DNA of 64,000 nucleotides. Source: an uncultured Pelagibacteraceae bacterium. Its GTDB lineage: Bacteria > Pseudomonadota > Alphaproteobacteria > Pelagibacterales > Pelagibacteraceae. The translations under genes and the position numbers were made by a program. Position 1 is the first letter of the stretch. Every line of letters begins with the position of its first letter. Positions 1 to 64,000 of this stretch are shown piece after piece. The stretch covers positions 44,223 through 108,222 of the forward strand of contig CACBRW010000002.1 in NCBI GenBank assembly GCA_902541745.1. The letters run 5' to 3'. The notes below the pieces were generated by a model that worked only from the letters and a program-made list of their open reading frames with translations, was not told where the DNA came from and did not search any database.

Positions 1-7
1 ATGTTTT

Positions 8-466
8 ATGTTTTTATCAACATACGAAAACAAATTAGACAAAAAAGGGAGAGTATCTGTGCCTGCTAATTTTAGGTCACATTTATCTAACTTAGGTTAC
101 AATGGTGTTATTTGTTATCCATCATTTAATAACTTCTCAATAGAAGCATGTTCTCAAGACAGAATTGAAAAAATTTCTTCAGCAATTGACTCCTTAAATC
201 CCTTTGAGGAAAAAAGGGATTATTTTGCAACATCAATTTTAGCAGAAAGTATAAATTTACAATTCGACAGTGAGGGCAGAATTTCACTTACATCAAAATT
301 ATTAAAACATGCAAAAATAAAAAATAGCATGTTGTTTGTTGGTCAAGGCCAAACATTTCAAATATGGGAACCAACAGCATTTGAAAAATTTAAGATAACA
401 GCGAGAAAAAAAGCAAATATTAATCGTGGTAATCTTAAATGGGAGCTTCAACAAAACAAACAATAG
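8..466 (+). CDS. mraZ: Transcriptional regulator / division protein MraZ
   Basis: N-terminus MFLSTYENKLDKKGRVSVPANFR matches the MraZ/AbrB-like signature; first gene of dcw cluster. Confidence 0.93.
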   Translation: MFLSTYENKLDKKGRVSVPANFRSHLSNLGYNGVICYPSFNNFSIEACSQDRIEKISSAIDSLNPFEEKRDYFATSILAESINLQFDSEGRISLTSKLLKHAKIKNSMLFVGQGQTFQIWEPTAFEKFKITARKKANINRGNLKWELQQNKQ

Positions 467-476
467 GGGATAGAAG

Positions 477-1958
477 ATGACAATTAATTTTAAAGCACCA
501 GAGATAAAAGAGCTACAGCCACGACTACTAGTTTTAGGAGTTGGTGGAGCTGGCGGAAATGCAATTAATGAAATGATTGAAAACAATCTACAGGGAGTTG
601 AATTTATTGCAGTAAATACTGATGCTCAAGATTTGAAGCTGAGTAAAGCAAAAACAAGAATTCAAATTGGTTTAAATTTAACAAAAGGTTTAGGAGCTGG
701 AGCAAAGCTTGATATTGGACAAGCTGCTGCTGATGAGTCTTTAAATGAAATTGTAAATACACTTCAAGGTGCAAACATGGTGTTTATTGCAGCTGGTATG
801 GGTGGTGGAACGGGCACTGGTGCAGCTCATGTTATCGCAAGAGCTGCTAAAGAATTAAATATATTGACTGTAGGTGTTGTGACTCTTCCGTTTTTATATG
901 AAGGCCCCTCTAGAATGAGAAGAGCACAACAAGGTTTGGAAGAGCTAAGAAAACATGTTGATACAATAATTGTTATACCTAACCAAAACCTATTCAAAAT
1001 AGCAAACGAACAAACAACATTTGAAGAGTCTTTTAATCTTTCAAACAATGTTTTAATGCATGGTGTTCAAAGTATCACTGATTTAATGGTCAGACCTGGT
1101 TTAATTAATTTAGATTTTGCTGATGTTGAAACTGTAATGGCAGCAATGGGTAAAGCTATGATGGGAACGGGAGAAGCTGAAGGAGAAGGTAGAGCTCTTA
1201 AAGCAGCAGAGATGGCAATTAGCAATCCATTAATTGATGATTATACTTTAAAAGGAGCAAAAGGTTTACTAGTAAATATTACTGGTGGGAAAGATCTTAA
1301 ACTTTTTGAAGTTGATGAGGCTGTAAATAAAGTAAGAGCAGAAGTTGATCCTGAAGCAGAATTAATTATTGGAGCAATTACTGATACTGAGCTAGATGGA
1401 AAAATGAGAGTTTCAATTGTTGCAACATCATTAGATGGACAACAACCTGAGTCAAAATCAGTAGTGAATATGGTTCATAGAATTCAAAACCGTAATCCTG
1501 GTTATTCTGATTTTTCAAATATGGGGTCATCTCAATCTTTTAATTTTTCCAACACAACAGCATCAAACCCCGTTACACATGGTGCCAATGCTTTGAAGCT
1601 TGAAAATGAGATTATCCAAGAACAACAAACTGAAAGTTCTCATAATCAAATGATGAATGAAGAAGTTGTTCAAAATACTAACATGGAAAGTGAAAGTATA
1701 GTTGAAGATAATTCAGTTAATGAAATGGAAAAATCGTTTGCACAAGAGGCTTTGGAAACTAATCATGAAGAATCACTTGAGCAAAATGTTGATGAGCAAG
1801 TTTCTAATGATCTCAAGGAATTTGGAGTTGATTCTGATGCGCCAGATTTATTCAGTTCAGAAACTGAAACCTCAAGCTCAGATGAACTTTTATCTCCTGA
1901 TCAGGAGGAAGAAGATGACCTTGAGATACCAGCATTCTTAAGAAGACAAAAAAATTAA
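477..1958 (+). CDS. ftsZ: Cell division protein FtsZ
   Basis: Tubulin signature [12 protein letters not shown]-terminal [12 protein letters not shown]-terminal conserved peptide [12 protein letters not shown]. Confidence 0.97.
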
Positions 1959-1976
1959 TGGTCTTCCAAGAAATAA

Positions 1977-2987
1977 ATGGACGCCACCATAGTACCGAAA
2001 ATGCTAAAGCATTATCCGGTACTGCTAAAAGAAATTATTAGCGTTATTTCCCCTCAACATGGTGGCACATTTATTGATTGCACATTTGGTCAAGGAGGGT
2101 ATTCCAAAAAGATTCTAGATTTTGAAAATACGAATGTAATTGCTCTTGATAGAGATAAAGAGAGTGAAAAAATTGCTAATCAATTAAAAGAAAATTTTGA
2201 GGATAGATTTATATTTAAAAATATTAAATTTAGTCAATTAAGTAATTTAAAACTTAAAAACGAAAACATAAGAGGAGTAATTTTTGATCTTGGTTATTCC
2301 TACACTCAAATAAAAGACCCACAAAAAGGATTATCATTCGATAATACTGGTAAATTAAATATGCAGCTAGGATTAAATAGTTATTCTGCAGAAGATGTGA
2401 TCAATAAACTTGACGAAAAGGAATTAGAAAAAATTTTTAAATTTTTTGGAGATGAAAAAGAGGCAAAATTTATTGCACGAAATATCATAAAAGAAAGATC
2501 TAAAAATCAAATTGATACTAAATCTTTAGTTGAAATTGTTGATAAATCAAAAAAAAGAAAAAATTTTAAAGTTCATAATGCGACCAAAGTTTTCCAGGCA
2601 CTTAGAATATTTGTAAATAAAGAAATTAGTGAATTAATTTATGGTCTTATAAATGCCACTAAAGTTTTAAAAAAAGGAGGTGTTTTAGGCGTAGTTACAT
2701 TTCATTCTTTAGAGGATAAAATAGTAAAATATTTTTTTAAAAGTCTCTCTGAAAACAAAAGTATTTCACGATATAGCCCTGTTGTAAAACAAGCAGATAC
2801 ATTATTTAATTTAATTCAAAAAAAACCAATAACTCCCTCAGAAGAAGAAGTAACCGAAAACCCACCATCAAGATCTGCTAAATTTAGATATGCAATAAAA
2901 AAAACTGATTTTTATAATTTTGATACCGATATAGAGAAGCAATTCAGAAATTATATTGAAATTGAAAATTACGGAGACAAACTGTGA
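1977..2987 (+). CDS. rsmH: 16S rRNA (cytosine1402-N4)-methyltransferase RsmH (MraW); start could be 2001
   Basis: HYPVLLKEI..., [36 protein letters not shown] motifs. Confidence 0.95.
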
Positions 2988-3289
2988 AAAAGTTTGTTTT
3001 AGCTATAGTGATTTTTTTTTTAGTTCTATCAACTGCAATAATAAAAAATACGACTAAACAAATTGAAGATGAAATATTTGCAGTAAAAGAGAATATTAGA
3101 CTTTTAAATTCTGAATTTGGGAATGTATCCCTAGAGTATGATTATTTAAGTTCCTCAGAAAGATTACTTGAATTTCAGTCTCAGTATTTTGAGGATGAAT
3201 TAATTCAAAAAAATATAAACGACATAAGAGTTTACAATACTTCAAATGATGTAAACAAAATCAAAAATTTTAAAATTATTAAAGAATAA
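2984..3289 (+). CDS. ftsL: FtsL-like small bitopic division protein
   Basis: 101 aa, N-terminal TM helix plus coiled-coil-like segment, positioned between rsmH and ftsI. Confidence 0.7.
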
Positions 3290-4980
3290 TGGCTGATAAT
3301 AAATCAAAATTAACTATAGAGGACTACAAAAGTGATTTTACATTTAAGAAAAAAGAGAATGGATTAAATATTCAATTTAATCGTGTAGCTTTTATTTTCT
3401 TTGTTTTTTTTATTATATATTTAATTTACACAATACACCTAGTTCACTTAGGTTCACGAAAAAGTAAATTAGAAAACACCAATAATCTTCCTGGATCTAA
3501 AAATCAGCTCTATCGAGCAGACATCATAGATATTAATGGAAATTATTTAGCTAAGACAGTTAAATCGATTGATATTGGTTTAAAAACTTCAGATATAATC
3601 AATGAAAAAAAATTACTTCTAAGTTTAAATATTATTTTTCCTGATAAAAATTTTGATGAAATTAAAAAAAAAATAAAAACTAAGAAATTTTTTTATTTAG
3701 AGAAGAAAATTTCAGAAGAAAATTATGAAAAAATAATGAAATTAGGGGACAAATCCTTAGTTCCAGAAGAAAGAGTTTTAAGAATGTATCCACAAAAAAA
3801 TCTTTTTAGTCATGTTTTAGGTCAGATAGATGATGATAATAATGGTATTTCTGGATTAGAAAAATCTTTAAATGATGAACTTAGAAAATCAAAAGAGTCA
3901 ATTAAACTTACCTTAGATAAAGATATTCAATTTTTAATTAGAAAAGAATTAATTAAATTTCAGGAAATTTTTAAAAGCAAAGGTAGTGCAGCCATTTTAA
4001 TGAATGTTAATAATGGCAATATTTTATCATTAATTTCTTTGCCAGATTTTAATCCAAATGAAAGACAAAATATTACAGATGTGAATTATATTAACAGGGT
4101 AACTAAAGGAACATATGAACTTGGGTCTGTATTTAAAGCATTTACTTTTGCTAGCGCTTTAAATGAAAAGGTAATTAAACCAGAGACTGAATTTTTAGAT
4201 TTACCCAAATCAATTAATTGCGACAAATACAGAATAGGTGAGTACGACAATGAAATACCATCAGATTTAACTGCAGAGCAAATTTTAGTTAGATCTGGAA
4301 ATATAGGATCAGTAAAAATTGCCCAAAAGGTTGGCTCAGAAAAATTTAAATTATTTTTAGAAAAAGTTGGCGTGTTAAGTGATATTGATTTTGATATTGA
4401 AGAAGTTGCGCCTCAAAAAAATTATGATTTTGGAAAATGCAGATTAGCTACAGCTTCTTTTGGACATGGAATAGCTACTACAATTCTTCAATTAGCAAAA
4501 GGTTATTCTGTTTTATCAAATGGAGGGTATGAAATTAAGCCAACATTAATTTATAAAGAAAATAATTTTAATAAAAAAAATAAAAGAATATTAAACAAAG
4601 GTATTTCAGAACAAGTTGTTAGCGCTTTAAGAAAAATTGTAAATACTGAGGAAGGGACAGCTAAATTTGCAGATGTTCAGAATTATGAAATTGGTGGAAA
4701 AACAGGAACCGCTGATCAACCTGAAGGAGGAGCATATTCTGAGGCAAAAATAAATACTTTTGCCTCCATTTTTCCCACATCAAATCCACAATTTGTTTTT
4801 GTTGTAATGCTAGATACTCCAAAAAAATCTAAAGATTATTATTATAAGTATAGACACCGAAAAGGAGGGTGGAAGGGTACACTTTATAATACAGCTGGCT
4901 GGACTTCAGTAGAGGTAGCAGGAAAAGTCATAGATAAAATCGGGCCTATTTTAGCCACAAAATATATAGAGGTTAATTAA
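3289..4980 (+). CDS. ftsI: Peptidoglycan transpeptidase FtsI (PBP3)
   Basis: Single TM, transpeptidase motifs including KTGTAD; dcw context. Confidence 0.93.
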   Translation: MADNKSKLTIEDYKSDFTFKKKENGLNIQFNRVAFIFFVFFIIYLIYTIHLVHLGSRKSKLENTNNLPGSKNQLYRADIIDINGNYLAKTVKSIDIGLKTSDIINEKKLLLSLNIIFPDKNFDEIKKKIKTKKFFYLEKKISEENYEKIMKLGDKSLVPEERVLRMYPQKNLFSHVLGQIDDDNNGISGLEKSLNDELRKSKESIKLTLDKDIQFLIRKELIKFQEIFKSKGSAAILMNVNNGNILSLISLPDFNPNERQNITDVNYINRVTKGTYELGSVFKAFTFASALNEKVIKPETEFLDLPKSINCDKYRIGEYDNEIPSDLTAEQILVRSGNIGSVKIAQKVGSEKFKLFLEKVGVLSDIDFDIEEVAPQKNYDFGKCRLATASFGHGIATTILQLAKGYSVLSNGGYEIKPTLIYKENNFNKKNKRILNKGISEQVVSALRKIVNTEEGTAKFADVQNYEIGGKTGTADQPEGGAYSEAKINTFASIFPTSNPQFVFVVMLDTPKKSKDYYYKYRHRKGGWKGTLYNTAGWTSVEVAGKVIDKIGPILATKYIEVN

Positions 4981-4982
4981 TT

Positions 4983-7826
4983 ATGCTTCTAGGAAACTAC
5001 TTTCATAAAATAAATAAAAATTATAAAAATTTTTCTTTTTCAGGAATTTCATTTAACACAAAGAGTATTAAAAAAAATAATATTTTTTTTGCAATCAAAG
5101 GAAATAGTATTGATGGTAATAAATTTATACTTAAAGCAATTAAAAAAGGATCTAAAATTATTGTAAGCGAAACAAAAACAAATCCATTCCAAAATGGAAT
5201 TTTGTATATCCATACAAATAATGTAAGAAAATTATTAGCTGAAACAGCTTTTAAAATTTATAAAAAAAAACCAAAAAATTTAATTGCAGTTACCGGCACA
5301 AACGGAAAATCATCAGTTGCAGATTTTTATTATCAAATATTAAAATTAAATAACAAAAAAGGTGCTTCAATTGGCACATTAGGTGTTAAATCAAAAAGTA
5401 TTAATTTGAATTTATCTAATACCACAATAGATCCAATCAAATTAGCTAAAATATTAAGTAAGTTAAAAGAACAAAAAATAGAAAATGTAATTATGGAAGC
5501 CTCAAGCCATGGTTTAAAGCAAAATAGATTAGATGGTTTAAAGTTTAATTCAGGTATATTTACTAATCTATCCCAGGATCATATTGATTACCATAAAAAT
5601 TTAAAAAACTATTTAAATGCAAAACTTTATTTATTTAAAAACCTAATCTCAAGAAAAGGAAATGTAATTACAGATAAATTAATACCTGAGTTTAAAAACA
5701 TAAAAAAAATCGCAATTAATAAGAAATTAAAATTGCATACACTTCATGATGAGAAAAATAATCTAAAACTTTTATCTCATAATTTTAAAGGAGAGGGTCA
5801 ATTTCTTAGATTTAAATTAAATAGCTCAATGAGGGATATAAATTTAAATTTAATTGGAAAAATACAATTAAAAAATGTTTTAATGGCAATAATTGCAGCA
5901 AAATATAGCGGTATTAGTTTAGATAAAATTTTAAATACAATTCCAAAATTAAAACCAGTTGAGGGAAGGTTTGAAAAAATTGGTAAAATTAAAAATCAAT
6001 CAAAAGTAATTCTTGATTATGCTCATACACCTGATGCTTTAAAAACCTGTCTTCTAAATCTTAGAGAACAATTTCCTAACAAAGCAATCACAGTTCTATT
6101 TGGTTGCGGGGGAAATAGGGATCAAAATAAAAGATCAAAAATGGGGAAAATAGCTAGTGATTTTGCAGATAGTATCATTCTTACAAATGATAATCCTAGA
6201 TTTGAAAATCCTCAAAAAATAAGAAGAGATATAAAAAAAGGAATCAAAAAAAAAAGAATTACAGAAATTTCTAATAGAGCAATGGCAATAAAAAAAGCTA
6301 TTCATAATTTGAATTCAGGTGATATTTTGTTAGTCGCTGGAAAAGGCCATGAGAAAACACAAGATATTGGAAATAAGAAAATTTTCTTTTCAGATAGAAA
6401 AGTAATTTTAAACACTATTAAAAATAAAAATAATAATTTATCAAATAATTTAAAATTAAATATAATTAAAGATACAGCTAAAATTAAAAAATTGTCCACC
6501 TCCACATCTTTAAAAACAGCAAGAATTAATTCTCGAGAAGTTACCAGAAATGATATTTTTTTTGCTATTAAAGGAAAAAAAAATGACGGTAATAAATTTG
6601 TTGCACAATCATTCAATAGAAAAGCATCGTTGGCTGTAGTAAACAGATTTCAAAATAACTTAAATAAAAGTCGTCAGATTAAAGTAAAAAATACTTTAAG
6701 ATTCTTAACAGATATTTCAAAAACTTTTAGAAAAAATATTGATACAAATATTATAGCTATCACAGGCAGTTGTGGCAAAACTACACTTAAAGAATTGCTG
6801 GGCAATGTATTAAGTAAAATTACCAAAGTAAGTATTTCTCCAAAATCTTATAACAATAAATTTGGGGTTCCTTTGAGTCTTTTTAATTTAAAACAAAATG
6901 ATGAGTTTGGAATTTTAGAAGTTGGAATGGATAAAAAAGGTGAAATTGATTATTTATCAAAAATTATAGAACCAGATGTTGGAGTGATAACAAACATAAA
7001 TTATGCACATGCTAAAAATTTTAAAAATATTAAGCAAATTGCTTTAGCAAAATCTGAAATTATAAAAAACATAAAACCTTATGGTTATGTTGTATTAAAT
7101 GCAGATGATGGTCATTTTCGATTGCATAAAAAAATTGCCAAAGAAAAAAAAATTAATGTAGTCTCTTTTGGTATTAAAAATCATAGAGCAGATATTAAAT
7201 TAATTAATACAAAAACTTTTGGAAAAAAATTTAAAATTAATATTGATTTAAATAATAAAAAAAAGGATTTTATATTATCAAACGATTTTCAAAACAATAT
7301 ATATAATACACTTGCTGCTTTAGCAGTTATTAGTATTTATAAAAATATATTTAAACTAAATGAAAATATTTTTCTCAATTTCAAAATTCCTGGGGGAAGA
7401 GGGGATCATTCTGTAATAAAATTTAATGATAAAAAAATTAATTTAATTGATCAAAGCTATAATTCAAATCCTCTATCATTAAAATCAGCAATAAAAAATT
7501 TTGATAAAATAAAATCCAAAAAATCAAATAAATATTTATTAATTGGTGACATGTTAGAGCTGGGTAGTCATTCTAAAAAACTTCATAAATCTATTGCTCC
7601 AATAATTAATCAAACCAAGATAGATAAGGTATTTGTCAAAGGTAAAATGGCATCTACAATATTTGCAGGTATCTCAAAAGCCAAAAAAGGTAGGATTTTA
7701 TTAAACAAATCTCAAATTATTGAATTGATAAGAAAAGATTTAAATAATAATGATTATTTAATGATTAAGGCCTCACTTGCGACAGGATTCAACGACATAG
7801 TAAAAGATCTGAAAGGATTGCATTAA
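4983..7826 (+). CDS. murE-murF: Fused UDP-MurNAc-tripeptide synthetase MurE / UDP-MurNAc-pentapeptide synthetase MurF
   Basis: 947 aa with two Mur ligase units: TGTNGKSS...DNPR (meso-DAP type MurE) and TGSCGKTTLKELLGNV (MurF). Confidence 0.93.
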   Translation: MLLGNYFHKINKNYKNFSFSGISFNTKSIKKNNIFFAIKGNSIDGNKFILKAIKKGSKIIVSETKTNPFQNGILYIHTNNVRKLLAETAFKIYKKKPKNLIAVTGTNGKSSVADFYYQILKLNNKKGASIGTLGVKSKSINLNLSNTTIDPIKLAKILSKLKEQKIENVIMEASSHGLKQNRLDGLKFNSGIFTNLSQDHIDYHKNLKNYLNAKLYLFKNLISRKGNVITDKLIPEFKNIKKIAINKKLKLHTLHDEKNNLKLLSHNFKGEGQFLRFKLNSSMRDINLNLIGKIQLKNVLMAIIAAKYSGISLDKILNTIPKLKPVEGRFEKIGKIKNQSKVILDYAHTPDALKTCLLNLREQFPNKAITVLFGCGGNRDQNKRSKMGKIASDFADSIILTNDNPRFENPQKIRRDIKKGIKKKRITEISNRAMAIKKAIHNLNSGDILLVAGKGHEKTQDIGNKKIFFSDRKVILNTIKNKNNNLSNNLKLNIIKDTAKIKKLSTSTSLKTARINSREVTRNDIFFAIKGKKNDGNKFVAQSFNRKASLAVVNRFQNNLNKSRQIKVKNTLRFLTDISKTFRKNIDTNIIAITGSCGKTTLKELLGNVLSKITKVSISPKSYNNKFGVPLSLFNLKQNDEFGILEVGMDKKGEIDYLSKIIEPDVGVITNINYAHAKNFKNIKQIALAKSEIIKNIKPYGYVVLNADDGHFRLHKKIAKEKKINVVSFGIKNHRADIKLINTKTFGKKFKINIDLNNKKKDFILSNDFQNNIYNTLAALAVISIYKNIFKLNENIFLNFKIPGGRGDHSVIKFNDKKINLIDQSYNSNPLSLKSAIKNFDKIKSKKSNKYLLIGDMLELGSHSKKLHKSIAPIINQTKIDKVFVKGKMASTIFAGISKAKKGRILLNKSQIIELIRKDLNNNDYLMIKASLATGFNDIVKDLKGLH

Positions 7827-8912
7827 ATGCTTTATCAATTTTTATTAAATTTCGTAGATACTTTTAGTTTTTTAAATGTATTTAAATATTTAACTTTTAG
7901 AACAGGTTTATCTTTTTTCACTTCATTAGTTATTGTACTGATTGTTGGAGGTCCTTTTATTAAATTTTTTTCAAAACAAAAAATTTTAAATCCAATCCGA
8001 GACGATGGGCCCGAAGATCATATAGTTAAAAAAATTGGCACACCAACAATGGGCGGTTTAATAATTTTATTTGGCTTGTTGTTGTCAGTAATATTTTGGG
8101 CAGATTTATCAAATATTAATATTTTATTTTGTGTCTACATAGCAATAACGTTTGGTTTGTTGGGAGCATATGATGACTTTAAGAAGATTAAATTTAGCAA
8201 CTCATCAGGAATTTCATCAAAGTTTAAAATAACTTCACAAATAATATTAGCAATTATAGGAGTGAGTTTATTTGTTTATTTTAATGATTATCAAAATTTA
8301 AATAATTTATATTTTCCATTCTTTAAAAATTTAATCATAAATCTTGGATGGTTTTTTATACCATTTGCGATATTCGTAATCATAGGCTCATCTAATGCTG
8401 TTAACCTTACTGATGGATTAGATGGTTTAGCAACAGTACCTGTAATATTAGTTGCAGCATGTTTTGCTTTTATAAGTTATGTTACTGGAAACATAGTATT
8501 TTCGAATTATTTACAAATTCCCTACATTGAAGGAACTGGTGAAGTAGCGATTTTTTGTGGTGCAATAATTGGCTCTTGTCTAGGTTTTTTATGGTTTAAT
8601 GCTCCACCTGCTAAAATTTTTATGGGAGATACAGGCTCATTATCCCTTGGGGGGTCTTTAGGTGCAGTGGGAATTATAACAAAGCATGAAATTGTTTTAG
8701 CGATTACTGGTGGACTTTTTGTATTAGAGGCAGTTTCAGTAATGGTTCAGGTAATATCCTTTAAACTGACAGGAAAAAGAATTTTTAAAATGGCACCTAT
8801 TCACCATCATTTCGAGAAAAAAGGATGGCCAGAGTCTACAGTCGTAATTAGGTTTTGGATTATCTCTATTATCCTAGCAATGATTGGTTTAGCTACCTTA
8901 AAATTAAGATAA
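7827..8912 (+). CDS. mraY: Phospho-MurNAc-pentapeptide transferase MraY
   Basis: GTPTMGG, NLTDGLDGLA, FMGDTGSLSLGG, MAPIHHHFEKKGWPE motifs. Confidence 0.97.
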   Translation: MLYQFLLNFVDTFSFLNVFKYLTFRTGLSFFTSLVIVLIVGGPFIKFFSKQKILNPIRDDGPEDHIVKKIGTPTMGGLIILFGLLLSVIFWADLSNINILFCVYIAITFGLLGAYDDFKKIKFSNSSGISSKFKITSQIILAIIGVSLFVYFNDYQNLNNLYFPFFKNLIINLGWFFIPFAIFVIIGSSNAVNLTDGLDGLATVPVILVAACFAFISYVTGNIVFSNYLQIPYIEGTGEVAIFCGAIIGSCLGFLWFNAPPAKIFMGDTGSLSLGGSLGAVGIITKHEIVLAITGGLFVLEAVSVMVQVISFKLTGKRIFKMAPIHHHFEKKGWPESTVVIRFWIISIILAMIGLATLKLR

Positions 8913-10207
8913 TGAAAATTTTAAATAATATTTTTTTAGGTAAAAAAATATTAATTTACGGTTTAGGAAAGAGTGGCATTTCATCTTATAAGTTTTTAAA
9001 AAACAAGTCAGATGTATATTTGTTTGATGATAATGACAAAATTAATTTAAAACAAAAAAAAAAAATAATTCGAATAAAACAAGTTCAAAAAATAAATTTT
9101 GATAAAATTATTATTAGTCCTGGTATTGATATTTCAAATTGTAAATTATCGAAGTTTTTAAATAAAAATTTTCAAAAAATTCATACTGACCTTGACGTTT
9201 TGTTTTCATTTTACAGCAATGAAAGTATTACTATCACTGGAACTAACGGTAAATCTACAACTGCAAAATTATTACATGATGTTTTAATTGATCAAAATAA
9301 AGATTCAAGACTTATTGGGAATATAGGAAATCCAGCATTATCGGAAAAAAAAATTACAAAAAAAACAATCTTTGTAATAGAGGCTTCTTCATATCAGTTA
9401 GAATATAGTAGAATTTTTAGATCAAAATATGCAGTAATTCTCAATATTACTTCAGATCACATTGAAAGACATAAAACTTTGAAAAATTATGTAAACGCAA
9501 AATTTAAACTATTAAAATCCCAAAGCAGAGGATCTTTTGCTTATGTTAAAAAAGATGATGACCTAATTAATAAAAGAATAAAAAAAGGTAAATATAAAGG
9601 AAAAATTTATAAAGTTCAGACTTCAAATTTAAATAAAGAGTTTAATAAAATTACTAATAAATATTTTATCTCTGATGGTAATAAAGAAAATTTAGCATTC
9701 ATATTAAAAATTGCTTTAAAATTAAAACTAAATAAGAACAAACTAATTAAAACTATTAATAAATTTAAAGGTCTAGATTTTAGACAACAAATTATATTTG
9801 ATAAAAAAAACCTTACTATAATTAATGATTCAAAATCTACAAGTTTTGCTTCATCAGAAAATGTATTGAGGAATATAAATAATGCCTATTGGATCTTAGG
9901 AGGAATACCTAAAAAAGGAGATAAATTTAAATTATCAAAAATGAAGAGTAAAAATCTTAAAGCCTTCGTTTTTGGAGGTCATCGTAAGAAATTTTTGAAA
10001 ATTTTGAAAAACAAAGTGAAAGTAAAAAGCTTTAGTAATTTACAAGAGACACTTAAAACTATCTTTTCAAAAATTAATAGTAATAAATCTAAAAAAAATA
10101 TTATTTTTTTTAGTCCAGCTGGTGCTTCATTTGACAGTTTTAAAAATTTTGAAGAAAGAGGATATTTTTTTAATCAAATAATCAAAAAGTACACAAATGC
10201 AAAGTGA
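8912..10207 (+). CDS. murD: UDP-MurNAc-L-alanine:D-glutamate ligase MurD
   Basis: ITGTNGKSTTAKLL; ATG at 8912 overlaps the mraY stop (TAATG), preferred over the ORF-track start at 8855. Confidence 0.93.
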   Translation: MKILNNIFLGKKILIYGLGKSGISSYKFLKNKSDVYLFDDNDKINLKQKKKIIRIKQVQKINFDKIIISPGIDISNCKLSKFLNKNFQKIHTDLDVLFSFYSNESITITGTNGKSTTAKLLHDVLIDQNKDSRLIGNIGNPALSEKKITKKTIFVIEASSYQLEYSRIFRSKYAVILNITSDHIERHKTLKNYVNAKFKLLKSQSRGSFAYVKKDDDLINKRIKKGKYKGKIYKVQTSNLNKEFNKITNKYFISDGNKENLAFILKIALKLKLNKNKLIKTINKFKGLDFRQQIIFDKKNLTIINDSKSTSFASSENVLRNINNAYWILGGIPKKGDKFKLSKMKSKNLKAFVFGGHRKKFLKILKNKVKVKSFSNLQETLKTIFSKINSNKSKKNIIFFSPAGASFDSFKNFEERGYFFNQIIKKYTNAK

Positions 10208-11324
10208 TAGTTTTATTTATCGATTTTATTATCAATGGTGGAAAAATATAGATAAATCAATATTTACCTTAATAGGTTTGTTATTTGTTATCGGATTATT
10301 TTTTTCTTTGGTATCAACTTCATTAATAGCTTCTGACAAATTAAATACAAACAGTTATTTCTTTTTTTTTAAACATTTGATTTATGTTTTAATAGGAATA
10401 TTTCTCATTTTTATATTTTCCTCGCTAAATCCAGATCGATTATATAAATATTCTGTTTTTCTTTTTTTTATTTCCTTTATTTCATTATTTTTAGTTCCAA
10501 TAATTGGTATTGAAGTTAAAGGCTCAAAAAGATGGATAGATTTAATTTTTTTTCCAAGATTTCAACCAATAGAAGTTTTAAAGCCCTTTTTGATTGTAGT
10601 TTTATCAACTATTTTATGCAGCAATAACTCGAATATTTTATTTAAATATTTAATATCGACTATTTTGATATCTATTATTTCTTTGCTTTTAATAATTCAA
10701 CCCGATATCGGTCAAACTTTATTGATAGTTTTTTCCTGGGCAGTATTAGTTTTTACATCAGGAATTAATATATATATTCTTTTAGCGATATTTTTCCTAT
10801 GTGCATCTATACTTACTTACCTAATTTTTTATGTTCCTAAGTTTGATTATATTCAGGCACGTATTTTTTCATTTTTTAATAGAGAGGTAGGGACTCATAA
10901 TTTTCAATCTGATAAAGCTTTAGAGTCAATAACAAGTGGAGGTTTTTTTGGAAAAGGCTTGGGTGAAGGTGTACTTAAAAATAGAGTTCCTGAAGCCCAT
11001 ACTGACTATATTATTTCAGTAATTTCTGAGGAGTTTGGTGTTGTTGCCATAATGTTAATATTATTATTGTTTTTGATCTTAATATATATGGTTTTTAAAA
11101 AAATAAGTTTTGAAACAAACGATAAAGCCAAACTTATTTTAATTGGATCTATTAGTTTAATTTTAATGCAAGCTACTATTCATATTGGGGTGAATATAAG
11201 ATTATTTCCAACCACTGGAATGACTTTACCTTTTTTAAGTTATGGAGGTTCATCAATAATAAGCACATCAATCTTAGCCGGGATAATTTTAAATTTAACA
11301 AAAAGAAAAATAAGCCAAATATGA
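10197..11324 (+). CDS. ftsW: SEDS peptidoglycan polymerase FtsW
   Basis: Polytopic; QPDIGQTLL, SEEFGVV, PTTGMTLPFLSYGGSS motifs. Confidence 0.95.
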   Translation: MQSDSFIYRFYYQWWKNIDKSIFTLIGLLFVIGLFFSLVSTSLIASDKLNTNSYFFFFKHLIYVLIGIFLIFIFSSLNPDRLYKYSVFLFFISFISLFLVPIIGIEVKGSKRWIDLIFFPRFQPIEVLKPFLIVVLSTILCSNNSNILFKYLISTILISIISLLLIIQPDIGQTLLIVFSWAVLVFTSGINIYILLAIFFLCASILTYLIFYVPKFDYIQARIFSFFNREVGTHNFQSDKALESITSGGFFGKGLGEGVLKNRVPEAHTDYIISVISEEFGVVAIMLILLLFLILIYMVFKKISFETNDKAKLILIGSISLILMQATIHIGVNIRLFPTTGMTLPFLSYGGSSIISTSILAGIILNLTKRKISQI

Positions 11325-12385
11325 CAAAAAAAGTTTTAATATCCACTGGCGGCTCAGGAGGTCATGTGATACCAGCAATTACAATTTATAATCATTTAAA
11401 AAAGACTCATGAGATTTTGATTTCTACTGATGTAAGGGGTCTTGCTTATTTAGATAAGAACTATAATACAGTAATTATCAATACCCCCAAGTTAAATAAT
11501 TTATTTTTACTTCCTTTTTCATTTATAAAAATTTTATCTTTAACTATTAAATCTTTTTTTATTTTAAAAAAAAAAAAAATTTCAATTTTAATTTCAACTG
11601 GTGGTTATATGTCTTTACCACTGTGTCTAGCAGCAAAAATATTAGGCATTAAAATTTTTTTAATTGAACCAAATATGGTCCTTGGAAGAGCAAATAAATT
11701 TTTTTTAAATTTTTCAAGAAAATTAATATGTTATTCAAAGAATTTAATTAATTTACCCCATGGAATAAATCATAAATTAACTAGTATTAAACCTTTGATA
11801 CGAAAAGAATATTATGAAACCATTGCCTATCAAAAACAGGATAATTTATTCACAATTTTAGTAATAGGAGGCAGTCAAGGTGCAAAAATCTTTGATGAGC
11901 TTTTAAAAAAATCCTTTTTAAGTATAGCTAAACAAGCATCAATAAAAGTTATTCATCAAACAAGTGAGAAAAATAAAAATTTTTTAAAAGATTTTTATTT
12001 TCAAAATAATATTGAAAGTAGAGTTTTTAGTTTTGATCATAATCTTAATGAAGTTTTACAAAAAGGAGATTTATGTATAACAAGAGCAGGAGCATCTAGT
12101 TTAGCTGAACTATCCTTTTTAAATATACCATTTATAGCAATACCGCTTCCAACATCAAAAGATAATCATCAGTATGAAAATGCAAAATATTATGAGAAAC
12201 AGGATTGTTGCTGGATAGTTAATCAAAAAAATTTTGATGATCAAAAATTTGAGAAATTTTTGCTCAAATTGATAAATAAAAGTCAGGATTACATTACAAA
12301 AAAAAATAATTTACAGAAATTAAATTACCAAAATACTTGGAATAATGTTAATCAAAAAATAATAAAAATTATTAATGAAAATTAA
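11321..12385 (+). CDS. murG: UDP-GlcNAc transferase MurG
   Basis: STGGSGGHVIPA, VIGGSQGA, RAGASSLAELS, IPLPTSKDNHQ motifs. Confidence 0.95.
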   Translation: MTKKVLISTGGSGGHVIPAITIYNHLKKTHEILISTDVRGLAYLDKNYNTVIINTPKLNNLFLLPFSFIKILSLTIKSFFILKKKKISILISTGGYMSLPLCLAAKILGIKIFLIEPNMVLGRANKFFLNFSRKLICYSKNLINLPHGINHKLTSIKPLIRKEYYETIAYQKQDNLFTILVIGGSQGAKIFDELLKKSFLSIAKQASIKVIHQTSEKNKNFLKDFYFQNNIESRVFSFDHNLNEVLQKGDLCITRAGASSLAELSFLNIPFIAIPLPTSKDNHQYENAKYYEKQDCCWIVNQKNFDDQKFEKFLLKLINKSQDYITKKNNLQKLNYQNTWNNVNQKIIKIINEN

Positions 12386-13772
12386 ATTAGCAAAATCAGA
12401 ACTGATACATTTCGTAGGAATAGGTGGAATAGGTATGAGTGGCTTAGCACTAATAATGAAGGGCAAAGGTTTTAAAGTTCAAGGAAGTGATATTTCAAAT
12501 AATAAAAATATTGAAAGATTAAGAAAAGAAAAAATAAAAATTTTTATAGGACATAAGAAACAAAATATAGAAAAAGCAACTATCCTAGTTATATCTTCAG
12601 CTATTAAAAAAAATAATCCCGAGTTAGTCGCGTCTAAAAAAAAACAATTGCCCATTTATAAAAGAGGAGAGATGCTTGCTAATATTGTTTCTTTAACAAA
12701 AAATATTGTGGTAGTTGGATCACACGGTAAAACTACAACAACATCTTTGATAGCATCCATATTTCAAGAAACAAAGATTGATCCAACAATAATCAATGGT
12801 GGAGTAATAAATTCAATTAATAATTCTGCAAAGCTTGGGAAAAGCGATTGGTCTATATTAGAGGCAGACGAGTCAGATGGAAGTTTTGTTTTCATACCCC
12901 CAACATACTCAATCATCACCAATATAGATCGAGAGCATATGGATTATTATGGTAGCATGAAAAAATTAAAAAAATATTTTGAAAATTTTGTAAATAAAGT
13001 CCCATCATTTGGAAAGTCATTTATTTGTCTAGATGATAAAAATAACAAAAATTTAATTAAAAATATCAAAAATAAAAACTTCTATACATATGGATTGGAT
13101 AAAAAATCAAATTTTTGTATAAAAAATATAAAACAATTTAAAGAATTCTCTGAGTTTGACTTGAATATAAAATTACCCAATAAAAAAAATCAATTAATTA
13201 AAAAATTTAAAATTCCTTTATTAGGAACTCATAATATTAAAAATTCTGTAGCTGCAGCAGCTTTAGCGTTAATAGTGGGTCTACCAATAAATAATATTAA
13301 AAAAGGACTTAAAAATTTTAAAGGCGTTCAAAGAAGGTTTAATAAAATTTTCACTTTTAATAATGTTGATTTTTATGATGATTATGCCCACCATCCTACA
13401 GAAATCAAAGAAGTACTAGATGGTGTAAAAAATGTTTATAAAGATTATGAAAAGATATGTATTTTTCAACCACACAGAATATCAAGATTAAAAGATTTAA
13501 AAGAAGAATTTACTCTCGCTTTTAAAAATGCGGATAAGGTTATCTTGTTTCCAATATATACTGCTGGAGAAAAATTAAAGCTTGGGTTCAGCTACCTTAA
13601 TTTTGCAAAAGAAGTGATAAAGAATTCAAGAGTACAGCTATTTTTATTAGACGACAAATATCAATTAGCAAAATTTATAAAGGCAAATATATACGGAAAA
13701 AAAATTGTAATAGGTATGGGCGCAGGCACAATTTCGAGTTGGATGCGAGAATTACCTAAATTGTTATCATGA
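12375..13772 (+). CDS. murC: UDP-MurNAc:L-alanine ligase MurC
   Basis: HFVGIGGIGMSGLA, GSHGKTTTTSLI, DDYAHHPTEI motifs. Confidence 0.96.
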   Translation: MKIKLAKSELIHFVGIGGIGMSGLALIMKGKGFKVQGSDISNNKNIERLRKEKIKIFIGHKKQNIEKATILVISSAIKKNNPELVASKKKQLPIYKRGEMLANIVSLTKNIVVVGSHGKTTTTSLIASIFQETKIDPTIINGGVINSINNSAKLGKSDWSILEADESDGSFVFIPPTYSIITNIDREHMDYYGSMKKLKKYFENFVNKVPSFGKSFICLDDKNNKNLIKNIKNKNFYTYGLDKKSNFCIKNIKQFKEFSEFDLNIKLPNKKNQLIKKFKIPLLGTHNIKNSVAAAALALIVGLPINNIKKGLKNFKGVQRRFNKIFTFNNVDFYDDYAHHPTEIKEVLDGVKNVYKDYEKICIFQPHRISRLKDLKEEFTLAFKNADKVILFPIYTAGEKLKLGFSYLNFAKEVIKNSRVQLFLLDDKYQLAKFIKANIYGKKIVIGMGAGTISSWMRELPKLLS

Positions 13773-14674
13773 AAATTAACATAAAAGAACTAATTCCAGA
13801 ATTTAGTAATAATTTAAAATTAGATTATGATTTAAAAAAAAAAAATTGGTTTAATATAGGTGGCAAAACAAAAGCCTTTTTTAAAGCAGATAATTTAAAG
13901 GAATTAATTAATTTTCTTAAAAAAATTCAAAATTATGAAAAAATATTTGTATTAGGAGCTGGTTCAAATACTTTAATTACTGATAAACAATTTGATGGAG
14001 TTGTCATCAAACTTACTAATAATTTTAATAATATAACTCTTTTAAAAGAAGAGATTATAATTGCAGGCAGTGCTGTTACTGATAAATCATTGTCAGAGTT
14101 TGCGATGGAAAATAGCATAGGTGGTTTTGAATTTCTCTCGTGTATTCCAGGTACAATAGGCGGTGGTATTAAAATGAACGCAGGTTGTTTCAACAGAGAG
14201 TTTAAAGATATTTTAATTTCAATTCAAGCAATTAACAAGTCAGGACAAATAATAACAGTACCAAGCAAAGATATGAATTTTAAATACAGAGATAGCGGAT
14301 TATCAGATGATCTTATTTTTTTAAGTGCATCATTTAAAGGGAATAAAAAAGACAAAAATATTATCAAAAATGAAATTCAGTCTCTTAAAGAGAGAAAAGA
14401 ACTAGCTCAACCAACAAAAATAAAGACTAGTGGTAGTACTTTTAAAAATCCAATAGATCAATCAGATAAAAAAGTCTGGCAATTAATTAAAGAGTCTGTT
14501 TCACTCAATAAATCATTTGGGGACGCATGCATCTCACAAAAACACTGTAATTTTTTTGTAAATAAAGGTAATGCTAAGTTTGAAGATATGAAAAAATTAA
14601 TAGATTTTGTTTCAGAGAGTGTATTTAAAAAAACAGGAGTCAAACTAGAAACAGAAATTAAAATATTAGAATAA
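13769..14674 (+). CDS. murB: UDP-N-acetylenolpyruvoylglucosamine reductase MurB
   Basis: NWFNIGGKTKAF, LGAGSNTLI, IPGTIGGGIKMNAG, GSTFKNP motifs. Confidence 0.95.
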   Translation: MKINIKELIPEFSNNLKLDYDLKKKNWFNIGGKTKAFFKADNLKELINFLKKIQNYEKIFVLGAGSNTLITDKQFDGVVIKLTNNFNNITLLKEEIIIAGSAVTDKSLSEFAMENSIGGFEFLSCIPGTIGGGIKMNAGCFNREFKDILISIQAINKSGQIITVPSKDMNFKYRDSGLSDDLIFLSASFKGNKKDKNIIKNEIQSLKERKELAQPTKIKTSGSTFKNPIDQSDKKVWQLIKESVSLNKSFGDACISQKHCNFFVNKGNAKFEDMKKLIDFVSESVFKKTGVKLETEIKILE

Positions 14675-14675
14675 A

Positions 14676-15590
14676 TTGAAAAAAAAAGTACTTATATTAT
14701 CTGGAGGAATTTCTAAGGAGAGGATAATCAGTCTCGATACCGGACTACAGGTTTCTAAAGAATTAAAAAAAAATGGTTACAAAGTTAAAATATCTGAGCC
14801 AGACAATAATTTAGAAAAAAATATAAAAAATTTTAAACCAAGCGTAATATTTAATGCATTACATGGTCAATTTGGAGAAGATGGATATATTCAAAGTGTA
14901 CTAGAGAGATTTAAAATTCCATATACTCACTCAGGGGTAATAGCATCATCAATTGCAATGGACAAAGAAATCTCAAAAAAAATATTTCTTAAAAATAAAA
15001 TAAAAACCCCTAAATTTTTTACATATACTTATGACGAGCCAACATCCAGAATAGTAAAAAAAATAAATAAAAAATTCAAATTTCCAGTTGTAGTTAAACC
15101 TATCAACGAGGGGTCGAGTGTGAATGTTTTTATAACCGATAAGAAAAATTTGATCAAAATTCTCTACAGACTTCAAAACTATAAAAAAGTTTTGATAGAA
15201 CAATTTATTGCTGGAAGAGAAATTCAAGTTGCAATTATGGGTGATAAAAAATTGGGAGCCATTGAACTTAAACCAAAAAGAAAATTTTATGACTATCGAG
15301 CAAAATATGACACAAAAGCTAAAACTCAACATATAATACCTGTTGATATACCCAAATCTCAATTTAAAAAGTTAATGAATATAGCTCATAAAGCACACAA
15401 AATAATAGGATGCAAAGGAGTAACAAGATCAGATTTTAAATTTTTTAAAGGAAATTTTTATTTATTAGAAATTAATACTCAACCGGGAATGACCAAACTT
15501 TCTTTAGTACCTGAAATAGCTTTACATAAAGGTATATCTTTTATTAAATTAATAGAATGGATGTTGAAAGATGCATCAACGAAAAAGTAA
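14676..15590 (+). CDS. ddl: D-alanine:D-alanine ligase (TTG start)
   Basis: ALHGQFGEDG, EINTQPGMTKLSLVP motifs; dcw context. Confidence 0.93.
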   Translation: MKKKVLILSGGISKERIISLDTGLQVSKELKKNGYKVKISEPDNNLEKNIKNFKPSVIFNALHGQFGEDGYIQSVLERFKIPYTHSGVIASSIAMDKEISKKIFLKNKIKTPKFFTYTYDEPTSRIVKKINKKFKFPVVVKPINEGSSVNVFITDKKNLIKILYRLQNYKKVLIEQFIAGREIQVAIMGDKKLGAIELKPKRKFYDYRAKYDTKAKTQHIIPVDIPKSQFKKLMNIAHKAHKIIGCKGVTRSDFKFFKGNFYLLEINTQPGMTKLSLVPEIALHKGISFIKLIEWMLKDASTKK

Positions 15591-16242
15591 AATAATATTA
15601 ATTTATTTTTTTTTATTAATAATTATTGCGTCAATTAATAATAATAATTTGAATAATCTAAAATTTGATCAAATAAAAAATGTTGAAATATTAGGATTGG
15701 ATAAAAAAGAAAATAATATTCTTTTAACAAAAATTCAAAATTTAAAATTAGGAAATATATTCTCGCTAAACTCAAATGAAATTGAAAAATTAATTGAATC
15801 TAATTCATTAGTTGAAAGATATAAAGTATTTAAAAAATATCCGAATAAAATAGAAATAAAAATTCAGAAAACAGAATTCTTGGCAAAAATAAATGATGAT
15901 GGAAAAATTTTTATTATAGGTTCAAATGGAAAACTAACACCAGACAAATTAAAATATAATGACCTACCTTTTATTTTTGGCAAACCTGATATAATTGAAT
16001 TTCTTAAATTTAAAAAAGTGATAGATGAATCTAAATTTTCTTTTCAACAAATTGATGATTTATATTTTTTTCCTTCAAAAAGATGGGATCTAAAGCTTAA
16101 AAATAATATTTTGTTAAAATTACCAAACCGATTAAATCTAGAGACTATAAATAATGTGTATAACTTTTTAGAAAATTATAATGGAAAAAATTTCAATATT
16201 GTTGATGCTAGATTAGAAAATCAAATTATTTTACATGAATAA
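15571..16242 (+). CDS. ftsQ: FtsQ/DivIB-like division protein
   Basis: Single N-terminal TM, POTRA-like segment (VEILGLDKKENN...), FtsQ_DivIB-like region; between ddl and the ftsA position. Confidence 0.75.
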   Translation: MHQRKSKIILIYFFLLIIIASINNNNLNNLKFDQIKNVEILGLDKKENNILLTKIQNLKLGNIFSLNSNEIEKLIESNSLVERYKVFKKYPNKIEIKIQKTEFLAKINDDGKIFIIGSNGKLTPDKLKYNDLPFIFGKPDIIEFLKFKKVIDESKFSFQQIDDLYFFPSKRWDLKLKNNILLKLPNRLNLETINNVYNFLENYNGKNFNIVDARLENQIILHE

Positions 16243-16936
16243 AGAAGTTGAACTAGAAATTTATTTAGTAGTATCAACAAAAAAATTTGGAATATATTTA
16301 TTTGATAAATATGAACTTAAAAACTTGTATAAAGATGAATTAGTTTTTAATGAAAAAATAAATTCTATCAATTTTAATAATTTAAAAAAATTTCTTGATA
16401 AAAATATTTTTAAAATTGAGAAGATAAGTAGAAAATTTGTTGAAAATATATTTATCATATTTGATGATCAGAAAATATTTAACTTGCAAATAGGGATTAA
16501 AAAAAAAAATTATAACTTTAAAATAAAAAGAGAATATCTTCAAAATTATCTCATTGATGCTAAAGATTTATTTATGGAAAATTATCAAACTGAAAAAATT
16601 ATGCATATGATAGTTAATAAATATACTTTTGACGGTAAAAGCTATGCTTCATTACAAGATAATATAGAATGTCAAAACGTTGCATTAGAAATTCAATTTA
16701 AATCAATTTCATATAATAAAATTTATGAACTAAATAAAATTCTAGAAAATTATCAAATAAAAATAACCAAGTTTATAGATGGAAGCTATGTAAAAAATTT
16801 CATTAATGAAGATGCTAAATTAATTGAAATGGCTCATAAAATTTTAAATGGATATAATGAAAATGAGGTAATGTTTGTGTCAAAAAACCCTAAAAAACTT
16901 AATTTTTTTGAAAAATTTTTTCAATTATTTAGTTAA
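16235..16936 (+). CDS. FtsA-like protein, apparently truncated (SHS2/1C-like region and C-terminal amphipathic helix, actin-like ATPase core missing)
   Basis: Position directly after ftsQ; internal EKIMHMIVNKYTFDGKSY resembles the FtsA 'ilH.ip..Y.iDg' segment; 233 aa against about 420 aa for a normal FtsA; C-term LNFFEKFFQLFS amphipathic. Confidence 0.55.
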   Translation: MNKEVELEIYLVVSTKKFGIYLFDKYELKNLYKDELVFNEKINSINFNNLKKFLDKNIFKIEKISRKFVENIFIIFDDQKIFNLQIGIKKKNYNFKIKREYLQNYLIDAKDLFMENYQTEKIMHMIVNKYTFDGKSYASLQDNIECQNVALEIQFKSISYNKIYELNKILENYQIKITKFIDGSYVKNFINEDAKLIEMAHKILNGYNENEVMFVSKNPKKLNFFEKFFQLFS

Positions 16937-16999
16937 ATTGTTTTTTAACGTAACAATAGTTGTTTTTAAATTTCAGATATTTCAAATTAAAAGTTTGTA

Positions 17000-17920
17000 G
17001 TGTCGTATTTAACTCAAAAAACAATAAAAAATAATGTCAAGTTTAATGGCGTTGCTTTACATAGTGGACTGAATGTAAATTTAATTATAAAACCAGCACA
17101 TCCTGATTTTGGAATAGTTTTTAAAAGAATAGATCTAAATAGTAATAATTTAGTTTGCCCAAATTTTGCAAATGTTACCAATACATCATTGAACACAACA
17201 ATTGAGAATGAATTTGGAGTTAAAGTTTCAACAATAGAGCATCTTATGGGCGCATTGTTTTGTTTAGGTATTGATAATGCTTTAATCGAAATTGATAATG
17301 AGGAAGTACCTATATTAGATGGTTCTGCAAAAAATTTCATAGAAAGAATTAGTTCAGTCGGAATAGAAATTTCTAACTCTCCAATTAAAATTATTAAAAT
17401 AAATAAAGAAGTAAATTTTTCAGACGGAGCAAGGTATATAACTATAAGACCTTCAACTTTAACTCTAGATATAGATTTTGAGCTAAAATACGATAACCAT
17501 ATAATTGGAAACCAAAAAAATAAAATTAAAGTTTATGAGGACGATTTATCAGATGTTTATAATTCAAGAACATATTGTTTATATGAAGATATTGAATTAA
17601 TTAAAAAAAGAGGTTTAGCAAAAGGTGGAAGTTTAGATAATGCAATTGTTGTCAAAGATGATGAAATTATGAATCCAGAAGGATTGAGAAATAAAAAAGA
17701 ATTTGTAAATCATAAAATACTTGATTGCATTGGTGATTTATATACGTCTGGTTACAGAATTGTAGCATCAGTCAAATGTTCTCAAGGTGGTCACTACTTA
17801 ACTAACCAATTGTTAAGAAAAGTTTTTGCAAATAAAGAAAATTTTTCTATTTTAGAAATTAAAGAAAAAAATCTACCACATACACTTATTAATAAGAATT
17901 TATTAAGGTCAATAGCTTAA
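17000..17920 (+). CDS. lpxC: UDP-3-O-acyl-N-acetylglucosamine deacetylase LpxC (GTG start)
   Basis: TQKTIKNNVKFNGVALHSGLNV, STIEHLMGAL, VNHKILDCIGDLYTSG motifs. Confidence 0.96.
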   Translation: MSYLTQKTIKNNVKFNGVALHSGLNVNLIIKPAHPDFGIVFKRIDLNSNNLVCPNFANVTNTSLNTTIENEFGVKVSTIEHLMGALFCLGIDNALIEIDNEEVPILDGSAKNFIERISSVGIEISNSPIKIIKINKEVNFSDGARYITIRPSTLTLDIDFELKYDNHIIGNQKNKIKVYEDDLSDVYNSRTYCLYEDIELIKKRGLAKGGSLDNAIVVKDDEIMNPEGLRNKKEFVNHKILDCIGDLYTSGYRIVASVKCSQGGHYLTNQLLRKVFANKENFSILEIKEKNLPHTLINKNLLRSIA

Positions 17921-17968
17921 GATTAAAGAAATATTTAAAAATTTAAAAATTAAGAGTATAAGATCAAT

Positions 17969-18796
17969 ATGTCTCTTAAAAACTTAGTTTCTATTTTTTT
18001 AATATTTATTTTTTTCTTCTCTTGTTCAAAAAAAGAAATTGAAAAATCAGTAATTAAAGAAACTAATTTAGAACTCCAGATGATAGAAGCATACAAAGCT
18101 GGTTTAGATGAATTGAATAAAGGTGATGCTTTATTTGCTGCAAAAAAATTTAATGAAGCTGAAATTTTATTCCCGCAGTCTGATGTTGCTCCACGTGCAG
18201 CGTTAATGGCCGCATACTCTTATTATTCTCAAAATTATTATGCAGATGCTATTGCAGAATTAGATAGGTTCTTGAAAGTATATCCAAATTTTAAAAATAT
18301 AGTTTATGCTGAATACTTGCTTGGTTTGTGTTATTACGAACAAATTGTAGATGAAAAAAAAGATTTAAATTCAATAGAGAATTCAAAAAAAATTTTTTCT
18401 AGAATTATTAATAAATATCCTAATACAGATTTTGCTTTAGACTCTGAATTTAAGTTGGATTTGATAAACGATATTTTAGCAGCAAAAGAAATATATATAG
18501 GAAGATATTATGTTGAACGTAATAAGTGGATTGCAGCAATTAATAGATTCAAGACTGTTATTGATGATTATGAGACAACGATTTATGTTGAGGAAGCATT
18601 GCACAGATTAGTTGAGATTTATTACATAATTGGTCTTGAGGAGGAAGCTAAAAAATATGCTAATTTACTAGGGTACAATTATCAATCCTCAGAATGGTAT
18701 AAGCAAACTTATAATATCTTTAATAAAGATTATAAAATTGTAAAAACTAAAAAAGAGAAAACATTTTTTAAAAGATTTAAATCTCTATTTGAATGA
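17969..18796 (+). CDS. bamD: Outer membrane assembly lipoprotein BamD
   Basis: Lipoprotein signal FIFFFSCSKK, TPR repeats with P-x-S-x-xAP-like spacing. Confidence 0.85.
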   Translation: MSLKNLVSIFLIFIFFFSCSKKEIEKSVIKETNLELQMIEAYKAGLDELNKGDALFAAKKFNEAEILFPQSDVAPRAALMAAYSYYSQNYYADAIAELDRFLKVYPNFKNIVYAEYLLGLCYYEQIVDEKKDLNSIENSKKIFSRIINKYPNTDFALDSEFKLDLINDILAAKEIYIGRYYVERNKWIAAINRFKTVIDDYETTIYVEEALHRLVEIYYIIGLEEEAKKYANLLGYNYQSSEWYKQTYNIFNKDYKIVKTKKEKTFFKRFKSLFE

Positions 18797-18797
18797 G

Positions 18798-20828
18798 ATG
18801 AATATAAAAAAGATTAAAACAGAATATGTCAAAAAAATTAAGACTTTAAATAATTATAATAAAAATTATTACGATAAAAGTAAACCATTAGTAGACGATC
18901 AAAAATATGATAAATTAAAAAAAGAGATAATTCAATTAGAAACTAAATATGAATTTTTAAAATCTGAAGACTCGCCCTCTGGTAAAGTTGGTTTTAAACC
19001 ATCTAAAAATTTTAAAAAAATTTTGCATAAAATTCCAATGCTGTCTTTAGCAAATGCTTTTAAAGAGGATGATTTATTAAACTTTGAAAAAAAAATTACA
19101 AACTATTTATCAATCAAAAATGATTTTAAAATTTTTTACAGTGCTGAACCAAAAATTGATGGAATATCTGCCTCAATTACTTATAAAAATGGTAAATTTT
19201 ACAAAGGTCTTTCGAGAGGAGATGGTAAAGAAGGAGAGGATATAACCTTAAATCTCAAGACAATAAAAGATATACCAAAAGACATTTCACACAAAAATTT
19301 TCCAGAGGAAATTGATATTAGAGGTGAAGTATTTATTCAAAATAGTGATTTTAAATATTTAAATGAAAAATTTGCTAACCCAAGAAATGCAGCATCTGGC
19401 TCTCTTAGACAAAAAAATCCAGAAGAAACAAAAAAAATACCTTTGAAGTTTATTGCTTATACATTTGGGTATGAAAAAGGCCTAACCGTTAAAAATCAAT
19501 CTGATTTTCTTAAAAAATTAAATGAGTGGGGATTTAAAACAAACCCATTAAATATTTTAACTTCAGGTATTAAAAATTTAATAAAAAATTACCAAGAAAT
19601 TGAGAAAAAAAGAGCAGATATAGATTTTGACATAGATGGAATAGTTTACAAAGTTAATGATTTCGCGATGCAAAAAAGATTAGGAAATGTAGCTAACGCT
19701 CCAAGATGGGCAATTGCACATAAGTTTTCATCCAACAAAGCTGTCTCCCAAATTATAGATATAGAGATACAAGTTGGTAGAACTGGTGCCCTAACACCAG
19801 TTGCAAAGATCAAGCCAATAAATATTGGTGGAGTTATAGTTTCAAATGCAACATTACATAATGAAGATGAAATTAATCGAAAAGATATTAGAATAGGAGA
19901 TACAGCTGTTATAGAAAGAGCAGGAGATGTTATACCTCACATAATTTCTGTAGATTTAAAAAAAAGGTTGAAAAATTCAAAAAAATTTCTTTTCCCAGAT
20001 AATTGTCCTTCATGTGGATCAAAAACAATTAAAGAATTCAATAAGATAACAAAAAAAGTTGATGCTGTCAGGAGGTGTTCTAGCGAGGGTTATTATTGTG
20101 ATAAAATATCAATTGAAAAGTTAAAACATTTTGTATCAAAAGAAGCATTTAATGTAGATGGTTTTGGAAAGAAAATAGTTGAAAGCTTTTGGAAATTAAA
20201 ATTAATAAAATTTCCTCAAGATATTTTTAAATTAGATTATTCTAAAATTGAAAAGCTAGACGGTTGGGGAAAACTATCTGTTCAAAATTTAAAATATTCA
20301 ATAGATCAAAAAAAAAATATTTCTTTAGAAAAGTTAATTTATTCATTAGGGATAAGACATATTGGATTAGAAAATGCAAAATTGTTATCTAAACATTTTT
20401 TATCATTTTCAAAATTTAAAAATTTATCTAAACAAAGTTATTATGAAGATTTGTTGAATATTGATGGTATTGGTGAAACACAGGTAAATTCAATTAAAAG
20501 TTTTTTTTCAAATGAAGCAAACCTCAAAGTATTGAATGAATTAGAAAAAGTTCTAGTGGTAAAAAATGTTATTCAAAATTCCAAGGATGGTTTGTTAAAA
20601 AACAAGACCTTTTTAGTTACAGGGAAATTAAATGGAATTAGTAGAGCTGAAGTTAAATCTTTGATTGAAGAAAATTCTGGCAAAACAGTTAGTAGCGTCT
20701 CTAAGAAATTAAATTATTTAATAATTGGGGAAAAGCCTACAAAGAAGAAAATAGATAATGCCAATCAGCTTAAAATAAATGTTATAGATCAAGCTGAATT
20801 TTTGAAAATGCTAAATAAAACTAGCTAG
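18798..20828 (+). CDS. ligA: NAD-dependent DNA ligase LigA
   Basis: AEPKIDGISASI (KxDG), SRGDGKEGEDIT, NPRNAASGSLRQ, C4 zinc finger, HhH and BRCT regions. Confidence 0.96.
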   Translation: MNIKKIKTEYVKKIKTLNNYNKNYYDKSKPLVDDQKYDKLKKEIIQLETKYEFLKSEDSPSGKVGFKPSKNFKKILHKIPMLSLANAFKEDDLLNFEKKITNYLSIKNDFKIFYSAEPKIDGISASITYKNGKFYKGLSRGDGKEGEDITLNLKTIKDIPKDISHKNFPEEIDIRGEVFIQNSDFKYLNEKFANPRNAASGSLRQKNPEETKKIPLKFIAYTFGYEKGLTVKNQSDFLKKLNEWGFKTNPLNILTSGIKNLIKNYQEIEKKRADIDFDIDGIVYKVNDFAMQKRLGNVANAPRWAIAHKFSSNKAVSQIIDIEIQVGRTGALTPVAKIKPINIGGVIVSNATLHNEDEINRKDIRIGDTAVIERAGDVIPHIISVDLKKRLKNSKKFLFPDNCPSCGSKTIKEFNKITKKVDAVRRCSSEGYYCDKISIEKLKHFVSKEAFNVDGFGKKIVESFWKLKLIKFPQDIFKLDYSKIEKLDGWGKLSVQNLKYSIDQKKNISLEKLIYSLGIRHIGLENAKLLSKHFLSFSKFKNLSKQSYYEDLLNIDGIGETQVNSIKSFFSNEANLKVLNELEKVLVVKNVIQNSKDGLLKNKTFLVTGKLNGISRAEVKSLIEENSGKTVSSVSKKLNYLIIGEKPTKKKIDNANQLKINVIDQAEFLKMLNKTS

Positions 20829-22505
20829 CCATTTTCTCTCATTTGTATTTAAATATTTAGATATTTTAGAATAAACTTCTAAGTGATATTTAAATAGGTA
20901 ATTTTTTTCATTGACTGTTAATAAATCAAAATTGATCAGATCTTTTTCTATAGGTGCCATTGTTAGGTTTTTAAATAACAAATTTTTATTTATTTTTTTA
21001 ACATAAACTAAATTTTCAATTCTGATTCCATATTCATTAGTTTTATAATACCCAGGCTCATTACTTAAAATCATACCTTCTTTTATTTTAATAGTGTTTA
21101 TTTTTGTAATAGATTGAGGTCCTTCATGTACATTAAGAAAAAAACCAACACCATGTCCTGTACCATGTGCATAATCTAAATTGCTTTTATTTAAAAATTT
21201 TCTTGCTCTTTTATCAATTTTTTTACCCGTATCATTTTTATTAATATCTGTCGTAGCTACAGCAATATGACCTTTTAAAACTTTAGTAAAAATATCTTTG
21301 ATATTTTGTTTCTGTTTTGAAAAACATATTGTTCTTGTGACATCTGTTGTGCCATATTTATATTGGCCTCCAGAATCGCAAAGAAAAACATCTCTCTTAT
21401 TTATAACTTTGCAATTTTCTTTTTTTGCACGATAATGAACAATTGCTCCGTTTTTGCCAGATCCTGCAATAGTATCAAAACTAGGATAAAGAAAATTATG
21501 ATTTATTTTTCTAAAACTCTCTAATTTCTTAGCAGCTTCTACTTCATTAATTTTTTTTTTATTGATTTTTTTTATCCAGTATAAAAATTTTGTCAATGCA
21601 ACACCGTCCAAGATGTGAGCATTGATCATATTTTTAATTTCGGTTTTATTTTTAATTGCTTTTAAGAGATAAATTGGATCTTCTCTTTTTATGATCTTAA
21701 ATTTTAACTTAATTAAATTTTCATAAAATATTGAACACGATTTATCATCTACAATAAAGTTTTTTCCGTTAAGATTAAGTATTCTACTGGGTAAATCACT
21801 TTCATCTAAAAATTCATCTTTCTTAATAACTTTATTTTTTAATAATTGCCTACATTTTTTTAGATTACTTATAAGTAGTATCTTTTTTGATTTACTTATT
21901 AGCAATCTTGAATTGGGGATTGGGCTGTTAGGGCCGTCTCCACCTCGTATATTTAAAACCCAAGCAACGTTTTCTGGTGCACTTATAAAAATATAATCAG
22001 ATTTATTTTTTTTTAAGTAATGAGTTATTTTGTTTAATTTAGAATTAACACTTTTACCAACAATACTTTTGTCTAAAGAAAAAAATGGAAAAGAAACATT
22101 CTCTTTTTGTTTTTTAATTTCGTCAATTAGATTTTTTTCAATATGTTTAATTTTATTGTATTTTAAAAAATAATTTTTAATTTGGGTATTGGTAAATAAC
22201 TTTGGATCTATACCAAGTGTAAGTTTTTTAAATAAATTACAATTGATTAATTTTTCAAACCCATAAATTTTGAAATTTTTTCCACTCTCAATTTTACTTT
22301 GAATTGTGTATCTTCCATCAGTAAACAAATAATTTTTATTTTTAAGAATTATAGCTAAACCAGCGGATCCACTAAAATTTGAAATAATTTCTAATCGATT
22401 TAATTTTGAATATTCCGTAAAAAAATCATCGTTTTTTGGAATTATATAGCCATCAATTTCATATTTTTTAAATTTACTTCTTAATAATTTTATATAATTC
22501 CTCAT
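20811..22505 (-). CDS. pepP: Xaa-Pro aminopeptidase (M24B family)
   Basis: HGTGHGVGFFLNVHEGPQSI, SNEPGYYKTNEYGIRIENL metal-binding motifs. Confidence 0.88.
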   Translation of the reverse strand: MRNYIKLLRSKFKKYEIDGYIIPKNDDFFTEYSKLNRLEIISNFSGSAGLAIILKNKNYLFTDGRYTIQSKIESGKNFKIYGFEKLINCNLFKKLTLGIDPKLFTNTQIKNYFLKYNKIKHIEKNLIDEIKKQKENVSFPFFSLDKSIVGKSVNSKLNKITHYLKKNKSDYIFISAPENVAWVLNIRGGDGPNSPIPNSRLLISKSKKILLISNLKKCRQLLKNKVIKKDEFLDESDLPSRILNLNGKNFIVDDKSCSIFYENLIKLKFKIIKREDPIYLLKAIKNKTEIKNMINAHILDGVALTKFLYWIKKINKKKINEVEAAKKLESFRKINHNFLYPSFDTIAGSGKNGAIVHYRAKKENCKVINKRDVFLCDSGGQYKYGTTDVTRTICFSKQKQNIKDIFTKVLKGHIAVATTDINKNDTGKKIDKRARKFLNKSNLDYAHGTGHGVGFFLNVHEGPQSITKINTIKIKEGMILSNEPGYYKTNEYGIRIENLVYVKKINKNLLFKNLTMAPIEKDLINFDLLTVNEKNYLFKYHLEVYSKISKYLNTNERKWLASFI

Positions 22506-24538
22506 TTAATTCTCTTTTGATATCTTATCCACCCGGGACTTCTTGTTCCTTCTTCAATTTCAAAATCCTGATTAAACTCAAAATCATCATCATTATTAAC
22601 TTCTTCATCAAAGAAAGAATTTTTTTCTAAATGTTTTTCTGGTAATTCATCAATGAATCGCGAAGCCATACTGTCTATCCAATCCCCTTGATAAAATCTA
22701 TTCATTGAGAAAGAAATTATAGCTTTTTTCTTTGCTCTTGTAATTCCTACATACGCTAACCGTCTTTCTTCTTCTAGACCATTCTGACCTTTTTCTTCAA
22801 TAGATTTTTGATGTGGAAATAATCCTTCTTCCCATCCAGGTAAAAACACAACATCAAATTCTAAACCTTTTGCTGCATGCATGGTCATCATATTAATTTT
22901 TTCACCATCCCATTCTTGATCAACAGAAGTTGCTAAGGACACATGCTCTAAAAAACTTTCCAGATTATCAAATTCTTTCATAGCACTTAATAATTCTTTA
23001 ATGTTTTCTAGTCTATTTTCATTGTCTAAATCTTTTTTATTTTTAAGCATAGCTGAATAACCGGACTCATCTAAAACAATTTGTAATAACTTAATATGAT
23101 TTGACTTCTTAATAGTTAAATCATTTCTCCATTTGATTAGAGAATTAATAAATAAACTAAGTCCAATTTTAGCTTTTGGCTTAATTAAATTTTGTTCAAG
23201 CATTTTAATTGATGCTCTTTCTAAATTTAAATTATTTTTCTTAGCAAAATCGTGAATGTTTTTTAAGGTACTATCACCTATTGATCTTTTAGGATTATTG
23301 ACAATTCTTTCAAAAGCTAAGTCATCTTTCTCTTGATGAATTAATCTTAAGTATGCAACACAATCTTTAATCTCAGCTCTTTCATAAAATTTTGTACCAC
23401 CTAATATTCTATAAGGCATACCAATTTTTAGAAATCTTTCCTCAAATTCACGTGTTTGAAAAATTGCTCTAACTAAAATTGCAATGTTATTGTACGAAAA
23501 TTTTTTTTTTATTTTTTTTTCAATCTCATCAGAAACTCCAATTGCTTCATCCTTTCCATTTTTAAAACAGTTTAATTGAACCAGATCACCCTCTTCCATT
23601 GTAGTAATTAATGTTTTTCCAACTCTATTTTGATTATAAGAAATTAGATTTGAAGCAACTGATAAGATATTCTGCGAAGATCTGTAATTTTGCTCTAACC
23701 TTATTACTTTTGTGTCTTCATAAACTTGGTCAAACTCTAAAAAATTTTTAATCTCAGCACCTCTCCAGCTATAGATTGATTGATCATCATCACCAACACA
23801 GCAAATATTTTTATTTTTTTCAGATAGAAGATTAAGCCATTTACTTTGAATAAAATTTGTATCTTGATACTCATCAACTAAGATATATTTGAAATTTTTA
23901 GAATATATTTCTCTAATATCAGGATTAAATTCTAAAATTTTTACAGTATGTAAAATCAAATCGCCAAAATCACAGGAATTCAAATCAGTTAATTTCTGTT
24001 GATAAATTTTATACAATGGTAGGACAGTTTTCTCATAAATATCTTTTTTATTTATAATTACTTCGCCAGGATAAAAACCTTTATTCTTCCATCTATCAAT
24101 TATTGCAAGTATAAATCTTGGAGACAATTGTTTGATATCGATATTTTCTGCTTTGCATATATTTTTTATCAATCTAATTTGATCATCAGTGTCTATAATG
24201 GTAAAATTTGAGTTTAATTTTGCAGCTGAAGCATGTTTTCTTAATAATTTTGCACAAATAGAGTGAAATGTGCCAAGCCAAGAAATACCCACTGAAGAAG
24301 AGCCAATAAGTTTAGTTACTCTATTTTGCATTTCTTTTGCAGCTTTATTAGTAAAAGTCACTGCTAATATTTGATTGGGAAAGGCTTTTTTTTCTTTAAT
24401 TATGTGAGCAATTCTAGAGGTTAATACTTTTGTTTTTCCTGAGCCTGCTCCTGCAACAATTAAAAGAGGTCCATCCAAATACAAAACAGCCTCTGTCTGG
24501 GCATCATTCAAATTTTTTAAATAATCTTTGTTTATCAT
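22502..24538 (-). CDS. uvrD: ATP-dependent DNA helicase UvrD/PcrA type
   Basis: LIVAGAGSGKTKVLTSRI, VDEYQDTN, VGDDDQSIYSWRGA, MTMHAAKGLEFDVVFLPG motifs. Confidence 0.94.
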   Translation of the reverse strand: MINKDYLKNLNDAQTEAVLYLDGPLLIVAGAGSGKTKVLTSRIAHIIKEKKAFPNQILAVTFTNKAAKEMQNRVTKLIGSSSVGISWLGTFHSICAKLLRKHASAAKLNSNFTIIDTDDQIRLIKNICKAENIDIKQLSPRFILAIIDRWKNKGFYPGEVIINKKDIYEKTVLPLYKIYQQKLTDLNSCDFGDLILHTVKILEFNPDIREIYSKNFKYILVDEYQDTNFIQSKWLNLLSEKNKNICCVGDDDQSIYSWRGAEIKNFLEFDQVYEDTKVIRLEQNYRSSQNILSVASNLISYNQNRVGKTLITTMEEGDLVQLNCFKNGKDEAIGVSDEIEKKIKKKFSYNNIAILVRAIFQTREFEERFLKIGMPYRILGGTKFYERAEIKDCVAYLRLIHQEKDDLAFERIVNNPKRSIGDSTLKNIHDFAKKNNLNLERASIKMLEQNLIKPKAKIGLSLFINSLIKWRNDLTIKKSNHIKLLQIVLDESGYSAMLKNKKDLDNENRLENIKELLSAMKEFDNLESFLEHVSLATSVDQEWDGEKINMMTMHAAKGLEFDVVFLPGWEEGLFPHQKSIEEKGQNGLEEERRLAYVGITRAKKKAIISFSMNRFYQGDWIDSMASRFIDELPEKHLEKNSFFDEEVNNDDDFEFNQDFEIEEGTRSPGWIRYQKRIK

Positions 24539-24571
24539 TTTAAATAATGCTTTATAAGATTGTTGTTTGAA

Positions 24572-26062
24572 ATGAGTAAGACTAATTCTTTTTTTAAAAT
24601 TATTAAAAACATTAATAAATCAATTAATAGTCTATTAGAAAAAAATTTAAACAAGTTAAAAGTTAAAAATTTAATTAAATTAGCAAAAAGTAATAAAATT
24701 TTTTTAACTATTGTCGCAGTAATAATTTTATTTTTATCATACCTATCAATTCCAAATATTTATAATCAAAATGAAATTTTAAAAAAACTAAAAAATGACT
24801 TGTTAAATAATCCTCAAATTAATATCAACTTCACAAAGGGATTAGATTATAAGTTTTTGCCAAGACCGCATTTTGTTAGTAGCGATTCGTCTTTAATTTT
24901 TAATCATAATAGAATTTCTGAAATTAAAAAATTAAAAATTTATTTATCATTAGAAAATTTATTTTCACTTAAAAGAATAAGAGTAAAAGAAATTGTTTTA
25001 GAAAATGCAAATTTTAATTTAAATAAAAAAAATTATAATTTTTTTATTAAGCTTTTAGATAACGATTTTTCGAATATGAAATTAAAGATTTTAAATAGCA
25101 ATATTTTTTTTAAAAATATGGAAAATGAAGTTTTATTTATAAACAATATTTTAAAAGCAGAATATTTGTATGATACAAAAAATTCAAAAAAAATTTTATT
25201 TTCAAAAAATGAGATATTTAATTTACCTTATCTAATTGAATTATCTAATGATAAAGTAGAAAAAAAATTATATACAAGATTAAATTCAGAACTTTTTAGA
25301 CTTCAAATTGATAATCATTATTTTTATGATGAAAAAAATAAAAAAGGATCTGTTGAATTTATTTTCAATAATTTGAAAAGTACCTCAGAATATCAAATAA
25401 GTGAAAACTTATTTGAGTTTAAATTTTTTGATAAAGTTGAAAATCCTAAATTTTTTTATAATGGGAAATTTAATTTTAAACCATTTCATTCATATATAAA
25501 TGGTAATTCTAAAAAATTAAATATATCTTATTTATTTGAAACTAATGCTATTATTCCTGAACTGCTTAAAACTAAAATCTTAAATAATAAAAATGTAGAT
25601 TTTAATTTAAGCTTAAATTCTGATGTAATTGAAAATTTAAATGATTTTGAAAATATTCAATTAAGATCTAAAATTAAAGAAGGTTTAATTGATTTAGATA
25701 ATACAATTTTCACCTGGAAAAACTCTGCTGTATTCGAATTATTAAATAGTTTAGTCTATGTAAAAAATGGAGAGCTTGTAATAGATGGTTCTTTGAAGAT
25801 AAACATTATTAATAATATGGAATTATATAAATTTCTTCTTACACCAAAAAATTATAGAAAAAAAATAAGTCATATAGATTTAAATTATACTTATAATTTT
25901 GAAACAAAAATAATTACTTTAAAAGATATTAGAGTTGATAATAAATTCAATAAAAATTTAAATGAAACTGTTAATTCAATATCATTTAAAAATGATAAAC
26001 TACAAAATAAAATTTATTTAAAAAAAATATTAAATGATGCAATAAAAATTTATGCTGGGTAA
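24572..26062 (+). CDS. AsmA-like membrane-anchored protein
   Basis: N-terminal TM then long beta-rich region (YKFLPRPHFVSSDSSLIF; repeated strand pattern) typical of AsmA-like proteins. Confidence 0.6.
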   Translation: MSKTNSFFKIIKNINKSINSLLEKNLNKLKVKNLIKLAKSNKIFLTIVAVIILFLSYLSIPNIYNQNEILKKLKNDLLNNPQININFTKGLDYKFLPRPHFVSSDSSLIFNHNRISEIKKLKIYLSLENLFSLKRIRVKEIVLENANFNLNKKNYNFFIKLLDNDFSNMKLKILNSNIFFKNMENEVLFINNILKAEYLYDTKNSKKILFSKNEIFNLPYLIELSNDKVEKKLYTRLNSELFRLQIDNHYFYDEKNKKGSVEFIFNNLKSTSEYQISENLFEFKFFDKVENPKFFYNGKFNFKPFHSYINGNSKKLNISYLFETNAIIPELLKTKILNNKNVDFNLSLNSDVIENLNDFENIQLRSKIKEGLIDLDNTIFTWKNSAVFELLNSLVYVKNGELVIDGSLKINIINNMELYKFLLTPKNYRKKISHIDLNYTYNFETKIITLKDIRVDNKFNKNLNETVNSISFKNDKLQNKIYLKKILNDAIKIYAG

Positions 26063-27438
26063 ATCATCTTTTTAGCATCAACAATTTTATTGTAGTCTTT
26101 TTCGGTTATTAGTCCTGTCTTTAAAGTTTCATGCTTTAAAGTTGTATTATTTTTAAGTGCAGTTTTTGCAATTTTTGCAGCATTATCATATCCAATATGT
26201 GGAGCTAGTGCAGTAACAAGCATTAATGAATTATCAAGATGCTCCTGTATTTTCTTTTTGTTAGCTTTTATTCCTTTAACACAATAAATAGCAAAATTCT
26301 TTGTGCTGTCAGCAATCAAGTCGATTGACTGTAAGATGTTATGAGCAATTAAAGGCTTAAAAACATTTAGTTCAAAATGACCGTGTGATCCTGCCATAGT
26401 TATTCCATTATGATTTCCAATAACTTTTACACAAACCATTGTTACAGCTTCACATTGTGTTGGATTAACTTTCCCTGGCATTATAGATGAGCCCGGTTCA
26501 TTTTCAGGTAAGATTAATTCTCCGTACCCAGCTCTTGGGCCAGAACCTAAGAAACGAATATCATTAGATATTTTCATTAAAGCTACAGCACAAGTATTTA
26601 ATGCACCAGAAAAATTAACAATTGAATCATGAGCAGCAAGCTCTGCAAATTTATTTGGAGCTGGTTTAAATTTGATTTTAGTGAATTTGGCAATTTCTTT
26701 TACAATTTTTTTATCAAAATTTTTCTTAGAATTTATTCCAGTACCAACAGCAGTACCACCTTGCGCGAGAAACAATATTTCTTTTAGCGCATATTCTATT
26801 CGTTCAATACTTTTTTTAACTTGAAAATGATATCCTGAAAACTCTTGTCCAAGAGATAATGGGGTTGCATCTTGTAAATGAGTTCTTCCAATTTTTACTA
26901 TGTTTTTAAATTCATTAGATTTTCTTTTAAGCTCTTTTTCTAAAATTTTTAAACATGGAAGCATTTTAGAAATAGTTTCTTTTGCTATAGAGATGTGCAT
27001 CGCAGTTGGAAAAACATCATTGGTAGATTGTGATTTGTTTACATGATCGTTTGGATGGACAGGTTTTTTTGTTCCTTTTTTTCCACCTAAAATTTCTATT
27101 GCTCTGTTAGCAATGACCTCATTTACATTCATGTTTGTTTGTGTTCCAGAACCTGTTTGCCAGACTTTCAAAGGAAAGTTTTCATCTAATTTACCTTTGA
27201 TTACTTCATCTGATGCTTTGATTATTGCTTTAGAAATTCTACCATCAATCAATTTGTCTTTTGCATGTACTATTGCAGCTGATCTTTTAATAATTGCTAT
27301 AGATTTAATGATTGAAATATTTACTAAAATTTTTCCAATATTAAAAAATTTGTTGGATCTTTGAGTAGATGCTCCCCAATATTTATCATTTGGAACATTT
27401 ATGCTTCCAATACTGTCAAATTCTTTTCTTAATTTCAT
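26050..27438 (-). CDS. fumC: Fumarate hydratase class II
   Basis: WQTGSGTQTNMNVNEVIANRA, GSSIMPGKVNPTQCE signatures. Confidence 0.97.
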   Translation of the reverse strand: MKLRKEFDSIGSINVPNDKYWGASTQRSNKFFNIGKILVNISIIKSIAIIKRSAAIVHAKDKLIDGRISKAIIKASDEVIKGKLDENFPLKVWQTGSGTQTNMNVNEVIANRAIEILGGKKGTKKPVHPNDHVNKSQSTNDVFPTAMHISIAKETISKMLPCLKILEKELKRKSNEFKNIVKIGRTHLQDATPLSLGQEFSGYHFQVKKSIERIEYALKEILFLAQGGTAVGTGINSKKNFDKKIVKEIAKFTKIKFKPAPNKFAELAAHDSIVNFSGALNTCAVALMKISNDIRFLGSGPRAGYGELILPENEPGSSIMPGKVNPTQCEAVTMVCVKVIGNHNGITMAGSHGHFELNVFKPLIAHNILQSIDLIADSTKNFAIYCVKGIKANKKKIQEHLDNSLMLVTALAPHIGYDNAAKIAKTALKNNTTLKHETLKTGLITEKDYNKIVDAKKMIYPA

Positions 27439-27505
27439 TGATTAATTTTTAAGTAACAAATAATTATTAACATACAATAAATTTTTAAAAACATACAGGA
27501 GCATT

Positions 27506-27877
27506 ATGTCGAATTTTAGCAAAGTAGGTACATTTATGAAAACTTTTGGTCAGGAAGTTAAAACAAAACCATCATTTAGTACCGATAAAATAAATAAATT
27601 AAGGTTAGACTTAATCAAAGAGGAACTAGAAGAGCTTACAGAAGCTATGAATAATAAGGACTTATTAGAAGTGGCTGATGCGCTAACAGACATATTATAT
27701 GTAACTTATGGAGCAGGGCATGCATTTGGAATTGATTTGGATAAATGTTTTGAAGAGGTCCAAAATTCTAATATGAGCAAGTTAGATGAAAAAGGAAAAC
27801 CAATTTACAATGAGTTTGGAAAAGTCATGAAAGGTCCTAACTATTTTAAACCAGATCTAACAAAGTTTGTAAATTAA
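27506..27877 (+). CDS. MazG-like / phosphoribosyl-ATP pyrophosphohydrolase-like protein
   Basis: LDLIKEELEELTEAM...DLLEVADALTDILYVTYG: EExxE-x(n)-ExxD all-alpha NTP pyrophosphatase motif. Confidence 0.8.
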   Translation: MSNFSKVGTFMKTFGQEVKTKPSFSTDKINKLRLDLIKEELEELTEAMNNKDLLEVADALTDILYVTYGAGHAFGIDLDKCFEEVQNSNMSKLDEKGKPIYNEFGKVMKGPNYFKPDLTKFVN

Positions 27878-28707
27878 ATCTCTAATTTAAAATCAATAGC
27901 AGGGGCACTATGAGTAATGCTACCAACAGAAATTCTACTAACCCCTGTAGATGCAATAGCTTTCACAGTCTTTAAAGTAACATTACCAGAAGCTTCAGTT
28001 TCATAAAGTTTTTTTACTATTTTAACACTTTGTCTTAAATTTTTAATACTCATATTATCTAAGAGAACCCTATTAAATTTTAGACCTAAAATTGATCTAA
28101 GTTGCTTGATTGTATCAACTTCGACAGTAATTTTTTTTCCTTTTTTATTCTTAATAGCTTTTAATACTAAACTACTTAAATCTGAACTAGCAATATGGTT
28201 ATCTTTAATTAAATATTCATCACTTAAATTAAATCTATGATTTGTGCCACCTCCCAATTTAACAGCATATTTTTGGATAACTCTTAAATTAGGAATTGTT
28301 TTTCTTGTGCAACAAATTTTAGTTTTTTTTCCAGCTAATTTTACAAATTCATTTGTTTTAGTCGCTATTCCAGAAATATGAGACAAAAAATTTAAAGCTA
28401 CTCTTTCAGCGATTAGAATATTTTTTACATTGCCTTTAATTAAAGCTACTAAATTGCCTTTTTTAACTCTAGAACCATCTTTTTTTTTAATAATAAATTT
28501 TATTTTATCATCAATTAATACAAAAGCTTGTTTGGCAAATAATAAACCTCCAACAATAGCGCTTTGGTTTGAAATTAATTTAACATTCATAACTTTATCA
28601 TTATTAATTAGACTCGAAGTAATGTCTCCTGAAGGATAAAGGTCTTCGTTTAAAGCAAGCTTAACAGTAGTCTTAATAAATTCTTTGCTTAATTTTATTT
28701 TTGACAC
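27874..28707 (-). CDS. nadC: Nicotinate-nucleotide pyrophosphorylase NadC
   Basis: AERVALNFLSHISGIAT, CTRKTIPNLR, GGGTNHRFNLSD motifs. Confidence 0.95.
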   Translation of the reverse strand: MSKIKLSKEFIKTTVKLALNEDLYPSGDITSSLINNDKVMNVKLISNQSAIVGGLLFAKQAFVLIDDKIKFIIKKKDGSRVKKGNLVALIKGNVKNILIAERVALNFLSHISGIATKTNEFVKLAGKKTKICCTRKTIPNLRVIQKYAVKLGGGTNHRFNLSDEYLIKDNHIASSDLSSLVLKAIKNKKGKKITVEVDTIKQLRSILGLKFNRVLLDNMSIKNLRQSVKIVKKLYETEASGNVTLKTVKAIASTGVSRISVGSITHSAPAIDFKLEI

Positions 28708-28711
28708 TTAA

Positions 28712-29716
28712 TTATCTGCCAATGGCTGCCATTCTTTCTACAGATATTCTGGCTTTATCAATCGTTTCTTTGTCCATAATAATTTCACCAGTCTCATTTT
28801 CTAAACAATTTAATATCTTTGGAAGTGTAATTTTTTTCATGTGAGGACACATATTACATGGTTTAACAAAGTCTACATTTGGATTTTCTATCTGGATATT
28901 GTCACTCATTGAGCACTCAGTAACCATCATTACTTTTTTTGGTTGATTATCTTTTACATATTTGATCATTCCTGATGTTGATCCTGCAAAATCACTTGCT
29001 TCAATAACATCAGGAGGACATTCTGGGTGTGCAATAATTTTAATCCCTGGATTATTTTTTCTAATATCCTCTATTTCTTTTTTATTAAATTGATCATGAA
29101 CAATACAAATTCCTTTCCACGAAATAATTTCAACATCAGTTTGAGATGCAACATATTTAGCCAAATAATCATCAGGTAAAAATATTACTCTTTTTACACC
29201 CAGTGATTTAACAATTTTAACTGCATTAGCAGATGTACAACAAACATCTGTTTCTGCCTTAACCTCAGCTGAAGTGTTCACATAAGAAACAACAGGAACC
29301 CCAGGATATTTTTCTTTTAATAATCTAACATCTTTACCTGTAATAGATGATGATAAAGAACAACCAGCATCCATATCAGGAAGAATAACTTTTTTATTAG
29401 GGCTCATTAATTTTGCAGTTTCTGCCATGAAATGTACCCCAGCCATTAAAATAATATCAGCTGAAGTTTTTGAGGCTTCAATTGCTAATGCAAGAGAGTC
29501 CGCAGAAAAATCTGCAACTCCATGATAAATTTCTGGAGTTTGATAATTGTGAGCTAAAATTACAGCATTCTTCTCTTTTTTTAATTTATTAATTTTATGA
29601 ATGTATGGAGCATGCACATACCATTCAATTTCAGGCATAACCTTAGAAATTTTTTGATAAATAGGATCTGTTGCTTTACGCACTTCTTGTGTAAATTCCA
29701 TGAGGATTTTTACCAA
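28712..29716 (-). CDS. nadA: Quinolinate synthase NadA
   Basis: VILAHNYQTPEI, CSLSSSITG, CNMCPHMKKITL motifs. Confidence 0.96.
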   Translation of the reverse strand: MVKILMEFTQEVRKATDPIYQKISKVMPEIEWYVHAPYIHKINKLKKEKNAVILAHNYQTPEIYHGVADFSADSLALAIEASKTSADIILMAGVHFMAETAKLMSPNKKVILPDMDAGCSLSSSITGKDVRLLKEKYPGVPVVSYVNTSAEVKAETDVCCTSANAVKIVKSLGVKRVIFLPDDYLAKYVASQTDVEIISWKGICIVHDQFNKKEIEDIRKNNPGIKIIAHPECPPDVIEASDFAGSTSGMIKYVKDNQPKKVMMVTECSMSDNIQIENPNVDFVKPCNMCPHMKKITLPKILNCLENETGEIIMDKETIDKARISVERMAAIGR

Positions 29717-29756
29717 TTTGAATCATGATTGTCATTCATTTATTATGGGACATATC

Positions 29757-29842
29757 GCGGTCGTGCTGAAATTGGTAGACAGGCACGGTTGAGGGCCGTG
29801 TGGACCTAGTCCATGAGAGTTCGAGTCTCTCCGACCGCACCA
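29757..29842 (+). tRNA. tRNA-Leu, anticodon GAG, CCA encoded
   Basis: Acceptor GCGGTCG/CGACCGC, D-loop AATTGGTAGAC, anticodon arm CACGGTTGAGGGCCGTG, long variable arm, T-arm GAGAGTTCGAGTCTCTC, CCA at 29840-29842. Confidence 0.95.
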
Positions 29843-29868
29843 AAGTGAATTTTATATAGGAGTTTTTG

Positions 29869-30027
29869 ATGGATAAATTACTTTCAGTAATATTTATGAT
29901 TGGAGTTTTGCTTTTAGTTCTTCCTAGCTTTTTACAATCAAATTCTAAATTAAAGCAATTTCTTAAAAATCTCAGTATTTGGATTATTATAGTCTTTATA
30001 ATTTTAATGATTGTTTATTTGTTTTAA
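29869..30027 (+). CDS. Small hydrophobic protein, 52 aa (MDKLLSVIFMIGVLLLVLPSFLQSNSKLKQFLKNLSIWIIIVFIILMIVYLF), two predicted TM helices
   Basis: Unlisted ORF with an AGGAG-type RBS (tataggagtttttgATG) directly after tRNA-Leu. Confidence 0.6.
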   Translation: MDKLLSVIFMIGVLLLVLPSFLQSNSKLKQFLKNLSIWIIIVFIILMIVYLF

Positions 30028-30035
30028 TAAGAAAA

Positions 30036-30926
30036 TTAGTTTTTTATCCAATCAGGTTTATTAATATTTATTGAAGCGTCTTCAGTTTTAAAATTAGCTT
30101 TTTCATTAAAGTTTTCGTTTAAGTATTTTACTAAAGCAAAAGGGTAGTCACTATCAATTAAAACCTTACCTATTTCTATTTCATTATTATAAATACTTTC
30201 GCCTTCATGTAGTTTTCCACTAATTACATTTATTGGAAATAATCTTTTTGAAAGCTTGTTCTTTAATTTGATTCGCGCTGTATTTTCCTGACCAACATAA
30301 CAGCCCTTTTTGAAATCAATTCCATTTAATTCTTCAAAGTTACACTCAATACCAAACAATTTGTCTTTCAATTTATTTAAATCTTTTGGAACTATTCCCA
30401 ATTTATGACTCAATGAATAATATTCTTTAAGATTAGCATCATGAAGATCTAGTTTTTTTAAAGATAAATAAAGTTTTTCTAAATTAATTATTAATCTGGC
30501 ACCTAAATCTTTATTTCTTGGATCTAAAATAATTGGATCTTCCCTGTATTTAATTGTAAATCCAGGTTCATCTTTTGCTTGATCAAAAGTTAAGAATTTT
30601 TCATTAGAAAATGCTGCTACAACAAATTCATTACTTAAATTGAGAATTTCAACTTTTGATCTAAGTTTATACATGGATAATTGTTTGAATAACTCTTCTG
30701 CCTGAGTTTTTTCACAATCTAAAAGATATCCAGACTTATGTTTTAAGATTATAAATTCATATAAAAATTTACCTTGGGGTGTAAGTAATGAACTAAAACA
30801 ACTATTTACATCACTTACTTTGTTTATGTCGTTACTAATGAGATTTTGAAGAAACTCTTTTGCATCTTCTCCGTTAATGTAAAGAATTGCTCTGTCATCT
30901 AAAATATATACGTTTTTGATATTCAT
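30036..30926 (-). CDS. ygfZ: Folate-binding / Fe-S related protein YgfZ (GcvT-like)
   Basis: KGCYVGQENTAR signature (KGCYxGQE) and GcvT-like fold pattern. Confidence 0.9.
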   Translation of the reverse strand: MNIKNVYILDDRAILYINGEDAKEFLQNLISNDINKVSDVNSCFSSLLTPQGKFLYEFIILKHKSGYLLDCEKTQAEELFKQLSMYKLRSKVEILNLSNEFVVAAFSNEKFLTFDQAKDEPGFTIKYREDPIILDPRNKDLGARLIINLEKLYLSLKKLDLHDANLKEYYSLSHKLGIVPKDLNKLKDKLFGIECNFEELNGIDFKKGCYVGQENTARIKLKNKLSKRLFPINVISGKLHEGESIYNNEIEIGKVLIDSDYPFALVKYLNENFNEKANFKTEDASININKPDWIKN

Positions 30927-30969
30927 AATTGATTAATTATAGAATGTAATATAATAACAATCTCTCAAA

Positions 30970-32277
30970 ATGTTAGATCTTATAATTAAAAACGGACAAT
31001 GTTACATCGATGGTGAGTTAAAAGATGTAGATGTTGCTATAAAAGATAGAAAAATTCAACAGATTGGACAAATTTCAGAGGAAGCAAAAGAGACAATTAA
31101 TGCAGAAGGCCATACAGTATTACCTGGCTGCATAGATACCCAAACACATTTTAGAGAACCAGGATCTACAGATACTGAGGATCTTCATTCAGGGAGTAGA
31201 GCAGCAATTGTAGGTGGCATTACAAGTGTATTTGAAATGCCAAACACTAATCCCCCAACTTCCAATATGAAAGAATTTCAAAGAAAATTAGATCTCGCTA
31301 AAAATAGAATGTATTCCAATTATGCTTTTTACTTTGGAGCAACAGCAGACAATGCGGATGATTTAGCAAGTCTAGAGGGTTTAGAAGGTTGCTGTGGAAT
31401 TAAGCTTTTTGCAGGTTCTTCGACTGGTAATTTATTAGTTGCTGAAGAAGACGATATAGATAAAGTTTTTCAAAATGCTTCAAAAGTCGTAGCAGTTCAT
31501 TCTGAAGATGAGGCAATTTTAAAAAATAATAAGAAATTGATTAAAGAAGGAGATGTACACACTCACCCTGTATGGAGAAGTGCAGAATGTGCGATAGCAT
31601 CTACTAGAAGAATTGTTCGAATTGCAGAAAAGTACAACAAAAAAGCTCATGTGCTTCATATTACTACAAAAGAAGAAATTGACTTTCTTTCTCAACATAA
31701 AGGTAACATTACATTTGAGATTACCCCACAGCATTTAACTCTTTATGCTCCAGATTGTTATGACAAGCTAGGAACTTATGCTCAGATGAATCCACCATTA
31801 AGAGATAAATCTCATTATGATAGATTATGGTATGGTGTTAGGAATAACTTCAATGATACTATTGGATCTGATCATGCTCCTCATTTAAAAGAAAATAAAA
31901 ATAAAGTATATCCAAATACCCCTTCGGGAATGCCAGGAGTTCAAACTTTAATGCCCGTAATGTTAAATCACATAAATGATGGAAAATTATCTCTTAACCA
32001 ATTGATGAACTTTGTTTGTGAAAATCCAGTAAAGATTTTTGGAATTAAAAACAAAGGATTTATTAAAGAAGGATACGATGCAGACTTTACAATTGTGGAT
32101 ATGAACAAAATTATAGAGATTAAAAACGAAAATATAGAAAGTAAATGTAAGTGGTCACCATTTAATGGATTTAAATTTAAAGGAACACCAACTCATACAA
32201 TTATTGCTGGTAAAATTAAAATGCAAGATGGCAAAATTTTAGGTGATCCTGATGGAACACCTTTGCAATTCAGCTAA
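30970..32277 (+). CDS. pyrC: Dihydroorotase
   Basis: VLPGCIDTQTHFREPG, EMPNTNPP, HVLHITT, GSDHAPH motifs. Confidence 0.9.
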   Translation: MLDLIIKNGQCYIDGELKDVDVAIKDRKIQQIGQISEEAKETINAEGHTVLPGCIDTQTHFREPGSTDTEDLHSGSRAAIVGGITSVFEMPNTNPPTSNMKEFQRKLDLAKNRMYSNYAFYFGATADNADDLASLEGLEGCCGIKLFAGSSTGNLLVAEEDDIDKVFQNASKVVAVHSEDEAILKNNKKLIKEGDVHTHPVWRSAECAIASTRRIVRIAEKYNKKAHVLHITTKEEIDFLSQHKGNITFEITPQHLTLYAPDCYDKLGTYAQMNPPLRDKSHYDRLWYGVRNNFNDTIGSDHAPHLKENKNKVYPNTPSGMPGVQTLMPVMLNHINDGKLSLNQLMNFVCENPVKIFGIKNKGFIKEGYDADFTIVDMNKIIEIKNENIESKCKWSPFNGFKFKGTPTHTIIAGKIKMQDGKILGDPDGTPLQFS

Positions 32278-32602
32278 GCTTTGCAGTAAAACTATTTACT
32301 AAAATTATACCTATCACGATTAAGAATAATCCTAATATCGTTTGCCAAGTCAAAGTTTGTTTAAAAAATATATAGCCAAAAATTGCAATTGTAAAAATTC
32401 CAAGACCACTCCATGTTGCATACATAATAGCGATAGGAATCTTATCTGCTACAAAAGTTAAAAGATAGAATGCACAAAGATAAAAGAATGCAAGAGCAAC
32501 TGTTGGGATTAGTTTTGTAAAATTTTGAGTTACAGGTAATAACATTGTACCAGCAACCTCAAAAAATACTGCTCCTGCAAGAAGTAAATATGTTTTAAAC
32601 AT
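32270..32602 (-). CDS. Small multidrug resistance (SMR/EmrE-like) transporter
   Basis: 110 aa, four TM helices, AGAVFFEVAGTMLLPVT (membrane Glu) and YATWSGLGIF motifs. Confidence 0.88.
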   Translation of the reverse strand: MFKTYLLLAGAVFFEVAGTMLLPVTQNFTKLIPTVALAFFYLCAFYLLTFVADKIPIAIMYATWSGLGIFTIAIFGYIFFKQTLTWQTILGLFLIVIGIILVNSFTAKLS

Positions 32603-34496
32603 TGTTTAAAATTTTGTGTTGTATTAAATCTTCCTTTATTTCTGTTAATATTGCTGGATCATCAATTGTAGGAGGTACTTTATATTCCACATTATCAGCA
32701 ATTTTTCTAATTGTTCCTCTTAAAATTTTACCTGATCTTGTTTTTGGCAATCTTTTAATGACAATCACTACTTTAAATGCAGCAACTGGTCCAATTTTAT
32801 CTCTTACCATTTGCACACATTCTCTGGATATAGTGTCATTATCTTTATCAACACCAGATTTTAAAACTACTAGACCAATAGGCAATTGACCTTTTAATTT
32901 ATCTGCAATTCCAATTACTGCACATTCTGCAACAGATTGATGTTCTGATAAAACTTCTTCAATAGCACCTGTAGATAATCTGTGGCCCGCCACATTTATG
33001 ATGTCATCGGTTCTAGACATTATCCAAATATAACCATCTTCGTCGATGTGTCCCGCGTCATAAGTTTGGTAATATCCCTCGTAATTAGACATATAGTTTT
33101 CTTTATACCGTTCGTCAGCATTCCATAATGTTGGGAATGTTCCTGGTGGTAAAGGTAGTTTTACAACAATATCTCCCATTTCATTGGGTTTTGCTAATGA
33201 TTGATCCGGCTTAATGATTTTTACATCATAACCAGGTACAGCTTTACAGGCTGAACCATATTTTGTTTCCATCATTTCAATTCCAGTACAATTTGAGCTA
33301 ATTGCCCAACTAGTCTCCGTTTGCCACCAATGATCAATAACTGGAACTTTAAGTAAATTTTCAGCCCACTTTATAGTATCTGGATCAGCTCTCTCTCCAG
33401 CAAGAAATAAGCTTTCAAAACTGCTTAGATCATATTTTGAGAAAAATTTGCCTTCAGGATCTTCTTTCTTTATCGCTCTAAAAGCTGTTGGAGCTGTAAA
33501 AAGAGATTTTACTTTATAATCTGAAATGATTTTCCAAAATGCTCCTGCATCTGGTGTTCCAACAGGCTTACCTTCAAACAAAACTGTAGTGCATCCCTTA
33601 AATAAAGGAGCATAAACAATATAAGAGTGTCCAACAATCCAACCAATGTCGCTCGCAGACCACCAAATGTCGTCTGTATCAATGTTGTAGATATTTTTCA
33701 TTGTCCATTTGAGAGCAACAACGTGCCCCCCGATATCTCTGACTATCCCTTTTGGAGTTCCAGTAGTACCTGATGTATATAAAATATAGGCAAACTCATT
33801 TGAGTTCATTTCAACACAGTCTGCATTTTTAGCATCAGAGACAACCTCTTGCCAACTGACCTCGTTAGGCACATTCAGTTTTACCTCATTTCCTGGTCTT
33901 TGGAACAAAATTATCTTTTCAATTTTATGATTGGCTATTTTTATAGCCTCATCAACAAGAGGTTTATACTCAACAGTTCTACCGGGCTCAAAGCCACATG
34001 AAGCGGTCACTAATATTTTTGCTTTACTATCATCTATTCTACTTGCAAGCTCATTTGATGCAAAACCACCAAATACAACAGAGTGAATTGCACCGATTCT
34101 TGCACAAGCAAGCATTGCAACTACTGCCTCAGGGATCATTGGCATGTAAATAATCACTCGATCACCTTTATTAGCACCTTGAGCTTTCAATGCCCCTGCA
34201 AATTTAGAGACCTTCGATCTTAATTCCTCAAAAGTGAACTGACTTTTGTTACCTGTAATAGGACTATCGTAGATTAATGCTGTTTTTTGTCCTCTTCCTT
34301 GATCAATGTGAATGTCTAAAGCGTTATAACAGGTATTTGTGACCCCATCTTCGAACCATTTATAGAAAGGTGGGTTAGATTTATTCAAAATTTTTGATGG
34401 TTTTTTAAACCAAAAGATATCGTCAGATGCTTCTTGCCAAAATTTTTCAGGATTTTTAAGAGAATTTTCGTAAATTTGATTAAATCTAGAAGACAT
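32595..34496 (-). CDS. prpE: Propionyl-CoA synthetase / acyl-CoA synthetase
   Basis: ILYTSGTTGTPKGIVRD, VDHWWQTETSW, KTRSGKILRGTIRKI; PrpE-like N-terminus. Confidence 0.9.
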   Translation of the reverse strand: MSSRFNQIYENSLKNPEKFWQEASDDIFWFKKPSKILNKSNPPFYKWFEDGVTNTCYNALDIHIDQGRGQKTALIYDSPITGNKSQFTFEELRSKVSKFAGALKAQGANKGDRVIIYMPMIPEAVVAMLACARIGAIHSVVFGGFASNELASRIDDSKAKILVTASCGFEPGRTVEYKPLVDEAIKIANHKIEKIILFQRPGNEVKLNVPNEVSWQEVVSDAKNADCVEMNSNEFAYILYTSGTTGTPKGIVRDIGGHVVALKWTMKNIYNIDTDDIWWSASDIGWIVGHSYIVYAPLFKGCTTVLFEGKPVGTPDAGAFWKIISDYKVKSLFTAPTAFRAIKKEDPEGKFFSKYDLSSFESLFLAGERADPDTIKWAENLLKVPVIDHWWQTETSWAISSNCTGIEMMETKYGSACKAVPGYDVKIIKPDQSLAKPNEMGDIVVKLPLPPGTFPTLWNADERYKENYMSNYEGYYQTYDAGHIDEDGYIWIMSRTDDIINVAGHRLSTGAIEEVLSEHQSVAECAVIGIADKLKGQLPIGLVVLKSGVDKDNDTISRECVQMVRDKIGPVAAFKVVIVIKRLPKTRSGKILRGTIRKIADNVEYKVPPTIDDPAILTEIKEDLIQHKILNNV

Positions 34497-34640
34497 AAAA
34501 ATTTGATTCGAATTCCTTATTTTTTTTGATTTTTAACTTATAAATTGTATTTAATTTTAAAAATTAAGTAAAATCAATGCTTATTAATGACAATTAAGTC
34601 TTCATAAAACTATTTTAATTTGCTATCTAACCACGAAATT

Positions 34641-34676
34641 GGCTTAAGGTAACTTAAGTCTAGTTTATATAAACTA
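34641..34676 (+). promoter_or_regulatory. Tandem hairpins in proteorhodopsin upstream/leader region
   Basis: GGCTTAAG-GTAA-CTTAAGTC (stem with GNRA-type loop) followed by the perfect 16-bp palindrome TAGTTTATATAAACTA. Confidence 0.5.
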
Positions 34677-34706
34677 AAATAAAAACTAACGAAGAGGGAG
34701 TTTTTT

Positions 34707-35480
34707 ATGAAAAAACTTAAACTGTTTGCTTTGGCAGCTATGGCCTTGATAGGTTTTTCAGGTATAGCTATTGCAGCAGACGCAACGATGTTGATGCAAG
34801 ATGACTTCGTAGGAATTTCATTCTGGGTTATCTCTATGGGAATGTTAGCAGCTACTGCTTTCTTTTTCATGGAAGCAGGCAATGTCGCATCAGGCTGGAG
34901 AACATCAGTTATTGTTGCTGGTCTAGTAACTGGTATTGCATTCATACACTACATGTACATGAGAGAAGTATGGGTTGCTACTGGAGACTCACCAACTGTT
35001 TACAGATACATTGACTGGTTAATCACTGTGCCACTACAGATGGTAGAATTCTATTTAATTCTAGCAGCTATTGGTAAAGCAAATTCTGGAATGTTCTGGA
35101 GATTATTAATTGGTTCATTAGTAATGCTAATCGGTGGATACTTAGGTGAAGCAGGATATATCAATGCTACACTTGGTTTCATCATCGGTATGGCAGGTTG
35201 GGTATACATTCTTTATGAAGTATTCTCAGGTGAAGCTGGTAAAGCTGCAGCAAAAAGTGGTAACAAGGCTCTTGTAACCGCTTTTGGTGCAATGAGAATG
35301 ATCGTTACAGTAGGTTGGGCAATTTACCCATTAGGTTATGTATTTGGTTACTTAACTGGTGGTGTAGACGCTAACTCACTAAACGTTGTTTACAACTTAG
35401 CTGACTTCATTAACAAAATTGCATTTGGTCTAGTAATCTGGGCTGCTGCAACTAGTTCTGCGGGAAGAAGAGCTAAGTAA
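34707..35480 (+). CDS. Proteorhodopsin, proton-pump type, predicted blue-absorbing (Q at position 105)
   Basis: YIDWLITVPLQMVEFYLILAA (D97/Q105/E108), H75 in AFIHYMYMR, Schiff-base K in FINKIAFGLVIW, signal peptide. Confidence 0.97.
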   Translation: MKKLKLFALAAMALIGFSGIAIAADATMLMQDDFVGISFWVISMGMLAATAFFFMEAGNVASGWRTSVIVAGLVTGIAFIHYMYMREVWVATGDSPTVYRYIDWLITVPLQMVEFYLILAAIGKANSGMFWRLLIGSLVMLIGGYLGEAGYINATLGFIIGMAGWVYILYEVFSGEAGKAAAKSGNKALVTAFGAMRMIVTVGWAIYPLGYVFGYLTGGVDANSLNVVYNLADFINKIAFGLVIWAAATSSAGRRAK

Positions 35481-35499
35481 TTTAGCTAAATTTTAAATT

Positions 35500-35535
35500 A
35501 AGGGCAGGTACAATTTTGTACTTGCCCTTTTTTTT
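35500..35535 (+). terminator. Rho-independent terminator after proteorhodopsin
   Basis: AAGGGCAGGTAC-aatttt-GTACTTGCCC followed by T8. Confidence 0.9.
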
Positions 35536-35580
35536 ACCTTCATTAAAATTATGTATAATAACTATACATAATTTTTATAT

Positions 35581-36582
35581 ATGGATGTTAAATTAGAAAA
35601 ATGGCACAAATGCCATGTTGATAAAGAAGTTCTTAAAGAGCTTTCTAAGAAATCAGATATAAAAGGACTTCAACATGTTTTGGTTTTTTTTGGGCTATTA
35701 CTGATAACAGGAATTTTTGCATATCAAACCTGGGGTACATGGTGGTCGGTATTTTGGTTTTTAGTTTATGGAAATATTTATTCATTCTCTAATCCATTAT
35801 GGCATGAGACAGGTCACAAAACGGCATTTCAATCAAAATTCTTAAATGAATTTTTTTATTACATCTCTTCTTACATGGCTAATTTTGAACCCACTAGATG
35901 GAGATACACACACTTTATTCATCATGGAAACACTTATTCAACAGAAAATCCATTTGATCATGAAATTGAATATGGAAATGATTTAAAAGAAACACCAAAA
36001 AGATTAATTATAAATATTATTCCATTTTTAGATTTAGTTTTCTTTAAAAAACATATTTCGTTTGAAATCATTCAACATGCCCTAGGTATTAAAACAAAAG
36101 TTATGCAAGATTGCATTCCAGAAAATGCACAACCAAAATCAATTTTTATTTCAAGAATTTATGTTGCTATTTGGTTATCATTTATTTTATGGTCTATACT
36201 CGTTTCTTCTTGGATGCCTTTATTATTTTTTGTGTTACCACAATTTTACGGAAAAACTTTACATAAACTTGTTGCATTCACTCAGCATGCTGGTTTAGCT
36301 AGAAATATAAAAGATCATAGAGTTACATCACGAGAAATGTATTTAAACCCAATACTAAGTTTTTTATATTGGAAAATGGAATATCATTTAACTCATCACA
36401 TGTTTCCAACTGTTCCGTCATATAATCTTGATAAGTTGCACCAACACATAAAAGACCAATTACCAAAGCCAAATGATGGTTTAATTGACGCTTATAAAGA
36501 AATTATTCCTGCGTTAATGAAACAAACAGAAGATACAAGCTATTTTATAAAAAAAGAGCTACCTCAAGCTCAAAATATATAA
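35581..36582 (+). CDS. Membrane fatty acid desaturase-family protein
   Basis: Histidine boxes HETGH, HFIHHGNT, EYHLTHHMFPTVP and multiple TM helices. Confidence 0.85.
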   Translation: MDVKLEKWHKCHVDKEVLKELSKKSDIKGLQHVLVFFGLLLITGIFAYQTWGTWWSVFWFLVYGNIYSFSNPLWHETGHKTAFQSKFLNEFFYYISSYMANFEPTRWRYTHFIHHGNTYSTENPFDHEIEYGNDLKETPKRLIINIIPFLDLVFFKKHISFEIIQHALGIKTKVMQDCIPENAQPKSIFISRIYVAIWLSFILWSILVSSWMPLLFFVLPQFYGKTLHKLVAFTQHAGLARNIKDHRVTSREMYLNPILSFLYWKMEYHLTHHMFPTVPSYNLDKLHQHIKDQLPKPNDGLIDAYKEIIPALMKQTEDTSYFIKKELPQAQNI

Positions 36583-36643
36583 GAATATATTAAGTATGAT
36601 TTTACTTACTTGTTCAATTTAGATAAGGAACTATATATAATGT

Positions 36644-36964
36644 ATGGCAAAAATTACTTACCACACGCACGATAACAAAACATACACAATCGATGTTCAA
36701 AAAGGATTAACTGTAATGGAAGGTGCTGTGCAGAATGATATTCCGGGCATTGATGCAGATTGTGGGGGAGGAATGGCTTGTGCTACTTGCCAAGTTTATG
36801 TCAAAGAAGAATGGTTAGATAAGCTTCCAGCAAAAGAGGATGGTGAAGAAGATATGCTTGATATGGCATTTGAACCAAAAAATAATAGCAGGTTGAGTTG
36901 TCAATTAATTGTTTCAGATGAGTTGGACGGATTAGAAGTAAGCATTCCCTCTAAGCAAGGTTAA
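36644..36964 (+). CDS. Adrenodoxin-type [2Fe-2S] ferredoxin
   Basis: [17 protein letters not shown]...RLSCQLIV: C-x5-C-x2-C-xn-C. Confidence 0.93.
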
Positions 36965-37981
36965 ATGAATAAAACAGATGTATTAATTATTGGAGCTGGA
37001 CCCACAGGTTTGTTTTGTGCTCATCAACTTGGAATTATAGGGTTAAGTTGTGAGATAGTTGATAATCTTGATAAAGCAGGAGGCCAATGTATTGAACTTT
37101 ACCCTGATAAACCTATTTATGATATTCCTGCAGTACCTGAATGTACTGGGGAAGAATTAACTAATAATCTTTTACAACAAATTAAACCTTTCAATGTAAA
37201 ATTTCATTTAAATGAAAGAGTAGAACACCTTAAAAAAACTGAAAGTCGATGGCATGTTAAAACGTCAGGTGGAGTTGAATTTGATGTTGCAGCTATCGTT
37301 ATAGCTGGCGGTGTTGGTTCTTTTGAACCAAGGAAGTTTCCAGTTAAGGAGTGTGAAAAATTTGAGGGTAATTCGTTATTTTATTCAATTAAAGATAAAT
37401 CAATTTTTAAAGATAAAACTATTTCAATATTTGGTGGAGGAGACTCTGCTTTAGATTGGGCTATTGAATTATCGAACACATCTAAAGTAAATTTAATTCA
37501 TAGAAGAGATGGTTTTAGTGGTGCTGATTCAAGTGTTCAAAAGGTAAAAGAACTTAATGATCAAGGAAAATTAAATTTATACACAAAATTTCAATTGGAC
37601 TCAGTGATGGGAGACAAAAACATTGAATTAGTCAAAATAAAACATGATGAAGGAGAAATTAAGGAATTTAAATCTGATTATGTATTAGGTTTTTTTGGTT
37701 TAATTATGCAACTTGGTCCTATTTTAGATTGGGGGCTAAATATTGATAAAAAAACTGTTCAGGTAAATACCGAAAATTTTGAAACTAATGTACAAGGAAT
37801 TTTTGCAATAGGTGATATTTGTTCATACCCAGGAAAATTAAAGTTAATTCTTTCAGGATTTCATGAAGGTGCATTGGCAGCAAGAGGCTGTTTTAAATAT
37901 GCAAAACCAGACGAGAAATTAAGATTTGAATTCACAACAACTTCCAAAGCTGCACAAGAAAGACTTGGAATTAAAAAATGA
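36965..37981 (+). CDS. Thioredoxin reductase-like ferredoxin-NADP+ reductase
   Basis: GAGPTGLFCAHQLG (FAD), FGGGDSALDWA (NADP), no CxxC redox motif, AIGDICSYPGKLKLILSGFHEGALA. Confidence 0.85.
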   Translation: MNKTDVLIIGAGPTGLFCAHQLGIIGLSCEIVDNLDKAGGQCIELYPDKPIYDIPAVPECTGEELTNNLLQQIKPFNVKFHLNERVEHLKKTESRWHVKTSGGVEFDVAAIVIAGGVGSFEPRKFPVKECEKFEGNSLFYSIKDKSIFKDKTISIFGGGDSALDWAIELSNTSKVNLIHRRDGFSGADSSVQKVKELNDQGKLNLYTKFQLDSVMGDKNIELVKIKHDEGEIKEFKSDYVLGFFGLIMQLGPILDWGLNIDKKTVQVNTENFETNVQGIFAIGDICSYPGKLKLILSGFHEGALAARGCFKYAKPDEKLRFEFTTTSKAAQERLGIKK

Positions 37982-38604
37982 TAGAACTTTTTTCAGCTAA
38001 TACTCCTAATGGATGGAAAATAAGTATAATGCTTGAAGAAATTGGTTGTGAGTACAAAGTTACAAAAGTTGATTTAGGTAAAGATGAACAATTCAAACCA
38101 GAATTTAAAAAACTAAGTCCTTTTGGAAAAATACCCGTGATCATCGATCATGAGAACAATAAAAGCGTCTTCGAGTCTGGTGCAATATTAATGTACTTGG
38201 CAGATAAAAGTGGAAAGCTTTATAATAAAAAAGATAGAATGGTTATCAATCAATGGTTGATGGCTCAAATGGGAACAGTAGGCCCAATGATTGGTCAACA
38301 TCATCAGTTTCATCACTATAATCCTGGTAAAAGTGAGTTTGGTGAGGAGCGATATTTTAAAATTACCAAAAGAATTTATGGAGAACTTGATGCCAGATTA
38401 AAAGAATCTAAGTTTCTTGCAGGTACTGATTATACAATTGCAGATATTGCAACTTGGCCATGGTTGGCAAGACACGAGTGGCATGACATTGGTTTAAAAA
38501 ATTATCAAAATTTATCCAGGTGGTATGTAGAAATAGCAGGCAGAGAAGCTGTAGTTAAAGGTTATGCTTTTATGGATAAAGAAGCCAAAATCCCGAAACT
38601 TTAA
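37978..38604 (+). CDS. Glutathione S-transferase (YghU/YfcG-like)
   Basis: FSANTPNGWKISIMLEE, FGKIPVIID, ESGAILMYLADKSG. Confidence 0.88.
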   Translation: MIELFSANTPNGWKISIMLEEIGCEYKVTKVDLGKDEQFKPEFKKLSPFGKIPVIIDHENNKSVFESGAILMYLADKSGKLYNKKDRMVINQWLMAQMGTVGPMIGQHHQFHHYNPGKSEFGEERYFKITKRIYGELDARLKESKFLAGTDYTIADIATWPWLARHEWHDIGLKNYQNLSRWYVEIAGREAVVKGYAFMDKEAKIPKL

Positions 38605-38607
38605 AAG

Positions 38608-38703
38608 TTATCCAAACAATCTGTACAGAGTACTAAGAATTCCATAACCTGAAAACTCAATAGCAACAATTACAATTATAATTAAGATTAATTTTTTGTT
38701 CAT
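38608..38703 (-). CDS. Putative 31-aa membrane peptide (MNKKLILIIIVIVAIEFSGYGILSTLYRLFG)
   Basis: Unlisted ORF; ATG overlaps the stop of the upstream small ORF (ATGA). Confidence 0.45.
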   Translation of the reverse strand: MNKKLILIIIVIVAIEFSGYGILSTLYRLFG

Positions 38704-38816
38704 TTTAAAAATAAATATAACAACAACAGAATCCAGAAGAAAGGATAGTAAAAATAAATATATTTCTTAGCAAAAAGAAAAGATATTGATTTCTGTTTAG
38801 ATGATTTTTTTCTCAT
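38700..38816 (-). CDS. Putative 38-aa membrane peptide (MRKKSSKQKSISFLFAKKYIYFYYPFFWILLLLYLFLK)
   Basis: Unlisted ORF starting 2 nt after the dksA-like stop; positively charged N-term then a hydrophobic helix. Confidence 0.45.
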   Translation of the reverse strand: MRKKSSKQKSISFLFAKKYIYFYYPFFWILLLLYLFLK

Positions 38817-38818
38817 TA

Positions 38819-39334
38819 CTAATCATCTGCATGAACTTTTTCCTCTTTTTCATGCTTTTCTTGTGCTGCAATAGTGTATTTAGCAACTGGTCTTGCCATT
38901 AATCTTTTTAATCCAATTGGCTCTGCTGTATCCAGACAGTATCCGTAAGTATCTTCTCTAATTCTTCTTAAAGCTTTATCAATTTCTGATATTAATTTAA
39001 TTTGTCTGTTAATTGCTTTCATCTCTACATTGCTATCAATATATGAGTTAGCCTGGTCAACAATATCAGCAGAAATATTATTGTCATCCATCCCACCATT
39101 ATAAAGCGCTTCATTATTTGCTTTGATAAGTTCCTTCTTCCATTCAGTTAGTCTCATTCTGAAAAAGACTTTATGTTTTTCGCACATATATTTTTCAGTA
39201 TCTTTTGGAACATAAGTTTTTGAAATTTTTACAGGACCCTTAGAGGCAACTTTAGTTACAGTTGATTTTGGTTTGCTTACAACTTTAGTTTTTGGTTTTA
39301 ATACTTTTTTCTTTGCTTTAGCAGTCTTTGGCAT
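38819..39334 (-). CDS. dksA: DksA/TraR-family protein with degenerate zinc finger
   Basis: FRMRLTEWKKELI...DTYGYCLDTAEPIGLKRLMARPVAKYTIAAQEKHE. Confidence 0.85.
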   Translation of the reverse strand: MPKTAKAKKKVLKPKTKVVSKPKSTVTKVASKGPVKISKTYVPKDTEKYMCEKHKVFFRMRLTEWKKELIKANNEALYNGGMDDNNISADIVDQANSYIDSNVEMKAINRQIKLISEIDKALRRIREDTYGYCLDTAEPIGLKRLMARPVAKYTIAAQEKHEKEEKVHADD

Positions 39335-39412
39335 AGCGTAATTTTAATCGCTCGCAGTATATTCAGCAAATTAGGGGTGTCAAGCAAGCTTAATTGATAT
39401 AAATATTTATAA

Positions 39413-40735
39413 ATGACCATTAATAACAAAAATATTGATAATGTTTTTTATATTTTTGTTACAGCTCATCTAATTTTTTGGACACTGATTCCATCAATTA
39501 CAAATCATAATTTACCACTTGATACAATCGAAGCTTTAGCTTGGGGAAGTAATTTAGATTGGGGATTTAATAAACATCCACCGATGAGTGCTTTTGTTTC
39601 AGAAGTATTTTATCAAATTTTTGGATCAAAAGATTGGGCTTATTATTTATTAAGTCAAATCTTTGTAATTATTTCTTTTTATTATGTTTTTAAATTTTCA
39701 AATGAAATATTTAACAACAAATTATTGGGTTTAATTTCTGTTTTACTAATTGAAGCTATTTACTTTTATAATTTCACCACACCTGAATTTAATGTGAATG
39801 TATGTCAATTACCCTTCTGGTCTTTAACAGTTTATTATTCCTGGAAAATATATAGTGGCAATGAAATAAAGTTTTCAGATTGTTTTTTAGTAGGTCTTTT
39901 TGCAGCTTTTGGTTTTTTATCAAAATATCTATTTATTTATCTATTAGTTTCTATTGATCTTCTATTTATTTATTTAATTTTTTTAAAAAAGGAGAAAAAA
40001 TTTGATTTTAAATATCTTATTTCTATTGAAGTTTTTTTAGTTGTTTTAGTCCCGCATTTTATATGGCTATATAATAATGATTTTATTACTATTACATATG
40101 GATTAGCTAGAACTGGCTTAGAACAATCTAGTTTTATAGATCATATTAAATTTCCAATAATCTTTTTGATAAAACAAATTGGAATATTTGTTCCATTTTC
40201 AATTTTATCTTGGCTTTTGGTTAAAAAAATTAAATTGAATTTAAATTTGAAGGATAAAAAATTACTATTTTTGTTAGCAATTAATATTTTACCCATTGTT
40301 TTAATGTTTTTAACTTCATTAATTACTGGATCAAAAATTAGAACTATGTGGATGACACCATTCTATTTATTTTTTGGCACATTATTTGTTTATCTCTTCC
40401 GAGCGCAAATTAATTTAAAAAAACTAAAACCATTCATGATTGGATTTATATTCTTTTTCTTTTTATCACCGGGACTTTACGCTTATGTTTCAATTTCAAA
40501 TGACGATAAAAGAACTGATTATATGGGTAAAGAAATTGCAGTGAAAACTCAATATGCTTGGGATCAGCAATTCGAGACATCTATTAATGTAGTTTTGGGA
40601 GATGAATGGAATGCTGGAAATTTATCTTATCATTTAAAATCTAGACCTGTTTGGGATGGGTTCGTTGAAAGAGAAAAACTTGATCAATTGAAAGACTATA
40701 TGTGTCTTGATAGTGTCTGTGTAGGTTCAAGATAG
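39413..40735 (+). CDS. PMT_2/ArnT-like (GT39/GT83-type) membrane glycosyltransferase
   Basis: Polytopic; DTIEALAWGSNLDWGFNKHPPMSAFV and DEWNAGNLSYHLKSRP typical of PMT_2-like proteins. Confidence 0.75.
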   Translation: MTINNKNIDNVFYIFVTAHLIFWTLIPSITNHNLPLDTIEALAWGSNLDWGFNKHPPMSAFVSEVFYQIFGSKDWAYYLLSQIFVIISFYYVFKFSNEIFNNKLLGLISVLLIEAIYFYNFTTPEFNVNVCQLPFWSLTVYYSWKIYSGNEIKFSDCFLVGLFAAFGFLSKYLFIYLLVSIDLLFIYLIFLKKEKKFDFKYLISIEVFLVVLVPHFIWLYNNDFITITYGLARTGLEQSSFIDHIKFPIIFLIKQIGIFVPFSILSWLLVKKIKLNLNLKDKKLLFLLAINILPIVLMFLTSLITGSKIRTMWMTPFYLFFGTLFVYLFRAQINLKKLKPFMIGFIFFFFLSPGLYAYVSISNDDKRTDYMGKEIAVKTQYAWDQQFETSINVVLGDEWNAGNLSYHLKSRPVWDGFVEREKLDQLKDYMCLDSVCVGSR

Positions 40736-41605
40736 ATGAAATACGTAGTTTTAATTCCAATTTATAACGACAGAGAGTCTTTAAAAATACTGGTAGAAAA
40801 TATTAACTCTCAAATAAAAGATTTAAATCATGAGATATCTGTAGTTGTTATAAATGATGCATCATCCCAACAAATAATTGATACTTATCCAAATTTAGAA
40901 AGTATTAGCTCATTTGAAATAATAAATATGAAAGAAAATAGAGGTCACGCAAGATGTATTGCTTCCGGTTTGAAATATATATATGAAAAAAAAGATTTTG
41001 ATTTTGTAATCCCTATGGATGGTGATGGAGAAGATAGACCTGATGAAATTAAAAATTTTATTCAACTTTCAGAGCAATCAGGTGAAAAGTCAATTACTGG
41101 CGAAAGAGTTAAGAGATCTGAGGGTTTATTTTTTCAATTATGTTATCAATTTCACAAGTTCTTAACTTTAGCATTTACAGGACAATCAATTAAATTTGGC
41201 AACTTTACTTGTTTATCAAAATCAACTGTAAAGAAACTGTTAGATGAAAAGGCTACCTGGAATAGTTTTTCTGGTTCATTAAAAAAAATAGAAAAAGATT
41301 TAATTTCTATTCCATCCATACGAGGCAAAAGATATTTTGAACCATCTCAAATGAGCTTCTTTAATTTGTTAAAACATTCACTTTCAATAATTAGTGTATT
41401 CAGAAAAACTGTGCTTATTCGGTCAGCTTTATTTATAATTTTTTATATTTTGCTTATTAAAAGCTACGCCTCAGTAATCACTTCATTGCCATTAGTTTTG
41501 TTGTTGATAATGATTTATTCAATTTCTAGTTTAGCTTTGAGAGAAAATATTGAAGAATTTAATAATTGCTTAACAAATGTTCACGATATTGATAAAATTA
41601 AATAA
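40736..41605 (+). CDS. Family 2 glycosyltransferase (polyprenyl-phosphate type) with C-terminal TM helices
   Basis: VLIPIYNDRESL, VVINDAS, IPMDGDGEDRPDEI. Confidence 0.85.
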   Translation: MKYVVLIPIYNDRESLKILVENINSQIKDLNHEISVVVINDASSQQIIDTYPNLESISSFEIINMKENRGHARCIASGLKYIYEKKDFDFVIPMDGDGEDRPDEIKNFIQLSEQSGEKSITGERVKRSEGLFFQLCYQFHKFLTLAFTGQSIKFGNFTCLSKSTVKKLLDEKATWNSFSGSLKKIEKDLISIPSIRGKRYFEPSQMSFFNLLKHSLSIISVFRKTVLIRSALFIIFYILLIKSYASVITSLPLVLLLIMIYSISSLALRENIEEFNNCLTNVHDIDKIK

Positions 41606-41608
41606 AAT

Positions 41609-43045
41609 ATGAAAAACTTTTTTAGAAAAGTCGCATATGGAATTGGACCAAATGAAGATATTCCTTCAGATCCATTAAATTGGGCACTTAATCAAGTCGA
41701 TGAAATTCCGGACTTTTCGTGGAAAGGAAAAATATACTCTGAAAAAGAACTTAGAAAACATTATAGAGATTGGGTTTATGGCGATAGAAAAGTTTTACGA
41801 AAAAAATATAAAGACAATAAAACTCTTTATAAAACACACAAAGATATTTTAAGACACAAGACTGGTCAAAAATTCTGGGAGTCTCTAGAAATATCAATCA
41901 GACATAATGAAGGTATCAATAGTAACCATCCTGTATTAGCTAAACTTTGGATGTTTTGGGGGAATTTTTTTGCAATTAGCGAAAAAGATTTTTTAGCAAA
42001 TTATTCAACAGGTGCTTATCAAAGAGAAATAATTCGACCTAATTTAAATCAAACTTTTGAAAAAATGGTTTATGATGTAACAACTTCTTGGGCCATGATC
42101 CATCATTTAGATAATAGTGAGAGCGCCGGTCCTAAAAGTGTTACAGCAAGTGAAGATTGGAGAAGAAAAAAAAAAGAACCAGCAACTATAAACGAAAATC
42201 ATGCTAGAGAATTATTAGAACTTCATACAGTATCCCCTAAAGCTGGCTATACCCAAGAAGATGTAATTCAATTAGCGTATATTATGACTGGCTGGCAACA
42301 TAGATGGAGTAAAAAAAATCTAGAAACAGGTAATGTCTGGTTTAACTCCGAGTATCATCAAAGAGGTAAAAAAAATGTTTTAGGAAATGAATATAAAAGG
42401 GGCAAAAAAGCATTAGCTGTTGTTGTTAAAGATTTAGTAAATCATCCTAACTGTAGAGACTTTGTTGCAGAAAGACTTTGTAGATTTTTAATCACAGACG
42501 AACCTACAAAAGAGATGAAGCAGCCAATTATTGATGCCTTTAAAAAATCTGACGGATTTATTCCTGAAATTCATAAAGCAGCAATTAAAGTAGCTTTTGA
42601 ATACAATGACAAATATAAAAAATTTCAGACACCTGAAAACTGACTTATTCAAGTTGCTAAAATTGCAGATCTAAATTGGCCACCTTCACCAGAATTAATG
42701 GATAAATATGAACTTGGTCAAAGACCATTTGATTCACAACGAGAACCTGAGTGGCTATTACAAAATATTGGTAATCATCCTTACAGAGCAAAACAACCAA
42801 ACGGTTGGTCAGACCATTCTGCTGATTGGATTTCTCCGGAATTATTAATTAGAAGACTGGTGTATGCAAAAGCAAGTTATAATTTTGCTAAAATGGAAAA
42901 TAATAAAAATTCAGAATATTATGTGAAAATGGTTGAAAATAATTTTGACAACCCAAGCAAAATAATGAAATACTTAAATCAAAAAAATAGATCTGTTGAA
43001 AAACATACTCTACTTTTTAACCATCCGGAGTTTTTAAAAGCATGA
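41609..43045 (+). pseudogene. DUF1800 family protein interrupted by an in-frame TGA at 42641-42643
   Basis: ORFs 41609-42643 and 42698-43045 are in the same frame, with uninterrupted coding sequence between them; HARELLELHTVSP...YTQEDV (DUF1800) in the first half, DWISPELLIRRLVYA in the second. Confidence 0.75.
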
Positions 43046-44190
43046 AGATATCAAGAAGAGATTTTTTAAAAACTACAGCTTTAACCTCACTATATTTTGC
43101 TGGTTTTGGAACACCGACCTATGCATCGGGACCAAAGAAAAATTTAGTAATAATTATGCTACGTGGTGGAATGGATGGTTTGTGTGCAATTCCAATAAAA
43201 GGTGATAAAAATTTTGAAAAATTAAGAAGTAAAATTAATCTTGAAAGAACATTAAAATTAACATCAGATTTTGATTTACACCCAGCCTTAAAAACATTCA
43301 AAAGTCTTTGGGATCAAAACTTAAGTGCTGCAGTCCATGCAACAAATATCCCTTATACAGGTAGATCACACTTTGATGGTCAAAATTTAATGGAGTCGGG
43401 TGGTAAAATACCATATCAAGAAAAAACAGGTTGGCTTGGAAGAGGTATGAAAACAGCTGGATTAACAGGGCAAGGATTAGCTTTGGCTCTACCTATGCCT
43501 TTATTGATTAGAGGTGTTCCTATGAATAATAATTATTTTCCTGTAGGTCGTAGTTTACCATATCCATCTACGCTAGAATTAATTCAAAAAGCATACAAAG
43601 ATCATAATGAAAAATTGTTAAGTGAGAATTTAGAAATAATTTTAACAAGAGATTTTAATAATAGATCAAGAGATGACGCTTGGATTTTAGCTTCGAGTGC
43701 TGGTACTGAGCTATCAAAACCTAATGGTCCAAAAGTTGCAGTTTTTGAAGTGGATGGTTTTGATACGCATGCAGCTCAAGGAGCAACAGATGGAGCTCAT
43801 GCAGATTGCCTATCAGATTATGACAATATTGTTAGATCTTTAAAATCTTCAATGTCTGAAGAGGCATTTAATAATACTTTAGTTTTAACACTCACAGAGT
43901 TTGGAAGAACAATTAAGCAGAACAGTAGCAATGGAACAGAGCATGGCTATGGTTCAGCCATTCTAATGGCAGGAGGACTTGTTAAAAAAGCACAAGTTCA
44001 CACGGATTGGCCAGGATTAAAGAAAAAGGAATTATTTGAAGGAAGAGACTTAAATTCTACAATAGACTCCAGAGCGATTTATGCTTCAGCAATGTCTACA
44101 GTTTTTGATGTAGATTTTAAGAAAATTACTAAAGAAGTTTTCTGGGGAGAAAATCTACCAAATTTATCTGATAAACTTTTTAAAGTTTAA
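43042..44190 (+). CDS. DUF1501 family protein with Tat signal
   Basis: KISRRDFLKTTALTSLYFAG twin-arginine signal; VIIMLRGGMDGL, FEVDGFDTHAAQG. Confidence 0.88.
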   Translation: MKISRRDFLKTTALTSLYFAGFGTPTYASGPKKNLVIIMLRGGMDGLCAIPIKGDKNFEKLRSKINLERTLKLTSDFDLHPALKTFKSLWDQNLSAAVHATNIPYTGRSHFDGQNLMESGGKIPYQEKTGWLGRGMKTAGLTGQGLALALPMPLLIRGVPMNNNYFPVGRSLPYPSTLELIQKAYKDHNEKLLSENLEIILTRDFNNRSRDDAWILASSAGTELSKPNGPKVAVFEVDGFDTHAAQGATDGAHADCLSDYDNIVRSLKSSMSEEAFNNTLVLTLTEFGRTIKQNSSNGTEHGYGSAILMAGGLVKKAQVHTDWPGLKKKELFEGRDLNSTIDSRAIYASAMSTVFDVDFKKITKEVFWGENLPNLSDKLFKV

Positions 44191-44247
44191 TTTAGCTATT
44201 AAAATTGGAAAACTATAAATAGGTTTTTTTTGTGCTAGGATGATGTC

Positions 44248-45057
44248 ATGAATATAAGTCAAAAAAAATTAGAAAAATCTAAAGGCAGATTAGAAATAAA
44301 AATAAAAGATCAAAATTTACAAAAACTTTATCAACAAGGATCTTTAAAAGCTTTGATGCCAGATTTTCATGAAAATTTAAAACAATTGATGCTTATCAAT
44401 ACTGCTGGTGGAATTACTTCTGGAGATGAATACGACTACGAATTTGAAATTTATAGTTCGGATCTTTGTATTTCAACACAGGCGGCAGAAAAAATTTATA
44501 GTGGGTTTGGTAATCCAGCCAATTTAGAAATTAATTTAAATTTATTAAACAATTCTAGTTTGTTTTGGTTACCTAAAGAATTAATTTTATTTAATAATTG
44601 TAACTTAAAACGAAAAATTAATTTTAATTTATCTAAAGATTCAAATTTACTACTTTGTGAAAATATTATTTTTGGACGAACTTCCATGAATGAGGTATTT
44701 GAAAAAGGTTATTTTTCAGATTTTTGGAACATTAATATAGATAATAAACTAATTCATACAGAAGCAATAAATACAAATTTATTTGAGAAAAAATATTTGA
44801 ATAGTTTCTCAACATTAAATAATAATTCTGCAGTTGCGACAATTATTATTGTAGGAAATAAATTTTTAAATAATGTGAATAATCTATCTGAAACTCTAAC
44901 AAACAATGAAATTACAACTTCCAATTTTTCTCAATGGGATAACAAATTGATCGTAAGGCTTTTATCTAAAGATAGTTATAATCTTAAATTTGCAATTGAT
45001 AAAATTTTGACTTATTTTTTTGAAGGTTCAAAAATACCTAAAATATGGAATATATAA
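44248..45057 (+). CDS. ureD: Urease accessory protein UreD/UreH
   Basis: LINTAGGITSGDEYDYEFE; first gene of urease operon. Confidence 0.9.
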   Translation: MNISQKKLEKSKGRLEIKIKDQNLQKLYQQGSLKALMPDFHENLKQLMLINTAGGITSGDEYDYEFEIYSSDLCISTQAAEKIYSGFGNPANLEINLNLLNNSSLFWLPKELILFNNCNLKRKINFNLSKDSNLLLCENIIFGRTSMNEVFEKGYFSDFWNINIDNKLIHTEAINTNLFEKKYLNSFSTLNNNSAVATIIIVGNKFLNNVNNLSETLTNNEITTSNFSQWDNKLIVRLLSKDSYNLKFAIDKILTYFFEGSKIPKIWNI

Positions 45058-45360
45058 ATGAAACTAACTCCTAGAGAAAAAGATAAACTTCTAATAAGTC
45101 TTGCAGCAATTGTTGCTAAAAACAGACTATCAAAAGGTATAAAATTAAATTATCCAGAAGCAATAGCTTTAATAACAGATTTTGTAGTAGAGGGAGCTAG
45201 AGAAGGTAAAAGTGTTGCAGAACTGATGGAGGCAGGAGCTCATGTTATTAAAAAAAAGGATTGTATGGAAGGCATTCCAGAAATGGTTAAGGAAGTTCAA
45301 GTAGAGGCTACTTTTCCTGATGGAACTAAATTAGTAACAGTGCACAAACCTATTAGGTGA
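45058..45360 (+). CDS. ureA: Urease gamma subunit
   Basis: [39 protein letters not shown]. Confidence 0.97.
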
Positions 45361-45674
45361 TAATTATTATGAAGCCAGGTGAAGTAATTACAAAAAAAGA
45401 GGAAATCGACCTAAATAAAGACTCCAAAGTTACTAAGATAAAAATTTCAAATTCCGGAGATAGACCTGTGCAAGTAGGAAGCCATTATCATTTTTTTGAA
45501 ACAAATGAGTATTTAGTTTTTGATCGAGAATTAGCATATGGAAAGAGATTAAATATTCCTTCAGGAACTGCTGTAAGATTTGAGCCAGGTCAATCTAAAG
45601 ATGTTGAGCTTATAGAAATTAATGGATCAAAAAAAATATACGGGTTCAATAAGAAAGTTATGGGTAATTTATAA
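45357..45674 (+). CDS. ureB: Urease beta subunit
   Basis: [32 protein letters not shown]. Confidence 0.97.
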
Positions 45675-47380
45675 TGGCTAAAATTTCTAGAGCAGCTTAT
45701 GCGGATATGTATGGGCCTACAACAGGAGACAAAGTAAGGCTCGCAGATACTGAATTAATTATTGAGGTTGAAAACGATCTAACAACTTATGGTGAAGAGG
45801 TAAAGTTTGGTGGTGGAAAAGTAATTAGAGATGGGATGGGTCAATCTCAAATTAGTAGAAAAAAAGGAGCTGCAGATACAGTTATTACCAACGCTTTAAT
45901 AGTTGATGTAAATGGAATTTATAAAGCTGATGTTGGTTTAAAGGACGGAAAAATATTTGAAATTGGTAAAGCTGGTAATCCCGACACTCAATCTAAAGTA
46001 AATATAATTATTGGTCCAGGAACAGAGATTATTGCAGGTGAAGGAAAAATTTTAACAGCAGGAGGTTTTGATAGTCATATTCATTATATATGTCCCCAAC
46101 AAATTGATGATGCATTGCACTCAGGTATCACAACTATGCTAGGAGGAGGGACTGGGCCTGCTCATGGAACACTTGCAACAACGTGTACACCCGGACCATG
46201 GCACATACAAAGAATGATTCAATCTGCCGATGGTTTTTCTATGAATTTAGCTTTTGCTGGGAAAGGAAATTCTTCATTACCAGAAGGTCTTGAAGAACAA
46301 ATTCTAGCAGGAGCTTCAGCTTTAAAATTACATGAGGATTGGGGAACCACTCCTGGAGCAATTGATAATTGTTTAAATATTGCTGACAAAAACGATGTGC
46401 AAGTAATGATTCATACAGACACTTTAAATGAAAGTGGGTTTGTAGAAAATACTATCAAAGCAATTAACAAAAGAACTATTCATGCTTTTCATACAGAAGG
46501 TGCTGGCGGTGGACATGCACCAGATATAATTAAAGTTTGTGGAGAAGAGTATGTTATTCCTTCCTCAACAAATCCAACCAGACCATATACGGTTAATACA
46601 ATAGAAGAACATTTAGATATGCTAATGGTTTGTCACCATCTTGATAAATCTATTCCAGAGGATGTAGCATTTGCAGAAAGTAGAATAAGAAGAGAAACAA
46701 TCGCAGCAGAAGATATTCTTCATGATATGGGTGCTTTTTCAATTATTGCTTCAGATAGTCAGGCTATGGGTAGAGTTGGAGAAGTTATAATTAGAACTTG
46801 GCAAACAGCACATAAAATGAAAGTTCAAAGAGGAAGTTTACCAGAGGAAAAAGGAGACAATGATAACTTTAGAGTTAAAAGATATTTAGCAAAATATACA
46901 ATTAATCCTGCAATTGCTCATGGGATTTCAAAACATATTGGAAGTATTGAAAAAAATAAACGTGCAGATTTAGTTTTATGGGACCCAGCATTTTTTGGTG
47001 CAAAGCCAGAAATGATACTAATAGGAGGAAGTATAGCCTGTGCACAAATGGGAGACCCAAATGCATCAATTCCAACTCCGCAACCAGTATACACTAGACC
47101 AATGTTTTCATCATTTGGAACTTCTTTAGAGAAATCCTCAGTAATTTTCACAAGCAAACTAGCTCTTGAAAAAAATTCTTTAAAAGATGCAAGTATTAGA
47201 AAAAACTTATTACCTGTAGAAAACACAAGAGCCATTTCTAAAAAGGATATGATTTTAAACAATAAGTGTCCAAAGATTGAAGTTAATCCTGAAACTTATG
47301 AAGTAAAGGCTGATGGTGAGATAATTACCTGTGAACCAGCTAAAGAACTCCCTTTGGCACAAAGATATTTTATGTTTTAG
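45674..47380 (+). CDS. ureC: Urease alpha (catalytic) subunit
   Basis: [28 protein letters not shown] (carbamylated Lys), MVCHHLD (active-site His). Confidence 0.98.
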
Positions 47381-47383
47381 CTT

Positions 47384-47827
47384 ATGGATAATTGTTTTTT
47401 AATAGTTAATAAAATTGCCAAAAATAAAGCAAAAGATCACATATCTTTATCTTATGATGAGCGATTTTTAAGAAGAAAAAAACTTGTTTCAGACAATGGT
47501 TTTGAATTTTTAGTAAATTTACCAGAGACAAAATCACTTTCAGAAAATCAAGCGTTTAGGCTTCAAAGTGGAAATTTGATTTTAATAAAAAACAAAAAGG
47601 AAAGTTTATTAGAAATAAAAGGAAAAAATTTAATGCAACTTATTTGGCATATTGGAAATAGGCATATGCCATGTCAAATTGAAAAAGATAGAATTTTTAT
47701 ACAGTATGATGAAGTAATAAAAAAAATGATATTAAAATTAGGTGGAAAGGTTAAGAAAGTTTTAAGACCTTTTAAACCAGAGGGAGGAGCATATGGAATT
47801 GGTAGAACCCATAGCCATAAACACTAA
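47384..47827 (+). CDS. ureE: Urease accessory protein UreE
   Basis: LIWHIGNRHMPCQIE metal-binding motif; C-terminal HSHKH. Confidence 0.92.
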   Translation: MDNCFLIVNKIAKNKAKDHISLSYDERFLRRKKLVSDNGFEFLVNLPETKSLSENQAFRLQSGNLILIKNKKESLLEIKGKNLMQLIWHIGNRHMPCQIEKDRIFIQYDEVIKKMILKLGGKVKKVLRPFKPEGGAYGIGRTHSHKH

Positions 47828-48473
47828 ATTAAAAAATAAAAAAGATTTGAAAGAGTCTTTGCAAATTCTTCAAACTTGGTTTTCACCATCATTTCCTATT
47901 GGAAGTTTTTCATATTCTCATGGTTTAGAAGCGATGATTAATGATAATTTAATTAAGTCAAAAAAAGATATTTTGGATTATTTAAAATGTATCTTAAAAT
48001 ATGGAACTGGTAGAAATGATATAATTTTAATGAAATATACCTATCAGGGAGAAGAGATAAATGAACTCGCTCTATCACTTTGTCCAAGTAAGGAAAGAAA
48101 AATCGAGTCTATTGAAATGGGTAATGCATTTAGAAAAGTTTTAGCTGATAGTTGGGATTTTAAAATTCAGGAAAATACTGCATATCCAATTGCAGTTGCT
48201 AAAGCTGCTAAACACTTTGGTATACCTTTAAACTTAACGATAGTATCTTATCTACAATCTTTTGTATCAAACCTAATAAATGTTTGTATTAAACATATAC
48301 CAATTGGACAAAAAATTGGTCAAGACTGTATAATTGAGAATTATGATTTAATTAGAGAAATAGAAAAAGAAAGTGAAAATTTAAATTTAGAAGACTTAGG
48401 TGGAATTTGTTTTAATAGTGATATCTACAGTATCAAGCATGAAAATTTGAAAACACGAATTTATAAGACATGA
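47793..48473 (+). CDS. ureF: Urease accessory protein UreF
   Basis: [24 protein letters not shown]. Confidence 0.92.
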
Positions 48474-49081
48474 AAAATATAAATGGACCATTAAAAGTTG
48501 GAATAGGTGGACCTGTTGGTGCAGGGAAGACAAGTTTAACAGCTGAATTGTGTAAATTTTTGTCAAAGAAAATTTCTATGGCTGTAATATCAAACGATAT
48601 TTATACAAAAGAAGATGCAGAATTTTTAATGAAAGTCCAAGCCTTACCTTTAGAGAGAATTAAAGGAGTTGAAACAGGAGGATGTCCACATACGGCAATT
48701 CGTGAAGATGCTTCAATTAATATGCTTGCTGTAGAAAATATGAAAAAAAAATTTCCTGATCTTGATTTGATTTTAATTGAGTCTGGTGGAGATAATTTAG
48801 CAGCAACTTTTAGTCCTGAATTAGTTGATCTATCTATTTATGTTATTGACGTTGGTATGGGTGGAGATATCCCTAGAAAAGGTGGCCCTGCCATTCAAAA
48901 ATCAGACTTGTTAATTATTAACAAAACAGATTTAGCTCCTCATGTAGAAGTTAATCTTGAAACCATGAAAGAAGACGTAAAAAAGGCCCGAAATGGCTTA
49001 CCTTATGTTTTTTGCCAGATGAAAAAGCAAATTGGTGTTGAAGATGTTGCTAAATTCTTATTTTCATCTGGTGGACTATAG
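48470..49081 (+). CDS. ureG: Urease accessory GTPase UreG
   Basis: [32 protein letters not shown]. Confidence 0.97.
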
Positions 49082-49090
49082 AGTTTTGAT

Positions 49091-50377
49091 CTATGCTCTA
49101 ATTGTTGGCAAGCAATAGAAATCAGCTGTATCAATTTTAGAAGAATACTGTCTTCGCATATTCCACTTCTTATGAACGCCTGCACTTGCAACACTCAAAG
49201 TAGATCTTCCGTATCGATGATTAGTATTATCAATTGATCTCATTAAGCTATTTATTTTTTCGTCTTTTTCAGAAGTAAATAAATTTGTTTTATCACTAGC
49301 ATTCGACAATCCTGTCAGCATCACACCTGCTTTTTGATAACGATAACCATTTTTGAAAATACTTTCTAATATTGAAACTGCAGTTTTAACAGCTTCAATA
49401 CTGTTGTTTGTTGCAATCGGAAAATCAACCGTCTTTGCATTTGAATAGTAACCAAAGTTTCTTTGGAAAGGACTTGTTCTAACAAATACAGTAATTGCTT
49501 TTGCAACTAAAGACTCTGATCTAATTTTTTCAGATGCATTTAAACAATAGTTAGCAACTGCTTCTTTTAATTCTTGGAACGTTTCAATTCTTTTTCCAAA
49601 TGATCTTGAAACTACACAGCTTTTTCTTTTAGTAGTAGTTGTCTCTAATCCAATACAAGAAATTCCTCTAAGCTCCATTGCAGTTCTTGAACTTAGAACA
49701 TTTGAAGATTTTTTGATCCAGGTATTAGATTTATTTTTTAATTGTTTAGCATTATAAATTCCATGCTTTTGATAAAACTTTGTAAGTTGTCTTCCAACTC
49801 CCCAGACATCATTAATTTCAACTTTTTCTAAAATAGGATCTAGATTTTCTATTCCAATTAAACTTGTCACTCCTGATTGTTTTTTCTTTGCAATATGATT
49901 TGCAACTTTGCTTAAAGTTTTTGTATTTGCTATTCCAATACTTGTTGGAATACCTGTCCACTGCAAAACTGTTTCTCTAATTTCTTTTCCAACTTTTTCT
50001 ACTTCATTGTCAGGAAAGTTTGATAAATCCAAAAAAGCTTCATCAATTGAATAAACTTCTATTTCTGAATTAAATCTTTTAAGAGTTCGCATTACTCTCC
50101 TCGATAAATCTCCATATAAAGAATAGTTTGATGAAAAAACTTCAACTTTATTTTTAAGAATAATATCTTTTGCTTTAAAATAGGGTTCGCCCATTTTAAT
50201 TCCTAAAGCTTTTGCTTCATTTGATCTTGAGATGATACAGCCATCATTATTAGATAGAACGATAACAGGCTTTCTTCTTATTTTGGGATTGAATAAACGC
50301 TCACATGAGACATAAAAAGAATTACAATCAATTAATGCTATCTTTTTAGTACGTTGAATGGATGACATAAGTAACAA
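49091..50377 (-). CDS. umuC: DNA polymerase V catalytic subunit UmuC
   Basis: ALIDCNSFYVSCERLFNP, VLSNNDGCIISRSNEAKALGI, YSIDEAFLDL. Confidence 0.95.
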   Translation of the reverse strand: MLLMSSIQRTKKIALIDCNSFYVSCERLFNPKIRRKPVIVLSNNDGCIISRSNEAKALGIKMGEPYFKAKDIILKNKVEVFSSNYSLYGDLSRRVMRTLKRFNSEIEVYSIDEAFLDLSNFPDNEVEKVGKEIRETVLQWTGIPTSIGIANTKTLSKVANHIAKKKQSGVTSLIGIENLDPILEKVEINDVWGVGRQLTKFYQKHGIYNAKQLKNKSNTWIKKSSNVLSSRTAMELRGISCIGLETTTTKRKSCVVSRSFGKRIETFQELKEAVANYCLNASEKIRSESLVAKAITVFVRTSPFQRNFGYYSNAKTVDFPIATNNSIEAVKTAVSILESIFKNGYRYQKAGVMLTGLSNASDKTNLFTSEKDEKINSLMRSIDNTNHRYGRSTLSVASAGVHKKWNMRRQYSSKIDTADFYCLPTIRA

Positions 50378-50741
50378 CCCCCCAAATAAAAATATCTTGT
50401 TCTTCGTTAATTAAAATTCTGTCAGAAAATTCTTTAGAACCAGAAGTTAAAAATTTTTTATCTCTTTCTTGAACCAAAGTTTTAACCACAAGCTCATCAT
50501 GAACATTTGCAATCACGGTTGAAAAGTTTTTTGGTTTTAAACTTTTATCAACCACTAATAAGTCACCATCATTAATTCCAACATCGACCATGGATTTACC
50601 TTGAACTCTGATGATAAAAGTTGCTGGAACATTTTTTATTAAATGCATGTTCAGATCAATATCTTCTTCAATGTAATCAGTAGCAGGAGAAGGAAAACCA
50701 GCGCCTGCTTTATGTAGATAATAAGGGATTGTTAGTTTCAT
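50346..50741 (-). CDS. umuD: UmuD/S24 family self-cleaving protein
   Basis: AGAGFPSPATDYIEEDIDLN, VQGKSMVDVGINDGDLLVVD, VVKTL. Confidence 0.95.
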   Translation of the reverse strand: MKLTIPYYLHKAGAGFPSPATDYIEEDIDLNMHLIKNVPATFIIRVQGKSMVDVGINDGDLLVVDKSLKPKNFSTVIANVHDELVVKTLVQERDKKFLTSGSKEFSDRILINEEQDIFIWGVVTYVIHSTY

Positions 50742-50756
50742 GTTCTTGTTTTGTTC
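50742..50756 (-). promoter_or_regulatory. SOS/LexA-type box GTTC-N7-GTTC directly upstream of umuD
   Basis: GTTCTTGTTTTGTTC on + strand (GAACAAAACAAGAAC on - strand), the alphaproteobacterial LexA consensus. Confidence 0.8.
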
Positions 50757-50759
50757 TAC

Positions 50760-50788
50760 TTTATAGACTATTTATACAATACACTCAA
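50760..50788 (-). promoter_or_regulatory. Sigma70-type promoter of umuDC
   Basis: On - strand: TTGAGT (50783-50788), 17-nt spacer, TATAAA (50760-50765). Confidence 0.7.
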
Positions 50789-50916
50789 GAGGTTGTATTT
50801 TGAGTCCGTAATTGAATCAAAAGTGAATCAAAACGTGAACATTGAAAACAACATTTGGTGGACATGTGGATAACTTTTACAATAAGTAGTCTTAAAGTGA
50901 TTTATAAAAGAAAATT

Positions 50917-51111
50917 ATGATTTGTATTAAAGCAGATATTCCAGAAGAGTTAAACGAAATAGATGATGAATTAAAAGCAGTTTACCATAGCAAAGACACT
51001 GCTTGTTTTTTCATATTAAAAACAAGAGAATTAAGAAATAAGTTTATAGAAGAAACCAGGGGAATGAGCAAAAGTGAAAGAGAAAAAGTTTATGAGGTAT
51101 TTAATAAATAA
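50917..51111 (+). CDS. Small hypothetical protein, 64 aa
   Basis: ORF filling the gap between umuD and the VOC gene; charged, no recognised motif. Confidence 0.55.
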   Translation: MICIKADIPEELNEIDDELKAVYHSKDTACFFILKTRELRNKFIEETRGMSKSEREKVYEVFNK

Positions 51112-51114
51112 ATC

Positions 51115-51498
51115 ATGAATATTTTAGATTTTGTGATGGTTGGTTCTGATGATCATGAGAAATCAGGTGATTTTTATGATGCTGTCTTTGAACCTTTGAA
51201 ATTAAAAAGAGTTTTGAAAACACAAAAATATCTTGGTTATGCTCATTCAAGTGATCCAGAGAAAGTCCAATTTTATGTAACACATCCAGTAAATGGAAAA
51301 GATGCAACGTTTGGCAATGGAACCCAAATAACTTTATTAGCAGATAACAAAGAAGCTGTTGAAAAATTTTATGAAATTGCAATCTCAAAAGGTGCAACAG
51401 ATGAGGGGGCACCAGGAATTAGAAAAGATGGAAATTACTATGGATATATTCGAGACTTAGATGGAAATAAGATTGCAGCAAAAAGTAATATAAAATAA
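51115..51498 (+). CDS. VOC (glyoxalase/bleomycin resistance) family protein
   Basis: LDFVMVGSDDHEKSGDFYDAVFEPL, YYGYIRDLDGNKI. Confidence 0.88.
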   Translation: MNILDFVMVGSDDHEKSGDFYDAVFEPLKLKRVLKTQKYLGYAHSSDPEKVQFYVTHPVNGKDATFGNGTQITLLADNKEAVEKFYEIAISKGATDEGAPGIRKDGNYYGYIRDLDGNKIAAKSNIK

Positions 51499-51511
51499 AC
51501 TGGAGAGGTAT

Positions 51512-51877
51512 ATGAAATTAAATTGTCATTGTGGAGCAGTTGAAGCAGAGGTTAATGCTATGGTTAACGAATTAGCAAAAATTGTAAGATGTAATTGCTC
51601 TATTTGTAAAAGAAAAAATGCAACAATGGGGATGGTTAAAAATGAAGATTTTAAAGTTACTAAAGGACAAGATAAATTAAAACTTTATCAGTATCATACT
51701 AAAGTTGCTAACCATTACTTTTGTACTGAATGTGGAATTTACACTCATCACAATCCAAGAAGTGCACCTGCTATGACTGGTTTTAACTTAGGTTGTGTAG
51801 ATGAAGTTAAAGTAGAAGATTTAAAAGAAGTAGCAAACTTTGATGGTTTAAACCATCCAATGGATCAAGAAAAATAA
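51512..51877 (+). CDS. GFA/CENP-V family zinc protein
   Basis: CHCGAVEAEV, RCNCSICKRK, YFCTECGIYTHH. Confidence 0.9.
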   Translation: MKLNCHCGAVEAEVNAMVNELAKIVRCNCSICKRKNATMGMVKNEDFKVTKGQDKLKLYQYHTKVANHYFCTECGIYTHHNPRSAPAMTGFNLGCVDEVKVEDLKEVANFDGLNHPMDQEK

Positions 51878-51884
51878 AAGTCTA

Positions 51885-52814
51885 ATGAAATTATCTGAAG
51901 AGTGTTTTAAGAAAGTTAAAAAAGATTGTTTTAAATTTATTAAATCACAAGAAACTTCAACTGAAAAGTTTAGCAACAAACAGGGGATGATCAAAAACTA
52001 TTTAATCCCAATATGTTTTTGGATTGCAAAAAAAGCAGATAACAAAAAACCTTACTTTGTTGGATTAGCTGGAGGTCAAGGAACAGGCAAAACAACTATT
52101 AGCTCCATAATAAAGATAATATTAGAAAATTATTTTAAATTAAAAGTATTCAAGATTTCTATTGATGATTTTTATAAAACTAGAAAAGAAAGAATAGCTT
52201 TATCAAAAAAAGTACATCCAATGTTACTTACTAGAGGAGTTCCTGGAACTCATGATATCAATATGATGTTAGATTTCTTTAAAAAATCAAAAAGTAATAA
52301 ATTCAAAAAAATGAAATTACCTAATTTTAATAAGGCTATAGACGATAGATTTCCCAAAAACAAATGGAACAAAATCAATAAAAGACCAGATGTTATTATT
52401 TTTGAAGGATGGTGTGTCGGAGCAAGAGCAGAAAATAATAAGACATTAAAAAAATCTATCAATTCAATGGAAAAAGCAAATGATGGTAAATTAGTTTGGA
52501 GAAATTACGTTAATCAACAATTAAAAACTAAGTATAAAAAGTTATATTCTCAGTTAAATTGCATGATTTACTTAAAAGCAAAAAACTTTAGTTTATTACA
52601 AAAATGGAGATTAAAGCAGGAACACAAACTATGGTTAAAAACAAAGAAAAAAGGTGGTCACAAAATAATGAGTAAAGGCGATGTAATTAATTTTATGCAA
52701 ACTTACCAAAGAATTACTCAAAACATGCTCAAAAATATGCCTAAATATGCATCTATAATTTTAAATTTAAACAGTAATCATCAAATTAAAACTGCTGTAT
52801 ATAAATTAAAATGA
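51885..52814 (+). CDS. P-loop kinase, D-glycerate 3-kinase-like
   Basis: GLAGGQGTGKTTISSII Walker A; SIDDFYKTRKERI; FEGWCVGAR. Confidence 0.75.
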   Translation: MKLSEECFKKVKKDCFKFIKSQETSTEKFSNKQGMIKNYLIPICFWIAKKADNKKPYFVGLAGGQGTGKTTISSIIKIILENYFKLKVFKISIDDFYKTRKERIALSKKVHPMLLTRGVPGTHDINMMLDFFKKSKSNKFKKMKLPNFNKAIDDRFPKNKWNKINKRPDVIIFEGWCVGARAENNKTLKKSINSMEKANDGKLVWRNYVNQQLKTKYKKLYSQLNCMIYLKAKNFSLLQKWRLKQEHKLWLKTKKKGGHKIMSKGDVINFMQTYQRITQNMLKNMPKYASIILNLNSNHQIKTAVYKLK

Positions 52815-54103
52815 AAAAAATATTTATAATAGTTATCGTATTAATATTACATTTAAGTAATGCTTTTGCAATTACGCTTTTTGATGCACTAAATCAGACT
52901 TACCAAAATAATATCCAATTAAATGCTGAAAGAGAAAACATTAAGGTTTCTGCAGAAGATGTAAATATTTCAAAAGCCGATTATAAACCCTCTTTAACTT
53001 TAAGCGGTTCTAAAAGTTTTGAAAATACAAATACTTTAACTAACCAGAGCGGTGGTGATGCAACTATTAATGATGTAGATCCATTTACAACTTCAATTAA
53101 ATTAGAGCAAACATTGCTTGATTATGGAAGAGATCTTACACTTGAAAAAAATATTACTTCTTTAGATTTAGCTAAAGCACAATTAATTAAAAAAGAGCAA
53201 GATATTTTGCATAAAGCAATTGATGCTTTTACAAATCTAATTTTAGCTAGGGAAACTTTAGAAATTAATGGAAAAAATTTAAATTTATTAATTAGACAAG
53301 TTGAGACTGATAAAATTAGAAGAGATAGAGGTCAAATTACAAATACAGACTTAGCACAATCAGAATCATCACTAGCAGGAGCACAAGCTCAATTTGCAAA
53401 ATCAAAAAGTGATTTATTAATTAGTAGATTAAATTATGAACATATTATAGGAAAAATAAGTGATCCAAATCAACTAAAGAAAAATTCAAAAGCAATAGTT
53501 AGTATTCCAAAATCTTTAAATGAAGCAATTAATCTTTCAAAACAAAATAATCCAGATATTCAAATTGCAAAATTTGATTTAGCAAAAGCAGAAAAAGAAT
53601 TAGCAATTTCAGAGACAGACTTGAAACCAACAGCTTCTTTATCTCTTGAAAGATCTTATACTGATGATTTAAGCACTACTTATGCTGAAAGAGAAAAAGA
53701 TATATTAAAGGCAACTGTTAGCTGGCCTTTCTACTCAGGTGGAAAAAAAAGATCAACTATTTCTAAAAATTCAAATTTAACTACTAGAAAAAGAATGTTA
53801 TTAGATGATGCCGTAAGAACAAGCGAAACAAATGTTGCAAGTGCATGGTCTAGTTTAGAATCTTCAGAAAGTTTTTTAAATTCAGTTAAGGTTCAAGTCA
53901 AAGCAGCTGAAATAGCCAATGAGGGAATAGCAGCAGAATATGAAAGAGGTTCAAGAACTACTTTAGATGTTATTCAATCAAATGCTTTATTACTCTCTGC
54001 TCAAATTTCTTTAGCAAGTTCTGAGAAAAATTACCTAATGGCTCAATATAATCTGCTTAAAGCAGTGGGTTTGCTTAATAGCCAATATCTAAAACTTAAG
54101 TAA
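52811..54103 (+). CDS. tolC: TolC-family outer membrane channel protein
   Basis: Signal peptide, ALNQTYQNNIQLNAERENI, ERGSRTTLDVIQSNALLLSAQ. Confidence 0.9.
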   Translation: MKKIFIIVIVLILHLSNAFAITLFDALNQTYQNNIQLNAERENIKVSAEDVNISKADYKPSLTLSGSKSFENTNTLTNQSGGDATINDVDPFTTSIKLEQTLLDYGRDLTLEKNITSLDLAKAQLIKKEQDILHKAIDAFTNLILARETLEINGKNLNLLIRQVETDKIRRDRGQITNTDLAQSESSLAGAQAQFAKSKSDLLISRLNYEHIIGKISDPNQLKKNSKAIVSIPKSLNEAINLSKQNNPDIQIAKFDLAKAEKELAISETDLKPTASLSLERSYTDDLSTTYAEREKDILKATVSWPFYSGGKKRSTISKNSNLTTRKRMLLDDAVRTSETNVASAWSSLESSESFLNSVKVQVKAAEIANEGIAAEYERGSRTTLDVIQSNALLLSAQISLASSEKNYLMAQYNLLKAVGLLNSQYLKLK

Positions 54104-54146
54104 TTATTTGATTTTTAGCGGCAAAAAATAAATATATTGCTAATGA

Positions 54147-54161
54147 GAACAAAATGTGTAC
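54147..54161. promoter_or_regulatory. Possible degenerate SOS box upstream of recA
   Basis: GAACAAAATGTGTAC, 11/15 identical to the umuD box GAACAAAACAAGAAC; one half-site is GTAC. Confidence 0.4.
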
Positions 54162-54210
54162 ATTTATCCCATGATTCGAGTGTTAAAAAATTTAAAAAAA
54201 GAGGCAAAAA

Positions 54211-55365
54211 ATGACGAAAAATAACCTAAAAGTAGTTAAATCTACTAAAGATCAAGAAATGGATGTTAAAGAAAAGAACAAAGCGTTAGACGCTGCAATA
54301 GCTCAAATTACAGATAACTTTGGAAAAGGCTCTGTAATGAAGCTTGGTGAAAAAAGAGCGATGGATATCGAGTCTGTTTCAACAGGTTCTTTAAGTCTTG
54401 ATTTAGCTTTAGGAATAGGCGGATTACCAAAAGGAAGAATTATCGAAGTTTACGGACCAGAGTCATCTGGAAAAACAACATTAGCATTACAAGTTGTTGC
54501 TGAAGCTCAAAAAGCTGGAGGCATTTGTGCATTCGTTGATGCAGAGCATGCATTAGATCCAGTTTATGCAAAAAAATTAGGAGTAAATACAGAAGAACTT
54601 TTAATTTCACAGCCAGACACTGGTGAACAAGCATTAGAAATCGCTGATACACTAGTAAAATCAGGCTCTATTTCAGTAATCGTTATCGACTCTGTTGCAG
54701 CTTTAACGCCAAAAGCTGAAATCGAAGGCGAGATGGGAGACCATCACGTTGGTCTTCAATCAAGATTAATGAGTCAGGCTTTAAGAAAATTAACAGGTTC
54801 AATTTCAAACACAAACACAATGATGATTTTCATCAACCAAATCAGAATGAAAATTGGAGTTATGTTTGGAAGTCCAGAAACAACATCGGGTGGTAACGCA
54901 CTTAAGTTTTACTCATCTGTAAGAATGGATATTAGAAGAATTGGTGCAATCAAAGATAAAGATGAAATTATTGGTAACTCTACAAGAGTGAAAGTAGTTA
55001 AGAATAAAGTGGCACCACCATTTAAAGTTGTTGAGTTTGACTTGATGTATGGAAGAGGAATTAGCAAGATGGGTGAATTAGTCGATCTTGGTTCTAAAGC
55101 AGATATAATTGAAAAATCAGGTGCATGGTATGCTTATAAAGGTGAGAAGATTGGTCAAGGTAGAGAGAACGCTAAGACTTATCTAGCTCAAAATCCTAAA
55201 GTTGCTGCAGAAATTGAAATGGCAATTAGAGAAAAAGCAGGTGTGATTTCTAAGAAAATAGAAGGAAATCCAATCGATCCTGAAAAATTGGAAAAAGAAA
55301 AGAAAGTAGCTGAAAAAGAAGAAGCTGATAAAGCAGAAGCTACTCCTCCATCTAAAAAGAATTAA
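54211..55365 (+). CDS. recA: Recombinase RecA
   Basis: [65 protein letters not shown]. Confidence 0.98.
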
Positions 55366-55384
55366 TAGGTCATCTTTATTAATA

Positions 55385-55412
55385 AAAGGCGCTTAATTTA
55401 AGCGCCTTTTTT
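55385..55412 (+). terminator. Rho-independent terminator after recA
   Basis: AAAGGCGCTTAATTTAAGCGCCTTTTTT. Confidence 0.9.
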
Positions 55413-55458
55413 CCCTTCAATATCTAGACATAGAATAAAAAAGCTGTATTTTAAAAAT

Positions 55459-58125
55459 ATGGCAGACAAAACACTCAATGAAATAAGAAATACTTTTCTA
55501 AAATATTTTGAAAAGAACGATCATAAGATTGTGGAGTCAAGTAATTTAGTTCCAAATAATGATCCCACACTGATGTTTGCCAACTCTGGAATGGTCCAGT
55601 TTAAGAATGTTTTCACAGGGTTAGAAAAAAGAGATTACGTTAGAGCTACTACATCACAAAAATGTGTAAGGGCAGGTGGTAAGCATAATGATTTAGAAAA
55701 TGTTGGTTACACACCAAGGCACCACACTTTCTTTGAGATGTTAGGAAATTTTTCTTTTGGTGATTATTTTAAAGAGCAAGCAATTCATTATGCATGGGAT
55801 TTAATAACTAAAGATTTTGGAATAGATAAAAACAGGCTGTACGTAACAGTATTCCACGAGGATGATGAGGCCTTCAATTTTTGGAAGAAAATAGGGGGTT
55901 TTAGCGATGATAGAATAATTAGAATTGCTACATCAGATAATTTTTGGTCAATGGGTGAGACAGGTCCTTGTGGACCGTGTTCTGAAATATTTTTTGATCA
56001 TGGAGATCATTTACCTGGAGGATTACCAGGCTCTAAAGATGAAGATGGAGATAGATTTATAGAAATTTGGAACCTGGTCTTTATGCAATTTGAACAAGTT
56101 ACAAAAGATAAAAGAATAAATCTTCCAAAACCATCTGTTGATACAGGAATGGGACTTGAGAGAATTGCAGCTTTATTACAAGGTTCACATGACAACTATG
56201 AAACAGATCATTTTAAAAAAATAATTGGTTCTGCATCTGAAATTACAAAAGTTAAATCAGATAAATCTAATTTAGCAAGTTTCAGAGTCATAGCTGACCA
56301 CTTAAGAGCTAGTTCATTTTTAATTGCTGAAGGTGTTTTACCCTCAAATGAGGGAAGAGGATATGTTCTTCGAAGAATAATGAGAAGAGGGATGAGACAT
56401 TCTCATTTACTTGGATCAAAGGAACCAGTTTTTTATAATTTGTTTGATACTCTTAAAAATGAAATGTCAGGCAACTATCCAGAGCTAGTTAGAGCCGAGT
56501 CTTTAATCAAAGAAACTTTAAAAATGGAAGAAGAAAAATTTTTAGTTCTTTTAGACAGAGGAATAAAAATTTTAAATGATGAAATATCTAAAATAGATAA
56601 AGTGTTACCAGGTGAAGTAGCTTTTAAATTATACGATACCTATGGTTTCCCATTAGATCTGACAGAAGATATTTTAAGAAATAAATCTATGTCAATTGAT
56701 ACTGAAAAGTTTCAATCTTTAATGAAGGAAAGTAGAGAACTTGCTAAGAAAAATTGGAAAGGCTCTGGTGATGCAGCTGTTGAAGATATTTGGTTTGGAA
56801 TAAAAGATAAAATTGAGCCAACTGAATTCTTAGGATACGAGACTAACCAAGCTGAAGGTGTTGTATTATCTCTTTTAAAAGATAATAAAGAAGTTGATCA
56901 ATTAAAACAAAATGATGAAGGAATGATTATAGTAAATCAAACTCCTTTCTATGGTGAGTCTGGTGGACAAGTTGGTGATACTGGTGAAATAGTATCAAAC
57001 GATTTTAAATTTGAAGTAACTGATGTACAAAAAAAACTGGGAGATTTATTTGTTCATTACGGAAAGATAAAGAGTGGATCTATAAAATTACAGGAAAATG
57101 TAGAGCTAAAAATTGATGTAGAAAGAAGAGATAATACTCGTGCTTATCACTCAGCAACCCATTTATTGCACGAGTCCTTGAGAAGAGTTCTTGGTACTCA
57201 TGTAACTCAAAAAGGATCTTTAGTAGAGCCAAGTAGATTAAGATTTGATTTCAGTCATATGAAGCCAATTTTGAACGAAGAAATTGACAAAATAGAAGAA
57301 TTTGTAAACAAAATGGTGTCTAAAAAATCTGATGTAAAAACTAGATTAATGACACCTGATGAGGCAGTTGAAAATGGTGCCTTGGCATTATTTGGTGAAA
57401 AATACGGAGATGAAGTAAGAGTTCTTTCGATGGGAGATGAGGATGGTAAGTATTTTTCTACTGAATTATGTGGTGGAACACACGTTAAAAACACTGGTGA
57501 TATTGGTAAATTTAAGATTGTAAGCCAGTCCTCAATTGCTGCAGGGGTTAGAAGAATTGAGGCTTTGAGGGACAAACAATTAGAGGATTATTTAAAAAAT
57601 AAAGAGAAATTATCTAACCTATCTGCAAAAAAAGATGAGGAAACAATTAAAGAATTAAGTCAGCAAATTATTAAATTGGGTGGAAAACCAAGTTTAGAAG
57701 AAGATGATCAAAAAACTTTAATTAAAAATTTAACTAAACAATTAGAAACTATTTCAGTAAATGCAATTTTAGATAATAAATCTAAAAATATTTTTAAAGA
57801 TGAAGAAATAAATGGAGTTAAGTTAAGACTTCAAAAAATTGATGGATTACCTACAAAAGAATTAAGAAAACTTGTAGACAAAGGTAAAAAAGATTTAGGT
57901 GAAGGTATTGTTGTTGTATTTGCTAATAAAGATGACAAGGTTGGGTTAGCAGTTGGAGTCACTGATAATTTAACCAGCAAGTTTGATGCAGTAAAATTTG
58001 TTAAAGTTGGATCTGAAATAATTGGTGGTAAAGGTGGCGGAGGAAGAAAAGACTTTGCTCAAGCTGGTGGACAGGATCAATCAAAAATTGAGGAAGCTTT
58101 TGAAAAGCTTAAGAGTTTAATTTAA
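55459..58125 (+). CDS. alaS: Alanyl-tRNA synthetase
   Basis: [55 protein letters not shown]. Confidence 0.98.
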
Positions 58126-59331
58126 TTTCTTTTTTAAATTACCGTCAATTTCATCTAAAAACTGATTGGTAGTTAAATACTTGCTATCAGGACCAATAAG
58201 AATTGCCAAATCTTTTGTCATTGATCCACTTTCCACACATTCAATACAAACTTTTTCTAAAGTTTGTGCAAATTTAATTAGTGCATCATTATTATCTAAC
58301 TTACCTCTGTGAGCTAATCCTCTAGTCCAAGCAAAAATTGATGCGATTGGGTTTGTTGAAGTTTGTTTTCCTTGTTGATGCATTCTATAATGTCTAGTTA
58401 CTGTTCCGTGTGCAGCCTCTGCCTCCATTATTTTTCCATCTGGCGTTAACAATGTACTTGTCATTAATCCTAAAGACCCATAACCTTGTGCCATAGTATC
58501 TGATTGCACATCTCCATCGTAATTTTTACAAGCCCAAATATATTTACCACTCCACTTCATTGCACATGCAACCATATCATCAATTAATCTATGTTCGTAA
58601 GTCAAATTATTTTTTTCAAATTCACTTTTGTATTCTTTGTCAAAAATTTCTTGGAAAATATCTTTAAATCTTCCATCATATTGTTTTAGAATTGTATTTT
58701 TAGTAGACATATAAACAGGCCATTTTTTAATTAACCCATAACTGAAACAAGATCTTGCAAAGTCTTCAATAGACTTATCTAAATTATACATTGATAAAGC
58801 CACACCAGGACCTGTAAAATTAAATACTTCATATTTAATTTCATCTTTTCCATCCTCTGATGTCCACTTTACTTCCATTTTTCCTTTTCCGGGAACTTTA
58901 AAATCTGTTGCTCTGTATTGATCACCAAATGCATGTCTTCCAATAATTACTGGATCTGTCCAAGAAGGAACAAGTTTTGGAATATTTTTACAAATAATTG
59001 GCTCTCTAAATACTGTTCCTCCAATTATATTTCTTATGGTTCCGTTTGGAGATCTCCACATTTTTTTTAAATCAAATTCTTCTACTCTTGCTTCATCAGG
59101 TGTAATCGTTGCACACTTTATTCCAACACCAATTTTTTTAATAGCATTTGCAGAGTCTATTGTGATCTGATCGTCTGTATTATCTCTACTTTTCATGCCT
59201 AAATCGTAATATTCAATACCAAGATCTAAATATGGGAGGATTAATTTATTTTTGATGAACTCCCATATAATACGAGTCATTTCATCGCCATCCAGCTCGA
59301 CAACTGGGTTTTTTACCTTGATTTTGCTCAT
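58117..59331 (-). CDS. icd: NADP-dependent isocitrate dehydrogenase
   Basis: [48 protein letters not shown]. Confidence 0.97.
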
Positions 59332-59407
59332 TAAATAAAAATTATCTTATTAATTGAATTTGATCGTTTTATATACATATTAATCGAAAATTAGCAAATA
59401 GAAGAAT

Positions 59408-60055
59408 ATGTTTAGTAAGATATTTCCAAAAATTCACACTGAAGGGTACAAGTTTATAGTTATAGCTGTATTCATAACTATCATTTTTCTAATTATTAAT
59501 AATTTTTTAGGATTAATAGGAATATTACTGACTGTTTGGGTTTATTATTTTTTTAGAGATCCAGAGAGAACAATTATAGGAGATGATAGTTACCTAGTAA
59601 GCCCTGCAGATGGAGAAGTGATCAAAGTTGAAGAGGTAGATGGTCCAAAAGAACTTGGACTAGAAAATAAAAAATTTAAAAAAATAAGCATTTTTATGAA
59701 TGTCTTTGACTGTCATGTAAATAGAACGCCATGCTCAGGTATTGTTGAAGATATTTTGTACAAACCAGGAAAATTTTTAAATGCATCTTTAGATAAAGCA
59801 AGTGAAGATAATGAGAGAAATTATTATAAAATTAAAGATAAGCATGGAAATGATATTGTAGTCGTTCAAATTGCAGGATTAGTTGCAAGAAGAATAGTTT
59901 GCGAAACAAATAAAAATCAGGAATTAAATCAAGGTGATAGAATTGGGATGATTAGATTTGGTAGTAGAGCAGACGTTTATTATGAAAATTATGAACCACT
60001 AGTTAAAGTTGGTCAAACAGCAATTTCAGGAGAAACACTGCTGGCTAAAAATTAA
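59408..60055 (+). CDS. psd: Phosphatidylserine decarboxylase
   Basis: SPADGEVIKVEE, MNVFDCHVNRTPCSG, IRFGSRADVY (GS autocleavage). Confidence 0.95.
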   Translation: MFSKIFPKIHTEGYKFIVIAVFITIIFLIINNFLGLIGILLTVWVYYFFRDPERTIIGDDSYLVSPADGEVIKVEEVDGPKELGLENKKFKKISIFMNVFDCHVNRTPCSGIVEDILYKPGKFLNASLDKASEDNERNYYKIKDKHGNDIVVVQIAGLVARRIVCETNKNQELNQGDRIGMIRFGSRADVYYENYEPLVKVGQTAISGETLLAKN

Positions 60056-60058
60056 TTT

Positions 60059-60868
60059 ATGGAACAGCCAAAAAACAATTTAAAAATTGTTACAGATAAA
60101 AAAACTAACGCAAGAGTGATTTTACCTAACATGCTAACTCTTATTGGGGTTTGTATAGGTTTATCATCAATAAGATTTGCATTGGATGGAAAATTTGAAT
60201 TTGCAATTATAGCAATTATGTTTGCTGCTCTTATTGATGGATTAGATGGAAGAATAGCAAGACTAATTAAAGGGACATCAAAAGTTGGTAAGGAGTTAGA
60301 CTCTCTTACAGATATGATAAGTTTTGGAGTAGCTCCAGCATTTATTATGTATTTCTGGAAACTAAATACACTTGGAAGGTTTGGATGGTTATTATGTTTA
60401 ATATACGTAATTTGTGTTGCATTACGTTTAGCTCGTTTCAATGTAAATACCGGTCAACCACCTTCTTGGAGAGATAATTTTTTTGAAGGGGTTCCATCCC
60501 CAGCAGGAGGTATCTTAGTTCTTACTCCATTAATTTTTAGTCTTACAAGCATCGATTTTATAAATATAAATTATGACATTGTTGTTCCAGTCTTTTTTAT
60601 TGTAACATCTCTATTACTGATCAGTAAATTTCCAAGCTATTCATTTAAAAAAATTGTAATTCAAAGAAAAGCAACCATTTTTCTTTTATTTGGAATAGTT
60701 TTATTTTTTGGATTACTACTGATATATCCATTTAACGTTATATCTATTAGCGCAATCATATACCTGGCTATGCTTCCAATCAGTTTTCTTCATTATCAAA
60801 AGTTAAAAAAACAAAACGAAGATCAGAATTATAAAGATGAAGATGAGGATCTTGAAGATATTTTGTGA
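60059..60868 (+). CDS. pssA: CDP-diacylglycerol-serine O-phosphatidyltransferase
   Basis: DGLDGRIARLIKGTSKVGKELDSLTDMISFGVAP (CDP-alcohol phosphotransferase motif). Confidence 0.95.
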   Translation: MEQPKNNLKIVTDKKTNARVILPNMLTLIGVCIGLSSIRFALDGKFEFAIIAIMFAALIDGLDGRIARLIKGTSKVGKELDSLTDMISFGVAPAFIMYFWKLNTLGRFGWLLCLIYVICVALRLARFNVNTGQPPSWRDNFFEGVPSPAGGILVLTPLIFSLTSIDFININYDIVVPVFFIVTSLLLISKFPSYSFKKIVIQRKATIFLLFGIVLFFGLLLIYPFNVISISAIIYLAMLPISFLHYQKLKKQNEDQNYKDEDEDLEDIL

Positions 60869-61779
60869 TGAAAAAAAATGTCATTGTATCATTAGCTGAT
60901 TCAAATTATTTCCCTTTATTAAATGAGCTAATAGACTCTATTAAAAGATTTAAAAAGAGCTCTGAATTTGCAATATGTATTTTGGATGCTGGTTTATCAG
61001 AGGATCAAAAGACTGAATTATCATCAAAAGTAGATGAAATAAAATCAGCAGAGTGGGATATAAAAGTTCCAGATAGTAAAATTAAAGGGCGTGAATGGTT
61101 AAAGAGCCAAGTATCTAGGGCTTTTTTACCCAAATATTTTCCAAGCTATGAAAAATATTTATGGATTGATTGTGATGCTTGGGTCAATGATTGGCAATCA
61201 GTTGAGCTTTATTTTAAAGCGTGTGAGAACGGCAAATTAGGAATAACACAAACTATTGGACCAGGTTACAAGATTACTTCTAGAGTAAATTGGGTTTTTG
61301 GAAAACTAGCAATTATTAAATCTCAAAATTTTAAACACGCAATAAAATCCAATATTAGTTTAGAAAAAGCTAGAAAGTTAGCCTTTGCTCCTCATATCAA
61401 TATTGGTGTTTTTTCTTTAGAAAAAAATTCAACGTGTTGGAATTCATGGCAGGAGAACTTAAAGCAAACACTTAAAGGTGGAGAAATATTTGGCTCTGAA
61501 CAATTAGCAATGAATATGTCTGTTTATGTTGATAATGTCGAAACTGAATTTCTTCCTTTAAACTGCAATTGGATCACTAGTAACCTTTTGCCAAAATTTG
61601 ATGAGGGTAAAGATACATGGGTAGAGCCTTATTTACCTAACTATAAAATTGGAATTATGCATTTAGCAGCTGGCATCTGGAAAGATAACGAAGATATGAG
61701 ATTAAACAAGAATATTAAAATAGATATTCAAACTCCAACAGGTAAAGTTTTAAATAAAAGTTTAAGATTTAATAATTAA
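60865..61779 (+). CDS. Putative glycosyltransferase (GT8-like)
   Basis: YLWIDCDAWVND (DxD-like), NIGVFSLEKNS, IMHLAAGIWK. Confidence 0.6.
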   Translation: MMKKNVIVSLADSNYFPLLNELIDSIKRFKKSSEFAICILDAGLSEDQKTELSSKVDEIKSAEWDIKVPDSKIKGREWLKSQVSRAFLPKYFPSYEKYLWIDCDAWVNDWQSVELYFKACENGKLGITQTIGPGYKITSRVNWVFGKLAIIKSQNFKHAIKSNISLEKARKLAFAPHINIGVFSLEKNSTCWNSWQENLKQTLKGGEIFGSEQLAMNMSVYVDNVETEFLPLNCNWITSNLLPKFDEGKDTWVEPYLPNYKIGIMHLAAGIWKDNEDMRLNKNIKIDIQTPTGKVLNKSLRFNN

Positions 61780-62391
61780 TTGAAAAAAAACAAAATTTCC
61801 AAGAACTGGGTTAATAAACAGCGTAGAGATATCTATGTAAGACAGTCCAAAGTGGATGGGTACCGTGCTAGATCAGCTTACAAATTAATTGAAATTGATG
61901 AAAAATTTAAAATTTTTAAAGGTGGATTGTCAGTAATTGATATTGGTGCAGCGCCAGGAAGCTGGTCACAATATGCTCTTAAAGCAGCTAAAAGTGGAAA
62001 ATTAATATCGATAGATATAAAAAAAATGGAGCCCATAGGTAATAGTGTTCAAATCCAAGGAGATTTTACTGAAGAAAAAACTCAAGAAGAAATTAAAAAA
62101 AATATAAACGGCAAAGTTGATGTCGTAATGTCTGATATGGCCGTAGATACAACTGGTATTAAAAATATAGATTCAACACAAACTGGGGAACTGTGTAAAG
62201 AAGCAATGTTTTTTGCTAAAGATTTAATGAAAGAAAATGGATATTTTATTTCAAAAATTTTTATGGGAGGAACATTTAACGAAATCGTCGCAGAGGGAAA
62301 AAAATATTTTAAAGAAGTTAAGGTTTTTAAACCAAAATCTAGCAGAAAAGATTCAAAAGAAAGCTTTATAATTTGTAGAAAAATTCGATAG
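61780..62391 (+). CDS. rlmE: 23S rRNA 2'-O-methyltransferase RlmE (TTG start)
   Basis: DGYRARSAYKLIEIDEKF, VIDIGAAPGSWSQYAL, VVMSDMAVDTTG. Confidence 0.95.
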   Translation: MKKNKISKNWVNKQRRDIYVRQSKVDGYRARSAYKLIEIDEKFKIFKGGLSVIDIGAAPGSWSQYALKAAKSGKLISIDIKKMEPIGNSVQIQGDFTEEKTQEEIKKNINGKVDVVMSDMAVDTTGIKNIDSTQTGELCKEAMFFAKDLMKENGYFISKIFMGGTFNEIVAEGKKYFKEVKVFKPKSSRKDSKESFIICRKIR

Positions 62392-62428
62392 AGACTTTTA
62401 ATTTAAAAGGAATCGTATATAAAAGATT

Positions 62429-63505
62429 ATGGTTCCCATAAAAGAAGCGCTTACCTTTGATGATGTTACATTGGCTCCAAAGTATTCAGAAATATTACCT
62501 TCTGATGCAGACACTAGTGTATCTTTAACAAAGCATTTGAAACTTAAAATTCCACTTTTATCATCTGCAATGGATACTGTCACAGAGAGCAGAATGGCAA
62601 TAGCTATAGCTAAAGCTGGTGGTATTGGAGTGATTCACAGAAACCTTGATATAAAAAAACAATTATCAGAGATAAAAAAAGTAAAAAAACAAAAACTAAT
62701 TGTTGGAGCAGCTGTAGGTGCAGCACCAAATGAATTTATCAGAGCTAAAGAAATAATTAAAGAAGGTGTAGATTTAATTGTAGTAGACACAGCACATGGC
62801 CATACAAAGAAAGTTGCCGAAATAATTAAATATATTAAAAAAATAAAAACTAACAAAATTGCTTTGTGCGCAGGAAATATTGCAACATCAGAAGCTGCAA
62901 AATTCCTAATAAAGTTAGGAGTAGATATAATTAAAATTGGTATAGGGCCAGGTTCTATTTGTACAACACGATTGGTTGCTGGAATAGGAGTTCCTCAATT
63001 AAGCGCAATTTTAGCTGTAAGAAGTGGTTTAAAAAATAAAAATGTAAAAATAATTTCAGATGGTGGGATAAAATATTCTGGAGATTTAGCAAAAGCTTTT
63101 GCTGCAGGAGCTGATGCTGTAATGATCGGTTCGTTATTTGCAGGTACTAACGAAACTCCAGGGAAATTAATTAAAAAAAATGGACAGCTTTTCAAAAGTT
63201 TTAGAGGCATGGGGTCTGTGGGAGCTATGAATAAAGGCTCAGCTGATAGATACTTTCAAAAAAAACAAAAAGACTCCTCAAAATATGTGCCTGAAGGTGT
63301 TGAAGGTTTTGTAAAATATAAAGGAGATGTGGGGAGTATTATTTATAAATTAATTGGTGGATTAAAATCTTCCATGGGTTATCTTGGATCAAAAACAATC
63401 ATTAAATTAAGAAATAAACCACAATTTGTGAAAATTACAAAAGCTGGATTTTACGAAAGTATGGTTCATAATGTAGATGTGGTAAAAAAAGATAGCAAAT
63501 ATTAA
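62429..63505 (+). CDS. guaB: IMP dehydrogenase lacking the CBS (Bateman) domain
   Basis: [39 protein letters not shown]; 358 aa, with [18 protein letters not shown] running directly into [11 protein letters not shown]. Confidence 0.95.
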
Positions 63506-63945
63506 TGAGCAAATTTTTCAAATTAATAGGATTAATACTTTTAACAGTTTCTTTTAACAGCACGTGTTTTAGTAAAGAAAATTTTTTTAATGAAGCTTTA
63601 GAATTGTTTAAAAAAGAAAAATATGAAGATGCGCGTTTTTTATTTGAGAGAAATATTGTTTTTAATCCAAAAGATGCAAATTCATATTTATATTTAGCAA
63701 AAATTTATAACCAAGAGGAAAATCAAAGAAAAGAAGAATACAATTTAGAAACAACACTTTTAATTGAGCCTGATAACGAAGAAGCTTTATTAATGTTAAT
63801 GAAAATTGCTTTAGAAAAATCTAATTATGAAAAAGTTAAAGATCTTTTAGATAAGTTTGTAAAAGTTTGTAAAAATTTATGTGATGAAAACAAAGATATT
63901 CAAGAGTCATTAAAAAATATAGAACCTGAAAATAATGAGTCTTGA
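63505..63945 (+). CDS. Exported TPR-repeat protein
   Basis: N-terminal signal-like helix; NEALELFKKEKYEDARFLFERNIVFNPKDANSYLYLAKIY TPR pattern. Confidence 0.7.
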   Translation: MSKFFKLIGLILLTVSFNSTCFSKENFFNEALELFKKEKYEDARFLFERNIVFNPKDANSYLYLAKIYNQEENQRKEEYNLETTLLIEPDNEEALLMLMKIALEKSNYEKVKDLLDKFVKVCKNLCDENKDIQESLKNIEPENNES

Positions 63946-64000
63946 TCAAAATCTTAATAAAATCTTAATAATAGATTTTGGTTCACAATTTACACAATTA
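63935..64000 (+). CDS. guaA: GMP synthase N-terminus (partial, runs off window)
   Basis: MSLDQNLNKILIIDFGSQFTQL class I glutamine amidotransferase start. Confidence 0.85.
   Translation, partial: MSLDQNLNKILIIDFGSQFTQL

Follow-up and report, generated by a model that had tools for sequence, protein, structure and literature searches.

A short FtsA orthologue lacking domain II at the division locus of SAR11 bacteria

SAR11 are the most abundant bacteria in the ocean, and FtsA is familiar as an ATP-dependent actin homologue that tethers FtsZ. In a 64,000-nucleotide stretch of DNA from an uncultured Pelagibacteraceae bacterium (hereafter the window), the open reading frame at the ftsA position directly after ftsQ encodes only 233 amino acids. 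This raises the question of whether the gene is a genuine ftsA and, if so, what an FtsA of this size can still do. The initial annotation, made from the letters alone, had described it as an 'ATPase-less FtsA' that keeps the SHS2/1C region and the membrane helix and has apparently lost the actin ATPase core. The start of short ftsA overlaps the end of ftsQ by 8 nt, and its end lies 63 nt from lpxC, the distance given at the outset. The locus and the parts of the protein are arranged as follows.

15571..16242, + strand: ftsQ (Pfam POTRA_1 and FtsQ_DivIB_C)
16235..16936, + strand: short ftsA (233 aa), a domain II-less FtsA orthologue (ORF, profile search, AF2, Foldseek)
16235..16474, + strand: subdomain 1A, first part, residues ~1-80 (AF2, alignments, column counts)
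16475..16711, + strand: subdomain 1C/SHS2, residues ~81-159 (hhalign, alignment, AF2)
16712..16852, + strand: subdomain 1A, second part, residues ~160-206 (AF2, alignment with long forms)
16799..16813, + strand: approximate site of the missing domain II, residues ~189-193 (short/long alignment)
16853..16900, + strand: linker with conserved N-x-N-E-V (conservation among short forms)
16901..16933, + strand: predicted C-terminal amphipathic membrane-targeting helix, NFFEKFFQLFS (conservation, hydrophobic moment, AF2)
17000..17920, + strand: lpxC, the downstream neighbour (Pfam LpxC, E 2.8e-91)

As a single sequence, the window protein had no FtsA match in Pfam, NCBIfam or the PDB and did not reach the curated FtsA score of Pfam/NCBIfam; it also had no match to Pfam SepF (PF04472). 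Its relationship to FtsA was evident from profiles. We collected 51 short SAR11 orthologues, all at the same locus and of the same layout, and aligned them with 37 long forms using hhalign (probability 99.9%, E 8.8e-31). When the PDB was searched with the profile of the 51 short forms, the top four matches were all FtsA (E 7.3e-5, 2.6e-4, 1.4e-3 and 2.5). The long-form profile matches solved FtsA structures at E 1.3e-31, and long SAR11 forms pass the Pfam FtsA cut-off; on PF02491, one long form scores 24.1 bits, the cut-off being 25.4. AlphaFold (AF2) modelled the window protein with a pLDDT of 85.9 and a pTM of 0.79, and a Foldseek search with this model returned FtsA for each of the first 19 PDB matches, the best being the V. 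maritimus FtsA-FtsN complex (7Q6I, E 2.7e-11). As a control, the long form of G066, a genome of the window's long-form sisters, was predicted to fold as a complete FtsA. The model, Foldseek and the alignment to long forms all place a 1C/SHS2 subdomain inserted in 1A, in agreement with the first reading of the sequence. Profile homology and the position after ftsQ thus assign the protein to FtsA. Given 51 same-locus orthologues of identical layout, the short ORF is not a chance frame; it is a real FtsA orthologue under purifying selection, with a dN/dS of 0.16-0.31 (0.12-0.27 for long ftsA, with ftsQ similar).

Within the genus, the same locus encodes either a short protein (about 220-248 aa) or a long one (370-401 aa). 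The 174 genus matches listed comprise 103 intact short frames, 51 intact long frames and 20 partial ones; 83 of the 103 intact short frames listed measure 232-236 aa. Full-length orthologues in close relatives had been named as a possible sign of an assembly deletion. Such orthologues do exist, but a deletion of that kind is not implied, since within the genus short ftsA outnumbers long ftsA and is intact in one-contig genomes (G062, G063, G067 and G070). It might still be supposed that an assembly error cut ftsA, or that another gene supplies domain II in trans, and the window's own genome is indeed a draft, 82% complete and split into 55 contigs. Against this, the same layout recurs in more than 100 genomes, and a domain II profile found nothing convincing in 16 short-form genomes, five of them in one contig (best E 0.004), whereas it gave E<1e-44 in four long-form control genomes. 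Neither a second full-length FtsA, which the initial annotation had raised as a possibility, nor a stray domain II was found in the window's own genome or in short-form relatives whose genomes are complete. A PF14450 match elsewhere in the own genome, considered as a second FtsA, proved to be MreB. Supply in trans or an assembly cut is refuted for the complete genomes tested, and overall we regard it as scarcely credible. Elsewhere in Alphaproteobacteria, the matches listed in a PF02491 survey, a family that misses the SAR11 short form, had frames of ~414 aa or longer, barring three that lie on small contigs or close to where a contig starts.

A second objection is that short ftsA is a decaying remnant with little function. 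The protein has diverged far enough for Pfam and NCBIfam to miss it, and two genomes carry frames broken at A/T homopolymers, both of which would fit decay. The selective constraint described above argues otherwise, as do the near-constant length of the intact frames across divergent species, the invariant residues and the conserved membrane helix. Apparent further erosion to 54-180 aa was also considered and set aside; the shorter remnants that we fetched stop at contig ends, save for the two broken frames. We consider decay very improbable and largely refuted, and short ftsA is neither an assembly nor a pseudogene artefact. The broken frames lie in L112 (G012), at ~17100-17160, and in L111 (G184), and could be sequencing errors or real frameshifts. 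Separately, contigs of draft genomes frequently stop inside ftsA (e.g. L097-L110), perhaps because the locus varies between strains.

Alignment of the two forms shows that a single internal deletion of ~140 aa, which takes 2A and 2B, separates short from long. None of the 51 short forms has the DxG (phosphate 1) motif in its 1A, and the phosphate 2 and adenosine ATP motifs belong to domain II and are missing with it. Most long forms retain the ATP motifs, and an R274/E277 pair on a domain II helix is invariant among them. The proposed loss of the actin ATPase core therefore holds for domain II and the DxG motif, but not for 1A, which is retained up to and including its last helix (residues 196-204 by AF2 and alignment), and the label 'ATPase-less FtsA' is right by anatomy. 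Subdomain 2B carries the FtsZ site of FtsA, and the ATP pocket is built from 2B, 1A and 2A (PMC8998562). Longitudinal filament contacts are made between 2A and 2B and lateral ones via 1C, and the cleft between 1A and 1C is the binding site of FtsN (PMC7613929). Without domain II, the short form thus has little left of the ATP pocket, and the known site for the FtsZ peptide and the longitudinal contact between 2A and 2B are missing altogether. By descent it counts as an orthologue of FtsA, but judged by its sequence it is no standard member, as it lacks two defining features, domain II and the ATP motifs.

What is kept is 1A, 1C and the C-terminal helix. The first part of 1A consists of beta strands and a helix at 47-65, and conservation of 1A is modest; in 1C the conserved region surrounds H124, and in the linker E211 is invariant among the 51 short forms. 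The C-terminal helix (224-232 in the AF2 model) is the best-conserved segment, at 3.4 bits per column, and its hydrophobic moment of 0.73 fits the predicted membrane-targeting role that had been supposed from its appearance. The lost functions can be named from the missing domain; those retained we infer.

We also evaluated FtsZ and the candidates for holding it to the membrane. The initial annotation had pointed to a canonical FtsZ C-terminal peptide.

477..1958, + strand: ftsZ, between mraZ and rsmH instead of after ftsA (ORF, synteny)
1920..1955, + strand: FtsZ C-terminal peptide, 12 residues (comparison of short- and long-FtsA genomes)

This peptide is indeed canonical: each of the 38 short-form genomes read has EIPAFLRRQ, as do almost all long-form ones. 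The order mraZ-ftsZ-rsmH is the same in other SAR11 loci that reach that far, including one of a second family. Among ten SAR11 genomes, no SepF scored above the cut-off (PF04472) and ZipA was not found; ZapA, which is not known as a membrane tether, was detected. A canonical FtsN was not detected through the SPOR family in any of the ten, so the known ligand of the 1A-1C cleft may be absent or unrecognisable. The only SPOR match belongs to an RlpA-like lipoprotein and was rejected as an FtsN candidate. Its gene (L183 1459-2220, L181 1459-2220) lies between homologues of D,D-carboxypeptidase and lytic transglycosylase, and its Pfam match occurs in several short-FtsA genomes and in none of the long-FtsA genomes tested.

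These data allow us to propose, with slightly more confidence than doubt, that FtsA has here been reduced to domain I (1A and 1C) plus the membrane helix and acts as a nucleotide-independent, non-filament-forming adaptor, with FtsZ held elsewhere. We infer both the adaptor function and the loss of FtsZ tethering. Short FtsA would sit on the membrane, its 1A-1C cleft would bind membrane proteins of the divisome by their short cytoplasmic tails, and the protein may pair via 1C. It would no longer tether FtsZ, whose unchanged C-terminal peptide would instead dock on a different partner, one that long-FtsA relatives also possess; such a pre-existing partner would make domain II dispensable. The failure to find canonical FtsN, SepF or ZipA in the ten genomes counts against this adaptor model, and an unchanged peptide would equally be expected if the short protein still binds it. 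The main rival is that the FtsZ peptide now binds to domain I, for instance in the cleft between 1A and 1C or on the surface of 1A that the loss of domain II has laid bare. Equal conservation of the peptide with short and long FtsA, the lack of any SepF or ZipA match and the conservation of the membrane helix, the highest of any segment, all suit such a new site; the modest conservation of 1A does not, and we consider it the unlikelier arrangement, though one to be taken seriously.

Known systems offer several comparisons for the adaptor model. With full-length FtsA (PF14450 and PF02491; 1E4F, 4A2A, 7Q6D, 7Q6F, 7Q6I) the short form shares the locus after ftsQ, the 1A-1C fold and the C-terminal amphipathic helix, but it is without domain II, a complete ATP pocket, the 2B FtsZ site, the 2A-2B contact and DxG. 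PilM of type IV pili has an FtsA fold with a 1C-type subdomain (Foldseek about 2e-5) and holds the short cytoplasmic tail of PilN in the equivalent cleft (PMC7613929). Unlike short FtsA, it has both actin domains, binds nucleotide and works outside the divisome. The cytoplasmic domain of GspL/EpsL from type II secretion was the next-best Foldseek match after FtsA (1.7e-6), a likeness drawn from the fold-search score; it is a membrane-associated scaffold of a cell-envelope machine and belongs to a different system. SepF and ZipA, as alternative FtsZ membrane tethers, would fill the role that the 2B site has left, but they have no sequence relation to short FtsA and were not found in the SAR11 genomes tested.

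The distribution of the two forms was compared with trees of ftsA and its neighbours. In a tree of ten neighbouring proteins, short forms fall in at least five places among long ones, requiring at least five long/short changes, and one single short clade is rejected (AU p=2.4e-6). The tree of ftsA domain I groups 46 of 47 short forms together; on its own it requires two changes and is compatible with a single origin (AU p=0.32). Imposing the complete neighbour-gene topology on ftsA was strongly rejected.

The grouping in the ftsA tree would be explained if one ancestral short allele had been passed among SAR11 lineages through recombination at the conserved ddl-ftsQ-ftsA-lpxC locus, an account that concerns the history of short FtsA and not its function. 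Consistent with this, the domain I tree rejects placing L152 next to its local long relatives (p=0.005), L152 being poorly placed on a long branch. The neighbour tree opposes such a spread, and the grouping itself stems from columns outside 1C, which need one change, while the 1C columns need five, as fits convergence after domain loss. In addition, 1C columns are compatible with placing the window's group next to its long sisters (G066-type, p=0.25), an arrangement that non-1C columns reject (p=0.0004), and the short L137 lies close to the long L082 in both trees. We give the recombination account somewhat less than an even chance. The column split speaks for repeated loss, after which the face formerly covered by domain II would have converged. 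Tentatively, and as a possibility short of probable, we suggest that at least five independent losses of domain II took place in one SAR11 genus, each leaving a near-identical membrane adaptor of 230-240 aa; tethering and polymerisation by FtsA would then be dispensable and another FtsZ membrane tether would exist.

The same trees bear on how FtsZ is held. The stronger clustering of short forms by non-1C columns is what a remodelled face would produce, and so suits a new FtsZ site on domain I; if there were several losses, however, that site would have had to arise anew each time. Loss in several lineages and an unchanged FtsZ peptide suggest a pre-existing redundancy, which is why we favour a shared partner.

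Probably, then, a large part of SAR11 has a previously undescribed way of linking its division ring with the membrane. Our literature search was of open-access papers, with subscription journals and preprints outside its scope, and found no earlier description of a domain II-less or truncated SAR11 FtsA. In many free-living and very abundant species, selection has kept one half of FtsA and done away with the half that binds FtsZ and ATP. The two roles of FtsA are thereby genetically separated in species that can be compared, and the short form leads us to expect that SAR11 has either a new FtsZ site or a tether for FtsZ that is yet to be discovered. If repeated loss is true, FtsA tethering and polymerisation are dispensable in free-living bacteria and the role of domain I is not. 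Cultured strains may, we presume, exist for both long and short forms, which would make these predictions directly testable.

Other genes of the window also deserve mention. A 947-aa ORF at 4983-7826 looks like a MurE-MurF fusion, and the same long ORF occurs in loci of the genus; in other SAR11 genera (L123, L124, L133, L134) the MurE-MurF match covers only about 461-477 aa, suggesting separate genes. By eye, 44248-49081 holds a urease operon in the order ureD-A-B-C-E-F-G, and 34707-35480 a proteorhodopsin-like gene.
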